A stretch of DNA of 64,000 bases. Origin: Cupriavidus necator A5-1 (GTDB lineage: Bacteria > Pseudomonadota > Gammaproteobacteria > Burkholderiales > Burkholderiaceae). A model generated the notes under the pieces. The model did not search any database and was not told the origin of the DNA. It saw only the letters and a program-made list of their open reading frames with translations. The translations under genes and the position numbers were made by a program. The stretch spans positions 2,604,001 to 2,668,000 of the forward strand of contig NZ_JQLI01000001.1 in the NCBI RefSeq assembly GCF_000744095.1, read 5' to 3'. Of this stretch, positions 1 to 64,000 are shown one piece after another. Position 1 is the first letter of the stretch; each line of letters begins with the position of its first letter.

Positions 1-873
1 GCGCGCCAGGTGGCGGTCGACCTGCCGGCGCATCGCTTCGACCTGCGCCGCCACGGCTTGCGCCGCCGCGCCCGGCAGCGCCGCGGCCTCGTTGGCCAGC
101 ACCGCCAGCGGCGTCTTGACCGCATGCGCCAGGTCCGCCGCCTGTCCGCGCGAGCGCTCCAGCGCCTGCGCATTGCGCGTGAGCAAGGCATTGATCTCGG
201 TTACCAGCGGTTCTACCTCAGAGGGCCAGTCGCCGCCCAGGCGCGCCTCGCGCCGGGCCTGCATCGCGCCCAGCGCGCGGCGCAGCCGTGCCAGCGGGGC
301 GAGGCCGAACTTCACCTGCGCGGCCACGGCGAGCATCAGCCCCAGCCCCAACGCCGTCAGCGACCATACCAGCGTGCGGTTCAAGCTGCGGCGCGCGGCG
401 CGCAGTTCGGTGCGGTCCAGCGCCACGGCAACATCCACCGGCGTGTCGGACGATGCCAGCACCAGCCGCCGCGACACCACCAGCAGCGACTGGTGGCTGG
501 GACCGGGACGCACGTCGGCCTGGGTGCCGGTCACGTGCCGTTCCACCGTCACCGGCATCTCCGTATCCCACAGCGAGCGCGAACGCAGCAGCGCACCGGG
601 CGCGCGCGCCTGCCAGTAGGCGCCGGAATAGGGCAGCTCGTAGCGGGGATCGGCAGGGGTGCGCGTGAGCATTAGCTTGCCGTCGGCGCTCCAGTCCAGC
701 GCCGCGGCCAGGCTCGCCAGCTGGTGGTCGAGCTGGCGCACATAGGTCTGGTTGACGTGGCGCTCGAACAGCGTCGACAGCAGCCAGCCGCTGACGCCCA
801 GCGCCCCGGCGAGCCAGATCGCGGCCCCCGCCAGCAGACGCAGCGCGAGGGAGCGGCGCAGGCGGGCGGGCAT
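1..873 (-). CDS. Two-component sensor histidine kinase (3' end outside window)
   Basis: Inner-membrane sensor kinase; 291 N-terminal residues are visible and the gene runs off the left edge. It has a short cytoplasmic start, a membrane segment at about residues 9-27, a periplasmic loop, a second membrane segment near 155-175, a HAMP-like linker and an H-box DLAHAVKTPL whose histidine is residue 250. That H-box is of the PhoQ/QseC type. The ATP-binding domain lies beyond the window. The ATG follows the TAG of the response regulator with no gap, so the pair is translationally coupled. The input signal cannot be read from the sequence. Confidence 0.9.
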   Translation of the reverse strand, partial: MPARLRRSLALRLLAGAAIWLAGALGVSGWLLSTLFERHVNQTYVRQLDHQLASLAAALDWSADGKLMLTRTPADPRYELPYSGAYWQARAPGALLRSRSLWDTEMPVTVERHVTGTQADVRPGPSHQSLLVVSRRLVLASSDTPVDVAVALDRTELRAARRSLNRTLVWSLTALGLGLMLAVAAQVKFGLAPLARLRRALGAMQARREARLGGDWPSEVEPLVTEINALLTRNAQALERSRGQAADLAHAVKTPLAVLANEAAALPGAAAQAVAAQVEAMRRQVDRHLAR

Positions 874-1548
874 CTAGGGCTGCATGCCGGCAGGCGGGCG
901 CAGCCGGTAGCCCTGTCCGCGCACGGTTTCGATCACGTCCACGCCAAGCTTGCGGCGCAGCCGGCCGACAAAGACCTCGATGGTATTGCTGTCGCGCTCG
1001 AAGTCCTGCGCGTAGATATGTTCCGTCAGCGTGGTCTTGCTGACGATGGCGCCGGGGTGGTGCATCAGGTAGTCCAGCACGCGGAATTCATGCGAGGTCA
1101 GCACCACCGGCACGCCGTCCACGGTGACGCTACCCGCGCGCGGATTCATCCGCACGGGGCCGCATTGCAGCTCCGGTGCGGGCATGCCGTGCGCCCGCCG
1201 GATCAGCGCACGGATGCGCGCCAGCAGCTCTTCCATGCGGAACGGCTTGGCGAGATAGTCGTCGGCGCCGGCGTCGATGCCTTCGACCTTCTCGGTCCAG
1301 CTGTCGCGCGCGGTCAGGATCAGCACCGGCACATTGACCTGCGCGGCGCGCCAGCGGCGCAGCACCGAGAGCCCGTCCAGCCGCGGCAGTCCGAGATCGA
1401 GGATGACGGCGTCATAAGGTTCCTGCTCGCCCAGGTGGCAGGCGTCCACGCCGTCGGCGGCCGTGTCGACCGCATAGCCGGCGTCGGCCAGGCTGGCGCG
1501 GACCTGCGCACAGAGGGTGGGTTCGTCTTCGACCAGCAAGATGCGCAT
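874..1548 (-). CDS. OmpR/PhoP-family response regulator
   Basis: A 224-residue DNA-binding response regulator, full length for the OmpR family. The receiver domain (about 1-115) has the acidic pair D8/E9, phospho-acceptor D51 in ILDLGLP and the conserved lysine K101 in LAKPF. The C-terminal winged helix ends in the typical VRGQGYRL. It lies between a PepSY gene upstream and the cognate kinase downstream, all on the minus strand. A good Shine-Dalgarno (AGGGAGA) precedes the ATG. The 11-bp-spaced repeats upstream of the PepSY gene (1952-1969) look like its own operator, which would make the operon autoregulated. Confidence 0.95.
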   Translation of the reverse strand: MRILLVEDEPTLCAQVRASLADAGYAVDTAADGVDACHLGEQEPYDAVILDLGLPRLDGLSVLRRWRAAQVNVPVLILTARDSWTEKVEGIDAGADDYLAKPFRMEELLARIRALIRRAHGMPAPELQCGPVRMNPRAGSVTVDGVPVVLTSHEFRVLDYLMHHPGAIVSKTTLTEHIYAQDFERDSNTIEVFVGRLRRKLGVDVIETVRGQGYRLRPPAGMQP

Positions 1549-1564
1549 CTGTGTCTCCCTGCGC

Positions 1565-1927
1565 TCACCGCTTCTTGCGCGCCTCTTCCAGCCCGCGGCC
1601 CTTGGCCTTGAGCAGGGCGGCGGTGCGCGCGTCGTATTCGAGCTTGGCCACCGAGCCGCCCGGCAGCAGCAGCTTGACCTCGTACTGCCAGATGCCGTCG
1701 TCGCGGTCCAGCTCGACGCCGATCACGTCGCCCGCGTACTGGCTCGACACGGTCTCCAGGATGCGCGACAGCGGCAGGATTTCGCCCGACTGCACTGCGG
1801 CGCGGGCGCGGTCGGCATCCTTGTCGGCATGCGCAGCCGGCACGCTCGCCAGCACCAGCAGTGCGAGCGCTCCGGCCATCAGCACGCGGGCAGGGCGGCG
1901 CAGCGGCGCCGCAGAGTATCGCTTCAT
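1565..1927 (-). CDS. Secreted PepSY-domain protein
   Basis: A 120-residue exported protein with an N-terminal signal peptide (basic start, hydrophobic stretch about 16-32, likely cleavage after AHA) and one PepSY domain carrying the pattern GDVIGVELDRDDG-WQYEVKLL. Small periplasmic PepSY proteins often sit beside OmpR/PhoQ-type two-component genes and are thought to tune sensor or protease activity. Here it is the first gene of a PepSY-regulator-kinase operon, 16 bases before the regulator. Family assignment is firm; the precise role is inferred from neighbours. Confidence 0.88.
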   Translation of the reverse strand: MKRYSAAPLRRPARVLMAGALALLVLASVPAAHADKDADRARAAVQSGEILPLSRILETVSSQYAGDVIGVELDRDDGIWQYEVKLLLPGGSVAKLEYDARTAALLKAKGRGLEEARKKR

Positions 1928-1951
1928 GGTCCGAAGTTTGCATCAAAAAGC

Positions 1952-1969
1952 CTGAACGCGGGCTGAACG
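1952..1969 (-). promoter_or_regulatory. OmpR-family operator upstream of the PepSY operon
   Basis: Two perfect copies of CTGAACG (CGTTCAG on the minus strand), at 1952-1958 and 1963-1969, lie exactly 11 bp apart. This is the tandem spacing bound by OmpR/PhoB-family dimers. A third copy in the opposite orientation is at 1984-1990. The site is 25 bases upstream of the PepSY start, between it and the divergent small membrane gene, so the local regulator may control both. Confidence 0.6.
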
Positions 1970-2035
1970 GAAGCCTCAGGCAGCGTTCAGCTGCCGGTGC
2001 CCACAATGCCGCCATCCCAGCCAAGGAGCCCGGCC

Positions 2036-2275
2036 ATGCCGCACCCGCAGACCCCTGCCCGCCATTTTTCATCTCCGCCGACACGACGGCTGCGCACGTT
2101 CGCGTTGGCCGTCGGCGCGCCGTTTGCGCTGCTGTCCGTAGCCAGCATCTTCGGCATGCAGGTCGAATTGCCGGCGCTGTGGCACGCATGGCGGCATGCC
2201 GATGCGAGCCTGCCGATGATCGCGTTCGGCGCCCTGGTTGCGGGTCCGCTGCTCGCGTTTTGCGTGGGCGAGTGA
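2036..2275 (+). CDS. Small two-TM membrane protein
   Basis: A 79-residue protein with a basic N-terminus and two hydrophobic segments (about residues 20-43 and 58-78), predicted to be an inner-membrane hairpin. I do not recognise a family. The ATG at 2036 is chosen because AAGGAG lies 7 bases upstream. It is divergent from the PepSY/two-component operon and shares its control region, including the GTTCAG repeats, so it may be a target or accessory of that system. No catalytic motif is visible. Confidence 0.65.
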   Translation: MPHPQTPARHFSSPPTRRLRTFALAVGAPFALLSVASIFGMQVELPALWHAWRHADASLPMIAFGALVAGPLLAFCVGE

Positions 2276-2448
2276 AGGAAAATCGCTGCGCTACGGCATC
2301 GCATCGCACTGCGCGCGGGGCGTTTGCGCGTCCGCCGCAAACGCCAAAACGGGGGGACGTAGGCCTTCTTCGCGTTTCCACTGAGGCAAAGCCGCGACAA
2401 AACACGGGGTTTTCACGGGGTTTTGCGTTTCGCATGCACGAAAACCCC

Positions 2449-2475
2449 TTGACTTACGGCTGTTTCCGCTATGAT
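2449..2475 (+). promoter_or_regulatory. Sigma-70-like promoter for the HU-H1 gene
   Basis: TTGACT at 2449-2454 and TATGAT at 2470-2475 form a strong -35/-10 pair, though the spacer is only 15 bp. Transcription would start near 2482 and leave a leader of about 84 bases before the ATG at 2566. The region 2276-2448 shows nothing else. Confidence 0.55.
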
Positions 2476-2565
2476 TCAGTGGGCGCCGACAGGGCGATTC
2501 AGCAGCGCTGCCAAGCCATGCAAAACGATCTGCCGGCATCCATTGTTCAACTCACGTATATCGAT

Positions 2566-3024
2566 ATGGCGACCAAAGCGAAACCGACCGCGAAGACTGC
2601 AACCAAGCCCGCTGCCAAGAAGGCCGCGGCAACCAAGGCACCCGTGAAGGCTGCCGCCAAGAAGGCCGCGCCGGCCAAGAAGGCTGCTCCCGCTGCTGCG
2701 CCCGTTGCGCGCCCGCTGAAGGACACCTTCAACAAGTCGAGCCTGGTCGCTCACCTGGTAGCCCAGACCCAGCTGGAAGCCAAGGCCGTGAAGACGGTGC
2801 TGGCTCACCTGGAAAACACCATCATCAGCGCGCTGAACAAGAAGGGCGCCGGCGAATTCACGCTGCCCGGCCTGCTGAAGGTCACGGCCCAGCAAGTGCC
2901 GGCAAAGAAGAAGCGCTTCGGCAAGGACCCGTTCACGGGCGAAGAGCGTTGGTTCCCGGCCAAGCCGGCCAGCGTCAAGGTCAAGGTCCGTCCGCTGAAG
3001 AAGCTGAAGGACGCCGCAGCCTGA
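2566..3024 (+). CDS. HU-family nucleoid protein with histone H1-like N-terminal tail
   Basis: A 152-residue DNA-binding protein built from two parts. Residues 1-48 are almost only Lys, Ala, Pro and Thr (repeated PAAKKAA-type units), like the tail of eukaryotic H1 and bacterial AlgP/BpH1-like proteins. Residues about 52-145 form an HU/IHF-type domain (NKSSLVAHLV, GEFTLPGLLKV, RFGKDPFTGE). HU itself is about 90 residues, so the tail is the extra part. Such fusions are known in Burkholderiales and are expected to compact or bridge DNA. Start chosen at MATKAK, where the basic tail begins; a promoter lies at 2449-2475 and a terminator follows at 3053-3077. Confidence 0.9.
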   Translation: MATKAKPTAKTATKPAAKKAAATKAPVKAAAKKAAPAKKAAPAAAPVARPLKDTFNKSSLVAHLVAQTQLEAKAVKTVLAHLENTIISALNKKGAGEFTLPGLLKVTAQQVPAKKKRFGKDPFTGEERWFPAKPASVKVKVRPLKKLKDAAA

Positions 3025-3052
3025 TCTGCGCCACTTTGTCCTGACGAAAAAG

Positions 3053-3077
3053 GAGCCGCTTGCCGGCTCTTTTTTTT
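3053..3077 (+). terminator. Rho-independent terminator after the HU-H1 gene
   Basis: GAGCCG (3053-3058) pairs with CGGCTC (3064-3069) around a 5-base loop and is followed by eight T residues (3070-3077). An A-rich stretch before the stem would allow some activity from the other strand as well. Confidence 0.9.
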
Positions 3078-3148
3078 CGTGCTGGCACAGCCGAATGCGC
3101 CTGACCAAAGTAAATCGCCGGCGAAAGACCGGCACCGGAGGAGACAAC

Positions 3149-4129
3149 ATGCCCAGTTTGCAATGCCGCCTGTGGCGGCTGGCCTTGCGCCTGGTGCGCC
3201 GCAAGCAGCGGTTTGCCAGCGCGCAGGCGCTCCATGATGAAATCCACCGGCGCCGCGAGGCCGGCCGGGCTTTTCCTTCAAAGCGCCTGTGCGCCCGGCA
3301 TGCGGTCAGCCTGGAGCGGGTGGCGGGGATGGAGGTCTATACCGTGCAGCCCAGGACCGCGACGGCCTCGGGGAAAGCGCGCCACATCCTGTACCTGCAT
3401 GGCGGCGGCTACGTGTTCGACATCGTCAGCCAGCACTGGGATTTCATTGGCAAGCTGGTCGACGCGCTCGGCTGCGCGGTGACGGTGCCCATCTATCCAT
3501 TGGCGCCGGAGCACACCCATCGCGACGTGTTCGGCGCGATGCTGCCGCTGTGGCAGGCCATGCAGCAGCGCTATCCGGATGCCGACCTGACGGTGATGGG
3601 GGACTCCGCCGGCGGCGGCATGGCACTGGCGCTGGCGCAGGTGCTGCGTGACTGCGCCCAGCCGCTGCCGCGCCGCCTGGTCCTGCTGTCGCCGTTCCTG
3701 GACGCCACCGGAGAGAACCCGGGTATCGATGCATTGGAACCGCTCGACCCGATGCTGTCGCGTCCCGGGGGCATCGAATGTGGGCGGGTCTATGCCGGCG
3801 CCGACCCAGTGACGTTGCCGCAGGTCAGCCCGATGCGCGGCGTGCTGCGCGGGCTGCCGCCGACCACCCTGTTCATCGGCACGCACGACATCCTGCTGCC
3901 GGATTGCAGGCGCTTTCGCGAACTGGCGCAGGGGCAGGGCCTGCCGCTGCAGTATTTCGAATATGAGGGGATGTTCCACGTCTGGATGCTGCTGCCGATG
4001 CCGGAGGCAGACGCGGCATTTGCACAGATCGTGCAGGCGGTGCGGCGAGATGACTCGCCCGGCACGGCCGGTGCCGCCCAAGGGGTGCATACCGCCGATG
4101 CGGCAAAGGAAGTGATGGATGCGGGATGA
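3149..4129 (+). CDS. Alpha/beta hydrolase, HSL-type esterase
   Basis: A 326-residue carboxylesterase/lipase of the hormone-sensitive-lipase class (Abhydrolase_3). The oxyanion-hole motif HGGGYV begins at H84, the nucleophile elbow GDSAGGG has S153, and the rest of the triad is D247 (GTHDILLPD) and H277 (GMFHVW). The substrate is probably a short-chain ester, but this cannot be fixed from sequence. There is no signal peptide, so it is likely cytoplasmic. The ATG at 3149 is preceded by GGAGGAG. It is monocistronic, following the terminator of the HU-H1 gene. Confidence 0.9.
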   Translation: MPSLQCRLWRLALRLVRRKQRFASAQALHDEIHRRREAGRAFPSKRLCARHAVSLERVAGMEVYTVQPRTATASGKARHILYLHGGGYVFDIVSQHWDFIGKLVDALGCAVTVPIYPLAPEHTHRDVFGAMLPLWQAMQQRYPDADLTVMGDSAGGGMALALAQVLRDCAQPLPRRLVLLSPFLDATGENPGIDALEPLDPMLSRPGGIECGRVYAGADPVTLPQVSPMRGVLRGLPPTTLFIGTHDILLPDCRRFRELAQGQGLPLQYFEYEGMFHVWMLLPMPEADAAFAQIVQAVRRDDSPGTAGAAQGVHTADAAKEVMDAG

Positions 4130-4154
4130 CGGGGGCTTTGCCATCTGGCGCGGA

Positions 4155-4197
4155 TTTAACCCACGTCAAACTGGGGCCCCGGACGCCCCCATAGAAT
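4155..4197 (+). promoter_or_regulatory. Candidate FNR/ANR-dependent class II promoter
   Basis: An imperfect palindrome, TTTAAC-CCAC-GTCAAA (4155-4170), resembles the FNR/ANR consensus TTGAT-N4-ATCAA. The right half matches well; the left half has A for the important G. A -10 element TAGAAT lies at 4192-4197. A start near 4204 would put the palindrome centre at about -41.5, the exact position for a class II FNR activator. No protein gene starts downstream on this strand; a terminator follows at 4265-4294. Confidence 0.5.
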
Positions 4198-4203
4198 CGG
4201 TCA

Positions 4204-4294
4204 GGTCATGGGTGCGGGGGCGCTCCCCATGACGCAGCTCCCGGCGTCTTCCCCGGAAGCTTCCGCCCGCGGCCACAATGGTCGCGGGCTTTTT
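4204..4294 (+). ncRNA. Candidate small regulatory RNA of about 90 nt
   Basis: Between the esterase and the convergent tautomerase gene lies a short unit with its own promoter signals and terminator but no credible ORF. The predicted RNA opens with a hairpin (GTCATGGG 4205-4212 with CCCATGAC 4226-4233), has a C/U-rich middle containing UCUUCCCC that could pair with ribosome-binding sites, and ends in a strong terminator hairpin with a U tail. Size, layout and the FNR-like promoter resemble anaerobically induced sRNAs such as FnrS in enterics and ANR-dependent PhrS in Pseudomonas; no sequence kinship is claimed. Confidence 0.45.
4265..4294 (+). terminator. Rho-independent terminator
   Basis: GCCCGCG (4265-4271) pairs with CGCGGGC (4283-4289), extended inward by GCC/GGT, and is followed by five T residues. 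It ends the candidate small RNA and can also stop read-through from the esterase gene. Confidence 0.8.
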
Positions 4295-4333
4295 ATTTGG
4301 CAACCATTTATTTGGCAGCCATTTGCCTGCAGC

Positions 4334-4702
4334 TCAGGCCACCACCTGCTTGGCGAAGGTCGCGCGTTCCATCTCGCAGACCTCCACCGAGACCTGCACG
4401 TTCTGCCTGCCGTCGGCGCCGGTGCGCACCGCTTCGGCAATCACGTCGCACACCGACTGCGCCAGCGCCTGGCGCACGGCGGTGTCGCGGCCGTCAAGGA
4501 TCGACAAGCGCGCATGGACGAATGCGCGCTCCACGGCATCCACGCCCTGCCGGTAGGTCTGCAGGGTGATGAAGCGCGACTTGATGTCCGCCTCCTGGAA
4601 CTGCCCCGACGCCAGCAGCGCCGCATTGGCTTCATCGAGCAGCTCGTCCGGCGAGCAGTTCAGGCGGGTGTTTTCGGTGAGTTCGATGACGAGGTGCGGC
4701 AT
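4334..4702 (-). CDS. 5-carboxymethyl-2-hydroxymuconate isomerase-like tautomerase
   Basis: A 122-residue protein of the CHMI branch of the tautomerase superfamily, the isomerase step of homoprotocatechuate degradation. The mature protein must begin with the catalytic Pro-1, so the start is set at MPHLVIELTEN, although the frame is open further upstream. Length fits E. coli HpaF (126 residues). No other homoprotocatechuate genes are nearby, so it is an isolated copy and may act on a related substrate. Confidence 0.85.
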   Translation of the reverse strand: MPHLVIELTENTRLNCSPDELLDEANAALLASGQFQEADIKSRFITLQTYRQGVDAVERAFVHARLSILDGRDTAVRQALAQSVCDVIAEAVRTGADGRQNVQVSVEVCEMERATFAKQVVA

Positions 4703-4793
4703 GGTGGCGTTCTGGGCAATAGTCGACTGTGGGCGGCGCAAGTGCCGGCGCAAGCCAGCATGATACGGGAACGTTGCGCTGGAGTAAGCTCAC

Positions 4794-5360
4794 ATGGTCG
4801 TCACACGATCCCGCATGCGTCGGCCAGACACCATGGAAATGTTCAGCCTTGATCTCGTGCTGCGCCTGCTTGCCGGGCTCATGACCGGTGCCCTGATCGG
4901 GCTGGACCGCAACCTGCGCGGCAAGGCGGCCGGCATGCGCACGCTCGGTCTGGTGTCGCTCGGCGCGGCCACCGCCGTGTGCCTGGTGACGCTGGGCGGG
5001 CATCCGCCGGATGCGCTGTCGCGCGTGCTGCAGGGTGTGCTGACCGGTATCGGCTTCCTGGGGGTGGGCGTGATCGCCAAGCATGGCGCGCACGCGCGTC
5101 CGCAGGGGCTCACCACCGCCGCCGCGATCTGGCTGGCTGCGGTGCTGGGGGCGGCGGCCGGGGCAGGGAATTACGTGGTCACGGGAACCGCGCTGCTGCT
5201 GGGCATGGCGCTGCTGTGGGTCGGCGGACGTTTCGAAGTGGCGCTGCACCGGGCGCTGGAGGGGCACAACGGCAAAGATCCGCACCACAAGCATGAGGAC
5301 CGTGCGGAGCGGGACGAGGCCGATCCCGGCAAGCCCCGCGACCGCAGCGGCGAGGAATAG
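4794..5360 (+). CDS. MgtC/SapB-family membrane protein
   Basis: A 188-residue inner-membrane protein with the MgtC signature: GALIGLDRNLRGKAAGMRTLGLVSLGAA followed by GIGFLGVGVIAK and GLTTAAAIWLAA in the next helices. About four to five membrane segments lie between residues 20 and 145, and the C-terminal 40 residues are charged and hydrophilic. MgtC proteins support growth at low magnesium and modulate F-ATPase or phosphate uptake in some pathogens. The start at 4794 has GGAG 9 bases upstream; MEMFSL at 4833 is an alternative. The tail is shorter than the ACT-like domain of classical MgtC. Confidence 0.85.
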   Translation: MVVTRSRMRRPDTMEMFSLDLVLRLLAGLMTGALIGLDRNLRGKAAGMRTLGLVSLGAATAVCLVTLGGHPPDALSRVLQGVLTGIGFLGVGVIAKHGAHARPQGLTTAAAIWLAAVLGAAAGAGNYVVTGTALLLGMALLWVGGRFEVALHRALEGHNGKDPHHKHEDRAERDEADPGKPRDRSGEE

Positions 5361-5458
5361 CGACGCAACGCTGCCGTTCAGGCTTATCGGGAACCCAGTG
5401 CGGCCTCGATGCGCTGCACGCGCTGGCGCTGCTCGGGCCCCTGGACGGGAGCAAAGGC

Positions 5459-5487
5459 GAACGGGGCGCCATACTGGCGCCCCGTTC
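5459..5487. terminator. Strong hairpin between convergent genes
   Basis: GAACGGGGCGCC (5459-5470) and GGCGCCCCGTTC (5476-5487) form a perfect 12-bp stem with a 5-base loop. It lies between the MgtC-like gene (plus) and the HAD-like gene (minus). There is no T-run on either side, so it is a stable 3'-end or bidirectional block rather than a textbook intrinsic terminator. Confidence 0.5.
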
Positions 5488-5515
5488 GGACTGCGGTATT
5501 AACCTGCAAACGCGC

Positions 5516-6118
5516 TCAGGCGTGCACCAGCCTTTGTTCCAGCTCGGTGCCGGCGCGCGCCGCGCTGTTGAAGCGCTCGGGGTTTTCGCGAGCCAGTTGC
5601 TGCAATTGCGCGAGCTTCGCCTTCAGGTCCGGGTCCAGCCGCGGTGCGGGCGCAACGGTGGAAGGGCAGGCAACGCCCAGGATATCCAGGGCCTGCTGGA
5701 AGTTGTCGACGGTCAGGCCGACGGCCGGATCCACGCTCACCAGGTGTGCGCGCTGCGGCTCAGGGATCGATTCGGGCGCCGCGCACGACATGATCACGTA
5801 GTGGATCGGGGCGTTGCCCTGGGCAAAATATGCGGCGATTTCAGCGCCGTGGCCACCTGCGGCCGGCGGCGTCATGCCTTCGACCTGCAGATCCAGCTGC
5901 TGCAGGATCGCAGCCGGCGTGCCGCGGCGCCAGGCGTCGGACACCACCACGCGCGCACCGGCCACGCCGAACAGCCGGCGGACAAAGCCCAGTGCCACGG
6001 GATCGAAAAACCTGACGTCGCGCACTGTGCCCGAATCCGGGATGCCGCCGAGGCGGGCGCGGGAGCGGTCGGAGTACAGGACGCCGGGGATGTCCAGCAT
6101 GATGATTCGTTCAGCCAT
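5516..6118 (-). CDS. HAD-like protein with altered motif I
   Basis: A 200-residue cytoplasmic protein that resembles the small HAD-domain proteins whose first motif is usually hhhDhDGVL. Here it reads IIMLDIPGVL (residues 5-14): the nucleophile Asp is kept but the second Asp, the general acid, is Pro. Motif II appears as VVVSDAWR and the rest of the fold is recognisable to about residue 155; the C-terminal 45 residues are helical. Phosphatase activity is doubtful. AGGAA precedes the ATG. It follows the chemotaxis receptor on the same strand after 192 bases that contain a GCCGG hairpin (6242-6258). Confidence 0.7.
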   Translation of the reverse strand: MAERIIMLDIPGVLYSDRSRARLGGIPDSGTVRDVRFFDPVALGFVRRLFGVAGARVVVSDAWRRGTPAAILQQLDLQVEGMTPPAAGGHGAEIAAYFAQGNAPIHYVIMSCAAPESIPEPQRAHLVSVDPAVGLTVDNFQQALDILGVACPSTVAPAPRLDPDLKAKLAQLQQLARENPERFNSAARAGTELEQRLVHA

Positions 6119-6310
6119 GATTTCCTGTGCGGGTGCCAGATCAGTTGGTGTGAAGCAAGATTACCCGCCAGGACCCGGCTGACACGTAACCGGCGCCCGT
6201 GGAGTTGAAACATATCTGTAACTTTGTCGAGCAAGACGTAAATGCCGGTTACCCCGGCATGACAGATGTTTCATGCAGACACATCTGCCCGACACATTCC
6301 CGACAAAAGA

Positions 6311-7927
6311 CTAGAAGCGGAAGCGCGCCACATCGTCGGCAAGTGCCGCCGCCTGGTGATCCAGCCGCGCTGCCTGGTCCGCCAGTTCGCCGACCAGCGC
6401 CGCATTCTGCTGCGCCGTCTGCCGCAGTTGCGACACCGACTGGCCTGCCGCCTGCACGCTGCCGGCCTGCTCGTCGGCGAGGGTGCGCAGCGCTTCGGCA
6501 AGTGCGTGGCTGTGCTCGACGGTGGCGGCAATGCGGTCCATCGCCGCCACCACGTTGCCGCTCAGGCGCGCGCCTTGCTCGATCTCGTCGGTGGCGGTGC
6601 CGATGATGCCGCCGATCTCGCGCGCGGCGTCGGCACTGCGCTGCGCCAGCGCGCGCACTTCCTGCGCGACCACCGCAAAGCCCCGGCCCGCGGGGCCGGC
6701 ACGGGCCGCTTCCACGGCGGCATTGAGCGCGAGGATATTGGTCTGGAAGGCGATGCCCTGGATCACGCCGACGACCTCGGCGATGTGGCGCGAGTGGCCA
6801 TGCAGCGCGTCCATGGCGCCGCGCATCTGCCGCACCACATCGGCGCCGGCGTCGGTGGCCGCGCGTGCCTGGCTGGCCATCTGGCTCGATTCGGTGGCCT
6901 GCGCATGGGCGTCTGCCACGCGCGCGGCCAGGGTCTGCATGCTGTCCGTGGTGGCGTCCAGCGCGCGGGCCTGCTGGTTAGTGCGTGCCGAGAGCGCCTG
7001 GTTGTCTTCGGCAATCTGCTGGCTGGCGGCGGTGATCTCGTGCGTGGAGGCCTGGATGCGCGCCAGCACGCCGGCGAGCTGGTCACGCATGCCGGCCACG
7101 TGGTGCAGCATGCTGCTGCGGTCCGAAGCGCGCAGCGCGATGGTGGCAGTCAGGTCGCCGGCGGCGATACGGCGCGCGATCTCGGCCGCGTCGCGCGGCT
7201 CGCCGCCGAGTTCGGCGCGCAGGCTGCGCGCCGCCACCCACGCCAGCGCCGCGGCGGCCAGCAGGCTGGCGCCGAGCAGCGCCACCATCCACGACTGCGC
7301 GCGCAGCTGGCTGGCTGCCACGCTGGCCACGGTGGCGGCGGCCTTTTTCTCCTGCAGCCGGCGCACGTCTTCCACCTGGCGGCTGAGCGACTGCAATTGC
7401 TCGGTGACAAAGTGCCCGTCGACCGAGACCGCGCTGTCGAACTGCAGCGGATCGAGCGGCTGCTTGCGCAGCAGCGTGACGTAGCCCTGCATCAGTTCGG
7501 CGGTACGCTGCCGTTCGCGTGCCAGCACCTGTGGCGGCGCTGCGCCCGCCTGGCGCACGCCGGCGAGCGCGGCATCGAGCTGCGCCAGCGCGCCGGCGAT
7601 GTCGGCGGCGGCGGCATCGCGCTCGGTGCTGCTGGTGGCCATGGTCAGCGCCAGCTGCGCGCGGCCCAGGCCGGCCAGGGCCGACTGCGCGCGCTCGGCC
7701 GAGATGGCGCCGTGCATGTCCTGCTGGTACAGGGTATCGGTGCGTGCCTTGATCGACACCAGGTTGGCAATGCCGGTCAACCCGACGGCGGCGCCGAACA
7801 GGTAGACCAGGGCAAAAGCGGCGCACAGGCGCACCACCAGCGGCAGGCGGCCCAGCCGCGCTGCCAGCCGCACGGGCGCGGCGGCCAGGCCCCGGCCGGG
7901 CGGGCTTGTCTTGATGACTTGCAACAC
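6311..7927 (-). CDS. Methyl-accepting chemotaxis protein
   Basis: A 538-residue transducer of the Tar/Tsr-like class. Two membrane segments (about 30-52 and 195-217) flank a four-helix-bundle periplasmic sensor with [12 protein letters not shown]-type helices. A HAMP domain follows, and the signalling tip has [20 protein letters not shown] with [12 protein letters not shown]-terminal CheR-tethering pentapeptide is absent. The start is uncertain because the frame is open far upstream; GTG at 7927 is chosen for the GGAG 8 bases before it. The ligand is unknown. No che genes are in the window. Confidence 0.9.
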
Positions 7928-8087
7928 GGAGATGACTCCAGACGGGCGCGCGAATTCCAGAGGAGGCGCGGCCCGGGGGTTGACCCGAAATGCCGTACGC
8001 CCCGTCCTCTGCGCGGGACGGTGGCGGAGCGGCGCACGGATGGTCACGCAGCAATGTGACGCCAGCGTGACATGTTTTAAAGATGGA

Positions 8088-8121
8088 CTGTCATCGTGCT
8101 GACATATGGATGTCATGCAAT
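8088..8121 (+). promoter_or_regulatory. Three-unit Pho box and -10 before the EAL-CBS-GGDEF gene
   Basis: Units CTGTCAT (8088-8094), CTGACAT (8099-8105) and ATGTCAT (8110-8116) are spaced exactly 11 bp apart, as in PhoB binding sites (consensus CTGTCAT-N4-CTGTCAT). Ten bases after the second unit lies TGCAAT (8116-8121), a fair -10 for a PhoB-activated promoter. The translation start at 8165 is about 37 bases from the predicted transcript start. Confidence 0.6.
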
Positions 8122-8164
8122 GTGGCCCGCCCACCTCTTGCTCCACTCCCCCGGATTCCCCGTC

Positions 8165-10003
8165 ATGACCGGCAACGCCGCCGCCACGCCCTCGCACGAC
8201 CGCACGCCTGGCGTCACTGCCGAGCCGGCGTCGGCGCTCGCGCGGATTCCACCGCTGCATGCGGTGTTCCAGCCGATCGTGCAGGTCGACAATGCGCAGA
8301 TCCTGGGTTATGAGGCCCTGATCCGCGGGCCGGTGGGTTCGCCATGGGCCGCACCCGAGGCACTGTTCCGTCTGGCGCAGGGCGGGGCCGCCACCATCGC
8401 GCTGGAGGTACAAGCGGCCCGCACCGCGCTGACCGCCTGGCGCAGCCTGGACCTGCCGGGCAAGCTCTTCCTGAACTTCAGCCCGATGACATTGCGGCAC
8501 CTGCTGGCCGACCGCGGACGGCTGATGGCAGCGCTGCTGGGGGCCGGCATCGCGCCGTCGCGCCTGGTGATCGAGGTCACCGAGCAGACGCCGATCGGCG
8601 ATGCCGTCAGCTTTGGCCAGGCGATGTCGGTGCTGCGCGAACTCGGCATGCAATACGCGCTGGATGATTTCGGCTCGGGGCATGCCAACCTCGACCTGCT
8701 GGCGCACCTGTCGCCCCAGTTCGTCAAGATCGACAAGTCGCTGGTGCGCGGCATTGCCTCGTGCTCGCGCCGGCTGGAGATCCTGCGCGGCGTGCTGCGC
8801 ATGATGAGCGCCTTTGGCGGGCGCGTGATCGCCGAAGGCATTGAAAACGAAGACGAGCTGGCGGTGATCCGCGATCTCGGCGTGACCGGCGCGCAGGGCT
8901 ACTACGTGGGCCGGCCCGTGGTGCATCCAGCCGCGCAGGCGGCGCCGCAGGTGCGCCAGGCGCTCGCGTCGCGGCATATCGCGGTGTTTCCGCAGATGGT
9001 GCGTTCGGGCTGGTCGGGCATGACCGCGGGGCGGCTGCTGCGGCCGGCGCCGACGGTATCGCCGGCCACCAGCAACGATGCGGTGCTGCGCACCTTCCAG
9101 GACCAGCCCGAGTTGCAGGCCGTGGCCGTGGTCAACGACGAGGGCCGGCCGCTGGCGATCATCGGCCGGCAGGCCTTTATCGATCGCTACGCGGCGCCGT
9201 TCCACCGCGAGCTGTATGGCAAGAAGGCCTGCATCGCCATGGCCAACCGCGAGCCGGCCTGCTTCGACCGGCGCGCCAGCCTGGAAGTGATGGCGCAGAT
9301 CCTGTCGGGCGAAAACACGCGCTCGCTGGCCGACGGCTTCGTCATCACCGACCAGGGCCGCTATATCGGCCTGGGCACCGGCGCGGACCTGATCCGCGCG
9401 ATTACGGAGGTGCGCATGGAGGCGGCGCGCTACGCCAACCCGCTGACCTTCCTGCCCGGCAATATCCCGCTGAACCAGCATATCGAGCGCCTGATCGCGG
9501 CCGCGAGCGAGTTCCGCGCCTGCTATGTCGACCTGAACCACTTCAAGCCTTTCAACGACAAGTACGGCTACTGGAAGGGCGATGAAATGCTCAAGGGCGC
9601 GGCCGCGATCCTCGCCGAAGCCTGCGACCCCGCGCGTGATTTCCTTGGCCACGTGGGGGGCGACGATTTCCTGGTGCTGTACCAGAGCGGCGACTGGTGG
9701 GCGCGCATCGAGGGCGCGATCCGCCACTTCAACGACGCGGCGTGCGCGATGTACTCGGCCGCCGATCGCGCCGCCGGCGGCATGCAAGGCGAGGACCGCC
9801 ATGGCCAGCCGGTGTTCTTCCCGCCGGTGTCGATGGCAGTGGGCGTGGTGTGCGTGAGTGGCGATGGCGTGGCCGGGCTGCAGCGGCTGGGCAGCCAGCA
9901 GATCGGCGCGGCGGCCGCGGCGGCCAAGCGCGAGGCCAAACGCTCGGCCTCGGGCATAGCCGTGCTCGATTTCCTGTCGCTGGCGGCGACGTTGCCTGCC
10001 TAG
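8165..10003 (+). CDS. EAL-CBS-GGDEF cyclic-di-GMP turnover protein
   Basis: A 612-residue soluble protein with an N-terminal EAL phosphodiesterase domain (about 30-270), a tandem CBS-like region (about 290-420) and a C-terminal GGDEF domain (about 430-600). The EAL catalytic set looks complete: [47 protein letters not shown]. The cyclase active loop reads GGDDF instead of GGDEF, with [10 protein letters not shown] before it, so cyclase activity is less certain. No membrane segments. The start is weakly supported (no clear Shine-Dalgarno). The upstream three-unit Pho box suggests control by phosphate starvation. Confidence 0.92.
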
Positions 10004-10007
10004 TGCC

Positions 10008-10763
10008 CTAGCGGCCCATCAGCCTGCGCACTGTGATCTTGCGCCCCGCAGCGGGCAGGCGCGGCGACGCGTCTTCATCCAGTACATCGAGCCGGTAGCC
10101 ATGCGCGTAGACCACGGTGATGGTGACGCCGTTCTCGATGCCGAGGCGCAGCGTCTTGCGCAGGCGCGAAATCAGCCCGGCCAGCGCCCGCGACAGCGGC
10201 GGCAGTTCCTGCCGCCACACGGTCTGCTCGATGCGGCTGTTGGGCAGCACCCGGCCCACGTTCGAGAACAGCAGCATGGCCAGCTCGAATGCCTTCGGCG
10301 TCAGCGCGATGCGTTCGTCGCGCAGCGTGGCAAAGCGGCCCACGCCGTTGAGCTGGTACGCGCCGACACGCACCACCAGCCCCTGGCGCAATCGCTCGCC
10401 GGTCACGCGGCGGCGCAGTGCCGCGATGCGCGCCATCAGCACGCGCGGACTGAGCGGGCGACACACGTAGTCATCCGCGCCGGCGTCGAGGGCGTCGACC
10501 AGGCGGTCTTCACTCGCGTCGGTCGCCAGCATCATGATGGGCACGTCGCGCGAGCGTGCGCCGCGCACCGCCCGCACGACGTCGATGGCCGGGATGTCGG
10601 GCAGATCGTCGCCGATCAGCAGCATGTCGTAGGGCACCTGGGTCACGCTGTGGATCAGGTCGCGCCCGGCCTCGAAGATGTTGTAGCGAAAGCCGGCGCA
10701 TGCCAGCAGCTCGGAGACAGCCTGGAGCTGGGGCGACTTGCCCATCAGCAACGCAATATTCAT
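10008..10763 (-). CDS. Atypical orphan response regulator with winged-helix domain
   Basis: A 251-residue regulator whose C-terminal half (about 125-235) is a clear OmpR-type winged helix ([26 protein letters not shown]). The N-terminal receiver fold lacks the phosphorylation chemistry: the acidic pair is replaced by MGKS, the acceptor position in LLIGDDLPD aligns with Gly, and the KP lysine is Arg (CRPLSP). It is therefore probably phosphorylation-independent. No kinase gene is adjacent. It converges with the EAL-CBS-GGDEF gene, 4 bases apart. The start is set at [14 protein letters not shown] 12 bases upstream is possible. Confidence 0.8.
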
Positions 10764-11072
10764 CGACGGCGGCATACGAGAACAGAGCAGTGGAACGGTG
10801 AACCGCGATCCGAGCGGAGACGGCAGGTGAAGGAGCGATAGACAGAAGGGCCGCGGGCATCGGCGCGAATGCTTGCCACGGCGTTTCAACGAGAGCGGCA
10901 AAGAATCCCGCAAGTCGACGAGCACAAAGGGTATAAAAGGTGTGATCCGCAGGACAATCGGACATTTCTGAAAGATCTGCGGTTATTGCTTCTTTTTGCT
11001 ATTTGGGCGAAGCAGGCGAGGGCGGAGGGCGCCGGCGTAAGGACGCGCCGGTCCGTTGGCGGACGAAAAAAG

Positions 11073-11095
11073 TTGTCCACAGTTCCTGTGGACAA
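11073..11095. repeat. Perfect 10-bp inverted repeat with two DnaA-box-like arms
   Basis: TTGTCCACAG (11073-11082) and CTGTGGACAA (11086-11095) are separated by 3 bases. Each arm contains TTGTCCACA, one base from the DnaA consensus TTATCCACA. It lies in the 495-base gap 10764-11258, between the divergently transcribed orphan regulator and cardiolipin synthase. The rest of this gap shows only a loose CCGCAG/CTGCGG stem near 10951-10982 and no gene. Confidence 0.5.
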
Positions 11096-11258
11096 GGCGG
11101 GGATGGCAAGCCGGATGCCGGCCTGGCGCCGTCATCCCATCGGCGTGCCAAAAAAGGAGGCAGCCCGGTGCGGCGCCGTCGCCGTGCTGTCAACAAGCGG
11201 ACGGCGCTGTGCCAAAATAGTGCACATCGCGTTCCGGTCCGGGGACTCAAGCCCACTG

Positions 11259-12695
11259 ATGCTGCAGAGCCCGAGTGTCATCGCCTTCGTCATCCTGGCC
11301 TTTCACGCCGTCGGCGTAGTGGCCGCGCTGCATGCCGTCATGACGGTGCGCACCGCGCCCGGCGCGATCGCGTGGGCGGGGTCGCTGGTGATGATGCCGT
11401 ACTTCACGCTGGTGCCTTACCTGATCTTCGGGCGCAGCACCTTTGCCGGCTATGTCGACGCGCGCCGCTTCAACGACGACCGCCTGCGCGAGATCCGCCA
11501 CGGCATGACCCCGCGCGAGCGCGAGGCGCGCAGCGCCTGCGTGGTCCACACCCCGCCGCAGGCCTGCATGCGTGCGCTGCCGCGGCTGACCGGCATGCCG
11601 TGCCTGGCCAACAATGACGTCAAGCTGCTGGTCAACGGCGTGCAGACCTTCGAGGCCATCTTCGCCGCGATCGCAGGGGCCCGGCAGGTGCTGATCGTTC
11701 AGTTCTTCATCGTCCATGACGATGCGCTGGGCCAGCGCCTGCAGGCGTTGCTGTGCGAGCGTGCGCGGGCCGGCGTCAAGGTGTATTTCCTGTTCGATCG
11801 CATCGGCTGCCACGCGCTGCCGCGCCGATATGTGCGCACGCTGCTGCAGGCTGGCGTCGATGCGCGGCCGTTCTCCACGCACCGCGGCTTCGTCAACCGC
11901 TTCCAGCTCAACTTCCGCAACCACCGCAAGCTGGTGATCGTCGACGGGCGCGAGGCCTTTGTCGGCGGCCATAACGTGGGCGTGGAATACCTGGGCGAGC
12001 GCCCGCCGCTGGCGCCGTGGCGCGACACCCATATCGCGCTGCGCGGCAGCGCTGTGCTGGACCTGCAGATGGCCTTTGCCGAAGACTGGTACTGGGCCGC
12101 GCGTGAAGTGCCGCAGCTGCTGACGCCGCCACCGGACGCCGGTGGGCGCATGACCTGCCAGGTGGTGCCGTCCGGCCCCGCGGACTCGCAGGAAACCTGC
12201 TCGCTGTTCTTTGTCGAGGCGATCCAGTCCGCGCGGCACCGGTTGTGGATCACTTCGCCATACTTCGTGCCGGACGAGGCCGTGTTTGCCGTGCTGCGGC
12301 TGGCGGTGCTGCGCGGTGTGGATGTGCGCATCCTGATCCCGGCGCGGCCCGACCATCTCGTGGTCTATGCCGCCTCCACCCTCTACGCGTACCAGGCCGT
12401 GAACGCGGGTATCAAGCTGTACCGCTACCAGCCCGGCTTCCTGCACCAGAAGGTCATCCTGATCGACGACGAGGCGGCCGCGGTCGGTACCGCCAACCTC
12501 GACAATCGCTCGTTCCGCCTCAACTTCGAGCTGATGGTGATGACCGCCGACAAGGGCTTTGCCGCCAACGTAGCGGCCATGCTCGAGGCCGACTTCGCGC
12601 AGGCCAGGCGTATCGGGCTCGACGAATTCCTGGCCGCGCCGGTGCCGCTGCGGGTGGCGATGCACGTCGCCAAGCTGTTCGCTCCGATTCTCTGA
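11259..12695 (+). CDS. cls: Cardiolipin synthase
   Basis: A 478-residue phospholipase-D superfamily enzyme that joins two phosphatidylglycerols into cardiolipin and glycerol at the inner membrane. Two membrane segments lie at about 5-28 and 38-58, followed by two HKD motifs: NHRKLVIVDG...GGHNVG and LHQKVILIDD...GTANLDNRS. Length and order match E. coli ClsA (486). The start ATG at 11259 opens directly into the first membrane helix; no strong Shine-Dalgarno is visible. Monocistronic. Confidence 0.93.
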   Translation: MLQSPSVIAFVILAFHAVGVVAALHAVMTVRTAPGAIAWAGSLVMMPYFTLVPYLIFGRSTFAGYVDARRFNDDRLREIRHGMTPREREARSACVVHTPPQACMRALPRLTGMPCLANNDVKLLVNGVQTFEAIFAAIAGARQVLIVQFFIVHDDALGQRLQALLCERARAGVKVYFLFDRIGCHALPRRYVRTLLQAGVDARPFSTHRGFVNRFQLNFRNHRKLVIVDGREAFVGGHNVGVEYLGERPPLAPWRDTHIALRGSAVLDLQMAFAEDWYWAAREVPQLLTPPPDAGGRMTCQVVPSGPADSQETCSLFFVEAIQSARHRLWITSPYFVPDEAVFAVLRLAVLRGVDVRILIPARPDHLVVYAASTLYAYQAVNAGIKLYRYQPGFLHQKVILIDDEAAAVGTANLDNRSFRLNFELMVMTADKGFAANVAAMLEADFAQARRIGLDEFLAAPVPLRVAMHVAKLFAPIL

Positions 12696-12753
12696 TCCCG
12701 CCCCTGGATTGCCCCAATTTTCTCGACCGCGACAAACTTGTGACAGTTTGATT

Positions 12754-12768
12754 GTGTACACTGTTCAC
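12754..12768. promoter_or_regulatory. Candidate TetR-type operator
   Basis: GTGTACACTGTTCAC is a 15-bp palindrome with one mismatch, about 50 bases before the TetR-family start. An AT-rich segment follows it. Autorepression of the downstream gene is the simplest reading. Confidence 0.5.
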
Positions 12769-12818
12769 TATAAGTCAATATACATAATGAACTGCTATCA
12801 GTATTCAAGGAAGTCCGC

Positions 12819-13463
12819 ATGACCCGGGCTGTCCCCGCGCCGCCGGCGCGCGCGACCTACCGCCACGGCGACCTGCGCCGCGCACTGCTCGACGCCGGCA
12901 TCGACCTGGCCCGCGAAGGCGGCCCTGACGCCATCGTGCTGCGCGAGGCCACGCGCCGCGCCGGCGTGGTACCTAATGCCGCGTACCGGCACTTCGCCAG
13001 CCGCCAGGACCTGCTGCAGGCCGTGCGGGCGTCGGCGTTGTCGTCGCTGGCCATCGCCATGGAGGCCGAGATCGGCGGGCTGCGCCCGGGGCGCGGCGCC
13101 GCCGCCCATGCGCGCGCCTGCCTGCGCGCAGTTGGTACCGGCTACCTGCGCTTTGCGCTGACCGAGACAGGGCTGTTTCGCACCGCGTTCTCGGTGCCGG
13201 ATCAAGTGGAAGACGACGCCGACCCGGCCAAGGCCGGCAACAGTGGCCTGAATCCCTTCCAACTGCTGGGCGCGGCGCTCGACAAGCTGGTCGAGGCCGG
13301 CGTGCTGCCGCCCGAGCGCCGGCCCGGCGCCGAGTACCTGGCCTGGTCGGCGGTCCATGGCCTCGCCATCCTGCTGATCGATGGTCCGCTGCGCAGCCGC
13401 GCCAAGGAGCAGGCGGAGATACTGGGCCAGCGGCTGCTCGACATGGTCGAGAAAGGCCTATAG
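12819..13463 (+). CDS. TetR/AcrR-family transcriptional regulator
   Basis: A 214-residue repressor. The helix-turn-helix is in residues about 15-62 (YRHGDLRRALLDAGIDLARE... REATRRAGVVPNAAYRHFASRQDLL), and the C-terminal part carries the WHG pattern (AWSAVHGLAILLIDG) of the TetR_C_33/WHG group. The ligand is unknown. AAGGA precedes the ATG. It follows cls on the same strand after 123 bases containing a palindromic operator candidate. No obvious target gene is adjacent, so autoregulation or a distant target is likely. Confidence 0.9.
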   Translation: MTRAVPAPPARATYRHGDLRRALLDAGIDLAREGGPDAIVLREATRRAGVVPNAAYRHFASRQDLLQAVRASALSSLAIAMEAEIGGLRPGRGAAAHARACLRAVGTGYLRFALTETGLFRTAFSVPDQVEDDADPAKAGNSGLNPFQLLGAALDKLVEAGVLPPERRPGAEYLAWSAVHGLAILLIDGPLRSRAKEQAEILGQRLLDMVEKGL

Positions 13464-13561
13464 CGGCAGGGCCTGCGCCTTTCCAAAGACATCGTCCAAA
13501 GACAGCGCAAAAAAATGCCACGATGGCGGTGGCAGCCTAAGGGACCAGGAAGGGGGTCAAC

Positions 13562-13627
13562 ATGGCTTCAGTCGGGGCACCCGCGGGTCGGGTGCAAGAC
13601 GACTGTATTCCGGGCTTTCTCAAGTGA
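13562..13627 (+). CDS. Possible 21-residue leader or small ORF
   Basis: In the 343-base gap between the TetR gene and the lipoprotein gene, an ATG at 13562 follows GGAAGGGGG at about 7 bases and opens a 21-codon frame (MASVGAPAGRVQDDC...). The good ribosome-binding site is the only support. Nothing else is seen in 13464-13806. Confidence 0.2.
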   Translation: MASVGAPAGRVQDDCIPGFLK

Positions 13628-13806
13628 AAATCGGACAAGTCCTAAATTTGGACGCGAATTGTCGCGACTTGCGGATTCCGCGTCCGGCTCAAGCCCGGAA
13701 CCAGGCTGCGCCCGGCCCGTTTTATGCGGAATTGCCGCGAGCCGGATGTGGTCTAACTTTGACAGACGGGCCTTATGCAGGCTGTCGCCACGGTCGGGAG
13801 GGGATC

Positions 13807-14130
13807 ATGCGATATGGCGTTGGAGTGGTCCTTGTTGCGGCCCTGGCGGGATGCGTCGCCTATCCCTATCCGTATGCCGGCGACGACTACCTGGCTTACC
13901 CGGCTTATCCGGTCAGCTCCGCTTATTACAGCGGCTACCCGGTCGCGGCAGGCTATCCGTACTACGGACCGTGGCCCGGCTACGGCGGTTTCTATGGCAG
14001 CTTTGCCTACATCTATGGCGGCGGTGGCCACGGCCACCACTGGCACGGCGGGCATGGCCATGGTGGCTGGGGTGGCTGGCATGGTGGCGGCCGCGGCGGC
14101 CGCGGCGGGTGGGGCGGCAGAGGCCACTGA
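13807..14130 (+). CDS. Tyr/Gly/His-rich lipoprotein
   Basis: A 107-residue predicted lipoprotein with lipobox LAGC (Cys at about 15). The mature part has two zones: a Tyr/Pro-rich stretch (YPYPYAGDDYLAYPAYP) and a C-terminal Gly/His/Trp/Arg-rich tail (GHGHHWHGGHGHGGWGGWHG). The tail could bind metal ions or surfaces; this is inferred from composition only. GGGAGGGG precedes the ATG. Low-complexity lipoproteins of this kind are common in Burkholderiales and have no assigned function. Confidence 0.75.
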   Translation: MRYGVGVVLVAALAGCVAYPYPYAGDDYLAYPAYPVSSAYYSGYPVAAGYPYYGPWPGYGGFYGSFAYIYGGGGHGHHWHGGHGHGGWGGWHGGGRGGRGGWGGRGH

Positions 14131-14216
14131 AACCCGCGCACCGCGACGATGACCATGCCGGGCGGCGATGTTCAAGGCCCGGTCATGGTCGGCAGCGGAG
14201 CCTGAGGAAGCCCTGA

Positions 14217-14405
<189 letters not shown>

Positions 14406-14471
14406 GCCGGCCACCTGGCGCGGCCAGCTGCGCCGTCCCGGGCGCTGTCCGTTCCGCCGCTGTTCGTTCCG

Positions 14472-14891
14472 CTACGGCAGCTGGCGCAGCTGTCCGATCA
14501 CGGACATCAGCCGTCCGTGCGCCACGATAACGCCGGATTCGTCCTGCAGGGCTTCCTGGTAACGCTTGCGGAAGGCCGCATCGGCGCCGTCGCTGAAGAG
14601 TTTCTCGGCGGCACGCGCCACCGCACGGCAGGTTTCGTCGTGGTGTTCCCTTGATTCCAGTTCTTCGTCGATCTCGATAATCAGGCGCGACAGCGGGTCG
14701 AGCCAGCGGAAGAAGTTGTCTTCAGTCACCAGCTGCACGAACAGGCCTGCCGGTATGGGGCCGTTCAGGCGCTCGTACTGGCCCCTGTCGTAGCCGATGA
14801 CTTCCTTGTGAACCTGCAGCAAGGCCGCCCGCAGGGCTTTCAGCCCGGAGCGGCGCGTTTCCTGGGTGGCGAGGAATTGTTCGTTGGGCAT
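14472..14891 (-). CDS. Hypothetical helical protein
   Basis: A 139-residue soluble protein with no family I recognise. It is largely alpha-helical, with acidic stretches (IIEIDEELESREHHDETC) and no signal peptide or membrane segment. The start MPNEQFLATQ at 14891 is chosen for GGAG 6 bases upstream; longer starts are open. It stands alone between the ETFPASDP protein (convergent) and the recombinase. Codon use is normal for the window. Confidence 0.6.
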   Translation of the reverse strand: MPNEQFLATQETRRSGLKALRAALLQVHKEVIGYDRGQYERLNGPIPAGLFVQLVTEDNFFRWLDPLSRLIIEIDEELESREHHDETCRAVARAAEKLFSDGADAAFRKRYQEALQDESGVIVAHGRLMSVIGQLRQLP

Positions 14892-15150
14892 GCCCATCTC
14901 CGCGTTTCCACTTGTACGGGCCCAGGCAGGCGGTCGAAAGCGCATCCGGGGCCCATTCTCGACATATCCTGGGCACGTCCGGGCCGGTCGCCATCGCCTG
15001 CCCGAACCTCCGGGCGCGGCCGGCCCAGGTCACCTGGCACTGTCCGGCGCGCTGCCAGTATAGGCAGCCCATGCAGCCCGGACCAGCGCCCACGGCTAGC
15101 GAAATACCCGTATTTGCGACGGCGCCGGCGCATGCTTGGAGCGAGGGCCG

Positions 15151-16278
15151 TCATGCATCCTCATTCGTCGATTGCGTTGGCGCGAGCAGGTCTGCCGCAC
15201 GCGAACGCCGCGCGTCAGCGGCACGGAAATATCGCACCACCGTCGCCACGCTCGCATGGCCGGTCATGGCCATGGTTTCGCCCAGCGGCACCTGCTGGGC
15301 CGCGGCTTCCGTGACAAAGCCCGAGCGCAACGAATGCGCGGAGTAGTCGCCTTCCAGTCCCGCCTGCGCGCAACGCGCCTTGACGATGCGGTTGACCGCC
15401 GCGTCCGACAATCCCTCTCCCACATGCCCGCCACGGCGGATCCGCCGGAACAGCGGCCCGCTGCTGATGCCCGCGGCGGCCAGCCATGCTTCCAGTGCCT
15501 GGCCGGCGGCGCCGGTGACGGGCTTGGCGGTATCTGCGCGTGCGCTGCCTGACTGGTTGGTCTTGGACCATCCCAGCGTGTAGACGAATTCACCGGGACC
15601 GAGCCGGGTGAGATGGTCCATGGTCGCGCGCGTGACTTCCGAACGGCGGCGCCCGCCGCTGGCCCAGGCGAACAGCAGCAGCGCGCGGTCGCGCAGCCCG
15701 CGCAGCGAGTCGTCGCAGGTATCGAGCAGCCGCAGCAGCGGATCGCGCGTGAGCGCGGCCTTGCGTGCCTGCCGCTGTCCGCGGCGCGCATAGGCGCGGC
15801 GAATGCCGGCCATCAGTTCGCGTACGGCGGCGTCGGCACAGGGGTTGGGCAGGTCCTGCAGGCGGTGCGCCTTGGCCACCACCGCGAGCCGGTGCGTCAG
15901 CGTGGACAGCGCGGGCGGGCCGGGTCGTGCCTTGTGTCCATGAGCGACCAGCGCCTGGTCGATGGCCGCAGGCATCTCGCAGGCAACACCTTGCGGCGCC
16001 TGGCGCGTGGCGTGGTCGACGATGAATTGGATAACGACGGCAGGCGCGAGCGGGAGCTGCACGGGCTGCCGGTAGCGCAGGGCATACCAGGCAGACCAGT
16101 ACCGCAGGGCCGAGCGGTAGCTTGCCACCGTGTTTTGGGATTCGCCTTCGCGGCGCAGCGCATTGGCGGCCTGTTCGGCAAGAGGATCAAGTTCGGACGG
16201 GCGAAGCGGCGCCGGTAGTTCGACATCGGGAGCGATGGGAGGAAAGTAGGCCTCGTGGGCTGGCTTGATCTTGATCAT
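15151..16278 (-). CDS. Tyrosine site-specific recombinase
   Basis: A 375-residue phage-integrase-family recombinase. The N-terminal SAM-like core-binding domain (TVASYRSALRYWSAW) spans about 45-160 and the catalytic domain about 180-360. Catalytic residues visible are Arg in ASGGRRRSEV, HSLRSGF (H-x-x-R), the second His in TGHASVATV and the nucleophile Tyr in VVRYFR. It is divergent from a KfrA-like gene, not next to a tRNA, and no attachment-site duplication is seen. The start codon overlaps a CATATT/AATATG palindrome, and no Shine-Dalgarno is visible. This looks like a plasmid- or chromid-type resolvase rather than a prophage integrase. Confidence 0.9.
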   Translation of the reverse strand: MIKIKPAHEAYFPPIAPDVELPAPLRPSELDPLAEQAANALRREGESQNTVASYRSALRYWSAWYALRYRQPVQLPLAPAVVIQFIVDHATRQAPQGVACEMPAAIDQALVAHGHKARPGPPALSTLTHRLAVVAKAHRLQDLPNPCADAAVRELMAGIRRAYARRGQRQARKAALTRDPLLRLLDTCDDSLRGLRDRALLLFAWASGGRRRSEVTRATMDHLTRLGPGEFVYTLGWSKTNQSGSARADTAKPVTGAAGQALEAWLAAAGISSGPLFRRIRRGGHVGEGLSDAAVNRIVKARCAQAGLEGDYSAHSLRSGFVTEAAAQQVPLGETMAMTGHASVATVVRYFRAADARRSRAADLLAPTQSTNEDA

Positions 16279-16368
16279 ATTAAATATGATGTATGCTGTA
16301 ATATATCATACGTAGATAGCGAATAACAGCCGATAAGTCTCCCTTATCGAACCTTATTTGTCTCCCTT
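16276..16368. promoter_or_regulatory. AT-rich divergent control region of the recombinase/KfrA pair
   Basis: The spacer is far more AT-rich than its surroundings. It holds a perfect palindrome CATATTAAATATG (16276-16288), the inverted repeat GATAAG/CTTATC (16332-16337 and 16343-16348), and a direct repeat GTCTCCCTT (16337-16345 and 16360-16368, 23 bp apart). KfrA proteins bind repeats at their own promoters, so these are good candidate operators. Confidence 0.55.
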
Positions 16369-16393
16369 GGGACTTTTAGCCGGATTCCCCACC

Positions 16394-17362
16394 ATGGAAA
16401 CCCTCCGCAGCCGTGGCATCACCCGTGACGACGTCTGGCAGGCCGCCGACAGCCTGCTGAAGGCGGGCCAGCGGCCGACCATCGAACGCATCCGCCTGCA
16501 TCTGGGGCGCGGTTCCCCCAACACGGTCAGCCCGCACCTGGACGCCTGGTTTGCCGCGCTGGGCGGGCGCATCCAGGATCCGCAGGGGTTTGCGCCCGCG
16601 CCTGGCTGCCCGCAGCCGGTCACGGAAGCGGCGCGCTACCTGTGGGAGGCCGCGCTGCAGGTGGCCAGGGCATCGGCCGAAGCCGCGCTGACGCAGCGGC
16701 AGGCGGCGCTGGCCGAGGAGCAGGCCGCGCTGGCGCAGGAGAGGGAAGCGCTGGCGCAGGAGCGCCAGGTCATGCAGGCACGCCTGGACGGTGCCGAGGC
16801 TGCCATGGCGGAGATGACGCGGGCCCGCGACGAGGCCTCCGACCGCGCCGCACGCGCAGAAGCCGCGGCTGCGGCCTTGCAGCGGCAGGTCGATGCGCTG
16901 CGCGCCGAATCGGCCGCCGCGCTCGAGGCGCGCGACGCCCTGCAGCGGGACTTTGCGACCCAGCGCGCGGCATGGGACCAGGAGCGCGAAACCCTCACGC
17001 AACGCGCCGCCGCCAATGAGCGCCGCATGGCGCTGGAGCTGGATGCCGCGCGCGTGGCGGCAAAGGATGCGCAGAAGCTGCTGGAGGCCGAGCGCAAGGC
17101 CGCCATGGAGCGGCTTGCGCACGCCGCTGCGTCGGCCTCCCGGCAGGGCAGCGAGATGACGCGGCTGGGTCAGGCCATCGCCGTGCTGGAAGAGCGGGTT
17201 CGGCAGCGGGAGAGCTTGCTGGCCGAATACCGTGACCAGTCGGCCGCGGCCGCCGCTCCCGCACTTGCCAGCCCTGCGCCGCGCCGTGCGCGGCCCGCCC
17301 GCGGGACGCTGGCTGGTGGCATGAGCGGCCGGCTCCGCACACGCGGGTCGCCGGGAAGCTGA
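16394..17362 (+). CDS. KfrA-like coiled-coil DNA-binding protein
   Basis: A 322-residue protein with an N-terminal KfrA_N DNA-binding domain (about 1-110: GITRDDVWQAADSLLKAGQRPTIERIRLHLGRGSPNTV) and a long Ala/Gln/Glu-rich coiled coil (about 100-285) ending in a basic Pro/Ala tail. KfrA of IncP plasmids is an autorepressor and helps stable inheritance by filament-like assembly. Here it is divergent from a tyrosine recombinase. The start at METLRS is preferred; a TTG 36 bases upstream is open. The pair suggests a plasmid-derived maintenance module now sitting in a larger replicon. Confidence 0.88.
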   Translation: METLRSRGITRDDVWQAADSLLKAGQRPTIERIRLHLGRGSPNTVSPHLDAWFAALGGRIQDPQGFAPAPGCPQPVTEAARYLWEAALQVARASAEAALTQRQAALAEEQAALAQEREALAQERQVMQARLDGAEAAMAEMTRARDEASDRAARAEAAAAALQRQVDALRAESAAALEARDALQRDFATQRAAWDQERETLTQRAAANERRMALELDAARVAAKDAQKLLEAERKAAMERLAHAAASASRQGSEMTRLGQAIAVLEERVRQRESLLAEYRDQSAAAAAPALASPAPRRARPARGTLAGGMSGRLRTRGSPGS

Positions 17363-17485
17363 CAGATACCCCTGACTACACGGCCGACGATGCCAGCGGT
17401 GCCGGCGCCAAGACCACAGGCGGGCACTGGACCCGCCCGGGCATGCCGTTGCTCTGCCGGTCGGACTGCGCCGTCGCGACTGTGG

Positions 17486-18817
17486 TCAGTAGGTCTGATC
17501 GGCAACAACTCGGGCCACCGTTTCCAGGGATCGCCTGAGCGTGGCCAAGTCGACGGAGCCGAGTGCCAATCGAATCGCGTGAGGCACGTGGGCCGACGTC
17601 GAGAACGGAAGGGCCGTCGACACTGAAATCCGCTCCCGCATCAACGCCATCGCGATCGCGTCCGCGCGAACGTCCTGCGCCAGAGGAAGCCAGACGAAGT
17701 ACGACGCGGGATGGCTGATCCTCTTGAGCTGGCCCAGGACGTCAGCGGCAAGGCCCTGGCGCAGGGTGGCATCCCGCCGCTTGTCGTTTTCCAGCCGGGC
17801 CACCGTGCCGTCCTCCATCCAGCCGCAGGCGATAGCTGTCATGGTCGCCGGGGTGTTCCAGGTCGTCGCGCGGATGGCTCGTTCGAGCCTGGGAACCCAT
17901 TCGCGCGGTGCACAGACGAAGCCGACGCGCAGACCCGTCGCGACACTCTTCGACAGGCTCGACACATAGACCGTCGTCTCCGGAGCAAGCGCTGCCAACG
18001 GAGGTGGAGCGCCTTCAGCCAGGAATGCGTAGGCGGCGTCTTCGATGAGTATCAGTCCATGTTCTCGAGCGATGGCGACAAGCTCCCGACGCCGCCTTGC
18101 GCTCATCACCCAGCCGAGCGGGTTATGTAACGTCGGCATGGCGTACACAGCCCGTACCCGCCGCCGCCTGCACAGGGCCGCCAAGGCGTCCAGATCAGGT
18201 CCGTTCCCAGCGCCGGGAATTGGCGCGAGTTCCAGCCGATTGGCCTCGGCAGCGAGCTTGAATCCCGGGTAAGTCAGGGCGTCCACTGCAACCACGTCGC
18301 CGGGCTCCAGCAAGGCCATGGCGGTCGTCGTCAGCCCGTGCTGTGCTCCGCTCACGAGCAAGGTGGTTTCGACCGATGCTTCCACACCCCGGCTGGCCAG
18401 GTGGCGCGCCACCGTCGCCCGCTCATGCTCGCGGCCGCCGTGGGGCTGGTATCGAAGCAGGGACTCCAGGTCACCTGCGGCCGCGAGCTGGCGCAGCGCT
18501 GCCCTGAGAAGGTCAGGCTGGCCCGGCGAAGACGGATAGTTGAAGCTCAGGTCCACCGTGTCCGCGCTCCAGGCATGCAGGTCAATGCCTTGACCGCGGG
18601 GGACCGCTTCCTTGACGAACGTGCCGCGGCCGGTTTCGCCGCTCACCAAGCCCATGGCTTGCAGCTCCGCGTACACACGCGTGGCCGTGACCAGCGCCAG
18701 GCCTTCGCGGGCGGCGAGGTCGCGGTGCGTCGGCAGACGCGTCCCCGGACGCAGGCGGCCTGCACGGATGTCGGCCGCGAGCTGGTCGACCAGTTGTTTG
18801 TAGCGGGCCTGAGGCAT
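17486..18817 (-). CDS. MocR/PdxR-type GntR regulator with aminotransferase domain
   Basis: A 443-residue fusion of a GntR winged helix (about 1-70: RLRPGTRLPTHRDLAAREGLALVTATRVYAEL) and a fold-type I PLP aminotransferase domain (about 95-440) with the PLP lysine in SSLSKSVATGLRVG. MocR proteins usually sense PLP or an amino compound and regulate the neighbouring divergent gene. That neighbour here is a DJ-1/PfpI protein, so it is the likely target. The family is certain; the effector is unknown. Confidence 0.92.
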   Translation of the reverse strand: MPQARYKQLVDQLAADIRAGRLRPGTRLPTHRDLAAREGLALVTATRVYAELQAMGLVSGETGRGTFVKEAVPRGQGIDLHAWSADTVDLSFNYPSSPGQPDLLRAALRQLAAAGDLESLLRYQPHGGREHERATVARHLASRGVEASVETTLLVSGAQHGLTTTAMALLEPGDVVAVDALTYPGFKLAAEANRLELAPIPGAGNGPDLDALAALCRRRRVRAVYAMPTLHNPLGWVMSARRRRELVAIAREHGLILIEDAAYAFLAEGAPPPLAALAPETTVYVSSLSKSVATGLRVGFVCAPREWVPRLERAIRATTWNTPATMTAIACGWMEDGTVARLENDKRRDATLRQGLAADVLGQLKRISHPASYFVWLPLAQDVRADAIAMALMRERISVSTALPFSTSAHVPHAIRLALGSVDLATLRRSLETVARVVADQTY

Positions 18818-18834
18818 GCCTCAATGTATCCATG

Positions 18835-18857
18835 ACAATTATTTGATTGTATTGATT
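18835..18857. promoter_or_regulatory. Candidate MocR operator between the divergent genes
   Basis: In the 90-base divergent gap, ACAAT (18835-18839) and ATTGT (18846-18850) form an inverted repeat, and TTGATT occurs twice in direct orientation (18843-18848 and 18852-18857). MocR regulators commonly bind direct repeats at such divergent promoters. Confidence 0.45.
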
Positions 18858-18907
18858 ATCGGTCCTACGATGGCGAGACACAACATCTCCACCCGCACGA
18901 GGACGCC

Positions 18908-19504
18908 ATGCACATCGCCATCCTGACCTTCGAAGGCTTCAACGAACTCGACTCGCTGATCGCGCTCAACATCCTTAGCCGGGTCAGGAAGCCTGGCTGG
19001 CGGATTTCGATCGCCACTCCGGCGGCCAGGGTGCGTTCGATGAACGGCGTGGTGCTGGAGGCGCAAGCGTCGCTGAAAGACGCTTGCGACGCCGACGCGG
19101 TGCTGGTCGGCAGTGGGATACAGACCCGGGACGTCGTCGCCGATGCCGCGACCATGTCACAGTTGAGGCTCGATTCGACGCGCCAGTTGCTGGGCGCGCA
19201 ATGCTCGGGCACGTTGATACTCGCCAAGCTGGGCCTGCTGGACGGCGTTCCGGCCTGCACGGACCTGACCACCAGGCCGTGGGTCGAGGAGGCCGGCGTG
19301 GCTGTGCTCAACCAGCCGTTCGTGGCCAGGCGCAACGTCGCGACCGCAGGCGGGTGCCTGTCATCCCAGTATCTGGCGGCCTGGTTCATCGCACGTCTGG
19401 AAGGCGTCGAGGCTGCACGCAGCGCGATTCACTACGTCGCCCCGGTGGGGGAGAAGGAGACCTACGTGGCGCGCGCCATGGCGAACATTGCGCCGTTCCT
19501 CTAA
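18908..19504 (+). CDS. DJ-1/PfpI-family protein
   Basis: A 198-residue glutamine-amidotransferase-like protein. The nucleophile elbow holds the conserved cysteine in LGAQCSGTLILA, and the N-terminus HIAILTFEGFNELDS has the acidic residue of DJ-1-type active sites. Related proteins act as isonitrile hydratases, glyoxalase-III-like enzymes or chaperones; the sequence alone does not decide. It is divergent from the MocR regulator, a common arrangement for enzymes induced by a small metabolite. Confidence 0.85.
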   Translation: MHIAILTFEGFNELDSLIALNILSRVRKPGWRISIATPAARVRSMNGVVLEAQASLKDACDADAVLVGSGIQTRDVVADAATMSQLRLDSTRQLLGAQCSGTLILAKLGLLDGVPACTDLTTRPWVEEAGVAVLNQPFVARRNVATAGGCLSSQYLAAWFIARLEGVEAARSAIHYVAPVGEKETYVARAMANIAPFL

Positions 19505-19521
19505 GGGGGAAAGCGGCATTA

Positions 19522-19537
19522 CTGTATATTCATACAG
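19522..19537 (+). promoter_or_regulatory. LexA (SOS) box
   Basis: CTGTATATTCATACAG matches the LexA consensus CTGT-N8-ACAG with an AT-rich alternating core. It lies 23 bases before the GTG start of the nuclease-helicase gene and is flanked by an otherwise GC-rich context. SOS induction of this gene is strongly suggested. Confidence 0.85.
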
Positions 19538-19560
19538 TTTCCCCGCTGTCCTCCTTTGTC

Positions 19561-21861
19561 GTGTCCGCAGCCTTGCCGCCCCCTCCCGCCACCGCCGCAG
19601 CGCCGGCCTACGTCGTCGCCGTGCGCGCGCTGTGCGAATTCACCGCCAAGGCGGGCGACCTGGACCTGCGCTTCGTGCCGACGCCGTCGGCGCAGGAGGG
19701 CGTGGCCGGGCATGCGGTGGTCACCGGCCGGCGCGGCGAGGGCTACCAGGCGGAGGTCGCGCTGTCTGCCGATTTCGGCCCCCTGCACGTGCGCGGCCGA
19801 GCCGACGGCTACGATCCCGCCGCCAACCGGCTGGAAGAAATCAAGACCGTGCGCGGCGACGCCGCGGTGCCCGACAACCACCGCCACCTGCACTGGGCGC
19901 AGGCCAAGGTCTACGGCTGCCTGCTGTGCCGCAAGCTGGAGCTTCCCGGTCTGGACATCGCCGTGGTCTATTTCGACATCGTCGGCCAGCGCGAGCACCC
20001 AGTCGTGCAGCACTTCACCGCGGCGGAGCTGGAAGCGTTCTTCGTGCAGACCTGCGAGCGCTTCCTGCGCTGGGCGCAGGCAGAACTGGCGCACCGGCAG
20101 GCGCGCGACGCCGCACTGGCGCAGTTGGCTTTCCCGCACCAGGGCTTCCGCCCCGGCCAGCGCGAGCTGGCGCAGGCGGTCTACAACGCCAATCGCGCGG
20201 GCCGCAGCCTGTTGGCGCAGGCGCCCACCGGTATCGGCAAATCGGTCGGCACGCTGTTCCCGGTGCTCAAGGCCATGCCGGGGCAGGGCATCGACAAGGC
20301 CTATTTCCTGTCGGCCCGCTCAACCGGCCGCGGCGTGGCGCTGCAGGCCGCCGACGCGCTGCGCGGCCACGGCGCGCAGCCGCTGCGCGTGCTGGAACTG
20401 GTGGCGCGCGACAAGGCCTGCGAGCATCCCGAGCTGGCCTGCCATGGCGAGTCCTGCCCGCTGGCCCGCGGCTTCTACGACCGCCTGCCGGCCGCGCGCG
20501 AAGCGGCCCGCGGCGTGCCGGTGCGCGACCGCGCTGCGGTGCGCCAGCTGGCGCTCGAGCACGACATCTGCCCCTACTACCTGGCCCAGGAACTGGTGCG
20601 CTGGAGCGACGTGGTGGTGGCCGACTACAACTACTACTTCGACCGCAGCGCCTTGCTGTACGCGCTGACCGCCGCCAACGGCTGGCGCGCCAGCGTGCTG
20701 GTGGACGAGGCGCACAACCTGGTCGAGCGCGGCCGCGCGATGTACACCGCGGAACTCGATCCGCAGTCCTTGCGCGAGGTGCGGCGCATCGCTCCTGCAG
20801 CCGTGGTGAAGCCGCTGGCGCGGCTGGCGCGCCAGTGGAGCGCGCTGGCCCGGCAGGGCGATGCCGAGTACGAGGTACTGCCTGAAGTGCCGGCCGCCTT
20901 CCGGCGCGCGCTGGACGAATGCTGCGGCGCTGCGCTCACGCATATGACCGAGCACCCCGGCGCGCACGACCCAGCGCTGCAGCGCTTCTATTTCGACGCG
21001 CTGCATTTCGGCCGCATGGCCGAGCAACTCGATGCCAACTCACTTTTCGACCTGCGCCGGTCGCCGCACGGCGGACGTGGCAACCATACGCGGCTGTGCC
21101 TCCGCAATATCATCCCCGCACCGTTCCTGCGGCCGCGCTTTGCCGCGGCGCACTCGGTCACGCTGTTCTCCGCGACGCTCGATCCTGCCGGCTACTACCT
21201 CGATACGCTGGGTTTGCCGGCCGATTGCGCACGCGTGGAAGTACCGTCGCCGTTCCGCCCCGAGCAGTTGTCGGTGCGGATCGCCGGGCGCATTTCCACC
21301 CGCTATGCGCAGCGCGAGCGGTCGCTGCCCGCCATCGTCGCGCTGATGGCCGGCCAGTTCCGTGAGCGGCGCGGCAACTACCTGGCCTTCTTCAGCAGTC
21401 ACGAGTACCTGCAGCAGGCAGTCGCCCGCTTTGCCCAGGCGCATCCGGACATCCCGCACTGGGTGCAGTCGCGCGGCATGGACGAGGCGGCGCAGGCCGC
21501 CTTCCTGTCCGCCTTTGTCGAAGGCGGCGAGGGCATCGGCTTCGCGGTGCTGGGCGGTGCTTTTGCCGAGGGCGTGGACCTGCCCGGCGAGCGCCTGATC
21601 GGCGCCTTCGTCGCCACGCTCGGGCTGCCGCAGTTCAATCCGGTCAACGAGCAGTTCCGCGAGCGCATGCAGGCCGTTTTCGGCCAGGGCTACGCCTATG
21701 CCTATCTGTATCCCGGCTTGCGCAAGGTCGTGCAGGCGGCGGGCAGGGTGATCCGCACCCAGCAGGACCAGGGCGTCGTGTACCTGATCGATGACCGCTT
21801 TGCCGGCGCTGAGGTCCGGCAGTTGCTGCCCGCATGGTGGGAAATCGGCCCGGCGGCGTAG
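19561..21861 (+). CDS. SOS-regulated PD-(D/E)XK nuclease / XPD-DinG-like helicase
   Basis: A 766-residue protein. The N-terminal ~190 residues resemble a PD-(D/E)XK (Cas4/RecB-like) nuclease: VRGRADGYD, LEEIKT and QAKVYG give the D, E-x-K and Q positions. The rest is an XPD/DinG-type superfamily 2 helicase with Walker A APTGIGKS, four cysteines (C-x7-C-x5-C and a later C in EHDICPYY) expected to hold a 4Fe-4S cluster, DEAH box VLVDEAHN, and motif VI QAAGRVIRTQQD. It should unwind and possibly trim damaged DNA. GTG at 19561 is the first good start after the LexA box; it has no strong Shine-Dalgarno. Confidence 0.88.
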   Translation: MSAALPPPPATAAAPAYVVAVRALCEFTAKAGDLDLRFVPTPSAQEGVAGHAVVTGRRGEGYQAEVALSADFGPLHVRGRADGYDPAANRLEEIKTVRGDAAVPDNHRHLHWAQAKVYGCLLCRKLELPGLDIAVVYFDIVGQREHPVVQHFTAAELEAFFVQTCERFLRWAQAELAHRQARDAALAQLAFPHQGFRPGQRELAQAVYNANRAGRSLLAQAPTGIGKSVGTLFPVLKAMPGQGIDKAYFLSARSTGRGVALQAADALRGHGAQPLRVLELVARDKACEHPELACHGESCPLARGFYDRLPAAREAARGVPVRDRAAVRQLALEHDICPYYLAQELVRWSDVVVADYNYYFDRSALLYALTAANGWRASVLVDEAHNLVERGRAMYTAELDPQSLREVRRIAPAAVVKPLARLARQWSALARQGDAEYEVLPEVPAAFRRALDECCGAALTHMTEHPGAHDPALQRFYFDALHFGRMAEQLDANSLFDLRRSPHGGRGNHTRLCLRNIIPAPFLRPRFAAAHSVTLFSATLDPAGYYLDTLGLPADCARVEVPSPFRPEQLSVRIAGRISTRYAQRERSLPAIVALMAGQFRERRGNYLAFFSSHEYLQQAVARFAQAHPDIPHWVQSRGMDEAAQAAFLSAFVEGGEGIGFAVLGGAFAEGVDLPGERLIGAFVATLGLPQFNPVNEQFRERMQAVFGQGYAYAYLYPGLRKVVQAAGRVIRTQQDQGVVYLIDDRFAGAEVRQLLPAWWEIGPAA

Positions 21862-21979
21862 AAATTACACTTCCGGTTCGACAAGATCGACCGCTTTCCC
21901 TTGCCGGCCGGCACCCTGGCGCTGGAACGAATCTGGCAGGCAAGGCGGATGTCCTGAGCGCAACACGGAAACCAGACAA

Positions 21980-22303
21980 ATGACAATGACCAAACACTAC
22001 GCGGCCAGCGAGCCGCCCCGCACCGAGGTGGACGCCCTGCCGGGCGGCACGGTGGTTGAGTTCGGCGCGCCCTGGTGCGGCTTCTGCCTGCGCGCGCAGC
22101 CGGCGCTGGCCGAGGCCTTTGCCGCGCATCCGCAGCTGCGCCATATCAAGATCGAAGACGGCAGCGGCCGCCCGCTGGGGCGCTCGTTCCGCATCAAGCT
22201 GTGGCCGACGCTGGTGTTCCTGCGCGATGGCCGGGAAGTGGCGCGGCTGGTGCGGCCGACTGAAGCTGATCCGATCCGGGAGGCCATGCGCCGCATTGCC
22301 TGA
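21980..22303 (+). CDS. Thioredoxin-family protein
   Basis: A 107-residue cytoplasmic thioredoxin-like protein with active site APWCGFCLRAQP (WCxxC with Gly-Phe between the cysteines, unlike the WCGPC of TrxA) and cis-proline in LWPTLVFLRDG. Length equals E. coli TrxA. No signal peptide. It stands alone between the helicase and the HD-GYP gene. A dedicated reductase is not adjacent. Confidence 0.9.
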   Translation: MTMTKHYAASEPPRTEVDALPGGTVVEFGAPWCGFCLRAQPALAEAFAAHPQLRHIKIEDGSGRPLGRSFRIKLWPTLVFLRDGREVARLVRPTEADPIREAMRRIA

Positions 22304-22544
22304 GCGGCCTGCCTCGGCCCATTTAAGTAGTGCATTAGGCATATTTCGGTTGATTTCGGGAGATCGAGGACCTGGACCCCGCTTTTGGAGGGGATAGCCG
22401 GCGACCATTTCTGCCGATTGTGCAGAGAGTCGCGCCCGCGCAATGCCCCCAGCCGTACCCTCTGGCCGCGACCCAGCCCGCCATCCGGGAATCCCGAAGC
22501 GGCCCGCGCGCCCGGCGAGACGGACCAACCGCCAACTTCGATCC

Positions 22545-23648
22545 ATGAGCGCTCCCAGCCCCGACCAGCGGCCCACCGTGCTGGTCGTCGATGACGTTCC
22601 CGAGAACATAGCGGCCATGGTTGCGCTGCTGCAGGACCAATACCGCGTCAAGGTTGCCACCCGCGCCGCCACCGCGCTGCAACGGGCGCGCGAGGCGCCC
22701 CCGGACCTGATCCTGCTGGACGTGTCGATGCCCGGCATGGACGGCTACGAAGCCTGCCGCCAGCTCAAGGCCGACCCGCGCACCGCCAGCGTGCCGGTGA
22801 TCTTCCTGACCGCCCGTGCCGAGGCCCACGACGAGGCGCTCGGCTTCGAGGTCGGCGCGGTCGACTACATCATGAAGCCGGTCAACGCGCCGGTGGCGCG
22901 CGCGCGCATTGCCAGCCAGCTCACGCTCAAGCAGGCGCACGACTTCCTGCGCGACCGCTCAGCCTGGCTCGAGGCCGAGGTGCAGCGCCGCACGCGCGAG
23001 ATCACGCTGATCGAGGACGCCACCATCATCGCGCTGGCGGCGCTGGCCGAAACGCGCGACAACGAGACCGGCAACCATATCCGCTGCACGCAGCACTACG
23101 TGAGCGCGCTGGCGCGCAAGCTGCAGCACGACCCGCACTTTGCCGCCCAGCTCGACGACAACGACATCGGCAAGGTCGGCATCCCGGACCGCATCCTGCT
23201 CAAGCCCGGCAAGCTGACGGCCGAGGAGTTCGAGGTCATGAAGACCCACACCACGCTTGGCCGCGACGCCATTGCCGATGCCGAAGCCCAGTGCGGCACC
23301 ACCAGCTCCTTCCTGCGCTATGCGCGCGAGATCGCCCACCACCACCACGAGAAATGGGACGGCAGCGGCTATCCCGACGGCCTGGCCGGCGATGCCATCC
23401 CGCTGTCCGCACGCCTGATGGCGGTGGCCGACGTCTATGACGCGCTGATCTCGCGGCGCGTCTACAAGGCGGCCTTCACGCATGAGGATGCCGTGCGCAT
23501 CATCGCCGAAGGCCGCGGGCGCCATTTCGATCCGCGCGTGATCGATGCCTTCCTGGCAATCACCGGCGAATTCCACGCCATCGCCCTGCAGTACGCCGAT
23601 CCCGCGGCCCCCGCGGCTGAGCCGGTCCCGGCACCCGCGCAAAGCTGA
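22545..23648 (+). CDS. Receiver/HD-GYP regulator with an internal deletion removing the HD motif
   Basis: A 367-residue RpfG-like regulator. The receiver (about 10-125) is intact with D16/D17, acceptor D59 and KPV. The HD-GYP domain (about 165-345) keeps HTTLGRD, HHHHEKWDGSGYPDG and ADVYDAL. However, the stretch that should read about ...DI-(12 residues)-HDIGKVGIPD reads DDNDIGKVGIPD (residues 204-213): the HD metal ligands and the preceding loop are missing, in frame. The phosphodiesterase is therefore probably dead. The gene is 5 bases upstream of a hybrid kinase that is itself broken. Confidence 0.88.
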   Translation: MSAPSPDQRPTVLVVDDVPENIAAMVALLQDQYRVKVATRAATALQRAREAPPDLILLDVSMPGMDGYEACRQLKADPRTASVPVIFLTARAEAHDEALGFEVGAVDYIMKPVNAPVARARIASQLTLKQAHDFLRDRSAWLEAEVQRRTREITLIEDATIIALAALAETRDNETGNHIRCTQHYVSALARKLQHDPHFAAQLDDNDIGKVGIPDRILLKPGKLTAEEFEVMKTHTTLGRDAIADAEAQCGTTSSFLRYAREIAHHHHEKWDGSGYPDGLAGDAIPLSARLMAVADVYDALISRRVYKAAFTHEDAVRIIAEGRGRHFDPRVIDAFLAITGEFHAIALQYADPAAPAAEPVPAPAQS

Positions 23649-23653
23649 GGGCG

Positions 23654-26600
23654 ATGCGCCGACGCTTCGGCACTGGCGGGCGGCTGTTCGGCCCGCTGCT
23701 GGCCTATGCCGCGCTGCTGGCGGTGGCAGTGTGGCTGGTGGCTTTTGCCGCCGCCTCGCTGGTGCGCGAGAACGAGCAGGCCAGCGTGGGCGCGCGCCTC
23801 GGCGCCACAGTCAACACCACGGCGCGCCTGCTCGAAGTCTGGGCCTGCGAGCAGCGGCGGCGCACCGTGTCGATCGCGTCGCTGCAAGACACGGTACGGC
23901 TGGCGCGGCCGCTGCTCGCCGCGCAGGGCGTTGCCGCGATCCCGTGCAGGCTGCCCGGTTCCTGCGCTGGATCACGCCGCTGTACCGTTCGCATGGCTAT
24001 GTCGGCTTTGCGCTGGTCACGGCCGACGACCGGATCGTGGTGTCCGAACGGCCCGAGCGCAACGGCCAGCTGCTGATGCCGGAGTCCGCCCGCACAGCCC
24101 AGCGCGCGCGCCACGACGGCGCCGCGGTGTCGGCGCCGTACCCGGGACCGCCGCCGGTCGCTCCCGACAACGCCGGCCGGGGGGGCGGCTCCCACCTTCC
24201 AGGCGGTATTCGCGCGCATTTGGGATGACGAGCGCGTGATCGGCACGCTGTGCCTGCGCATCGATCCGCACGCGGTGATGCTGCAGCTCGTCACCGCGGC
24301 GCGCTATGGCCGCAGCGGCGACCTGTACATGATCGACGCCGGCGGCCGGCTGGTGTCACCCGCGCGCTTCGATGAAGAACTGGCTTCGCAAGGGCTGCCG
24401 GCGCCCGGCACGCCGTCGATGTTCAACACCTTGGCGCGCGTGCCGGTGGCAGACGGCAACGGCACCTGGCGCCTGCCGCCCGGCGCGCCGCTGACGCGGC
24501 TGGCGCAGCAGGTGCTGGGCCACCAGACCCTGCAGCTGGCGTTCGGCTACCGCGACTACCGCGGCAAGCGCGTCGCCGGCGCGGGGCTGTGGGTGCCCGC
24601 GCTGGTGCTGGAACAGGACATGGACGAGGCCTTCCACTCGTACCTGTCCACGCGCAACGTGGTGATCGGCATGGCGTTGTCGATCCTGCTGCTGATCGGG
24701 CTGGCGGCGTGGGCACTGCGCCGCGGCCAGCAGCGGCTGGCGCAGAGCGAGGAGCGCCTGCGCGCGATGCTCGACCATGCGCCGGCGATCATGCACCTGA
24801 AGGACCGCAACCATGCCTTCCTGGCGCTGAATCCCACCACGCAGGCGCTGCTGGGCCTGACCGAGCGCGAGGCGCTGGGCCGCACCGACCGCGAGCTGGC
24901 GGTGATGCCGGACGGCACCCAGGAACGCTGGGATATCGAAGAGCGCGTGATGGCCACCGGCCGAGCCGAAGAGCAGGTCTACACGATGCATTCCAGCCAG
25001 GGCCCGCGCGAGCTGCAGGTGATGCGCTTCCCGGTTCGCAACCCGGCCACCGACGAAGTGGTCGGCGTAGGCGCGGTCGGCATCGACATCACCAGCCAGG
25101 TGCGCGCGCACCGTGCGCTGATGGAGCTGTCGCAGACGCTCGAGCACAAGGTATCTGCACGCACGCGCGAACTGGCGGTGGCCAACGCCGAGCTGGCCGA
25201 AGCCAAGCACGCGGCCGAATCGGCGGCACAGGCCAAGGCCAGCTTCCTGGCCAATATGAGCCATGAGATCCGCACGCCGATGAACGCGGTGATCGGCATG
25301 GCCCACCTGGCGCTGGGCACGCGGCTCGACCCCAAGCAGCGCGACTATATCGAGAAGATCCAGCGCTCGGGCCAGCACCTGCTGGGCATCCTGAACGATA
25401 TCCTGGACCTGTCCAAGATCGAGGCGGGCAAGCTCGAGGTGGAAGAGATCGACTTCTCGCTCGAGCGCGTGCTGCCCACCGTGGGTGACCTGGTCTCCGA
25501 GCGCGCCGCGGCCAAGCAGCTGGAGCTGATCGTGGAGGTGGCGCCGGACGTGCCCGACGCGCTGCGCGGCGATCCGCTGCGGATCCGGCAGGTGCTGATC
25601 AACTTCACCACCAACGCGGTCAAGTTCACCGAGCGCGGCGAGATCGTGGTGCGCGTGGCGCGCTGCACGGGCGCGGATGCGATGCCGCGCGTGCGGCTGC
25701 ATTTCGAGGTGCGCGACACCGGCATCGGCATCGAGCCCGATGCGATCGAGAGGCTGTTCCAGAGCTTCGAGCAGGCCGACAGCTCGACCACGCGCCGCTA
25801 GGGCGGCAGCGGCCTGGGCCTGGCGATCAGCCAGCGGCTGGTGCAGCTGATGGGCGGCACGCTCGGTGTGGAAAGCACGCCGGGCCAGGGCAGCAGGTTC
25901 TGGTTCGAACTGTCACTGCTGCCCTGCAGCCAGCGCGCGCCCGCGCTGCTGGTGCGGCCGGAACTGGCGGGCCGCCGGCTGCTGGTCGTGGACGACCACG
26001 GCTATGCGCGCCAGGTCATTGCCGCGATGCTGCGCGGCTTCGGTTTCCGCGTGGACGAAGCGGCGTCGGGCGAGGCCGCGCTGGCCGCCATCGCCGAGGC
26101 CGATGCGCAGGGCGATCCCTATCACGCCGCATTTATCGACTGGCGCATGCCGGGGCTGGACGGCATCGAGTCCGCGCGCCGGCTGGCCGGCCTGCCGCTG
26201 CGCGGCCCGCGCCCGCGGCCGCTGATGGTGACCGCCAACGGCAGTGAGGCGGTGATGCGCGAGGGCGAGCGCAGCGGCTTCGACGCCACGCTGCTCAAGC
26301 CGGTGAGCCCGTCGGTGCTGTTCGATGCGACGCTGCGCGTGCTGGCGGCCGATGCGGATGCGCCGCGGCCCGACGAGCCGGCGCGCGCCGCGCCCGGGCC
26401 CGGCTGGTCGCTGCCGCAGCGGCGCGTGCTGCTGGTGGAAGACAACGAGATCAACCGCGAGGTCGCGGTACACCTGCTGCAGCAGGCCGGCATCACGCCC
26501 GATACGGCGGAGAGCGGCGTGCAGGCGCTGGAGCGCCTGGCGGTGCAGTCCTACGACCTGGCGCTGATGGACATGCAGATGCCGGGCATGGACGGCTTCG

Positions 26601-27432
26601 AGGCCACGCGCCGCATCCGCGCCGAGGCGCGCCTGGCCGGCCTGCCGGTGGTCGCGATGACCGCCAACGCCTTGCCCGAGGACCGCGAGCGCTGCCTGGC
26701 CGCCGGCATGGGCGACCATATCGCCAAGCCGATCAACCCGGCGGTGTTCTTTGCCACGGTGCATTGCTGGCTGACCGGCGGGCGCAAGGTGCCGGCAGCG
26801 CCTGGCGCGGCCATCGATATGGAGGCCATGCCAGTAGGCATGGCTGCGCGCGCTGGCGGCCGAAGGGCAGCTCGGTGCCGGCGGCATTGGCGCGTGCCGG
26901 CGGTCAGGCCGAAACCTATCGCGTCCTGCTGGCGCGGTTCGAAAACCACTATGGCGATGCCGGGGCCCGCACCGGCGCGCTGCTGGCGCAGGGGCGCCGT
27001 GCGGAGACGGGGCAGCTGGCCCATGCGCTGGCCGGTGTCGCTGGCAATCTCGGCGCGATGGCAGTGTGCCGCGCCGCGGTGGGGCTGGAAGGCGCGCTGC
27101 GCGAGGCCGGCGATGGTGCGCAGGCGGCGGTGCAGCCGGCGCTGGAGGTGGCGTTGTCGGACCTGCTGGCGTCGCTGCGGCGGCACCTGCCGGCGGCGCC
27201 GGCAGCGGTGCCCGTGCCGGGAGGCGCCGGTCCGGCTGCCGGGGTGCTGGAAGTGCTGCGCCAGCAGTTGCGCGAAGGCGCCAGCGAAGCCGGCCAGACG
27301 CTCGCCACGCATCGCGCCGCGCTGGCGGCGGCGATGCCGGCCCGCACGCTGCGCCAGCTGGGCGATGCGATCGAAGGGTATGACTACGAGGCCGCGCTGG
27401 CGATGCTGGGAGACAGCGCAGCGGCGGACTGA
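23654..27432 (+). pseudogene. Hybrid sensor histidine kinase, disrupted
   Basis: Remains of a large membrane hybrid kinase: N-terminal membrane segment and CACHE-like sensor, second membrane segment (near 24660), PAS, HisKA ([16 protein letters not shown]), HATPase, two receivers (LALMDMQMPGMDG in the second) and a C-terminal HPt (QLAHALAGVAGNLGA). The frame is broken by a one-base loss near 23938, a one-base gain in a seven-G run (24179-24185), a TAG replacing the usual Tyr of TTRRYGGSGLGL at 25799-25801, and two further shifts near 26826-26885. The longest intact piece covers PAS to ATPase. Once the partner kinase of the upstream HD-GYP gene. Confidence 0.9.
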
Positions 27433-27448
27433 AGCCTGCGTGCTGCCT

Positions 27449-27880
27449 TTACTTGGCGAACACCTGGCTCATGTCGCCAAAGGCCTTGAACTCGAGCGCG
27501 TTGCCCGACGGGTCCAGGAAGAACATGGTTGCCTGTTCGCCGACCTGGCCCTTGAAGCGCACGTGCGGCTCGATCACGAACTGCGTGCCGGCCGCGCGCA
27601 GCCGCTCGGCCAGCGCCTCCCACTCGGCCATCGGCAGGATCGCGCCGAAATGCCGCACCGGCACGTCGTCGCCGTCGACCGCGCTGGTGGCGCGATGGCC
27701 GCATTCCTCCGGCGACAGGTGCGCCACCACCTGGTGGCCGTAGAAGTTGAAATCCACCCAGGCCTCGGAGCTGCGCCCTTCGGGGCAGCCGAGCAGGTCG
27801 CCGTAGAAGCGCCGGGCCTCGGCCAGGTCGCGCACGGGAAATGCCAGGTGGAACAGGGGGATGGAAGCGGTTGTGCTCAT
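27449..27880 (-). CDS. VOC-family (glyoxalase/dioxygenase-like) protein
   Basis: A 143-residue single-chain vicinal-oxygen-chelate protein with two beta-alpha-beta-beta-beta modules. Likely metal ligands are His in PLFHLAFPV, His in HFGAILP and Glu in NALEFKAF. This length and pattern are typical of glyoxalase/bleomycin-resistance/extradiol dioxygenase relatives whose substrate cannot be read from sequence. It is divergent from a LysR gene (28003), which may control it. It is convergent with the broken kinase. Confidence 0.85.
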
Positions 27881-28002
27881 GCGGGGGCCTTTGTCGGGGA
27901 GGATGCTGTAGGGTAGGCCGAAGCCTGCGCGTTGATTGTAGCCAGCAGGACTCGTAATATGAAGCGAATCATTTCTGCCCTGAGTATCAGAGTTTTCAAT
28001 AG

Positions 28003-28887
28003 ATGATCCGCTACTTCCAGACCTTCCTGGTGGCCGCCGAAACCGGCTCGTTCTCCGCCGCCGCGGCGCGGCTGGCGCTGACGCAGTCGGCCGTCAGCAC
28101 GCAGATCCGGCGCCTGGAAGAGGAACTGGACTGCACCCTGTTCGACCGCACCGGCAAGTCCGTGGCGCTCAGCGAGGCCGGGCGGCGGCTGGTGCCGGAA
28201 GCGCGCCGCTTTGTCGATCTCTATGCGTCGATGAAAGACCGCGCCGGCACGCATGCCGCCGCCGCGCCGCTGGAGCTGGGCGCGGTGTCCACGGTCCAGG
28301 CCACGTTGCTGGCTGATGCGATGCGGCGCTTTCGCGAGCGCTTCCCGGACTCGCACGTCAACGTGGTGCCGGGCATGTCGACGCAGCTGCTGACCCAGGT
28401 GGATGCGCGCGAACTCGACATCGCCGTGCTGATCCGGCCGCGGCTGGGCCTTCCGTCGGACCTGAAGTGGGTGCCGCTGGTGCGTGAGGGCTTTGTCGGC
28501 ATCGGCCCGGCCGGGGCGCCGCCGGACCTGCGCGCGATGCTGGAGACGCTGCCGTTTATCCGCTACAACCGCCATTCCACGGGCGGCCAGCTGGTCGATC
28601 GCTACCTGAAGCGCCAGCGGCTATGGGTCAGGGAAGGGATGGAGCTGGACGAGCCGGCGATTATCCTGCAACTGGTGGAAGCGGGCCTGGGCTGCGCCAT
28701 CATCCCGTCCGGGCTGGTGCCGCTGCGACAGGCAGCTGGCGTGGTGCAGGCGCCGCTGCCGGGCGGGCCGCTTTATCGCGACGTGGGCGTGCTGGTGCGC
28801 GAGTCGGCACTGCGCCGCGAACCGGTCGCGGCGCTGATCGATGCCTTCGTGGCGGCCAGCGCCCGCTGGCAGCCGGGCGTGGCGTAG
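28003..28887 (+). CDS. LysR-family transcriptional regulator
   Basis: A 294-residue LysR protein with the helix-turn-helix at about 2-60 ([35 protein letters not shown]) and a co-inducer domain from about 90. It is divergent from the VOC-family gene with a 122-base gap, the usual layout for a regulator and its target. It converges with the cupin gene, 9 bases apart. The effector is unknown. Confidence 0.93.
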
Positions 28888-28896
28888 CGCAGGCGG

Positions 28897-29232
28897 TCAG
28901 CGGCCGCCGGGCAAGACCATCGTCACCAGCACCGAGGCATCGGTGAGGGCCGTCACGTCGTAGCGCACGCACGGCCCCAGGTAGAGCAGGTCGCCCTGGC
29001 GCAGGTGGCGCTCGGCGCCGTCCACGCGCAGCCGCACTTCGCCTTCCAGGCATTGCACGGTCATCGGGCCATCCACCGAATGCGCCGGCACATGCTTGCC
29101 CGCCTTGAGCACCAGGCGCATCACTTCCAGCGGGCCTTCCTTGAACAAGGCCTGGGTGGCGGTCTGGTCCAGCCGCGTGCCCAACGGCAACACGCTGGCG
29201 ATCTGTCCGGAAGAAAGGTGGGGCAGGGACAT
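28897..29232 (-). CDS. Cupin-domain protein
   Basis: A 111-residue single-domain cupin. The first motif is seen as GKHVPAHSVDGPMTVQCLEGEV and the second as LRQGDLLYLGPCVRYDV. The usual His pair in motif 1 is partly replaced (HxxH spacing altered), so metal binding may be weak. A GAGGAG precedes the ATG at 29232. Function unknown; small cupins like this often act as sensors or isomerases. Confidence 0.8.
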   Translation of the reverse strand: MSLPHLSSGQIASVLPLGTRLDQTATQALFKEGPLEVMRLVLKAGKHVPAHSVDGPMTVQCLEGEVRLRVDGAERHLRQGDLLYLGPCVRYDVTALTDASVLVTMVLPGGR

Positions 29233-29347
29233 GCGCGGCTCCTCGCTTTGTAGTGGGGTAGCTTGTTTGTGGCTTGTCAGGCGCAGCCGGCGCTTGCCGG
29301 CCGCACGCCTTCTCAATCTAGCACCGGAGCGCGCATGTCGACAGCGT

Positions 29348-29521
29348 TCAGCGTGCCGTAGCCGGCGTAGGGGGGTCGGCCGGTTGTGCGCAATGGGCGG
29401 CATGGCCTGCGCGGGCCGCGGCGCGGGCGCGCTCGATGACGGTCCAGTCAGGGCCGGCGGCGGCGGGCAGGGATGCCGTGATGGCGCCCAGGCCAAGCAG
29501 GGCGAGCAGGATGGTTTTCAT
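29348..29521 (-). CDS. Small secreted protein (57 aa)
   Basis: MKTILLALLGLGAITASLP followed by AAAG looks like a standard signal peptide; the mature part is only about 35 residues (PDWTVIERARAAARAGHAAHCAQP...). No Shine-Dalgarno is visible upstream, which lowers confidence. It follows the KRDPFT-repeat gene on the same strand, and the two may be co-transcribed. Role unknown. Confidence 0.5.
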   Translation of the reverse strand: MKTILLALLGLGAITASLPAAAGPDWTVIERARAAARAGHAAHCAQPADPPTPATAR

Positions 29522-29617
29522 GGGGAGGTTGGGCGGCGAGGAAGGAGGTTGACCGGAACCGGGGCAGTTCCGGTCAGCGGTGCTGCCACGGCATGCGTCG
29601 TGGCAGCGAGAGAAGCG

Positions 29618-29953
29618 TCAGGCGGCGTGGGCCGGCGACGCGGATACGCCGCTGCGGTCCATTCCGGCCAGTTCCATGCCGGCGGCTGTGCGGTTGGCAC
29701 CGTCGGTGAACGGGTCGCGCTTGTCGTTGACGAGGGCCCCGTCGGTGAAGGGATCGCGCTTGCCGTTGACGTGCGCGCCTTCGGTGAACGGATCGCGCTT
29801 GCCGTTGTGCATGCTGTAGCCATCACGCTCGGCGGCGACGCCGCGGTCGTTCAGGCCTTGTGCCGCGGCGGCGTTGCAGGCGAGGGCGCCGGCACTGAGT
29901 GCTGCGATGGAGATGGCCGTGGCAAGGAGGGCTTTGAGGTCGTTTTTATGCAT
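29618..29953 (-). CDS. Secreted protein with tandem KRDPFT repeats
   Basis: A 111-residue exported protein. Signal peptide at residues 1-31, then three 13-residue units starting at residues 50, 63 and 76, each of the form N-G/D-K-R-D-P-F-T-E/D-G-A-x-V/R (DNA 29690-29806, 39-bp period). The C-terminus is Ala/Ser-rich. No membrane segment, no cysteine in the mature part. I do not know a characterised family. It lies downstream of the efflux operon on the same strand, 181 bases after the outer-membrane gene, and upstream of another small secreted protein. Confidence 0.7.
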   Translation of the reverse strand: MHKNDLKALLATAISIAALSAGALACNAAAAQGLNDRGVAAERDGYSMHNGKRDPFTEGAHVNGKRDPFTDGALVNDKRDPFTDGANRTAAGMELAGMDRSGVSASPAHAA

Positions 29954-30134
29954 GTCTGCTGTTTTGGGTTGAAGGACGGTAGATGGTCTGGCAGGGCCAT
30001 TGCGGATCGGCGGATCTGCGTCCCGCATGCCGTCCGGTTCGCCTTTGGGCGGTGCCGCGCCGTGGGAAGCGTGCGGCACGGAACGAAGTGTAGCCATGCA
30101 GATGTATTCCTGTGATGATTTAAACGGCATGAAA

Positions 30135-31595
30135 TCAGTCGCTTTTTTCATCGAGGCCGGATACGGCTGGCGCGGCTTTGCGGCCGGTCTGCCAGCCGCC
30201 GCCCAAGGCCAGGAACAGGTCGACCTGGCGCGCCGCTACGTGGCCCTCCGACGCCGCCAGCGCGGCGTCGGCATCGGCCAGCGCCCGTTCCGCGTCGAGG
30301 TGCGCCAGGTAGGGAATGCGCCCCGCCTGCTGCAGCCGGCGCTGCTGCCGCGCGGCCTCGCCGGCCTGCTCGCGCGCGGCGTGCAAGGCCTCGTGCCGTT
30401 CCAGTTCGCGCGTGTAGGCGGACAACGCCGTTTCGGTTTCCTGCAGCGCGCGCAGCACCGCGCCGTCGAAGCGCGCCAGCGCCGCGTCCGCCGCAGCCTC
30501 GTGGCCGTGGATGCGGTGGCGCACCCCATTGGTCGGCAATGACCAGCTCAGCAACGGCCCCACGCTCCAGCGCGCGGTGGGACCGCTGCCGAGGTGGCTG
30601 AGCACGCCGGTCAGGCCGGCGCTGGCGCCGATGCGGATCGACGGATACAGGTCCGCGGTGGCCACGCCGATGCGCGCGGTCGCGGCGGCCAGCTCGCGTT
30701 CGGACTGGCGGACATCGGGCCGGCGCCTGAGCAGCGCGGCACCATCGCCCACAGGCAGCGGCGCGCGCAGCGTGGGTTCCGCATGGCATTCGACCTCGCC
30801 CGGCGGCAATGCCGCGGGCGGCTTGCCGAGCAGCAGCGCCAGGCGGTAGCGCGCGGCAGTGCGGGATGCCTCCAGCGCGGGCAGGGCGGCGCGCAGTGCT
30901 TCAGTGCGGGCGCGCTCGCGCGCGACGTCGGCGGGTTCGCCGCGCCCGACCGCCACCAGCCGGCGCGTTGCGTCCAGCGTGCGCTGCTGTACCTCGAGCT
31001 GCCGCGTGGCGGCCGCCAGTTCATGCGTGGCCGCGCAGCCATGCACGTAGGCGCGCACGGTCTGCGCGGCCACGCTGATGCGTACCATGTCGAGCGTGGC
31101 TTCGCTGGCCTGCGCGCCGGCCAGCGCGGCCTCGTCGGCCCGGGCCAGCTTGCCGAAGAAATCGATGAGATAGGACACGCCCAGGCCGAAGTCGCCGAGA
31201 TTGAACACCGGTGGTTTCTCGGTCTGCAGGAAGCTCTCGGCCGACAGCTGCGCGCGCGACACGCTTGCGCTGGCGCCGCCCTGCGGCAGGTTTTCGGACT
31301 CGACTTCGTGCAGCAGCGCCACCGCGCGGCGCAGGTTGGCGGCGGCGGCGCGGATATCAGTATTGGCGGCCAGCGCCTGTTGTACGAGGCGGTCCAGCCG
31401 TTGGTCGTCATAGAGCCGCCACCAGTCGTCCGGCACGGGCGCGATGGCAACGCCGTGCGCAGCGCCGCCCTGCAGCGGGCCGTTGGCGGCGGGCGCCCGT
31501 ACCGCAGCGTCGCCAGGCACGCGGTAGTCCGGACCCACGGTCGTGCAGGCGCACAAGGTTGCGGCCACGCAGGCCAGCCATCGACGGTGCCTCAT
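30135..31595 (-). CDS. Outer-membrane efflux lipoprotein, NodT family
   Basis: A 486-residue TolC/OprM-like outer-membrane channel protein with lipobox CACTTVGPDY (lipidated Cys near residue 18-20) and the two repeated OEP domains. It is the last gene of a four-gene efflux operon; its ATG overlaps the TGA of the membrane-fusion gene (TGATG). It supplies the outer-membrane exit for the FUSC/HlyD pump. The full length is normal for NodT-type proteins. Confidence 0.93.
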   Translation of the reverse strand: MRHRRWLACVAATLCACTTVGPDYRVPGDAAVRAPAANGPLQGGAAHGVAIAPVPDDWWRLYDDQRLDRLVQQALAANTDIRAAAANLRRAVALLHEVESENLPQGGASASVSRAQLSAESFLQTEKPPVFNLGDFGLGVSYLIDFFGKLARADEAALAGAQASEATLDMVRISVAAQTVRAYVHGCAATHELAAATRQLEVQQRTLDATRRLVAVGRGEPADVARERARTEALRAALPALEASRTAARYRLALLLGKPPAALPPGEVECHAEPTLRAPLPVGDGAALLRRRPDVRQSERELAAATARIGVATADLYPSIRIGASAGLTGVLSHLGSGPTARWSVGPLLSWSLPTNGVRHRIHGHEAAADAALARFDGAVLRALQETETALSAYTRELERHEALHAAREQAGEAARQQRRLQQAGRIPYLAHLDAERALADADAALAASEGHVAARQVDLFLALGGGWQTGRKAAPAVSGLDEKSD

Positions 31596-32500
31596 CACGA
31601 GCGCGGTCCCGCGCGGCGCGGGGCATCATTGCCGCGCTGCTCCAGCACCGCCACGGTGGCCGTGCGGCCCGACACCAGCCGCACATCGGCGGGGACGTCT
31701 TCCAGCACGATGCGCACCGGCACGCGCTGCGCCAGCCGCACCCAGTTGAAGGTCGGGTTGACGTTGGGCAGCAGGTTGGAGCCGGCGCTGCGGTCGCGGT
31801 CCTCGATGCCCGCGGCAATGCTCTGTACATGGCCACGCAGGTGCCGCGGCTCGCCCATGATATGCACATCCACAGGGCTGCCGATGCGGATGCGATGCAG
31901 CTTGGTCTCCTCGAAATATCCCTCCACATGGAACGAGGCGGCGTCGACCATCGACAGCACCGGGCGGCCGGTGGAGACATAGTCGCCCAGCCGCGGCAGC
32001 CGGTCGTTGAGGTTGCCCTCGACCGGACTGCGCACGCTGGTGCGTTCCAGGTTCAGCTGCGCCAGCCGCACCGCGGCCTCGGCCTGCGCCAGCGCGGCCT
32101 GGCCTTGCTCCACGCGGGCGCGGCCCTGTTCGGCGACCTCGCCGGCGACCAGCCCGTCCAGCGTGCGGTTGCGTGCGGCCTCGCGCCGCGCCTGCGCCAG
32201 CGCGGCGCGCTGCGTGGCGGCAGTGGCCTGCGCCTGCTGCAGCGCCAGCGCGTAGCGGTCGCGGTCGATCTCGAACAGCACCTCGCCGCGGCGCACGTAC
32301 TGGTTGTCGCGCACGCGCACGCGGGTGACCAGGCCCGAGACATCGGGCGCGACCTGGACGATGTCGGCGCGCACATGGCCGTCGCGGGTCCACGGCGCGG
32401 CCGTGTAGTAGTCCCACAGGTGGCGCAGCACCAGCAGCGCGGCGAGCGCGGCCAGCAGCGTGGGCAGCAAGGGAAGGAAGTTGCGGAGTCGGAAATTCAT
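31595..32500 (-). CDS. HlyD/AaeA-like membrane-fusion protein
   Basis: A 301-residue periplasmic adaptor with one N-terminal membrane anchor (about 10-30), a biotinyl-lipoyl-like half motif (VAPDVSGLVTRVRVRDNQYVRRGEVLFEID), a coiled-coil hairpin and the second half (VRSPVEGNLNDRLPRLGDYV). Size and order match AaeA of the E. coli p-hydroxybenzoate efflux system (310 residues). It overlaps DUF1656 upstream by ATGA and the outer-membrane gene downstream by TGATG. Confidence 0.93.
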   Translation of the reverse strand: MNFRLRNFLPLLPTLLAALAALLVLRHLWDYYTAAPWTRDGHVRADIVQVAPDVSGLVTRVRVRDNQYVRRGEVLFEIDRDRYALALQQAQATAATQRAALAQARREAARNRTLDGLVAGEVAEQGRARVEQGQAALAQAEAAVRLAQLNLERTSVRSPVEGNLNDRLPRLGDYVSTGRPVLSMVDAASFHVEGYFEETKLHRIRIGSPVDVHIMGEPRHLRGHVQSIAAGIEDRDRSAGSNLLPNVNPTFNWVRLAQRVPVRIVLEDVPADVRLVSGRTATVAVLEQRGNDAPRRAGPRS

Positions 32501-32715
32501 GATGGCAGTGCCGGCACCGCGACAAAGACCACGGCCACGGCGCCCAGGACGATCACATAGAGGGAAAGGTTGAACAGCGAGCGGTGCCAGATATGCCGGT
32601 ACCAGCCCAGTGCCGCCAGCACGTTGCGGATTGCGGTGGTGACGGCGAAGGCGAGCACCATTAGCACCTGCACGCCGGGCACGAAGACGCCGTAGAGATC
32701 GATTTCACTGAGCAT
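32497..32715 (-). CDS. DUF1656 (AaeX-like) small membrane protein
   Basis: A 72-residue protein with two membrane helices (about 10-30 and 46-68) matching the AaeX/DUF1656 family that accompanies AaeA-type pumps. Its role in the pump is not established. It lies between the FUSC gene (22-base gap) and the HlyD gene (ATGA overlap). Confidence 0.9.
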   Translation of the reverse strand: MLSEIDLYGVFVPGVQVLMVLAFAVTTAIRNVLAALGWYRHIWHRSLFNLSLYVIVLGAVAVVFVAVPALPS

Positions 32716-32737
32716 GGGTGCAAAGAGGCGTTGGAAG

Positions 32738-34717
32738 TCAGCGGGCCGGCGCGCCGGGTTGCAGCGTGACCTGCAGCACCACCAGCGCGCCCAGCGTGCC
32801 GCCATGCGTGCGCCCCGGCAGCGCGGCCACACCGGCGATGGCATCGGCCACCGATGCCGCCAGCCCGGCCGGCACCGGTACCGCATGGCCCGTGCGCAGC
32901 CGTGCGCGGAAATGCCGCGCCACGGCGGCCAGCACCCGCCGCACCGCCTTGTGCGCCGCGGGCGGCAATGCCGGCAGCGCTTTTTGCAGCGTCAGCGCGC
33001 AGTAGCCGACCTGCAGCGCATGGAAGCCGTCGGACGACGACGGATCGCCAGCGGCGCCCAGCCGCGGCACCAGTTGCCCGAGCCGGTCGAGCATGCGCGC
33101 ACCGAGCCGCGCATCGCCATCGGCACGCAGCGTGGCGGCCTGCGCCAGGTCCTGCCAGCTGGCACGCACCAGCCGCTGTGCCGCCGCGCGCGCGCCGAAC
33201 GGACGCACCGCCATCGACCACAGCGGCGCGAACAGCATCGCCGCAGCGCTGGCCAGGCAGGTATTGAAGGTGCCGAGGAAATCCGCTTCGAATACCGTCT
33301 GCACATTGGCGAATGAGGCCGTGTTGACCGACAGCAGCATCGCGATCAGCTGGAAGCCCGGCCGCGCGATCAGCAGGCCGATGCCCAGGTAGGGCAGCGC
33401 CAGCATCGCTGCCAGCGCCTCGAAGGTGCGCGCATGCGGCACCACCAGGAACAGGTAGCAGGACGACACCAGCAGGCAGACCGCACTCCAGCGCAGGAAG
33501 GCCCCAGCCATGCGGCGTGGCTCGTCGATGGCCGCGAAAAAGCAGCACGCGATCGACGCCACCGCCACCGCGCCCGCACCATCCTCCCAGCCGGAGAAGA
33601 TCCACAGCAGCCCTGCGCAGAATACCGCCAGCCCGCTGGAGACGGCGCCGAACAGCAGCATGCCGTGGTCATGGTGAAGCGCCGCTGCTTCCGGGGCGGC
33701 ATCCTCACGCACTTGCGGCGGGCGCGCGCTGCGGTCGCCGATGCCTTGCTGCAGCGTGCGGCATTCCGCGTACACGGTGCACAGGCGTTGCAACTGGTCG
33801 GCGGCGGTTGCCGCCAGCCCTGCATGCCAGTCGATCGGCTGCCCGCTGTGGTCAACAGGCCAGCCACCCGTGATCAATGGCGCGGGCTCGACCGCCCCAT
33901 CCCCGAGCCACGCCGCCGTCGCAGACAGCGCCGCGTCAAGTTCGACGGGCACGCCTTGCGGATGCCCGCGCAGCGCCTGCAGCACGCTCTCCAGCGACGA
34001 CAGCAGCGGCATCAGCATGGTCATGCGCTGGCGCAGCGCGCGGGCGTGGCGCAGCGTGTGGCTGCCCCCGGTGTCGTAGGCCAGCTGGCTGGCGAGCTGG
34101 TCGAGTGCGAGGATATCGGCGGCCAGCCGGTGCCGGCCGTCGTCCGCGCGCGGGCTGCCGGTCAGGATGTCGGTGGCCCATGCCGCCGCATCGGCCAGCC
34201 ACGTGGCCGCGCGTGCGCGCAGCGCCGGCGCCACCTTGGCCGGAAAGACCACCGAGCCCACCAGCCCGGCGCAGACGATGCCAATCACGATCTCCTCGAT
34301 CCGCGCCACGGCGATATCGAAGATCTGCGCCGGCTGGCTGACCGCCGGCAGCGCAACGATCGGCAGGGTGTAGGCCGCCAGCAGGAAGACATAGCTGCGC
34401 GGCGTGCGCTGCAGCAGCGACAGGTAGACCAGCGCGGTAATCCACAGCGCAATCGCGCCCATCAGCACGATCGGCATATTGACCAGCTGCGGCACGGTCG
34501 CCACCGCGGCGGTCGCGCCCAGCACCGTGCCGGCCACCCGATATGCCGCCTTGGAGCGCGTCGCGCCGGTGAGCGGGTGCGAGACGAAGTAGACCGTGGC
34601 CATCGCCCAGTACGGCCGCGGCAGGCCCAGCGCCAGTGCGAGATAGAGCGCCAGCATCGCGGCGGCGAATGCCTTCAGCGAGAACAGCCACTGTCGTGCA
34701 TTCGGCCAGCTAGCCAT
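32738..34717 (-). CDS. FUSC-family efflux transporter (AaeB-like)
   Basis: A 659-residue inner-membrane protein with two blocks of about five to six helices (residues ~10-165 and ~370-500) separated by a large cytoplasmic region, the layout of AaeB/FUSC proteins. E. coli AaeAB exports aromatic carboxylic acids such as p-hydroxybenzoate. It is the first gene of the four-gene operon FUSC-DUF1656-HlyD-OMF and is divergent from a LysR gene, as aaeB is relative to aaeR. The start MASWPNARQW fits the family; the frame is open 45 bases further up. Confidence 0.92.
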   Translation of the reverse strand: MASWPNARQWLFSLKAFAAAMLALYLALALGLPRPYWAMATVYFVSHPLTGATRSKAAYRVAGTVLGATAAVATVPQLVNMPIVLMGAIALWITALVYLSLLQRTPRSYVFLLAAYTLPIVALPAVSQPAQIFDIAVARIEEIVIGIVCAGLVGSVVFPAKVAPALRARAATWLADAAAWATDILTGSPRADDGRHRLAADILALDQLASQLAYDTGGSHTLRHARALRQRMTMLMPLLSSLESVLQALRGHPQGVPVELDAALSATAAWLGDGAVEPAPLITGGWPVDHSGQPIDWHAGLAATAADQLQRLCTVYAECRTLQQGIGDRSARPPQVREDAAPEAAALHHDHGMLLFGAVSSGLAVFCAGLLWIFSGWEDGAGAVAVASIACCFFAAIDEPRRMAGAFLRWSAVCLLVSSCYLFLVVPHARTFEALAAMLALPYLGIGLLIARPGFQLIAMLLSVNTASFANVQTVFEADFLGTFNTCLASAAAMLFAPLWSMAVRPFGARAAAQRLVRASWQDLAQAATLRADGDARLGARMLDRLGQLVPRLGAAGDPSSSDGFHALQVGYCALTLQKALPALPPAAHKAVRRVLAAVARHFRARLRTGHAVPVPAGLAASVADAIAGVAALPGRTHGGTLGALVVLQVTLQPGAPAR

Positions 34718-34839
34718 GGGGTGGGGGTCTTGGTGACGAGGGTTGGGGGCGCGCATCGCCACCTGCCGCTCCGGGCTTCATAGGGGGGCGCGGTTGGGCA
34801 GGGGCAATGCGTGGAAGCGAAGTGTAGCCAAACCTTTCG

Positions 34840-34879
34840 CATTCCATTCATGATTTAATATTGGCCTGTCCATTCCATT
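34840..34879. promoter_or_regulatory. Direct repeats between the efflux operon and its LysR gene
   Basis: CATTCCATT occurs twice, at 34840-34848 and 34871-34879, 31 bp apart (three helical turns), around the AT-rich TGATTTAATATTGG. The position fits a LysR binding region serving the divergent promoters. Confidence 0.45.
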
Positions 34880-34932
34880 TGTTCATGGATGCGAGCGCCT
34901 GGGCACCCGGGCTGCCGCAAGCCATCGCCACC

Positions 34933-35829
34933 ATGCCCATCGATATCCGCGCCCTGCGCTATTTCGTCGAGACCGCGCGCCTGCGCAGCTTCACCCAGGC
35001 CGCCACCTCGCTCTTCGTAACCCAGTCGACCATCAGCAAGATGGTGAAACAGCTGGAGGATGAGGTCGGCCAGCCGCTGCTGATCCGCGAAGGCAAGAGC
35101 GTGCGCCTGACCGACGTCGGGCGCGTGGTCTACGAGCGCGGGCAGGAGGCGCTGGGCGTGGTGCACCGGCTGACGCTGGAAGTGGCCGACCTGTCCTCGC
35201 TCGGCCGTGGGCAGCTGACGGTGGGGATCCCGCCGATGGTCAACCTGTTTTTCTCGCCCGCGGTCAGCGCGTTCCGGCTGCGCTATCCCAACCTGTTATT
35301 GACGCTGGACGAGCACGGCGGGCAGGTGGTGGAGCAGCTGGTGGCCAGCGGCGAACTGGAAGTCGGCGCCACCGTGCTGCCCGGCGACAGCGGCCTGGCG
35401 CTGGAGACGCGCCAGTTCGGCCGCTACCCGATCTGGGCCGTGGGCCCGCGCAAGTCCAGCTGGGCGCGCGGTCGCACGGTCTCGCTGGCCGCGCTGCGCG
35501 ACGAGCCGCTGGTCATGCTGACCGACGACTTCTCGCTGACGCGCAAGCTGCGGCAGGCCTTCCTGGAGGCGCGCATCGAGCCGCGCGTGGTGGCGCGCAG
35601 CGGTCACTGGGACTTCCTCGCCTCGATGGCGGCGGCGGGGCTGGGCACCACCTTCCTGCCGCAACCGCTGGCCGAGCGCCTGCAGGGCCAGGACACGCTG
35701 GCGATGGCGCGCCTGACCGAGCCGGCGGTGGACTGGACGATGGCGCATATCTGGTCGCCGGGGCGCTACCTTTCGCACGCGGCGCGGGCCTGGCTGGCGG
35801 TTTGCGAAGAGATGCTGGGCGAAGGCTAG
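34933..35829 (+). CDS. LysR-family regulator of the efflux operon
   Basis: A 298-residue LysR regulator (MPIDIRALRYFVETARLRSFTQAATSLFVTQSTISKMVKQLEDEVG at the N-terminus). It is divergent from the FUSC operon with repeats between them, so it is the likely AaeR-like activator responding to aromatic acids. The start at 34933 is set by homology with the usual LysR N-terminus; upstream ATGs in the same frame exist and no strong Shine-Dalgarno decides. Confidence 0.92.
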   Translation: MPIDIRALRYFVETARLRSFTQAATSLFVTQSTISKMVKQLEDEVGQPLLIREGKSVRLTDVGRVVYERGQEALGVVHRLTLEVADLSSLGRGQLTVGIPPMVNLFFSPAVSAFRLRYPNLLLTLDEHGGQVVEQLVASGELEVGATVLPGDSGLALETRQFGRYPIWAVGPRKSSWARGRTVSLAALRDEPLVMLTDDFSLTRKLRQAFLEARIEPRVVARSGHWDFLASMAAAGLGTTFLPQPLAERLQGQDTLAMARLTEPAVDWTMAHIWSPGRYLSHAARAWLAVCEEMLGEG

Positions 35830-35895
35830 ACTCCAGGCTGTGCACGTTCCCGAGGCAAATGCACCGATGCGGTACCTGCCGGCCGCGCGCGCCGT

Positions 35896-36441
35896 TCACT
35901 TGCGCATGCAGTAGTCCGGCGGAATATCCAGCAACACCAGCGACTGCCGTCCCGCCACATAGTGATAGTGCAAGGTCACGCCGAGTTTGCCGAGCACCGG
36001 CACATCCGGGTTGCGGCAGATGCCGCGCTCCAGGATCGGCTTGGCCGAGGCCATGAACTCGCGCGTGTCGTCGCGCGAGGCATCCACGCCCGATACCTTC
36101 AGCTGGAACTCAACGACCTTGCCCGGCCTGGTCACGCAGCCGTCGAAGCGGGTGGTGTCGTCCAGGTCGACCGGGCCGGCCCGCTTCAGCTCCTGGCAAG
36201 CCATGCGCAACTGCCGCTCGGCATCGCCGGCGGTCAGGCGAGTGACGCCGGTCATGCCGGTGGGCTTGCCGCGCACCGTGCCCAGCAGCAGGGTGGCCAG
36301 CCCTGACAGCTGCGAGGGTTCGGCAGGCGTTGCCGCCATGGCGGCCGGGACCGCCAGCGTGGCGGCAAGACAGGTCAGGCACAGACGCGTGGCGGCATCG
36401 GGGAACGAAAGTCGGGCGGGGGCGGCAGGATCTGGGGGCAT
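35896..36441 (-). CDS. Secreted protein of unknown function
   Basis: A 181-residue exported protein. A hydrophobic segment RLCLTCLAATLAVPAAMA (about 19-36) acts as signal peptide. The mature part has four cysteines that could pair (MACQEL, DGCVTRPG, GICRNPD, DYCMRK) and ends in a folded domain with HYHYVAGRQSLVLLDIPP. I do not recognise the family. The start at MPPDPAAP is tentative because the frame is open to 36501 and no ribosome-binding site is clear. No operon partner. Confidence 0.65.
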   Translation of the reverse strand: MPPDPAAPARLSFPDAATRLCLTCLAATLAVPAAMAATPAEPSQLSGLATLLLGTVRGKPTGMTGVTRLTAGDAERQLRMACQELKRAGPVDLDDTTRFDGCVTRPGKVVEFQLKVSGVDASRDDTREFMASAKPILERGICRNPDVPVLGKLGVTLHYHYVAGRQSLVLLDIPPDYCMRK

Positions 36442-36501
36442 GGGGAAACGGAAACGGGTGCCTGGGGTTTGCGCTGCTACTGTAGCCTCGGCCCCTTGCA
36501 A

Positions 36502-36533
36502 CCGTTGTCAGGCGCTGTCCTACAGCGCAACGG
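36502..36533. repeat. Two-part stem-loop in intergenic DNA
   Basis: GCGCTGT (36512-36518) and ACAGCGC (36522-36528) form an inner stem with a 3-base loop; CCGTT (36502-36506) and AACGG (36529-36533) can extend it. It lies between the secreted protein (minus) and the acetyltransferase (plus). No T-run follows. The remaining gap to 36706 shows no gene. Confidence 0.4.
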
Positions 36534-36706
36534 GGGCTTGCAAAACGGCGGGGGCCTGCCGCGGCACACCTGGCGTGGCGCAATTGGCCACGGCGTGTTG
36601 CCTTGCGGCCACTGCCGGTCGCGGCCTGGTGGTCCCGACAGCTGTCCGGCCGCGGCGCGCTAGAATCGCCCTCTTGGCCGAATCAGGCCAGCCAAGACCT
36701 TGTGCC

Positions 36707-37210
36707 ATGTCCCTGGATATCCGTCCTGAAGTACCGTCTGACGCCGACTCCATCGCACAACTGACCACTGCAGCCTTCCGCACGGCACCAGCCAGCCAGA
36801 ACGAGGCGTTTATCGTCAACGCGCTGCGCCGCGCAGGCCAGTTGACGGTATCGCTGGTGGCGCAGGATGGGGAGGTGCTGGTGGGGCACGTCGCGTTTTC
36901 ACCGGTGTCGGTCTCGTCCGGCGCGGCGGGCTGGTTCGGGCTGGGCCCGATCTCGGTGGCGCCTGGCCGGCAAGGGCAGGGCATCGGCTCGCAACTGATG
37001 CACGACGCGCTGGCCGAGCTGCGGCGCGTGGGTGCGGCGGGCTGCGTGGTGCTGGGCGATCCGGGGTACTACGGGCGCTTCGGCTTTGCGGCCCGGCCCG
37101 GGCTGGTGCTGGAAGGCGTGCCGCCCGAGTATTTCCAGGCGCTGTCGTTAGATGGCAATTATCCAGCTGGCGCGGTGCAGTACCACGACACATTTAACGC
37201 TACCGACTGA
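36707..37210 (+). CDS. GNAT-family N-acetyltransferase (YhbS-like)
   Basis: A 167-residue acetyltransferase with the acetyl-CoA pyrophosphate loop V-A-P-G-R-Q-G-Q-G-I-G-S (motif A, about 83-95) and the YhbS-like stretch GCVVLGDPGYYGRFGFAARPGL. Substrate unknown. The ATG at 36707 fits the family start (MSLDIRPEVPSDADSI). It is not in an operon. Confidence 0.9.
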   Translation: MSLDIRPEVPSDADSIAQLTTAAFRTAPASQNEAFIVNALRRAGQLTVSLVAQDGEVLVGHVAFSPVSVSSGAAGWFGLGPISVAPGRQGQGIGSQLMHDALAELRRVGAAGCVVLGDPGYYGRFGFAARPGLVLEGVPPEYFQALSLDGNYPAGAVQYHDTFNATD

Positions 37211-37249
37211 CGCTTGACGGGGCGGGCAATTTCCTTCAGCCCACCGCGC

Positions 37250-39592
37250 TCACAGTTCCAGCACCAACCGCCCCCCACCGCAGGCGCGCGAGCAGCACGC
37301 CATCATGCGGCGATTGGCCTCGCGCTCGCTGCGCGTCAGCACCACGTCGCGATGGTCGACCTGTCCCGCCAGCACGCGCACCTCGCAGGAGCCGCACAGG
37401 CCTTCCTCGCAATCGCTCTGCACGTCGATGTTGGCGCCGCGCAGCACTGTGAGCAGCGTCTGGTCGGCCGGCACCTCCATCACCAGGCCGGAGTCCTTCA
37501 GCTCCACGGTAAAGGGCTGTTCCTTCGACGCATCCAGCGTGCCGAGCTTCGACACGAAGTGCTCCACGCGCAGGGCGTCTTCGGGCCACGCTTCGCAGCA
37601 AGCGGCCAGCGCATCGAGCATGCGCTGCGGGCCGCAGGCGTAGATATGCGTGCGGTGATCCGGCTGCGCCAGCAGGCTGGCGAAGTCGGCGCGCCGGCCT
37701 TCGTCGCCGGCGTACACATGCAGCCTGTCGCCGTGCAATGCCTGAAGGGCGTCCAGCATCGCCAACGCGCGCCGCGAGCGGCCGCAGTAGTGGAATTCGT
37801 AGTCGATGCCAAGCGCGCGGGCGCGCCGCGCCATCGCACTGACCGGCGTGATGCCGATGCCGCCGGCAATAAAGATTGCGCGCTGGCAGCCCTCGTCAAA
37901 GCGGAAGTGGTTGCGCGGCCCGCGGATGCGCAGGCGGTCGCCCACGCTGACGCTGCCGTGCACCCAGGCCGAGCCCCCGCGGCTGTCGGGATCGCGCAGC
38001 ACGGCGATCTCCAGCGCACCGGCGTCCTCAGGATCGCCGCACAGCGAATACTGGCGCGACAGTCCCGTATCGCCACACTCCACGTCGATATGCGAGCCCG
38101 GCGCCCAACGCGGCAGCGGCTTGCCGTCCGGCGCTGCCAGCCGCAGCTGGACCACGCCCTCGGCGGCTGGCGTGACGCGCTCGACCACCACGGTGCGGGT
38201 GATGGTGTGGGTGGACGGCTCGCCGATGCGCACCGGCTGGCGCACGTCGAGCAGTGCCGGGTTGCGGCGCTCAGGGTTCTGCGCCGGGTCCCACTCCACC
38301 AGCAGGTGCTCCGGACCGCGGAACGAGGTGTTGGGCACGTAGGTAAAGGTCTGCGCGGCCAGCCGCATATGCGGCAACCGGCGCGTCAGTTCTTCCAGGA
38401 AGACCTGCATCTCCATGCGCGCCAGGTTCTTGCCCATGCACTGGTGCGAGCCGTAGCCGAAGGTCAGCTGTTCGCTGGCGTTGTCGCGGCGGATGTCAAA
38501 CAGGTCGGCATCGGCGAAATGCCGCTCGTCATGGTTGGCCGACGAGGTCACGATCAGCAGCTTGCTGCCCGCCGGCAGGCGGATGCCGCCAACTTCCGCG
38601 TCGCGCGTCACCAGCCGGCGCCATGCCGCCACCGAGCCGTTGTGGCGCAGGCATTCCTCCACCGCGTTGGGGATCAGTGACGGATCCTCGCAGAGATCGC
38701 GCCAGGCATCCGGATGCTGCAGCAGCAGCTTGATCGCGTTGGCCGAGGCATTGGCCGTGGTTTCGTGTGCGGCCACGATGCCGGCCATCATCATCGAATG
38801 CAGGTATGAATCCGTGACGACCTCGGGCAGTTCCTTCTGCTTGCGCAGGCCGTATTGCATCCAGCCCGGGCCTGAAGGATCCTCGCGCATCTTGTCGAGG
38901 ATGCGGCCGGCCAGTTGCCAGAAGTTGCCGACGGCGTGCGCCACGGCGACCTGCTCCTCGGGCCTGGGCCGGCCCCAGGTGTTGACCGTATGCGCGATGG
39001 AGTACTGGCGCAGCAGGTCCATGTCCTCTTCCGGCACGCCCAGGAAGTGCAGCGCCACGGTCAGCGGCACTTCCCACAGCATCTGGTCGACCAGGTCGGC
39101 GCGGCCGTCGTCGATAAAGCGGTCGACGTACTCGCGCGCCAGGCGGCGCACCATCGGCTCGTGGTGGGCCAGTTCCGCGGGCGTGAACGGGTCCATCAGC
39201 GCGCGCCGGCGTGGCATGTGCGCGGGCTCGTCCTCGTTGACCAGCGTGCGGTTCATCGCGTAGCCGTAGGCGGCCAGCACGGCATTGGCCTCGTCGCCGG
39301 TGGGCGTGATCTTCTCCAGCGCGATCGATGGGCTGAAGGTTAGGTTGTCGCGGAAGATCGCCTTGATGTCGGCGTAGCGTGTGACCACCCAGTAGCCCAG
39401 CTTCGGGCTGTAGAACACCGGCTCCTGCTCGCGCGACCAGCGAACGTACTCGGGCGGGTCTTGCTGGTAGTCGTCGCCGAACGGATCGAATTCCGCCGCG
39501 TTGTGGCTGACGGGACAGCCGTTGGGCGCCTTGAAGGCGGAATGGTCGACGGGGCAGCCGCCGCGCGCGGCACCGGGGGAGGGGTTGGCCAT
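37250..39592 (-). CDS. Self-sufficient cytochrome P450 fused to a phthalate-dioxygenase-type reductase (CYP116B-like)
   Basis: A 780-residue single-chain monooxygenase. The P450 domain (about 1-445) has the I-helix AGIVAAHETTANAS, ExxR-type helix and heme ligand Cys in FGYGSHQCMGKNLARME. It is followed by an FMN/NAD(P)H reductase (about 465-690: RQYSLCGDP, GGIGITPVSAM, YACGPQRM) and a C-terminal 2Fe-2S ferredoxin (C-x4-C-x2-C in CEEGLCGSC with a later C). The order P450-FMN-NAD-FeS and the length match CYP116B enzymes, one of which comes from Cupriavidus metallidurans. It is downstream of a Bug receptor gene on the same strand (73-base gap). Substrate unknown. Confidence 0.95.
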   Translation of the reverse strand: MANPSPGAARGGCPVDHSAFKAPNGCPVSHNAAEFDPFGDDYQQDPPEYVRWSREQEPVFYSPKLGYWVVTRYADIKAIFRDNLTFSPSIALEKITPTGDEANAVLAAYGYAMNRTLVNEDEPAHMPRRRALMDPFTPAELAHHEPMVRRLAREYVDRFIDDGRADLVDQMLWEVPLTVALHFLGVPEEDMDLLRQYSIAHTVNTWGRPRPEEQVAVAHAVGNFWQLAGRILDKMREDPSGPGWMQYGLRKQKELPEVVTDSYLHSMMMAGIVAAHETTANASANAIKLLLQHPDAWRDLCEDPSLIPNAVEECLRHNGSVAAWRRLVTRDAEVGGIRLPAGSKLLIVTSSANHDERHFADADLFDIRRDNASEQLTFGYGSHQCMGKNLARMEMQVFLEELTRRLPHMRLAAQTFTYVPNTSFRGPEHLLVEWDPAQNPERRNPALLDVRQPVRIGEPSTHTITRTVVVERVTPAAEGVVQLRLAAPDGKPLPRWAPGSHIDVECGDTGLSRQYSLCGDPEDAGALEIAVLRDPDSRGGSAWVHGSVSVGDRLRIRGPRNHFRFDEGCQRAIFIAGGIGITPVSAMARRARALGIDYEFHYCGRSRRALAMLDALQALHGDRLHVYAGDEGRRADFASLLAQPDHRTHIYACGPQRMLDALAACCEAWPEDALRVEHFVSKLGTLDASKEQPFTVELKDSGLVMEVPADQTLLTVLRGANIDVQSDCEEGLCGSCEVRVLAGQVDHRDVVLTRSEREANRRMMACCSRACGGGRLVLEL

Positions 39593-39665
39593 ACTGCGAA
39601 CTCCTGGCTAAAGCACAGCCGTCCGGTCGGTGCCGGACGGGCTTTGGGTCAGACGGTTGCCGGCC

Positions 39666-40646
39666 TCAGTTGTCCAGCGTGATCTTCAGGTCGCGGATCA
39701 GCTTGCTCCAGCGGTCAGACTCGGTGCGCAACAGCTCGCTGAACTGCGCCGGCGTGTTGCCCACCGGCTCCACGCCGAAGTCCACCAGCCGCTTGTTGAC
39801 GGCCGGCTCGCGGATCGCCGCGACCACGTCCTTGTTCAGCGTATTGACCACCTCCGGCGGCGTGCCGGCGGGCACCACCATGCCTACCAGCGCCGCGGCT
39901 TCCACGCGCGGGAAGCCCAGTTCGGCAAAGGTCGGCACGTCGGGCAACTGCGGCAGGCGCGTGGCGTTGGCCACGGCCAGCGGGCGCACCTTGCCGCCCT
40001 TGATAAAGCCGGCGCCGGCGGCGTAGTCCACCATCATCGCCGCCACCTGGCCGGCGGCCACGTCGGAGAGCGCGGGTGCGGCGCCGCGATAGGGCGCGTG
40101 CGTCATCGGCAGGCCGGCTTCCACCTTGAGCAGCTCCATCGCCAGGTGGTGGGGGCTGCCCGCGCCGGCCGAGCCGTAGTTGATGCCGCCTTGCGTGGTC
40201 TTCGCCTGGGCGATGAATTCCTTGGCGCTCTTGACCGGGCTGGCCGCGCCCACCACCAGGATCATCGGGAAGCGGCCCAGCAGCGTGACCGGCGCCAGGT
40301 CCTTGCCCGGGTTGTAGGAGAGCGTCTTGTACAGCACCGGGTTGAACACCAGCGTGCCGTTATCCGCCGACAGCACGGTGTAGCCATCCGCCGGCGAGCG
40401 CGCCGTCTCCGCCGCGCCGATGGCGGTATTTCCGCCAGGCTTGTTGTCCACCACCACCGGCTGGCCGACCTTGGCCGACAGCCCCTGCCCGATGGTGCGC
40501 GCCAGGAAGTCCGAGCCGCCGCCGGCGGCGTAGGGGACGATCCAGCGGATGGGCTTGGCGGGGTAGGTGTCGGCGGCGTAACCGGGCACGGCGGCCAATA
40601 TGGCCAGCGCGCCGAGGCTGAGGCGCTTGAAAACGGGGCGGGGCAT
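39666..40646 (-). CDS. Bug-family (TctC-like) solute-binding receptor
   Basis: A 326-residue periplasmic receptor of the tripartite tricarboxylate transporter type. Signal peptide at 1-24 (cleavage after GYA), then the Bug core: YPAKPIRWIVPYAAGGGSDFLARTIG, NKPGGNTAIGA, and YGSAGAGSPHHLAMELL. AAGGAG precedes the ATG. No TctA/TctB membrane genes are adjacent, so it is an orphan receptor. It is the first gene of a two-gene unit with the P450 and divergent from an IclR gene, so it may bind the P450 substrate or a precursor. Confidence 0.93.
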   Translation of the reverse strand: MPRPVFKRLSLGALAILAAVPGYAADTYPAKPIRWIVPYAAGGGSDFLARTIGQGLSAKVGQPVVVDNKPGGNTAIGAAETARSPADGYTVLSADNGTLVFNPVLYKTLSYNPGKDLAPVTLLGRFPMILVVGAASPVKSAKEFIAQAKTTQGGINYGSAGAGSPHHLAMELLKVEAGLPMTHAPYRGAAPALSDVAAGQVAAMMVDYAAGAGFIKGGKVRPLAVANATRLPQLPDVPTFAELGFPRVEAAALVGMVVPAGTPPEVVNTLNKDVVAAIREPAVNKRLVDFGVEPVGNTPAQFSELLRTESDRWSKLIRDLKITLDN

Positions 40647-40699
40647 GGGGCTTGTCTCCTTTTGAATGGGCCCGGTGTACGGCACCGGTGTCGCTGTTT

Positions 40700-40725
40700 T
40701 GCGTAAATCATATACGCATTGCGTA
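40700..40725. promoter_or_regulatory. Candidate IclR operator upstream of the Bug-P450 unit
   Basis: TACGCATTGCGTA (40713-40725) is a perfect 13-bp palindrome, and TGCGTA at 40700-40705 is a further half-site in inverted relation to TACGCA at 40713. It lies 54-79 bases before the Bug start, in the gap shared with the IclR gene. Confidence 0.6.
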
Positions 40726-40821
40726 ATGATTGAATGCGGGTTAACCTTGAAGCGGCGCTGGGGCAGCGGGACGATTTGACTGACTGAAAACGTCTGGATG
40801 AGTCTGCCCCCCGTGGCGAAC

Positions 40822-40973
40822 GCTCCCCTCTCCCGCTTGCGGGAGAGTTTCCCGCAAGCGTGCCAGCCGACTTGGGGTGGGGGAGAGGGCAGGAGCCTCA
40901 ACGAAGTGATGCGCGTCGGTATGCCAGCGCCTGCCCTCTCCCCCGGCCCCTCTCCCGCGCGCGGGAGGGGAGC
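40822..40973. repeat. Mosaic of CT/GA-rich inverted repeats
   Basis: Within the 396-base Bug/IclR gap lie hairpin-forming blocks: CTCTCCCGC/GCGGGAGAG (40828-40846), then GGGGAGAGGGCAGG (40880-40893) matched in inverse by CCTGCCCTCTCCCC (40930-40943), then CCCTCTCCCGCGCGCGGGAGGGG (about 40948-40970; positions only approximate at the edges). Such CCTCTCCC-GGGAGAGG blocks look like a dispersed extragenic repeat rather than a regulatory site. Confidence 0.55.
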
Positions 40974-41042
40974 AAACAGGCGCGATTTGAGACGCACTTA
41001 CAAGCTCGCACCAGACAACACAGCTCACCGACAACCCCAGCC

Positions 41043-41894
41043 ATGGCCGCATCCCGCTCAAAACCCGCCGCACCCACCACCAAGGCCGCCGCCGCCGACA
41101 CCCCGCGCCCGCGCGAACGCCGCCAGCGCGTACAGTCGGCCGTCACCGGCATGGCGGTGCTAAAGGGCCTGGCAAGACTGGGCGGCCGCGCCAGCCTGAC
41201 CGCCCTGGCCGCGCAGATCGACGAAAGCCCCGCCAAGGTCCACCGCTACCTGGTCAGCCTGGTGGAAGAGGGGTTCGTCGCGCAGGAGGCGGGCACGCAG
41301 CAGTACCACCTGGGCTTCGAGGCACTGCAGATCGGCATGGCCGCAATGCGCCAGGCCGACCCGATCCGGCTGTCCGAGTCCGCGCTGGTGCGGTTGCGTG
41401 AAACGCTGGAAGTCACGTGCTTTGTCGCGGTGATGGGCAACAAGGGGCCGACCATCATGCGCTTCGAGGAACCGGGCCTGCCGGTGACGGTGAATGTGCG
41501 CGCCGGGTCGGTGATGCCGCTGCTGTGGTCGGCCACCGGCCGCGTGTTCCTGGGGCTGCTCGACGAGAAGCGCGTGCAGGCGCAGGCCGAGGAAGAGCTT
41601 GCCGAAGCCAGCCCGGCGCGGCTGGCGCTGCTCGATCGCAAGGATCCCATCGGCGCGCTGCGCCGCATCGTGCAGGCCGATGATTGCGCCTGGGTGCGCG
41701 ACACCAACCTGACCGGTATCAGCGCGGTGGCCGCGCCGGTGCGCGACTACACCGGCCGTGTCTGCGCGGTGCTGACCGCGCTGGGCGCCACCGGCGGCTT
41801 CGACCCGTCCATCGACGGGCCCATCGGCAGCGCCGTGCGACGCGAGGCGCGCACGGTCAGCACGGCGCTGGGGTTCGCGGCGCCCGGCGCCTAG
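41043..41894 (+). CDS. IclR-family transcriptional regulator
   Basis: A 283-residue regulator with a disordered Lys/Ala/Pro-rich N-terminal extension (1-30), a winged helix (about 31-95: MAVLKGLARLGGRASLTALAAQIDESPAKVHRYLVSLVEEGF) and the IclR effector domain (about 110-275). It is divergent from the Bug-P450 unit with a palindromic operator between them, so it most likely controls that unit. The effector is probably the P450 substrate or product. Its stop overlaps the 3' end of phnM by 4 bases on the other strand. Confidence 0.93.
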   Translation: MAASRSKPAAPTTKAAAADTPRPRERRQRVQSAVTGMAVLKGLARLGGRASLTALAAQIDESPAKVHRYLVSLVEEGFVAQEAGTQQYHLGFEALQIGMAAMRQADPIRLSESALVRLRETLEVTCFVAVMGNKGPTIMRFEEPGLPVTVNVRAGSVMPLLWSATGRVFLGLLDEKRVQAQAEEELAEASPARLALLDRKDPIGALRRIVQADDCAWVRDTNLTGISAVAAPVRDYTGRVCAVLTALGATGGFDPSIDGPIGSAVRREARTVSTALGFAAPGA

Positions 41895-43105
41895 GCCACC
41901 TCGCGCACCGCGGCCTCGCGCGGCAGCGATTCCCCGTCAGCCACACGCTGCGTCGAAGGATAGCCCGCCGCAAACACCAGCCGCCCGCCCGACCAGGTGT
42001 GGGTGACCATTGGCTGGCCCGCCACGCTCGACACCGCAATCACGTCGGCCCGCAGTCCGGGCGCCAGGCGGCCGCGGTCGCCCAGCAGGCAGGCATCGGC
42101 GGGGTTGGCGGTGACCAGCGCCAGCGCCTCGTTCAGCGGCAGGTCGGCCTGCCGCGCCGCGGTATACGCGGCGGCGATCAGCGTGGAGGGCTGGTAGTCC
42201 GAGCACAGGATGGTGCCCACGCCCGCGTGGATCGCGTCGATGGCGCGCATGGAGCCGCTCTGGCTCTTGCCCCGCAGCACATTGGGGGCGCCCAGGATGG
42301 TCGGCAGCGCCTGCGCGCAGGCCACTTGTGCGGTCTCCAGGTTGATCGGGAATTCGCTCATGCGTACACCCAGCGCCTGCATGGCGGCGATGCGTTGCGG
42401 CGAATCGTCGTCATGGCTGGCCGTGGGGATGCCGAGTTCATGGGCCATGGCCACCAGCCGGTTGACCCGTTCGTGCGCGCCTTCCAGCGCCGCCGCCTTC
42501 TTGCCGGCGGCCTCGGCAGCTTCTTCGCGGCTCATGCCGTGGTTGCCCATCATGTAGGCCAGGTAGGCATCCAGCGTCTTGAACTGGCCCTGGCCCGGCG
42601 AGTGATCCATCACGGACAGCAGGTCGACCACGCCCTCGGCCATCAGCATCTCCAGCACCAGCACGGCGCCGGCGTCGGTGACTTCATAGCGGCAGTGGAT
42701 GCGGTTGTCGACCAGGCTGTGGCGGCGATACGCGGCCACGGTGCGCACCAGCGTGGCCGCCGTATCGACGTTGCGCACGCCAAAGTGGTTGCCCGCGAAA
42801 GACAGCGCGTGGTACGGCGTGGTGATGCCGGCTGCGGCATTGCGACGGTCCACCTGCGCCACGGCGAAATCCAGCGGAAACAGCACGTTGGCGCGCGGCT
42901 CGACCTCTTTCTCGATGGCGTCGCAATGCACGTCGACCAGGCCCGGCATCACGGTGTGGCCGTGCAGGTCGATCTCGGTGGCGTGGGCCGGCACCGCGGC
43001 CGGTTCGATGGCGGCGATGTGGCCATCCTCGATCAGCAGCGCGCTGTCGTGCAGCACGCGGTCGGGCAGCACCAGGGTGGCGTGGGTCAGGTAGGTAGCA
43101 GGCAT
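41891..43105 (-). CDS. phnM: PhnM: alpha-D-ribose 1-methylphosphonate 5-triphosphate diphosphatase
   Basis: A 404-residue amidohydrolase that removes pyrophosphate from the ribosyl-alkylphosphonate triphosphate made by PhnGHI(L). Signature segments shared with E. coli PhnM are GLVDVHCDAIEKE, SVMDHSPGQGQF, ASHDDDSPQ, SEFPINLE, GAPNVLRG and LCSDYQPS. It is the last gene of the phnG-M operon, 13 bases after phnL. A second PhnM-like protein is encoded at 48770, so this system has two. Confidence 0.93.
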   Translation of the reverse strand: MPATYLTHATLVLPDRVLHDSALLIEDGHIAAIEPAAVPAHATEIDLHGHTVMPGLVDVHCDAIEKEVEPRANVLFPLDFAVAQVDRRNAAAGITTPYHALSFAGNHFGVRNVDTAATLVRTVAAYRRHSLVDNRIHCRYEVTDAGAVLVLEMLMAEGVVDLLSVMDHSPGQGQFKTLDAYLAYMMGNHGMSREEAAEAAGKKAAALEGAHERVNRLVAMAHELGIPTASHDDDSPQRIAAMQALGVRMSEFPINLETAQVACAQALPTILGAPNVLRGKSQSGSMRAIDAIHAGVGTILCSDYQPSTLIAAAYTAARQADLPLNEALALVTANPADACLLGDRGRLAPGLRADVIAVSSVAGQPMVTHTWSGGRLVFAAGYPSTQRVADGESLPREAAVREVA

Positions 43106-43118
43106 GTGCGGGTTCCTG

Positions 43119-43853
43119 TCAGGCGAGGGCGGTGGCCGGTTGCAGCGGCAGCAGGCGCGTGGCCACGGCATCGCGCACGGCGTCGTCGTGGAAGATCCCG
43201 ATCAGCGCGCGGCCTTCGGCGAGCGCCTCGCGGATCAACGCGATCACCACCGCGCGGTTGTCTGCGTCCAGCGATGCGGTCGGCTCGTCGAGCAGCAGGA
43301 TGGGGTGGCCGCCGATCAGGCCGCGCGCGATATTGACGCGCTGCTGCTCGCCGCCGGAGAAGGTGGCCGGCGGCAGGTCCCACAGGCGGCGCGGCAGGTT
43401 CAGGCGCGCCAGCAGCACCTCGGCGCGGGCCCGGGCTTCTTCATGGCTGGCGCCGCGCTGTTGCAGCGGATCGGCCACCACGTCCAGCGCCGACACGCGC
43501 GGGATCGCCCGCAGGAACTGGCTGACGTAGCCGATCACGTCGCGGCGCAGCTTCAGCACGCGTTGCTCGGGGGCGTTGGTCAGTTCGATCCACGGCTCGC
43601 CGTCGGCGCTGGTGTCGCGCAGGCGGATGCTGCCTTCGGTGGCCAGGTAGTTGGCGTACAGGCAGCGCAGCAGTGTGCTCTTGCCGGTGCCCGACGGGCC
43701 CGACAGCACCAGGCATTCGCCGCGGGCTGCATCGAAATCGATCACGCGCAGCACCGGCAGGCGGATGCCGCCCTGGTTGTGCAGCGTAAACATCTTGCCG
43801 AGGCCGCGCACCTCTACCAGCTTCTTCAGCTTCTGTGCATTCTCTGCTTGCAT
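43119..43853 (-). CDS. phnL: PhnL: ABC-type ATP-binding protein of C-P lyase
   Basis: A 244-residue ATPase with Walker A GPSGTGKST, signature FSGGEQQRVNIAR, Walker B LLLDEPTASLD and switch His in IGIFHDD. PhnL is required for the triphosphate-forming step with PhnGHI and binds the C-P lyase core; it is not a transporter. It lies between phnK (5-base gap) and phnM. The start MQAENAQ is chosen; length matches the family (about 226-245). Confidence 0.92.
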   Translation of the reverse strand: MQAENAQKLKKLVEVRGLGKMFTLHNQGGIRLPVLRVIDFDAARGECLVLSGPSGTGKSTLLRCLYANYLATEGSIRLRDTSADGEPWIELTNAPEQRVLKLRRDVIGYVSQFLRAIPRVSALDVVADPLQQRGASHEEARARAEVLLARLNLPRRLWDLPPATFSGGEQQRVNIARGLIGGHPILLLDEPTASLDADNRAVVIALIREALAEGRALIGIFHDDAVRDAVATRLLPLQPATALA

Positions 43854-43858
43854 CGTCG

Positions 43859-44635
43859 TCAGCCTTGCAGGATGGAGGAGACCAGCAGCTGCGTGTAGGG
43901 GTGCTGCGGGTCGTCGAGGATCTGGTCGGTCAGGCCTTGCTCGACCACGCGGCCGCCCTGCATGACCAGCGTGCGGTGTGCCAGCAGGCGCGCCACGGCC
44001 AGGTCGTGCGTGACCAGGATGGCAGCGAGGCCCAGGTCGGACACCAGACGGCGCAACAGGTCCAGCAGGCGCGCCTGCACCGAGACGTCGAGCGAGGCCG
44101 TCGGTTCGTCCATGAACACCAGACGCGGGTGCGTGACCAGGTTGCGCGCGATCTGCAGGCGCTGCTGCATACCGCCCGAGAAGGTGCCGGGCACGTCGTC
44201 GAGGCGGGCCAGGTCGATTTCCATCTTCTCCAGCCAGGCGCCGGCGACTTCGCGCAGGTTGCCGTAGTGGCGCTCGCCCACGGCCATCAGCCGCTCGGCG
44301 ATATTGGCGCCGGCGCTGACCTGCATGCGCAGTCCGTCGCGCGCGTGCTGGCGCACGAAGCCCCAGTCGGTGCGGGCCAGCAGCCGCATGCGCGCGCTGG
44401 ACAGCGTGGCCAGGTCGGTCAGGCCGGACTCGCGCATATCGTAGCTGACGCTGCCGCGCTGAGGCGGCGCCTGCATCGACAGGGCCTGCAGCAGCGTGCT
44501 CTTGCCGGAGCCCGATTCGCCCACCACGCACAGCACTTCACCCGGGTAGAGATCGAAACTGACGCCATGGCAGCCATGCACGCCGTCCCAGGTGCGCGTC
44601 AGGTTGCGCACCGACAGCAGCGAGTTCGCGCTCAT
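43859..44635 (-). CDS. phnK: PhnK: ABC-type ATP-binding protein of C-P lyase
   Basis: A 258-residue ATPase with Walker A GESGSGKST, signature FSGGMQQRLQIAR, Walker B LVFMDEPTASLD and H-loop LVTHDL. PhnK docks on the PhnGHIJ core near PhnJ. Its ATG overlaps the phnJ stop by ATGA, so the two are translationally coupled. It resembles oligopeptide ABC ATPases, but context fixes the identity. Confidence 0.93.
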   Translation of the reverse strand: MSANSLLSVRNLTRTWDGVHGCHGVSFDLYPGEVLCVVGESGSGKSTLLQALSMQAPPQRGSVSYDMRESGLTDLATLSSARMRLLARTDWGFVRQHARDGLRMQVSAGANIAERLMAVGERHYGNLREVAGAWLEKMEIDLARLDDVPGTFSGGMQQRLQIARNLVTHPRLVFMDEPTASLDVSVQARLLDLLRRLVSDLGLAAILVTHDLAVARLLAHRTLVMQGGRVVEQGLTDQILDDPQHPYTQLLVSSILQG

Positions 44636-45534
44636 CGGGCACCTCCCGCGGCAGTCTCGACGGCGTGCGCCGCCTGGCGGTCGGCGCAGTACTCGGTGTC
44701 CGAGCACACGAACATGCGCGTGCCGGCATCGTCGGTGATGATTTCATCGAGATAGCTGTCGGTCGCGCCGCACTGGGCGCAGCAGCTCGACCACTTCTCG
44801 ACAGTGAAGGGGTGGTCGGCAAAGTCCAGGCTCCTGACCGAGGTGTATGGCGGCACGGCATAGACGCGCTTCTCGCGCCCGGCGCCGAACAGCATCAGCG
44901 CGGGGCTGCGGTCGAGCTTGGGGTTGTCGAACTTGGGGATCGGCGACGGCCGCATCATGTAGCGCTGGTTGACGATCACGGGATAGTCGTAGGTGGTGGC
45001 GATATGCCCGTGATGGGCAATGTCTTCATAGAGCTTGACGTGCATCGCGCCGTACTCGGACAGCGCGTGCATGGTGCGGGTCTCGCTCTCGCTCGGCTCC
45101 AGCCAGCGCAGCGGCTCGGGGATGGGCACCTGGAACACCATGGTCTGGCCCGCACGCAGTGGCGTTTCCGGAATACGGTGGCGGGTCTGGATGATGCTGG
45201 CTTCGGCGGTGCGCTCGGTGGTCTGCACGCCGGTCACGCGGCCGAAGAAGCGGCGGATATTGATGGCATTGGTGGTGTCGTCCGAGCCCTGGTCGATCAC
45301 CTTGAGCACGTCCGGCTTGCCGATGATGGCGGCGGTGACCTGGATGCCGCCCGTGCCCCAGCCGTAGGGCAGCGGCATTTCGCGGCTGCCGAACGGGACC
45401 TGGTAGCCGGGAATCGCCACGGCCTTGAGCAGCGCGCGGCGCAGCATGCGCTTGGTCGATTCGTCGAGATAGCCGAAGTTGTAGTGGTCGTCGCGGGCAA
45501 TGCCCGCGGTGGGGGATGCGTTCGCGGCGGTCAT
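44632..45534 (-). CDS. phnJ: PhnJ: C-P lyase radical SAM subunit
   Basis: The 300-residue catalytic subunit that cleaves the C-P bond, releasing the alkane and ribosyl 1,2-cyclic phosphate 5-phosphate. The cysteine pattern C252-x2-C255-x21-C277-x5-C283 has the same spacing as the 4Fe-4S ligands and catalytic cysteine of E. coli PhnJ (241, 244, 266, 272). Gly-rich segment YGWGTGGIQV is also conserved. It overlaps phnI upstream and phnK downstream by ATGA each. Confidence 0.97.
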   Translation of the reverse strand: MTAANASPTAGIARDDHYNFGYLDESTKRMLRRALLKAVAIPGYQVPFGSREMPLPYGWGTGGIQVTAAIIGKPDVLKVIDQGSDDTTNAINIRRFFGRVTGVQTTERTAEASIIQTRHRIPETPLRAGQTMVFQVPIPEPLRWLEPSESETRTMHALSEYGAMHVKLYEDIAHHGHIATTYDYPVIVNQRYMMRPSPIPKFDNPKLDRSPALMLFGAGREKRVYAVPPYTSVRSLDFADHPFTVEKWSSCCAQCGATDSYLDEIITDDAGTRMFVCSDTEYCADRQAAHAVETAAGGAR

Positions 45535-46667
45535 GCCAGCGTCTCCTCTTGCGGCTGGGGCTGCGGTGCAACTTGCGGCGGCACGGCGGCAGGGCTGGCG
45601 GTTTCCTGCTCCGCGCGCAGGCGGCGCAGCAGTTCCAGGTTGGCCTGGAAATCGACGTAGTGGGGCAGCTTCAGGTGCTGCACGAAGCCGGAGGCCTCAA
45701 CGTTGTCGCTGTGGTACAGCATGAATTCGATATCGTTGGCGGGGGCGTCGGCGGCTTCGCCAAGCTCACCGGCGCGCATCGCGCGATCCGCCAGCGCCAT
45801 CGACATCGCCTTGCGCTCGTTGTAGCCGAACACCAGGCCGTAGCCGCGCGTGAAGCGGGGCGCTTCGTCGGCGCTGCCGCCGAACTGGCTGACCATCTGG
45901 CATTCGGTCAGCTCGATCTCGCCGATCGTCACCGCGAAGCCGAGTTCTTCCACGCACAATTCAACTTCCGCCGTGCCATAGCGGATCTCTGCCGCGAACG
46001 GGTGCGAGTTGCCGTAGCCGCGCTGCGTCGAATAGCCCATCGACAACAGGAAGCCTTCATCGGCGCGCGCCAGGTTCTGCAGGCGCGCGGCGCGGCTGGC
46101 GGGGAAGGTCAGCGGTTCGCGGGTCAGGTCCGGCGGGGCCGGGTCGCCGGCGGGGATCTCGTCGGCTTCGACCAGTTCTTCCGCTTCGAGCAGGCCCGTT
46201 ACGCGCGGCATGCTTGCAGCGAGGGGCTCGGCAGCGGGCGGCAGCGGGGCGGGCTCGCGGCCCGCTTCGAGCGAGAAGTCCAGCAGGCGCTGCGTGTAGT
46301 CATAGGTCGGCCCGAGCACTTGGCCGCCCGGCACGTCCTTGAAGGTGGACGAGATCCGGCGTTGCAGGCGCATCGCGCCGGTATCGAGCGGCTCGGTATA
46401 GCCGAAACGCGCGAGCGTGGTGCGATACGCGCGCAGCAGGAAGATCGCCTCGATCTGGTCGCCGGCGGCCTGCTTCAGGGCCAGCGCGGCCAGGTGTGGG
46501 TCGTACAGCGAACCCTCGGCCATTACGCGCGACACCGCCAGCGGCATCTGTTCGCGGATCTGGGCCAGCGTGAGTTCCGGCACCGCGGTGTCGCCGCGGC
46601 GGTATGTATCGAGCATCTGGTAGGAGTTCAGGATGGCGCGTTCGCCTCCCTTGACGGCTACGTACAT
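45531..46667 (-). CDS. phnI: PhnI: C-P lyase core subunit
   Basis: A 378-residue core subunit with nucleosidase activity in the complex, which displaces adenine from ATP during ribosyl-phosphonate formation. Recognisable segments are MYVAVKGGERAI at the N-terminus, GSLYDPHLAALALKQ, and the C-terminal HLKLPHYVDFQANLELLR. Full length for the family (E. coli 354). It lies directly after phnH (1-base gap) and overlaps phnJ. Confidence 0.95.
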   Translation of the reverse strand: MYVAVKGGERAILNSYQMLDTYRRGDTAVPELTLAQIREQMPLAVSRVMAEGSLYDPHLAALALKQAAGDQIEAIFLLRAYRTTLARFGYTEPLDTGAMRLQRRISSTFKDVPGGQVLGPTYDYTQRLLDFSLEAGREPAPLPPAAEPLAASMPRVTGLLEAEELVEADEIPAGDPAPPDLTREPLTFPASRAARLQNLARADEGFLLSMGYSTQRGYGNSHPFAAEIRYGTAEVELCVEELGFAVTIGEIELTECQMVSQFGGSADEAPRFTRGYGLVFGYNERKAMSMALADRAMRAGELGEAADAPANDIEFMLYHSDNVEASGFVQHLKLPHYVDFQANLELLRRLRAEQETASPAAVPPQVAPQPQPQEETLA

Positions 46668-46668
46668 G

Positions 46669-47286
46669 TCAGTCCTCCACGTGCGTGGTGCGCGTCAGCG
46701 CGCAGAATCGGTCACCGCTGGCCAGCAGCAGGTCCACGCCGAGCGGAAAGCCGGCGTTGTTGGCGCGCCAGCTGGCACGGAAGTCCGCGGCCAGGCCGGC
46801 AACGCGCAGCGTCTGCGTGGTCTCGATGCCGGGGCCGCGCAGCGTGAGCGTGTCGCCATCCGTAAGCGAGGCGACTTCCACCAACAGCGTGGCCGAGCGG
46901 TCCGGGAAAGCCGGCTGGCCCTGCGAACAGTCAGCCAGCGCGGGCATGGCGTGTCCGGCGGGCACGCAGACAAAGGGGGCGGCGCCGAGGTCGTCGGTCA
47001 GCGGGCAGCCACAGTGAAAGCGCAGGAACGCCCGCGCCGCGGCGGGGACGCCGGCCGGCAGCCAGACCGGGGTATCGGGATCGGCCAGCGTCAGCAGCAG
47101 CGCCACCAGCGCCGGCGACAGGCCCTCGGGCACGCCGCTGGTCACTGGCATCGCTTGCAGCTGGCCCGGATGGGCAAACGCATGCAGCGTGGCGCGGAAC
47201 ACCTGCTGGGCATCGTCGACGGGGTTGTCGAAGCCCGGCAGCAGCGAAGTGGCCGGGGCCAAGAGGATCGATTGAGCGGATGTCAT
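46669..47286 (-). CDS. phnH: PhnH: C-P lyase core subunit
   Basis: A 205-residue core subunit (E. coli PhnH 194). Family segments include PGFDNPVDDAQQVFRATLHAFAHPGQ near the N-terminus and LSPALVALLLTLADPDTPVWL. PhnH forms the G2H2I2J2 core; its fold is PLP-transferase-like without the cofactor. TGATG coupling with phnG upstream and a one-base gap to phnI downstream. Confidence 0.95.
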   Translation of the reverse strand: MTSAQSILLAPATSLLPGFDNPVDDAQQVFRATLHAFAHPGQLQAMPVTSGVPEGLSPALVALLLTLADPDTPVWLPAGVPAAARAFLRFHCGCPLTDDLGAAPFVCVPAGHAMPALADCSQGQPAFPDRSATLLVEVASLTDGDTLTLRGPGIETTQTLRVAGLAADFRASWRANNAGFPLGVDLLLASGDRFCALTRTTHVED

Positions 47287-47786
47287 CAGTCCTCTCCCCG
47301 GACCATGGTGAAGAATTCGACGCGCGTCTGGGCAGCGGTGGCCGCCTCATGCGCCGCGCGCGCGGCATGGGCGCTGGCCAGCGGCGCCAGCACGATTTCC
47401 TGCACGCGCTGGTGCCAGGCGGGGCGCTGCAGCAGCGCGTCCAGGACGGCCGCCTGCTCCGCGTGGCGCGCGCTGCGGCCCTGGATATAGGCCACGCCCG
47501 CGGTGCCGGTGGCATCGCCGTCTTCCAGCACGACCGCGCAGCGCGTGACCGTGATTTCCCCCAGGTTGAACCGGGCGCCGGTGCCGCCGGCACGGGCCCG
47601 CACCATCGCCATGCCGGATTCCGGCTTGCGCAGCAGGCGCCAGGCGGGCAGGGCCGCGGCCTGGCCAAGCCGCGTGTAGGCGGCATCGAGCGCTTCCGTT
47701 GGCGCTGTCGCCAGCACCCGCAACCAGGCGGCGCGGGCCGCGTTGGCTTCGATGCCGGCTGGACCGGCGGTTTCGCTTTGCATCAT
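47286..47786 (-). CDS. phnG: PhnG: C-P lyase core subunit
   Basis: A 166-residue first subunit of the operon. Family segments are RAAWLRVLATAP, GEITVTRCAV (with the conserved Arg-Cys) and GVAYIQGRSARHAEQAAVLDALLQ. The ATG at 47786 or 47783 follows AGGGG; both are possible. Upstream lie a HutC-type operator (47798-47805) and two Pho-box-like sites, so the operon is expected to be repressed by PhnF and activated by PhoB. Confidence 0.95.
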   Translation of the reverse strand: MMQSETAGPAGIEANAARAAWLRVLATAPTEALDAAYTRLGQAAALPAWRLLRKPESGMAMVRARAGGTGARFNLGEITVTRCAVVLEDGDATGTAGVAYIQGRSARHAEQAAVLDALLQRPAWHQRVQEIVLAPLASAHAARAAHEAATAAQTRVEFFTMVRGED

Positions 47787-47797
47787 CACCCCTATAC

Positions 47798-47805
47798 GTC
47801 TATAC
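47798..47805. promoter_or_regulatory. Candidate PhnF operator before phnG
   Basis: GTCTATAC matches the HutC-subfamily GntR consensus GT(A/C)TA(G/T)AC. It lies 12 bases upstream of the phnG ATG, with a near-copy GTTTAGAT beside it (47806-47813). A match of the same motif (GTCTAGAC) stands downstream of phnF. Confidence 0.6.
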
Positions 47806-47852
47806 GTTTAGATGTTTATTGCCTGAACACGCCGCTACTAGACCATAGGCAG

Positions 47853-47870
47853 ATGAACGTTTGATGACGG
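47853..47870 (-). promoter_or_regulatory. Pho-box-like site for the phnG operon
   Basis: On the minus strand, CCGTCAT and CGTTCAT are separated by 4 bases, the 7-4-7 layout of Pho boxes. Ten bases downstream lies TCTAGT (47842-47837), a fair -10, giving a start near 47830 and the PhnF operator within the leader. Confidence 0.5.
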
Positions 47871-47933
47871 ATCGGGAATGTGGTCAGGCACCCCAACAGG
47901 GGAGCGCAACTGAGGCACAATCGCATGGCATTG

Positions 47934-47951
47934 GTGAACGCTTGATGACAA
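47934..47951 (-). promoter_or_regulatory. Second Pho-box-like site upstream of the phnG operon
   Basis: TTGTCAT and CGTTCAC (minus strand) repeat the 7-4-7 layout and are nearly identical to the site at 47853-47870, 81 bp away. It sits just before the phnF coding region, so it may be an upstream PhoB site for phnG or affect phnF. Confidence 0.4.
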
Positions 47952-47966
47952 GAGGGCAGGGCAAGC

Positions 47967-48701
47967 ATGTCTGATCGGGAAGTAGAACGGGGTTCCGGCG
48001 TGGCCGTATGGCGCCAGATCGGGGAGGCGCTGGCGGACGACATCCGCAAGAAGCTGTACCTGCCCGGGGAGCAACTGCCGCCGGAGCCGGAGCTGGCCAC
48101 GCGCTTTGCCGTGAACCGCCACACCATCCGGCGCGCCATGGGCGAGCTGGAGCTGAGCGGGCTGGTGCGGATCGAGCAGGGCCGTGGCACCTTTGTGCAG
48201 GAGCACGCGATCGACTACGCGATCGGGCGCCGCACGCGTTTCTCGCAGAACCTGGCCGCGCAGGGCATGCGCGGGCACACCGAGATCCTCGACAGCCAGG
48301 TGGTGCGCGCGCCCGAGGTGGCGAAGCACCTGGGACTGCCGCGCACGGCCGAGATCCTGCACGTGCAGATGCTCGGCAAGGCCGAGGAGCGCACCATCGA
48401 CGTGGCCGAGCACTACTTCGACCTCAAGCGCTTTCCCGGCATCGACGCGGTGCTGCGCGACATGCAATCGGTGTCGCGCGCGCTGGCGCATTTCGGCATT
48501 GCCGACTACACGCGCAAATGGTCGCGCATTACCGCCGCGATGCCCAGCGCGCCGGTCGCGCGCTTGCTGAACCAGCCGAAGACGCGGCCGGTATTGCAGG
48601 TCGAGGCGCTCAACGTCGATATCGACGGCGCACCGGTGCAGTACAGCGTGACGCGGTTTGCCGGCGACTGGGTGCAACTCACGGTGTCCGACAGCGACTG
48701 A
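47967..48701 (+). CDS. phnF: PhnF: GntR/HutC-family regulator of phosphonate genes
   Basis: A 244-residue repressor with an N-terminal winged helix (about 14-80: VWRQIGEALADDIRKKLYLPGEQLPPEPELATRFAVNRHTIRRAMGELELSGL, key residues only) and a UTRA ligand-binding domain (about 95-240). PhnF regulators control C-P lyase genes and respond to phosphate-ester-like ligands. Operators of HutC type are present before phnG and before the next gene. GGGCAGGG precedes the ATG. It is divergent from the phnG operon. Confidence 0.93.
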   Translation: MSDREVERGSGVAVWRQIGEALADDIRKKLYLPGEQLPPEPELATRFAVNRHTIRRAMGELELSGLVRIEQGRGTFVQEHAIDYAIGRRTRFSQNLAAQGMRGHTEILDSQVVRAPEVAKHLGLPRTAEILHVQMLGKAEERTIDVAEHYFDLKRFPGIDAVLRDMQSVSRALAHFGIADYTRKWSRITAAMPSAPVARLLNQPKTRPVLQVEALNVDIDGAPVQYSVTRFAGDWVQLTVSDSD

Positions 48702-48725
48702 GGACAGTTGTTGCCGGGCGCATTG

Positions 48726-48733
48726 GTCTAGAC
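48726..48733. promoter_or_regulatory. Candidate PhnF operator before the second phnM-like gene
   Basis: GTCTAGAC, a perfect palindrome, matches GT(A/C)TA(G/T)AC. It lies 37 bases upstream of the ATG at 48770 and downstream of the phnF stop, so the phnM-like/DUF1045/phnN genes probably have their own PhnF-controlled promoter. Confidence 0.6.
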
Positions 48734-48769
48734 ATCTGTCTGTCATCTGCCGGCGCTAACGTCACGCCC

Positions 48770-49972
48770 ATGCACACGAACGATCAAACTCAATCGCCGC
48801 CGCTGGCCGGCATCACGGGCCGCCGCGTGCTGGGCGCCGCCAGCATCGGCCCGGCAACGCTGGGCTTCCGCGACGGCCACGTGGCGCAGCAAGCGCCGCT
48901 GTCCGGCCCGTGCCTCGACGCCGGCGACCTGCTGGTGCTGCCGGGCATTGTCGACATCCACGGCGACGCGTTCGAACGCGCCGTGATGCCGCGCCCCGGC
49001 GTCAGCTTCCCGTACCCGGGCGCGCTGCTCGACGTGGATCGCCAGTTGCTGGCGAACGGGATCACCACCGAATTCCACGGCGTGACGCTGTCCTGGGAAG
49101 GCGGTCTGCGCGGCGAGGCCTATGCGCTGCGCATGTTCGATGCCATCGCGCAGCTCGGCCCGGTGCTCGGCGCCGCGCACAAGGTCCACCTGCGCTTCGA
49201 GGCCTACCACCTGGCCGGCGTGGAGACCGCGCTGTCGTGGATGGCCGCCGGACGTGTCGACCTGCTGGCCATCAACGACCACCTGCCGACCATGGCGCGC
49301 CGCATGGGCGACGAACGCAAGATGCAGCAGTACGCCGAGCGCGCCGAGTGCGACGTCGAGACCTTCCGCACCCGCCTGCGTGCGGCCAGCGCCAATGCGC
49401 AGGAGGTGCCGGCGGCGATGGCGCGCCTGATCGCCGCCGCGCGCGACGCGGGGCTGCCGGTGGCGTCGCATGACGATCCGGACCTGGCCACGCGCCAGCA
49501 CTACCACCGCCGGGGCTGCCGCATCGCCGAGTTTCCGCTGACCATCGAAGCCGCGACGCTGGCCCGGCAGCTGGGCGACGATATCGTGTTCGGCGCGCCC
49601 AACGTGGTACGCGGCACCAGCCATACCGGCGCGCCCAACGCTACCGAGATGGTGGCCGCCGGCCTGTGCACGGTGCTGGCGTCCGACTACAACTATCCCG
49701 CGCCGCTGCAGGCCGCGTTCCGGCTGGCGCAGCTGGGCGTGTTGGACCTGCCGGGCGCCTGGCAGCTGGTGTCGCGCAACCCGGCGCGTGCCGCCGGCCT
49801 GCGCGACCGCGGCACCCTGGCCCCGGGCCTGCGCGCCGATGCCATCCTGGTCGATGACCGCCAGCCCGGCCTGCCGCGCGTCTGCGCCACCATCGTCAAT
49901 GGCGAACTGAAGCATGCAGCCGCGTTCCTGCCGCAGGTTGATCTCGCCGATGCCGGCACCCTGGCCGCATGA
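48770..49972 (+). CDS. Second PhnM-like amidohydrolase
   Basis: A 400-residue amidohydrolase of the PhnM family with GIVDIHGDAFERAVMPRPGVSFP (truncated citing), ASHDDPD, AEFPLTIE, GAPNVVRGTSH and LASDYNYPA. It keeps the family His/Asp positions but is clearly diverged from the PhnM at 41891 (for example INDHLPT in place of MDHSPGQ). It is followed by DUF1045 with an ATGA overlap. It may be the main diphosphatase, a paralogue for other ribosyl-phosphonates, or a backup. Confidence 0.88.
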   Translation: MHTNDQTQSPPLAGITGRRVLGAASIGPATLGFRDGHVAQQAPLSGPCLDAGDLLVLPGIVDIHGDAFERAVMPRPGVSFPYPGALLDVDRQLLANGITTEFHGVTLSWEGGLRGEAYALRMFDAIAQLGPVLGAAHKVHLRFEAYHLAGVETALSWMAAGRVDLLAINDHLPTMARRMGDERKMQQYAERAECDVETFRTRLRAASANAQEVPAAMARLIAAARDAGLPVASHDDPDLATRQHYHRRGCRIAEFPLTIEAATLARQLGDDIVFGAPNVVRGTSHTGAPNATEMVAAGLCTVLASDYNYPAPLQAAFRLAQLGVLDLPGAWQLVSRNPARAAGLRDRGTLAPGLRADAILVDDRQPGLPRVCATIVNGELKHAAAFLPQVDLADAGTLAA

Positions 49973-50694
49973 GCATGCAAGCGCACCGTTACGCCATTTA
50001 CCTCTCGCCGGCCGAACCGTTCCGATCCTTCGGCAGCCAGTGGCTGGGCCGCGATGGCGATACGGGGGCAGCGCTGTCCATGCCGCAAGACATGGCGCCG
50101 CCGCCCGCCGAGTGGGTCAAGGCCCCCGCCCACTACGGCCTGCACGCCACGCTGAAGCCGCCGTTCCGGCTCGCGGATGGCACCGATGCATCGATGCTCG
50201 ACGCCGCCGCCCGAGACTTTGCGCGTGGCCGCGAGGCGTTCGACGCGCCGCTGGCGCTGCAAGCGCTGCGAGGCTTTATCGCCTGGTGTCTCGCCGACGT
50301 GGGCTCGCGCGATATGCATGCGCTGGCTGATGCCTGTGTGCTGGCGTTTGACCGCTTCCGCGCACCGGCCACCGCGGAGGAACTCGCCAAACGCAAGCCG
50401 GATCGGCTCACGCGCGACGAGCGCCGCATGCTGGATGCATGGGGCTACCCGTACGTATTCGAGACTTTTATCTTCCACATCACGCTGACCGGCATGCTCG
50501 ACGCCGCCAGCGAAGCCGCCGCGCTGGCGCGCCTGTCCGCAGCCAGCGGCAAGATGCTGGAATCGCTGCTCCATGTGGACGGTATCAGTGTGTTCGTGCA
50601 GCCAGCGCCGGGCGATGACTTTATCGCCGCGCGCCACTACGGCTTCAACGGCAGCACCACGGATGGCGCCGGCACGGCGTACCTCGAAGCATGA
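49969..50694 (+). CDS. DUF1045 phosphonate-operon protein, probable 2H phosphoesterase
   Basis: A 241-residue protein of the DUF1045 family found with C-P lyase genes. Two H-x-T motifs are visible, YGLHATLKPPF (about 56-66) and FIFHITLTG (about 164-172), the hallmark of 2H phosphoesterases that open cyclic phosphates. The C-P lyase product is a ribose 1,2-cyclic phosphate, and no phnP (the usual phosphodiesterase) is present in the cluster, so this protein is a good candidate for that step. ATGA overlaps join it to the PhnM-like gene and to phnN. Confidence 0.85.
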   Translation: MSMQAHRYAIYLSPAEPFRSFGSQWLGRDGDTGAALSMPQDMAPPPAEWVKAPAHYGLHATLKPPFRLADGTDASMLDAAARDFARGREAFDAPLALQALRGFIAWCLADVGSRDMHALADACVLAFDRFRAPATAEELAKRKPDRLTRDERRMLDAWGYPYVFETFIFHITLTGMLDAASEAAALARLSAASGKMLESLLHVDGISVFVQPAPGDDFIAARHYGFNGSTTDGAGTAYLEA

Positions 50695-51272
50695 GCGCCC
50701 GCACCGCCACTGACGGGCGCGGCCTGTTCTACGTCATGGGGCCTTCCGGCAGCGGCAAGGATTCGCTGCTGCGCGCGCTGCGCGAGCGCCTGGGCCCGGA
50801 CGACCCCATCGTGGTTGCACATCGCTATATCACGCGCGACGCCGACGCCAACGAGGCCTCGGTCGCGCTTACCCCCGATGAATTCCAGCGCCGCAAGGTC
50901 CTCGGCTGCCTGGCGCTGAACTGGCACAGCCACGGCCTGCACTACGGCATCGGCGTCGAGATCGAGCAGTGGCTCGCCAGGGGCCTGACGGTGATCGTCA
51001 ACGGTTCGCGCGAATACCTGCCGCAAGCCGTGGCACGCTACCCGAAGCTGTGCGCCGTACACGTGCGCGTGAAACCGGAAGTGTTGGCCGCACGCCTGCG
51101 CCAGCGTGGTCGCGAGTCGGAAGAGGCGATTACCAGGCGGCTGGACCGCGCGGGGCAGGCGTTCGACGTGCCGGCAGGGTGCAGGCTGGTCGAGATCGAC
51201 AACAGCGGCACGCTGCAGGCATCGGCCGACGCCTTTGCCCAGTTGGTCGGCGCCACCTCCGCGCTGGCCTGA
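50691..51272 (+). CDS. phnN: PhnN: ribose 1,5-bisphosphokinase
   Basis: A 193-residue kinase that converts ribose 1,5-bisphosphate to PRPP, ending the C-P lyase salvage route. Walker A GPSGSGKDS at about 17-25, then HRYITRDADANEAS and WHSHGLHYGI typical of guanylate-kinase-like PhnN. Length matches E. coli (185). ATGA overlap with DUF1045. It converges with the acetyltransferase gene, 3 bases apart. Confidence 0.95.
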   Translation: MSARTATDGRGLFYVMGPSGSGKDSLLRALRERLGPDDPIVVAHRYITRDADANEASVALTPDEFQRRKVLGCLALNWHSHGLHYGIGVEIEQWLARGLTVIVNGSREYLPQAVARYPKLCAVHVRVKPEVLAARLRQRGRESEEAITRRLDRAGQAFDVPAGCRLVEIDNSGTLQASADAFAQLVGATSALA

Positions 51273-51275
51273 ATC

Positions 51276-51749
51276 TCAGAGCTCGATACTGAAGCTGATG
51301 CCGTGCTCGGTGAATCCGAGCCGGCGATAGAACTGGTGCGCCTGCAGCCGGCGCGCGTTCGACGACAACGCCAGCTTGGCCGCGCCGGCTTCACGCGCCA
51401 GGCGCATCGCCTCGCGCATCATCGCCTTGCCGACGCCCATGCCGCGCGCCGACGGCGCCACCACCACGGCCTCGACAATCGCCTCCGGGCGGCCGTCGTG
51501 GACCATCACGGGAAATACCAGCAGGCTGAAGGTGCCGAGCGGCACCTCGTTCTCGTCCACCATCATGTAGCAGCGATAGTCCGGGTAGCGGCGCATGGTC
51601 GCATAGCGCTCGCGCATCGTCGCCAGCGGCAGCGGCGGCTCGTCATCCATCGCGGCGAGCAGGATGGACAGATGCCGCAGCTCCGCATCGGAGCCGCGTA
51701 CCTCGCGCAGGGCCAGGACGGCCTCGGTCATGTCTTGCAATCCGTTCAT
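51276..51749 (-). CDS. GNAT-family acetyltransferase in the phn cluster
   Basis: A 157-residue acetyltransferase with motif A VVVAPSARGMGVGKAMM and the C-terminal FYRRLGFTEHGISFSIEL. Its position in the phnC-D-E unit suggests a PhnO-like role, acetylating aminoalkylphosphonates to help their use, but sequence alone does not prove it. The start is uncertain (51749 or 51731). Its frame upstream runs close to the HD gene stop at 51776. Confidence 0.8.
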   Translation of the reverse strand: MNGLQDMTEAVLALREVRGSDAELRHLSILLAAMDDEPPLPLATMRERYATMRRYPDYRCYMMVDENEVPLGTFSLLVFPVMVHDGRPEAIVEAVVVAPSARGMGVGKAMMREAMRLAREAGAAKLALSSNARRLQAHQFYRRLGFTEHGISFSIEL

Positions 51750-51775
51750 GCCGCTTATGCCACACATTCGGCTAC

Positions 51776-52312
51776 TCACACGGCAAGGCGCGCGCAACGC
51801 GCGGCCATTTCAAGGTAGTGCGCCAGCGGCGGCGTGGCAAGGTCGACCACCTTGGCCCGGTCATCGTAGCGGCGCAGGCGCACCGCGGCATCGGCATAGG
51901 GGCTGGCTGCGAAGGCATCGGCCTGTGCCTCGTTGTACGGGCCGCCCTGCAGTGCCAGGCTCTGCACGGAAGCCGGCGACAGCGTGCCGAAGTAGTCGGG
52001 ATCGACGGCGCACAGGAAGCGCTTGGCCGCCACGTGCAGGCGTATGGGCTCGGTGACGTCGTCGCCGAAGAGCCCCGCCAGCGCGTCGGCGGCGGCCTCG
52101 TGGTGGCGCATGTCGGTGGTGGTGCTTTCGGCGAGCAGCAGGTGCCCGACGTCGTGGAGCAGGGCCGCGACGATCAGCGGCTCGGGCTCGCGAGCCTGTT
52201 CGGCCAGCTGCGCGCACTGGAGCGCGTGGGCCGTCTGGCTGATGGACTCGCCGCCGTACCAGGCGGTGCCGTTGTTGGCAAACAGGGTTTCGATGCGGGA
52301 GAGCGTGAGCAT
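51776..52312 (-). CDS. PhnZ-like HD-domain protein of phosphonate operons
   Basis: A 178-residue HD protein of the phosphonate-associated HDIG type. Metal ligands are visible: His in QTAHALQ, HDVGH (about 51-55), HH in DMRHHEAA, His in IRLHVAAKR. The Tyr-Gly-Gly-Glu segment (WYGGES, about 18-23) matches the Tyr...Glu substrate-gating pair of the di-iron oxygenase PhnZ, which cleaves 1-hydroxy-2-aminoethylphosphonate to glycine and phosphate. Its usual hydroxylase partner PhnY is not adjacent. It follows phnE by 4 bases. Confidence 0.85.
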   Translation of the reverse strand: MLTLSRIETLFANNGTAWYGGESISQTAHALQCAQLAEQAREPEPLIVAALLHDVGHLLLAESTTTDMRHHEAAADALAGLFGDDVTEPIRLHVAAKRFLCAVDPDYFGTLSPASVQSLALQGGPYNEAQADAFAASPYADAAVRLRRYDDRAKVVDLATPPLAHYLEMAARCARLAV

Positions 52313-52316
52313 GGGG

Positions 52317-53129
52317 TCAGACGAGTACCTTGCGGATCTGCGCGGAGAGGATGTCGATGGCCGAGACAAACAGGATGATGATGATCATCACGGCACAGGT
52401 CTGCCCGTACTGGAAGCTGCGGATGATCTCCCACAGCACGGTGCCGATGCCGCCGGCGCCGACAATGCCCACGACCGAGGCCGAACGCACGTTCGACTCG
52501 AAGCGGTACAGCGCAAACGACAGCCACAGCGGCAGCACCTGAGGGATCACGCCATAGACGATCTCCTCGATCGGGCCGGCGCCGGTGGCGCGCACGCCTT
52601 CGACCGGGCGCGGATCGATGGCTTCCACGGCTTCGGCAAACAGCTTGGCCAGCACGCCGGTAGTGTGGATCCAGATCGCCAGCACACCCGCGAACGGGCC
52701 CAGGCCGACGGCCACGATAAACAGCATCGCAAAGACCATCTCATTGATGGCGCGGCAGGCGTCCATGACGCGGCGCGCCGGCTGGTAGACCCATGCGGGG
52801 ACGATATTGGCCGAGCACAGCAGGCCCAGCGGTACCGCCATCGCCACGGCCATGGCCGTGCCCCACAGCGCGATCTGGACGGTGACCAGCATCTCGTCCA
52901 GGTAGTGCCGCCAGTCGCGGAAGTCTGGCGGGAAGAAATCGGCGGCAAATTTCGCCATGTTGTCGGAATCGCGCAGCAGGTCCAGGGGGCGCATGTCGGC
53001 GCCTTGCCAGGACATGGCGAGCAAGGCCAGCACGACCGCCCAGGTCAGCAACACGGCAAGGGACGTGCGCGGCGGCCGGACGTTGCTTTGCGGCGAGGGA
53101 GGGAGGCCGGGCGTGGCGGTGACAGTCAT
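52317..53129 (-). CDS. phnE: PhnE: phosphonate ABC transporter permease
   Basis: A 270-residue inner-membrane permease with about six membrane segments and the EAA loop [18 protein letters not shown]. It pairs with PhnC and PhnD to import phosphonates. ATG at 53129 is chosen; a TTG two codons up is open. It lies between phnD (73-base gap) and the PhnZ-like gene. Confidence 0.95.
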
Positions 53130-53202
53130 GGGCAATCCGAATCAGGCAACAGAAAAAAGACGACGCGGGGCCGGCAGCGCGCCGGCCCCTGCGGGGTGAG
53201 GC

Positions 53203-54189
53203 CTATTGAGCGCTGGTGGCAGCGGCCTTGTCCAGCTCGGACAGGCGGCGGCTGACGTCGGCCAGGCGCTTTTCCTTGTCGGCGGCGGCCAGGGTGGTGT
53301 CCGTTTCGATCTTGGCCTTCTCGCGGGCCAGCTCGATCTGGCGGATCGGCACCAGCTGCGCGTCGCTCGAAGCGCGGAAGCCCTGGTAGGTCAGCGTGGC
53401 CAGCACCTGCTTCTCACGCGCAGCGTCGGCGCCCTTGCCGTAGTTGACGAAGAAGGCCTGGATCTTCTTCTTCAGCTCCGGCGACAGGTCCTTGCGATAG
53501 ACCATCGGATCGGCCGGGATCAGCGGCGACTTCCACAGCACGCGCACCTGGTCATAGGCATTCTTGCCCGTGTTGATGCGGTAGCGCTCCAAGTTCTCGG
53601 TGTTGTTCACCGCCACGTCGACCTGCTTGTTCAGCACCGACAGCAGGTTGGTTTCGTGGTTGCCGATGCGCACCGCCTTGAACAGCGTCTTCGGATCCAC
53701 CTTGTGCGCGGTCCACAGGTAGTAGCCCGGCACGGCCGTGCCCGAGGTGGAGTTGGGATCGCCGGCGCCGTAGCTCAATTCCTTGCCGCGCTTGATCACG
53801 TCTTCGACGCTCTTCAGGTCGCTGTCCTTGTTGACGATCAGCAGCGACCAGTAGCCCGGGTTGCCGTCCTTGTCGATCACGGAGGCAAAGACCTCGCCGT
53901 TGGCGCGGTCGACCGCTTCCATTGCGGACTTGTTGCCGAACCAGGCGATTTGCACCTTGTTAAAGCGCATGCCTTCGATGATGCCAGCGTAATCGGACGC
54001 GAAGAACGGCTTGACCGGCACGCCCAGCGTCTTGCTGAGATCGTCGATCAGCGGCTGCCAGGCGCTCTTCAGGTTGGACGACGATTCGGTCGAGATAAAG
54101 CCGATGCTCAGGCTCTTGGCGTCTTGCGCAAACGCGGGCAGGGCGACCACGCCCGATGTCACGACGGCGAGAAAAGTTCTGCGAAGCAT
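53203..54189 (-). CDS. phnD: PhnD: phosphonate-binding periplasmic protein
   Basis: A 328-residue solute-binding protein with signal peptide 1-22 (cleavage after AFA). Core segments FGFISTE-like (LSIGFISTESSSNL), FASDYAGIIEGMRFNKVQIAWFG (short citing) and SYGAGDPNSTSGTAVPGYYL are typical of PhnD and line the phosphonate site. The C-terminus is charged and helical. GGAG precedes the ATG. Second gene of the phnCDE unit. Confidence 0.95.
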   Translation of the reverse strand: MLRRTFLAVVTSGVVALPAFAQDAKSLSIGFISTESSSNLKSAWQPLIDDLSKTLGVPVKPFFASDYAGIIEGMRFNKVQIAWFGNKSAMEAVDRANGEVFASVIDKDGNPGYWSLLIVNKDSDLKSVEDVIKRGKELSYGAGDPNSTSGTAVPGYYLWTAHKVDPKTLFKAVRIGNHETNLLSVLNKQVDVAVNNTENLERYRINTGKNAYDQVRVLWKSPLIPADPMVYRKDLSPELKKKIQAFFVNYGKGADAAREKQVLATLTYQGFRASSDAQLVPIRQIELAREKAKIETDTTLAAADKEKRLADVSRRLSELDKAAATSAQ

Positions 54190-54247
54190 GGACAACTCCG
54201 GTTGGGAAAGGCTTGGGGGTAAGGCGTGGGATTCGGCGAAGGGCCGC

Positions 54248-55099
54248 TCAGGCCGCCGCCAGATTCATCGTGACCATCGCCGGCACCGGCATGGCCGAGG
54301 CGGCTTCGTCTTCGGGCACGGAATCGTGCAGCAGTTCGTCGGCCTCGGTGCCATAAAGATCGCGCAGCATGGCCGGCGTCAGCGCCGCGGATGGGCCGTC
54401 GTAGACCACCTTGCCGTGGCGCAGCGCCACCACGCGGGGGCAGTAGCGCATCGCCACATCCACCTGGTGCAGCGACACCAGCACCGCTACCTTGCGGGTG
54501 CGATTGATCTGCGTCAGCAACGACATCACGCGGCGCGACGATTCCGGATCGAGCGAAGCGATCGGCTCGTCGGCAAGGATCACGTGTGCGTTCTGCACCA
54601 GTGTGCGGGCGATGGCCGCCCGTTGCTGCTGGCCGCCGGAGAGCGTCGAGGCGCGCTGAAACGCATAGTCGTCTATACCAACTTGCGCAAGGGCATCGAG
54701 CCCGGCCTGCACTTCATCGGCCTTGAAGATGCGCAGCAGGCTGCGCCATTTGGGGACGCGGGTCAGCATGCCGACCAGCACGTTGGTGATGACCGGAAGG
54801 CGGCCCACCAGGTTGAACTGCTGGAACACAAAGCCGATCTCGCCCCGTACCTTGCGCACATTGCCGGCCAGCCGGCCATTGCGCTGCACGTGGCGGCCAT
54901 TGACGAGGATCTCGCCAGTGCCCGCGTCGCCTGCGACAAACCCGGCTACGTGGCGCAGCAGTGTGGACTTGCCCGATCCCGATGCACCCAGCAGGGCGAC
55001 CATCTCGCCTGGCGCGATGTGCAGCGTGACATCGTCAAGCGCCTTGCGGTCCGCGCGGAACGTTTTGGAAAGCCCGCGGACTTCAATTGCGTGCGTCAT
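54248..55099 (-). CDS. phnC: PhnC: phosphonate ABC transporter ATP-binding protein
   Basis: A 283-residue ATPase with Walker [11 protein letters not shown]-loop FVFQQFNLV, signature [13 protein letters not shown], Walker [13 protein letters not shown] and H-loop SLHQVD. The C-terminal ~30 residues are an extension rich in Glu/Ala. It is the first gene of the unit; AGGGAG precedes the ATG and a good Pho box with -10 lies upstream. Confidence 0.95.
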
Positions 55100-55128
55100 G
55101 TCGACTCCCTGACTTGAATGACCTGCGC

Positions 55129-55162
55129 ATTCTGGCCGGGATGGATGACAGAACGATGACGT
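55129..55162 (-). promoter_or_regulatory. Pho box and -10 of the phnCDE unit
   Basis: On the minus strand, ACGTCAT (55162-55156) and CTGTCAT (55151-55145) are separated by 4 bases, and CAGAAT (55134-55129) follows 10 bases later as -10. The second half-site is a perfect PhoB unit. The predicted start is about 23 bases before the phnC ATG. The rest of the 171-base gap shows nothing else. Confidence 0.75.
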
Positions 55163-55270
55163 TGAGGGCAGATAAAGCTGCCGCTGGGATGATCAGTAGC
55201 CCAGGCAGCCGGCAAAGCGCTCGGCCAGCCGTTGAAGGCGGGCCAAGCCCGGATGCCAGGCCGCCACCGC

Positions 55271-56035
55271 TCAGGTACGCGTGATCGACACCCCGCCATC
55301 CACCAGCGATGCCGTGCCGGTGACGAATGACGAGTCATCCGACGCCAGGTACAGCACCGAGCGCGCCAGTTCTTCCGGCGTGGCCACGCGCTTGAGTGCA
55401 TGCAGGGTGGTGATGAATGCCTGGGACTCGGAGGTGTCGTTCATGCTGCGGTACATGTCCGTATCCACGGCGCCCGGCAGGATCGCGTTGACCCGGATGC
55501 CCTGCGGCCCGAATTCGGCCGCAAGCGCCTGGGTCAGGCCGATCAGTCCGGACTTGCTCGCCGCATACGCTGCCACCCCCGGGAACGCAACCGTATAGCC
55601 GACAAAGGTGGACGTAAAGATCACCGAACCGCCGCCGTGCCTGAGCATCTGGCCGATCTGGTGCTTGGCCCCCAGGAAGGCGCCGGTCAGGTTGATGGCA
55701 AGGGTGTCGTTCCAGCCGTCTGCCGAGACTTCGGTGCTGGCACCGCCTTCGCCGAGCGTGCCGGCGTTGTTGAAGGCGATGTCCAGGCGCCCGAAGCGTT
55801 CCACTGCCAGCGCTACCAGCGCGCTGGCGTAGTCCTCGCCGCGCACGTCGCCGGCCAGGGCCACGGCTTCGCCGCCGGCGTCACGGATCTGCGCCACCAG
55901 GCTTTCCAGTTCGGCCTGGCGCCGGGCACCGACCACCAGTTTCGCGCCTTCAGCGGCAAACAGCAGTGCGGTCGCACGGCCAATGCCGGAGCTGGCGCCG
56001 GTAATCAAGGCAACTTTTCCAGACAGACGTCCCAT
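55271..56035 (-). CDS. Short-chain dehydrogenase/reductase
   Basis: A 254-residue classical SDR oxidoreductase: cofactor motif TGASSGIG (about 13-20), NNAGT, catalytic Ser in FTSTF and Y-x-x-x-K in AAYAASKSG. The Arg pair in VGARRQ suggests NADP preference. Substrate unknown. It is divergent from a LysR gene (56167), which is its likely regulator; the gap holds an inverted repeat CGGAA/TTCCG near 56138-56152. Confidence 0.92.
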   Translation of the reverse strand: MGRLSGKVALITGASSGIGRATALLFAAEGAKLVVGARRQAELESLVAQIRDAGGEAVALAGDVRGEDYASALVALAVERFGRLDIAFNNAGTLGEGGASTEVSADGWNDTLAINLTGAFLGAKHQIGQMLRHGGGSVIFTSTFVGYTVAFPGVAAYAASKSGLIGLTQALAAEFGPQGIRVNAILPGAVDTDMYRSMNDTSESQAFITTLHALKRVATPEELARSVLYLASDDSSFVTGTASLVDGGVSITRT

Positions 56036-56166
56036 GTTCGATCTCCAGTAAGGCGCGGGGAAGGCAGCCAGGACCGTTCCCGCTGCCTCATGAACCCAGT
56101 ATGGGCAACGGTGTGGGTTCTCACTAGACTGAAGATCGCGGAACAACTTTCCGGATATGCCGAACA

Positions 56167-57090
56167 ATGATCAAGCTCGAAGGTATTGGCAGCTTTGTCG
56201 CCGTTGTGGAGGCAGGCTCCATCAGCGACGCCGCCCGTCGCCTCAATCTCTCCAAGTCCGTCGTCAGCGAACGCCTGGCTGAGCTCGAGAAAGCCATCGG
56301 CGCGAACCTGCTGCGCCGTACCACGCGCCGGCTGACGCTGACCGAGGACGGTGCCGCGTTCTTGGAGCGCGCCACCCGCATCCTGCATGAGGTGGAAGCG
56401 GCCGCCACTGACGTGGCCGAGCGGCGCGGCAGCCTTGCGGGCGCGCTGCGCATTTCCGCGCCGGTCACGTTCGGCCGCATGCACCTGGGGCCCGCGCTCT
56501 ATCCGTTCCTGGCCCGGCATCCGGAGCTGGAGCTGACGCTTGACCTCGACGATCGCCGCGCGGACGCCGTCACCGACAGCTATGACGCCGTGGTCCGTCA
56601 CGGCCCGCTGGAAAGCTCGCGGCTGGTGGCATGGCAGCTAGGGCCGAGCCGGCGCCTGCTGGTGGCGTCGCCCGGGTATCTCGCGCAGATGGGTGCCCCG
56701 CGCACGCTCGCAGAGCTTCAACAGCACCGCGGCATCTTCTACGCCCACCGCGGCGCGGCCGACTGGCGCCTGCAGGGCCCCAATGGCGCCGCCATCGCCC
56801 GCGCCGCCGTGGCGCTGCGGGTGAACAACGGCGACATGATGCGCGACGCGGCCGAGGCCGGCGTCGGCATCGCGCTGCTGCCGACCTTTATCGCCGGCGA
56901 CGCGATCCGGCGGGGCGCGCTGGCAGTGATCGATATCGGCCTGCAGGCGGAGCCGGAATCGATCTACATCGCCCATCCCGAGGGCCGACGGGTGTCGGCG
57001 CGGCTGCGGGCGTTTGCGGATTGCGTGCGCGAGGCGATCGGGAGCCCGCCGTATTGGGATATCTGGGCGGGTGGACATGGGGCAATCTAG
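56167..57090 (+). CDS. LysR-family regulator divergent from the SDR gene
   Basis: A 307-residue LysR regulator with the helix-turn-helix in residues 3-62 (FVAVVEAGSISDAARRLNLSKSVVSERLAELEKAIG, shortened) and a CrgA-like effector domain. It is divergent from the SDR gene, so that is the likely target. It lies upstream of the beta-lactamase gene on the same strand, which is not the divergent arrangement of ampR-ampC. Confidence 0.92.
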   Translation: MIKLEGIGSFVAVVEAGSISDAARRLNLSKSVVSERLAELEKAIGANLLRRTTRRLTLTEDGAAFLERATRILHEVEAAATDVAERRGSLAGALRISAPVTFGRMHLGPALYPFLARHPELELTLDLDDRRADAVTDSYDAVVRHGPLESSRLVAWQLGPSRRLLVASPGYLAQMGAPRTLAELQQHRGIFYAHRGAADWRLQGPNGAAIARAAVALRVNNGDMMRDAAEAGVGIALLPTFIAGDAIRRGALAVIDIGLQAEPESIYIAHPEGRRVSARLRAFADCVREAIGSPPYWDIWAGGHGAI

Positions 57091-57297
57091 GACGGACCAT
57101 CCCAATACCCAAATTTTTCTAATAGCTCGCGCAAGATATTGTCGTTTGTGGAAGATGTACAGCCCTCGTTATATTCGCTCGCGCCTGTTCGTCATTTCCC
57201 AATCGCAGCCGGCCCCAGCCGAGATCATCCACGGCGCACGGACGGGCAATCCGGCAAATCGACGGCGCAGTCCGAACCTAAGGTCTAACTGTCTAAT

Positions 57298-58488
57298 ATG
57301 AAAAAGTTTTTCACCACAAGCATCAGCACCCTGGTCGCCGCTTGCCTGCTCTGCGGGGCCGCCGCCCACGCCGCCGGCAGCAGGGAGCCGGGCCAGCTCC
57401 AGCGCACCGTCGACGCCGCCATCCGCCCCGCCATGAAGGCCAGCAACGTTCCCGGTATGGCCGTCGCGGTCACGGTCGGCGGCAAGCGCTACTTCTTCAA
57501 CTATGGCGTCGCGGCGAAGAAAGGCGGCAAGAGCGTGACCGAGAACACGATTTTCGAGATCGGCTCGGTCAGCAAGACCTTCACGGCGACGCTGGCCTCC
57601 TATGCCCAGGCGCGCGGCAGGCTGTCTCTCTCCGACAAGGCCAGCAAATACCTGCCTGCGCTCGCCGGCAGCAGCTTCGACAGCATCAGCCTGCTGGACC
57701 TGGGCACCTATTCGGCGGGCGGCTTGCCGCTGCAATTCCCGGACGCCGTTACCGACCCGGAAAAGATGGTCGCCTATTTCAAGAGCTGGCGCCCGGACTA
57801 CGCCCCCGGCACCCATCGGCGCTATTCGAACCCCAGCATCGGCCTGTTCGGCTACCTGGCTGCCCAAAGCATGGGCCAGCCGTTCGATGACCTGATGGAG
57901 AAGACCCTGTTTCCGGGGCTGGGCCTGAAGCACACCTATATCAGGGTGCCGCAGGCCAGGATGGCCGACTACGCCACTGGCTACACCAAGGACGACAAGC
58001 CGACCCGGGTATCGCCCGGCGTGCTGGATTCAGAAGCCTACGGCGTGAAGACCACGGCGGCCGACATGATCCGTTTTGTCGAGGCCAATATGAACGGGGC
58101 AGGGCTGGACGACACCCTGCAACGTGCAATTGCCGGCACGCATACCGGGTACTTCAAGGTGGGCGACCTGACGCAAGGGCTGGGCTGGGAGATGTATGAC
58201 TATCCGGCCAGGCTCGACAGCATGCTGGCCGGAAGTTCTGCGCAGGTCGTCTTCGAGGCCAACAAGGTCACCAGGCTGGATCCGCCGCGGCCGGCGAAGG
58301 CCGATGTGCTGGTCAACAAGACCGGGTCGACCAACGGATTCGGGGCCTACGTGGTCTTTGTTCCCGCGCAGAGAATCGGCATGGTCATGCTGGCGAACAA
58401 GAACTTCCCCGTGGCCGCCCGTATCAAGGCCGCGTACCAGATCCTGACGGCTCTCGACGGCAAACTCGCGGCGGCGGAAGCGCGTTAG
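57298..58488 (+). CDS. Class C (AmpC-type) beta-lactamase
   Basis: A 396-residue periplasmic serine beta-lactamase with signal peptide 1-26 (cleavage after AHA). The class C motifs are all present: S90-V-S-K93, Y176-S-N178 and K341-T-G343. Length matches AmpC enzymes (about 380-400). No divergent ampR is present; the 207-base upstream gap shows no strong promoter. Chromosomal class C enzymes are known in related genera; the spectrum cannot be told from sequence. Confidence 0.93.
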   Translation: MKKFFTTSISTLVAACLLCGAAAHAAGSREPGQLQRTVDAAIRPAMKASNVPGMAVAVTVGGKRYFFNYGVAAKKGGKSVTENTIFEIGSVSKTFTATLASYAQARGRLSLSDKASKYLPALAGSSFDSISLLDLGTYSAGGLPLQFPDAVTDPEKMVAYFKSWRPDYAPGTHRRYSNPSIGLFGYLAAQSMGQPFDDLMEKTLFPGLGLKHTYIRVPQARMADYATGYTKDDKPTRVSPGVLDSEAYGVKTTAADMIRFVEANMNGAGLDDTLQRAIAGTHTGYFKVGDLTQGLGWEMYDYPARLDSMLAGSSAQVVFEANKVTRLDPPRPAKADVLVNKTGSTNGFGAYVVFVPAQRIGMVMLANKNFPVAARIKAAYQILTALDGKLAAAEAR

Positions 58489-58494
58489 CACGCC

Positions 58495-59520
58495 TCAACC
58501 TTCAGCCTGCCTGGACGCCCGCACACCGGCAGCATGTTTGCGCCGCCATGCCACCGGCGACGCCCCGAACTGGGCGGAGAACCATCGCGTAAAAGAACTC
58601 GCCGAGCCATAGCCCAGCAGCGCGGACACGTTCAGCAACGAGTATTGCGGGTTCTCCACATAGCGCCGCGCCAGCTCGCGGCGGACTTCATTGAGGATGT
58701 CCGTGAAGGTCTCGCCGGCTTCATCGAGCTGGCGCTGCATGGTACGCAGGCTCAGGCCAAGTCCCTGGGCCACGGCTTCAGAGGTGGCGCGGCCCATCGG
58801 CAGCATCAGGTAGACCGCATTGCGCACGTCACGGCCAATGGACGGCTCGTTCACGCGCGGCAAGGTATCGACAAAGCGCTGCGCATAGCGTGCCATGGCC
58901 GGATCCCCAGTCGGATTCGGCGCGTCCAGGTCCGCCGCCAGGCAGACGATGCCGTTGAACTCGCTGTCGAACGCCAGCGGGCAGCCGAACAGTCTGCGGT
59001 GGACGCGCAGGTCGGCAGGCGCCCGGTGCGTGAAGTTGACGCTGAGCGGCTGCCACTGGGGGCCCAGCAGTGCCCGGCAGAGCCGGAACACTACCCCGAT
59101 GGCGAGCTCGGTGCCCTGCCTCGAGGGTGCATCCAGCACGACTTCCTGCCGGATGGTGACGGACTTTCCCGTCTCTTCCAGCAGGATGGCGACCGACTCG
59201 TTGACCAGGTGCCGGTAGCGGATGATGGTGGCCAGCGCGTCGCGCAGCGTGGCTTGCTGGCTGATCAGCAGGCTCATCACGCCAAAGTCGGACAACTGGC
59301 GCGATTCGGCCATGCGCAGCCCGAAGGTCGGGCAGGCGGTGGCCTCGGCGGCGGCTTCCAGCAGCTTGGCACAGGCATTGACCGGAATGCGCTGGTCGGG
59401 GTCGGCCAGCAGGGCGCGGGTCAGTTTGGCCGCGCGCAGCAGTGGCTGTGTGTCGAGGCCGATTTCTGCAGCTACTTCAAAAAAGTTGGTCAGTGCAGCA
59501 GCACGCACCAGCGTCTCCAA
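58495..59520 (-). CDS. AraC-family regulator with arabinose-binding-like N-terminus
   Basis: A 341-residue regulator: an Arabinose_bd-type N-terminal domain (about 1-200) and a C-terminal AraC double helix-turn-helix (about 235-330: LSLRTMQRQLDEAGETF and LLGYGSASSFTRWFSAQFG). The start is TTG at 59520, chosen because AAGGAG lies 6 bases before it and the family N-terminus (LVRAAALTNFFEVAAEIGLD) begins there. It is divergent from the qor/tauD/ligase operon and is its likely activator. Confidence 0.88.
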   Translation of the reverse strand: METLVRAAALTNFFEVAAEIGLDTQPLLRAAKLTRALLADPDQRIPVNACAKLLEAAAEATACPTFGLRMAESRQLSDFGVMSLLISQQATLRDALATIIRYRHLVNESVAILLEETGKSVTIRQEVVLDAPSRQGTELAIGVVFRLCRALLGPQWQPLSVNFTHRAPADLRVHRRLFGCPLAFDSEFNGIVCLAADLDAPNPTGDPAMARYAQRFVDTLPRVNEPSIGRDVRNAVYLMLPMGRATSEAVAQGLGLSLRTMQRQLDEAGETFTDILNEVRRELARRYVENPQYSLLNVSALLGYGSASSFTRWFSAQFGASPVAWRRKHAAGVRASRQAEG

Positions 59521-59607
59521 ACCTGTCTCCTTGTTCTTGTCGCCGGCTGCCCGCAAAGGTGCGCCAGCGTTGTCTCGCAGCGGATGATAGGCCCGGTTGG
59601 CATGAAA

Positions 59608-59635
59608 TGCAAAGTGGATGGAAGCTATTGCAAAG
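59608..59635. promoter_or_regulatory. Direct repeats, candidate AraC operator
   Basis: TGCAAAG occurs at 59608-59614 and 59629-59635 in the same orientation, 21 bp apart (two helical turns), the spacing typical of AraC-family half-sites. They lie in the 193-base gap between the AraC gene and the quinone reductase start. Confidence 0.5.
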
Positions 59636-59713
59636 CGCCGCCTCGCTCCTGGTCCTACATTGCTTCCATACGCGGCGCACCTTGCGCCGCGCCTGACCAA
59701 GGAGACCAAGGCT

Positions 59714-60694
59714 GTGGAAAAAATTGTACGGATGCACGAGATCGGCGGACCGGAAGTACTGCGCTATGAAAGCACTGAAGTAGGCGAGCCCGGCCCCGGC
59801 CAGGTACGCATCCGCCACGTGGCGGTCGGCCTGAACTATGCCGATACGTATTTCCGCAACGGGACTTACCGCGTGCCGCTGCCCTCGGGCATGGGCGTGG
59901 AAGCGGCTGGCGTGGTGCAGGCGATCGGCCCGGACGTCACCAATGTTGCCGTCGGCGATCGCGTGACCTACACCGGCTTCGTCAACACGCTCGGCGCGTA
60001 CAGCACCGCCCGCGTGGTGCCCGCCGCACCGCTGATCCGCCTGCCGGAAACGATCAGCTTCGAGACGGCCGCCGCGATGACCATGCGCGGGCTGACCTCG
60101 GCTTACCTGATGCGCCGCATCCATGCCTTCAAGGAAGGCGACAGCATCCTGCTGCATGCGGCTGCCGGCGGCGTGGGCCTGATCGTTTCGCAGTGGGCCA
60201 AGCTGCTGGGCCTGACCGTGATCGGCACGGTTTCCTCCGAAGCCAAGGGCGAGGTGGCGCGCGCACACGGCTGTGACCACATCATCAACTACAGCCATGA
60301 GGACGTGGCCGAGCGGGTGCGCGCGCTGACCGACGGTGTCGGCGTGTCGGTGGTATTCGACAGCGTGGGCAAGTCGACCTTCATGGCGTCGCTGGATTCG
60401 CTCAAGCGGCGCGGCACGATGGTGTGCGTAGGCACCGCCTCGGGTCCGATCCCTCCGTTCGACCCCGTGCTGCTGGCCATGAAGGGCTCAGTGTTCCTGA
60501 CCCGGCCGGCGCTGGCCGACTATATCGTCGACCCCGCTGAGAAGGCCGAACTGGCCGGGGAACTGTTTGATCACGTCGGCGCGGGCCGTATCCGCATCGA
60601 GATCAACCAGCGCTATGCCCTGCAGGATGCGGTGCAGGCACACCAGGACCTGGAGTCGCGCAAGACCACGGGTTCGTCGATCTTCGTTATCTGA
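59714..60694 (+). CDS. Quinone oxidoreductase / zinc-independent MDR enzyme
   Basis: A 326-residue NADPH:quinone reductase-like enzyme. The nucleotide motif AAAGGVGLIVSQWAK and the catalytic zinc ligands missing at the usual positions place it in the QOR branch. GTG at 59714 follows AAGGAG at about 10 bases. It is the first gene of a three-gene operon with a TauD/TfdA dioxygenase and an acyl-CoA ligase. It could reduce an enoyl or quinone intermediate of that pathway. Confidence 0.88.
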   Translation: MEKIVRMHEIGGPEVLRYESTEVGEPGPGQVRIRHVAVGLNYADTYFRNGTYRVPLPSGMGVEAAGVVQAIGPDVTNVAVGDRVTYTGFVNTLGAYSTARVVPAAPLIRLPETISFETAAAMTMRGLTSAYLMRRIHAFKEGDSILLHAAAGGVGLIVSQWAKLLGLTVIGTVSSEAKGEVARAHGCDHIINYSHEDVAERVRALTDGVGVSVVFDSVGKSTFMASLDSLKRRGTMVCVGTASGPIPPFDPVLLAMKGSVFLTRPALADYIVDPAEKAELAGELFDHVGAGRIRIEINQRYALQDAVQAHQDLESRKTTGSSIFVI

Positions 60695-60703
60695 GGCAAC
60701 GCC

Positions 60704-61552
60704 ATGCAAGTCCAACAACTCACCTGCGCGCTTGGCGCCGAACTGACTGGTGTCGACCTGGCCGATGCGATCCGCGACGACGGCCTGTTTGCCGAGATCC
60801 GCGCCTTGCTGCTGAAGCACCGCGTGCTGTTCCTGCGGAACCAGCAGTTCAGCCGTGCCGAGCATGTCGCCTTTGCGCAGCGCTTTGGGGACCTGGAAGA
60901 CCATCCCGTCGCCGGCAGCGATCCCGAGCACCCGGGCCTGGTCCGCATCTACAAGACCCCGGACCAGCCCAACGACCGTTACGAGAATGCCTGGCACTCG
61001 GACACCACCTGGCGCGAAGCCCCGCAGTTCGGCGCCGTGCTGCGCTGCGTGGAATGCCCGCCGGTAGGCGGGGACACCATGTGGGCAAACATGGCGCTTG
61101 CCTATGAACGGCTGCCTGCGCACATCAAGGAGCAGATTGCCGACCTGCGCGCGCGCCACAGCATCGAGGCCTCCTTCGGCGCGGCGATGCCGATCGAGAA
61201 GCGCCTGGCGCTGAAGGCCCAGTATCCCGATGCGGAACACCCGGTGGTGCGCACGCACGCGGATACCGGCGAGAAGGTCCTTTATGTGAACGCGTTCACC
61301 ACGCATTTCACCAACTACCACACGGCTGACCGCGTGCGCTTCGGCCAGGACGCCAATCCGGGCGCGGGCGACCTGCTGCGCTTCCTGGTCAGCCAGGCAT
61401 ATATCCCCGAGTACCAGGTGCGCTGGCGCTGGGAACCCAACAGCGTGGCGATCTGGGACAACACCGCCACCCAGCACTACGCCGTGATGGACTATCCGCC
61501 GTGCCACCGCAAGATGGAGCGTGCAGGCATTATCGGCAGCAAGACGTACTGA
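60704..61552 (+). CDS. TauD/TfdA-family 2-oxoglutarate-dependent dioxygenase
   Basis: A 282-residue non-heme Fe(II) dioxygenase. Iron ligands are His and Asp in WHSDTTW (H-x-D) and the distal His in TQHYAVMDY; the 2-oxoglutarate Arg is probably in PPCHRKMERAG. Length matches TauD (283). Family members release sulfite from taurine or open ether herbicides; here the downstream CoA ligase hints at an organic acid product. Nine bases after qor. Confidence 0.92.
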   Translation: MQVQQLTCALGAELTGVDLADAIRDDGLFAEIRALLLKHRVLFLRNQQFSRAEHVAFAQRFGDLEDHPVAGSDPEHPGLVRIYKTPDQPNDRYENAWHSDTTWREAPQFGAVLRCVECPPVGGDTMWANMALAYERLPAHIKEQIADLRARHSIEASFGAAMPIEKRLALKAQYPDAEHPVVRTHADTGEKVLYVNAFTTHFTNYHTADRVRFGQDANPGAGDLLRFLVSQAYIPEYQVRWRWEPNSVAIWDNTATQHYAVMDYPPCHRKMERAGIIGSKTY

Positions 61553-61586
61553 CTCCCTGGCCAAGGCAACGCAAGACAACACAGCA

Positions 61587-63233
61587 ATGCAAGACAACCT
61601 GATTACGGCCGCACAGTCGGCTTACGCTTACCCGCTGCTGGTCAAGCAGCTCCTGATCAACTCGGTCAGCCTCTACGGCGACCAGGAAATCAGCTACCGC
61701 GGCCAGATGCGCTACACCTTCCGCGATTTCCGCGGCCGCATCGGCAAGCTCGCTTCGGCGCTCACTTCGCTCGGCGCTGGGCACGGGACCACCGTGGCGG
61801 TGATGGACTGGGACAGCCATCGCTACCTGGAATGCTATTTCGGCGTTCCCATGATGGGCGCGACGCTGTTCACGGTGAACGTGCGCCTGTCGCCCCAGCA
61901 GATCCTGTACACGCTCAACGACGCCGGCGCGGACATCGTGCTGTTCCATCCGGATTTCGCGCCGGTGCTCGAACAGATCCGCGGCGAGCTGACCTGCAAC
62001 CCGCGCTTCGTGCTGATGGCTGACGGCCAGGACGCACCCGCGCTGACGCTGCCGCTGGCGGGCGAGTATGAGGCGCTGGTGGAAGCCGCCTCGCCGGATT
62101 TCGTGTTCACGGACTTCGACGAGAACACCAAGGCCGCCACCTTCTACACCACCGGCACCACCGGCGACCCCAAGGGCGTCTGCTACAGCCACCGCGACAT
62201 CGTGCTGCACACGCTGGCATCGGCCACGAGCCTGTGTTCGCCCCGCGAGGGCCAGCGCATGCACCGTGAAGATGTCTATATGCCGATCACGCCGATGTTC
62301 CACGTGCTGGCATGGGGCATCCCGTACATCGCCATGATGCTGGGCCTGCGCACCGTGCTGCCGGGCCGCTACGCGCCGGATATGCTGCTCAAGCTGCGCG
62401 AGACCGAGAAGGTCACGTTCTCGCACTGCGTGCCGACCATCTTGCAGATGCTGCTGCAGTCCGCGCAGGACGGCGCGCAGGACCTGTCGGGCTGGAAGAT
62501 CATCATCGGTGGCTCGGCGCTGCCGCCCGCGCTGTGCGAGGCGGCGCTGGCGCGCGGCATCGATATCTTCGCCGGCTACGGCATGTCGGAGACCGGCCCG
62601 ATCGTGTCGCTGGCCCAGATTCCGCCGGGTTGCACGCCCAAGGACCGCGCCGAGGAAGTCCGCATGCGCTGCTCGACCGGCCGTCCGGTGACGATGGTGG
62701 ACTACCGCATCGTCAGCGAAGACATGCGCGACTTGCCGCGCGACGGCAAGAGCCGCGGCGAGATCGTGCTGCGCGCGCCGTTCCTGACCAAGGGCTATTT
62801 CGGCAAGCCGCAGGCGTCGGAAGAGCTGTGGGCGGGTGGCTTCCTGCATACCCAGGACGTTGCGGTGATGGGCGAGGACGGCTTCGTGCAGATCGTGGAT
62901 CGCATTAAGGACGTCATCAAGACCGGCGGCGAGTGGGTGTCTTCGATCGAGGTGGAGAACCTGATCACGGAAGTGCCCGGCGTGCAGGAATGCGCGGTGA
63001 TCGGCGTGCCGGATGCGAAGTGGGGGGAGCGGCCGATGGCCTTCGTGGTGCGCAAGGCGGGTGCCGAAGTGAAGCCCGAGCAGATCCGCGATCAATTGAT
63101 GACGCATGTAGATTCGCGCCGTATCAGCAAGTACGCGGTGCCTGAGGCGGAGCGCATCGCGTTCGTCAAAGCGATCCCGAAGACCAGCGTCGGCAAGATC
63201 AACAAGAAGCAGCTGCGTGAGGAAGCAGCCTGA
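61587..63233 (+). CDS. AMP-forming acyl-CoA synthetase
   Basis: A 548-residue adenylate-forming ligase of the fatty-acyl/medium-chain CoA ligase type. P-loop core TTGTTGDPKG, motif A5 GYGMSETGP, hinge motif IKDVIKTGGEWVSS and the C-terminal catalytic Lys in PKTSVGKINKK. It activates a carboxylic acid with ATP and CoA. It is the last gene of the operon, 34 bases after the dioxygenase, and is followed by a strong terminator. Confidence 0.92.
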   Translation: MQDNLITAAQSAYAYPLLVKQLLINSVSLYGDQEISYRGQMRYTFRDFRGRIGKLASALTSLGAGHGTTVAVMDWDSHRYLECYFGVPMMGATLFTVNVRLSPQQILYTLNDAGADIVLFHPDFAPVLEQIRGELTCNPRFVLMADGQDAPALTLPLAGEYEALVEAASPDFVFTDFDENTKAATFYTTGTTGDPKGVCYSHRDIVLHTLASATSLCSPREGQRMHREDVYMPITPMFHVLAWGIPYIAMMLGLRTVLPGRYAPDMLLKLRETEKVTFSHCVPTILQMLLQSAQDGAQDLSGWKIIIGGSALPPALCEAALARGIDIFAGYGMSETGPIVSLAQIPPGCTPKDRAEEVRMRCSTGRPVTMVDYRIVSEDMRDLPRDGKSRGEIVLRAPFLTKGYFGKPQASEELWAGGFLHTQDVAVMGEDGFVQIVDRIKDVIKTGGEWVSSIEVENLITEVPGVQECAVIGVPDAKWGERPMAFVVRKAGAEVKPEQIRDQLMTHVDSRRISKYAVPEAERIAFVKAIPKTSVGKINKKQLREEAA

Positions 63234-63253
63234 AGGGTAGGAAAGGGAATTTG

Positions 63254-63286
63254 CGCCAGTCCTCGGGCGGGGACTGGCGTTTTTTT
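63254..63286 (+). terminator. Rho-independent terminator of the qor-tauD-ligase operon
   Basis: CGCCAGTCC (63254-63262) pairs with GGACTGGCG (63271-63279) around an 8-base loop, followed by seven T residues (63280-63286). Confidence 0.92.
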
Positions 63287-63405
63287 GGGGGGAGGGCTCA
63301 GGGTGGCCCGCGGCGGATCGGGGCGTCCGCCACACGAGAACAGTACAATGCCGGACGCGTTTCCCACCCCGATTTGCCGTTCCCGCCACTTCCCCGCCTC
63401 ACCCA

Positions 63406-64000
63406 TGTCCAACCTCATCGTCCACGGTGGCACGCCCCTGCGCGGCCGCATCATTCCCTCGGCCAACAAGAACGCGGTGCTGCCGGTGCTGTGCGCTACG
63501 CTTCTGACCGACCAGCCGCTGCGGCTGCATGGCGTTCCGGACATTACGGATGTCCGCAAGATCCTCGATATTTTCCGCACGCTGGGCAGTGAAGTTCACC
63601 TGGACGACGCGACCGGCACGCTGGACCTGCACCATCGCGACACCGCATTCGACGCCGCCACGCACCGGCTGCCCGAGGAAATGCGCTCGTCGATCATGCT
63701 GGTGCCGCCGCTGCTGGCCCGCTTCGGCGTGGCGCGGCTCGAGGACAACGTCAAGGGCTGCACGCTTGGCGTGCGCGAGATCGATCCGCACGTCGACATC
63801 TTCCGCTCGTTCGGCGGCGAGGTGGAGCGCGCCAGCGGCTCGCTGCTGGTCCGCAGCGGCGGCCCGCTGAAGCCGACCCACCACTGGCTCGACTATGCGT
63901 CGGTGACCACCACCGAAAACTTCGTGCTGTGCGCGGCCGCCGCGGAAGGCGAATCGACGCTGACCAACGCCGCCTCGGAGCCGCATGTGCAGGAGTTCTG
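63406..64000 (+). CDS. MurA-like UDP-GlcNAc 1-carboxyvinyltransferase (3' end outside window)
   Basis: 198 residues are visible of an EPSP-synthase-fold enzyme. Lys-Asn of the substrate site is in SANKNAVLP (near residue 21) and a Cys in KGCTLGVREIDPH sits where MurA has its catalytic Cys115. The sequence differs from the usual single-copy MurA of this group (which starts about MDKLLIEGG and has PGGCAIGARP), so this is more likely a paralogue (second MurA-type protein) than the main cell-wall enzyme. The start follows the operon terminator. Confidence 0.85.

Follow-up and report, generated by a model that had tools for sequence, protein, structure and literature searches.

The stretch at positions 4155 to 4294 of the window (the whole 64,000-nucleotide stretch of Cupriavidus necator A5-1 DNA analysed here) lies between two convergent genes and raises the question of whether it encodes a small RNA (sRNA) under the control of FNR. 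A sequence-only reading had proposed this from an FNR-like palindrome, a TAGAAT hexamer and a strong terminator some 90 bases further on. The locus proves to belong to a Cupriavidus family that has three old loci, termed A (that of the window), B and C, plus copies on megaplasmids. The features of the window are as follows.

4156..4169, plus strand: FNR-type operator TTAACCCACGTCAA, found by sequence reading, with its centre at 4162.5, equal to -41.5
4192..4197, plus strand: -10 hexamer TAGAAT, present in 28 of 28 locus A copies
4204..4294, plus strand: proposed small RNA of 91 nt, from its fold (z -4.35) and conservation in the genus, with +1 placed from the -10
4205..4233, plus strand: hairpin 1, the conserved 5' module, from fold and covariation
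4214..4223, plus strand: hairpin cap GCG-GGGG-CGC, identical in 142 of 144 copies
4236..4261, plus strand: possible second hairpin with a C/U-rich loop, in the minimum-energy fold only and differing between loci
4265..4294, plus strand: intrinsic terminator, a stem at 4265-4289 and then a T-rich tail
3149..4129, plus strand: alpha/beta hydrolase gene (PF07859), the upstream neighbour, outside the unit and upstream in 5 of 28 locus A copies
4334..4702, minus strand: CHMI gene (PF02962), the convergent downstream neighbour, outside the unit and present in 27 of 28 locus A copies

The palindrome lies where the sequence-only reading had placed it, centred at -41.5 from an implied start near 4204. 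Its right half-site GTCAA is perfect, and in its left half, TTAAC, an A replaces the consensus G. It is the sole TTRAYN4RTYAA site in the 64-kb window, against 0.05 expected from 100 order-1 Markov samples, and a box followed by TANNNT at 20-24 bases occurred in none of 100 such samples of the window. A generic sigma-70 scan of window positions 3000-6000 found no promoter. The proposed promoter of the unit in the window possesses no -35-like hexamer, as is expected of a promoter that depends on an activator. The terminator closes the 91-nt unit at the distance first estimated, with a stem of 11 pairs, 9 of them G-C. The fold of this RNA has -53.1 kcal/mol, and none of 200 shuffles was equally stable. 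The convergent neighbours are confirmed. A mechanical ORF (4208-4852, 214 aa) begins within hairpin 1 and is not kept at locus A, where 11 of the 28 copies stop after 15 codons.

Conservation was followed in 60 Cupriavidus genomes, from which 144 distinct copies were examined, identical copies being counted once (the copy on plasmid I of C. taiwanensis, for example, is merged as L111). BLAST with the unit of the window found matches in 40 of the 60 genomes and, in a sample of 299 genomes of the family, 31 matches, 30 of them within the genus; the remaining one, L033, looks like chance and was excluded from every count. In the alignment of these matches the palindrome, the -10, the 5' hairpin and the terminator are kept jointly, and more divergent relatives share the same layout. 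A covariance model built from 29 copies (R1) matches 59 of the 60 genomes, the exception being a 54%-complete assembly, G047, which has no copy at all. The genome of the window itself has three hairpin-bearing copies, namely that of the window, C8:3052690-3052783 and C8:76719-76817, and three weaker R1 matches, all without hairpin 1.

The copies fall into three syntenic loci, of which A is found in 28, B in 59 and C in 52 of the 60 genomes (the overlapping sequence classes c3 and c5 are both locus C); all 28 genomes with locus A also have B and C, and additional B-type copies are found in three genomes. Neighbouring genes were compared for 138 copies. Locus A is followed by the convergent CHMI gene in all copies except one. 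Locus B is followed by a gene for a solute-binding protein in 47 of 62 copies, with a ferritin-like gene upstream in 23 of 62 and, in 28 of 62, a gene that we take from its sequence to be clpB, the other neighbours being named by domain. Locus C lies behind genes for a dicarboxylate symporter and a GntR regulator in 47 of 48 copies and in front of a dehydrogenase gene in 34 of 48. Megaplasmid copies occur on a C. taiwanensis plasmid and on pHG1 of C. necator H16. The latter has phaP2 on one side and hmpA on the other; a single small hypothetical gene precedes hmpA, and the nap genes are a few kilobases off. The plasmid search with the locus A sequence gave no match.

The elements of the unit are conserved together, and the lack of joint conservation that would have spoken against the sequence-only reading is not observed. 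The box TTGAYN4RTCAA is perfect in 112 of 144 copies and has one mismatch in the other 32, and the distance from box start to hairpin core is 58-61 bases in every copy. In 143 of 144 copies a -10-like hexamer (A at position 2, T at position 6) follows the box, 35-37 bases from its start; the core GCGGGGGCGC is identical in 142, and a strict test for the terminator stem is passed by 138. Chance origin of the layout is ruled out by this conservation. The copies were located partly by the core itself (model and regular expression), so that its invariance is partly built in; no fetched R1 match above 42 bits lacked the cap. Core matches at another distance from a box were excluded from the box and core count, as was the copy G028:C7:22-118 (L423), interrupted by a contig end, from all counts. 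Copies L172, L173, L176 and L181, missed by the first regular expression, were added, as were L424 and L425; L201 was counted although it lacks the terminator arm, and L116, with a one-base deletion in the core, was left out of alignment A2. At locus A the mean identity is 0.95 for the box, 0.96 for hairpin 1, 0.54 for the spacer and 0.34-0.35 for the flanks, so that by sequence identity the DNA around these units is near background.

The folds of the three copies in the genome of the window beat their shuffles (z -4.35, -6.63 and -3.89), and in each a middle hairpin stands between hairpin 1 and the terminator. A covariation search in related genomes had been suggested with the original proposal of a 5' hairpin, and there the stem of hairpin 1 below the cap does covary. 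For loci B and C, 35 distinct hairpins were compared: 93.8% of the cells are paired and 5 pairs are altered on both sides; the covariation score was reached by none of 500 shuffles and falls when the register is slid. Inclusion of locus A gives 94.3% paired, but here the register slid by +3 comes near in score, 0.134 against 0.151. Hairpin 1 is under constraint at the level of RNA. The C/U-rich core, proposed as single-stranded, may be partly folded: in the minimum-energy fold some of it forms the hairpin 4236-4261, but this middle hairpin is found in single-sequence folds only, being absent from both consensus folds and having no covariation support. C/U-rich stretches are present at the loci, but their sequence differs from locus to locus. 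The linker of locus B, TTGTCTACCCGTTTCC, is identical in 56 of 63 copies.

Alternatively, the unit could belong to a neighbouring gene, as terminator or 3' end of the one before it or as leader of the one behind it, with no RNA of its own, and at loci B and C the next gene does lie on the same strand. Synteny makes this hardly credible: 27 of 28 locus A copies face a convergent gene downstream, and only 5 of 28 have the hydrolase gene upstream. On plasmids the unit is found in other contexts, and it retains its own promoter-like elements and a terminator at its end. A small peptide as the product is also very improbable. An 8-codon ORF, M(E/K)xRGR(S/T/A)S, starts with an AUG almost at the RNA start; 57 of 63 copies at locus B and 37 of 51 at locus C keep it intact, and many leaderless mRNAs are described for C. 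metallidurans (PMC7563307). However, the ORF is missing from all 28 locus A copies, which disfavours a peptide as the general product. Moreover, its RGR codons are CGG GGG CGC in nearly every copy, with no synonymous change, and covariation of a base pair (A-U, U-A, C-G) links codons 3 and 7. Constraint on the RNA is therefore preferred over a peptide.

The regulator of locus A is a more serious matter. One-mismatch boxes are distributed as 28 of 28 copies at locus A, 4 of 64 at locus B and none of 52 at locus C, and every locus A copy has the left half-site TTAAY together with the TAGAAT -10; TTAAY is found in none of the 64 locus B copies, whose mismatches are at another base, and in no locus C copy. 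The -10 hexamers of locus C are poor, for example CATCAT or CACACT. The G altered in going from TTGAY to TTAAY is a base read by FNR, and FNR might thus bind the locus A operator weakly or not at all. This is the main reservation, and it concerns locus A, which may have weaker FNR binding or may have switched its regulator. The same sRNA family with locus A under another regulator of the Crp/Fnr family (linked for instance to NO or nitrate), so that the siblings would report different signals, is possible but rather less probable than control by FNR. The genome encodes 16 Crp/Fnr-type proteins over the Pfam cut-off, one of which combines a TPETLSR helix with a sensor part in which no cysteine cluster was seen. 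Against a switch, the right half-site and the spacing of locus A match those of B and C; in NCBIfam the closest assignment of the TPETLSR candidate is FtrB, below cut-off, and no NO sensor is named for it. The operator pattern of locus A, TTAAYCNNRGTCAA, was matched at one place in the genome, the site of the window itself not being matched by it.

Two further sequences related to Crp/Fnr-type proteins were encountered. A C-terminal Fnr-like fragment with LATISR replacing LETVSR lies at G000:C1:2390738-2390920 (L340) and is apparently a pseudogene; it was rejected as a regulator of locus A because the rest of the protein is missing in frame. A Crp-type DNA-binding domain (PF13545) lies at G000:C1:2602029-2602256, about 1.7 kb to the left of the window and about 6 kb from the sRNA.

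Fnr itself is present. The Fnr encoded in the genome of the window possesses N-terminal cysteines (CSTC-x5-C) and the LETVSR helix, exceeds the NCBIfam Fnr cut-off and resembles solved FNR regulators. Matches at E <= 1e-40 are found in 59 of the 60 Cupriavidus genomes and clear orthologs, with 76% identity or more, in 57; those of G045 and G047, both incomplete, are only 42-48% identical. Among the fairly complete genomes only G051 has no Fnr match at all, and in its single copy of the unit the box has one mismatch and the -10 and a hairpin arm are altered. Such decay is expected if the unit is useless without Fnr; G051 is however one draft genome, 91% complete and 5% contaminated, in which the missing fnr may be an assembly gap. 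A single box mismatch is also seen in three more locus B copies, from genomes that do have fnr.

Taken together, the locus is likely to encode an sRNA of about 91 nt, one of a family of sibling FNR-activated sRNAs in Cupriavidus, and we infer transcription, FNR dependence, action in trans and targets from sequence. The RNA of the window is probably switched on upon oxygen loss. As oxygen falls, Fnr would regain its iron-sulfur cluster and dimerise, and the dimer would bind the operator at -41.5 for class II activation of a promoter with a -10 and no -35. The terminator would then stop the transcript at about 91 nt, and the RNA would probably act in trans via its C/U-rich parts and possibly the hairpin cap. 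The near-invariant, G-rich hairpin 1 may be a docking or pairing module common to the siblings, and the diverged part behind it may direct each sibling to targets of its own, most likely functions unneeded without oxygen, which would be repressed. A search of 21 genomes for the exact 11-base complement of the locus B linker yielded no target candidate: of the readable matches listed, about half are hits to the sRNA's own gene and the others are scattered, two of them lying in one conserved gene, apparently on its non-coding strand.

A more tentative proposal, somewhat doubtful at present, is that the family is defined by its GCG-GGGG-CGC cap and not by the variable C/U-rich part. The cap, near-invariant above a covarying stem, may be bound sequence-specifically by a protein or a C-rich RNA, and the units would then be FNR-driven decoys or docking RNAs peculiar to Cupriavidus, with locus A responding to a second signal. 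Oxygen loss would in that case free as many as three RNAs, which would titrate a single shared factor or deliver it.

The family was sought outside the genus with a second model, R2, consisting of box, -10 and hairpin 1. R2 separates Cupriavidus cleanly from the rest of two partly overlapping samples: in the family sample 40 genomes of the genus match and none of the other 259 exceeds 26.8 bits, and in the order sample 396 other genomes reach at most 26.5 bits. Weak extra R2 matches, possibly decayed or remote copies, are found at G007:C1:1864318-1864403 (35.9 bits) and G024:C2:946557-946634 (29 bits). None of the 27 R1 loci outside the genus in the order sample (22 to 35 bits) has the core GCGGGGGCGC in the vicinity of its match, and those displayed look like mere terminators. 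A pattern scan of named sequences gave at least 116 stretches; among the matches listed, 58 have hairpin arms and 58 do not, and of the 80 that are titled the 41 with arms are all from Cupriavidus and the 39 without are from none. Another genus may have a relative whose core has changed.

FnrS of the enterobacteria is an FNR-activated intergenic sRNA with its own terminator. The Cupriavidus unit is like FnrS in its FNR-type promoter, its intergenic position and its own terminator, and differs from it in having three loci with a common G-rich hairpin cap and no Rfam match at threshold. AniS of Neisseria is an Hfq-dependent sRNA under FNR control (PMC5039591) and is synthesised in oxygen limitation according to a title cited in that paper. 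By description alone, AniS and the proposed Cupriavidus RNA are alike in an FNR-linked promoter, a small RNA and a betaproteobacterial host; AniS is not known to form a set of siblings, in contrast to the three Cupriavidus loci, and no Rfam family matched the window. NmsRA and NmsRB of Neisseria meningitidis are likewise sibling sRNAs of a betaproteobacterium, for which section headings of the source name anti-Shine-Dalgarno control (PMC5362039). They are under RelA and the stringent response, whereas the Cupriavidus units have an FNR-type box and dispersed loci.

Rfam release 15 gave no match over the gathering threshold in the window and, at E <= 1, sub-threshold matches only for five loci of the family, so that no known Rfam family provides an identity. 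The sub-threshold matches include RF02278 (Betaproteobacteria toxic sRNA; 25.3 against 50 bits), RF00519 (suhB/mmgR; 24.3 against 41 bits) and RF02837 (anti-hemB; 22.5 against 49.5 bits), and the resemblance to these three is in the C-rich 3' half and terminator, the alignments starting past hairpin 1. A transcriptome study of C. metallidurans under copper reports 35 putative sRNAs (PMC7563307), which may overlap with the family. In line with the remark that none was known at this locus, no earlier description of this family was found in the literature searched. FNR-controlled sRNAs are known as a kind; the family, its three-locus make-up and the near-invariant cap appeared in no search.

C. 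necator H16 serves as a model organism in work on hydrogen oxidation, denitrification and bioplastic production. If the proposed control is true, a genus-wide, oxygen-linked layer of RNA regulation would have been overlooked in Cupriavidus, with one member on pHG1 between phaP2, a phasin gene, and hmpA, a gene for NO detoxification. With one part near-invariant and another diverged, such old paralogs would also offer a clean system for studying how sibling sRNAs share and divide targets.

Some other sequences near the copies deserve mention. About 0.9 kb from a locus B copy, L041:307-386 is a possible second sRNA, with a sub-threshold match to the anti-hemB model of Rfam (31.7 against 49.5 bits) and a fold z of -3.09. 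Directly behind a locus C copy, L046:1297-1432 is a long inverted repeat matched on both strands, below threshold, by several microRNA models. In the window, the end of a plus-strand frame at 2500-3024 reads as HU-like, with a long N-terminal extension rich in lysine and alanine.
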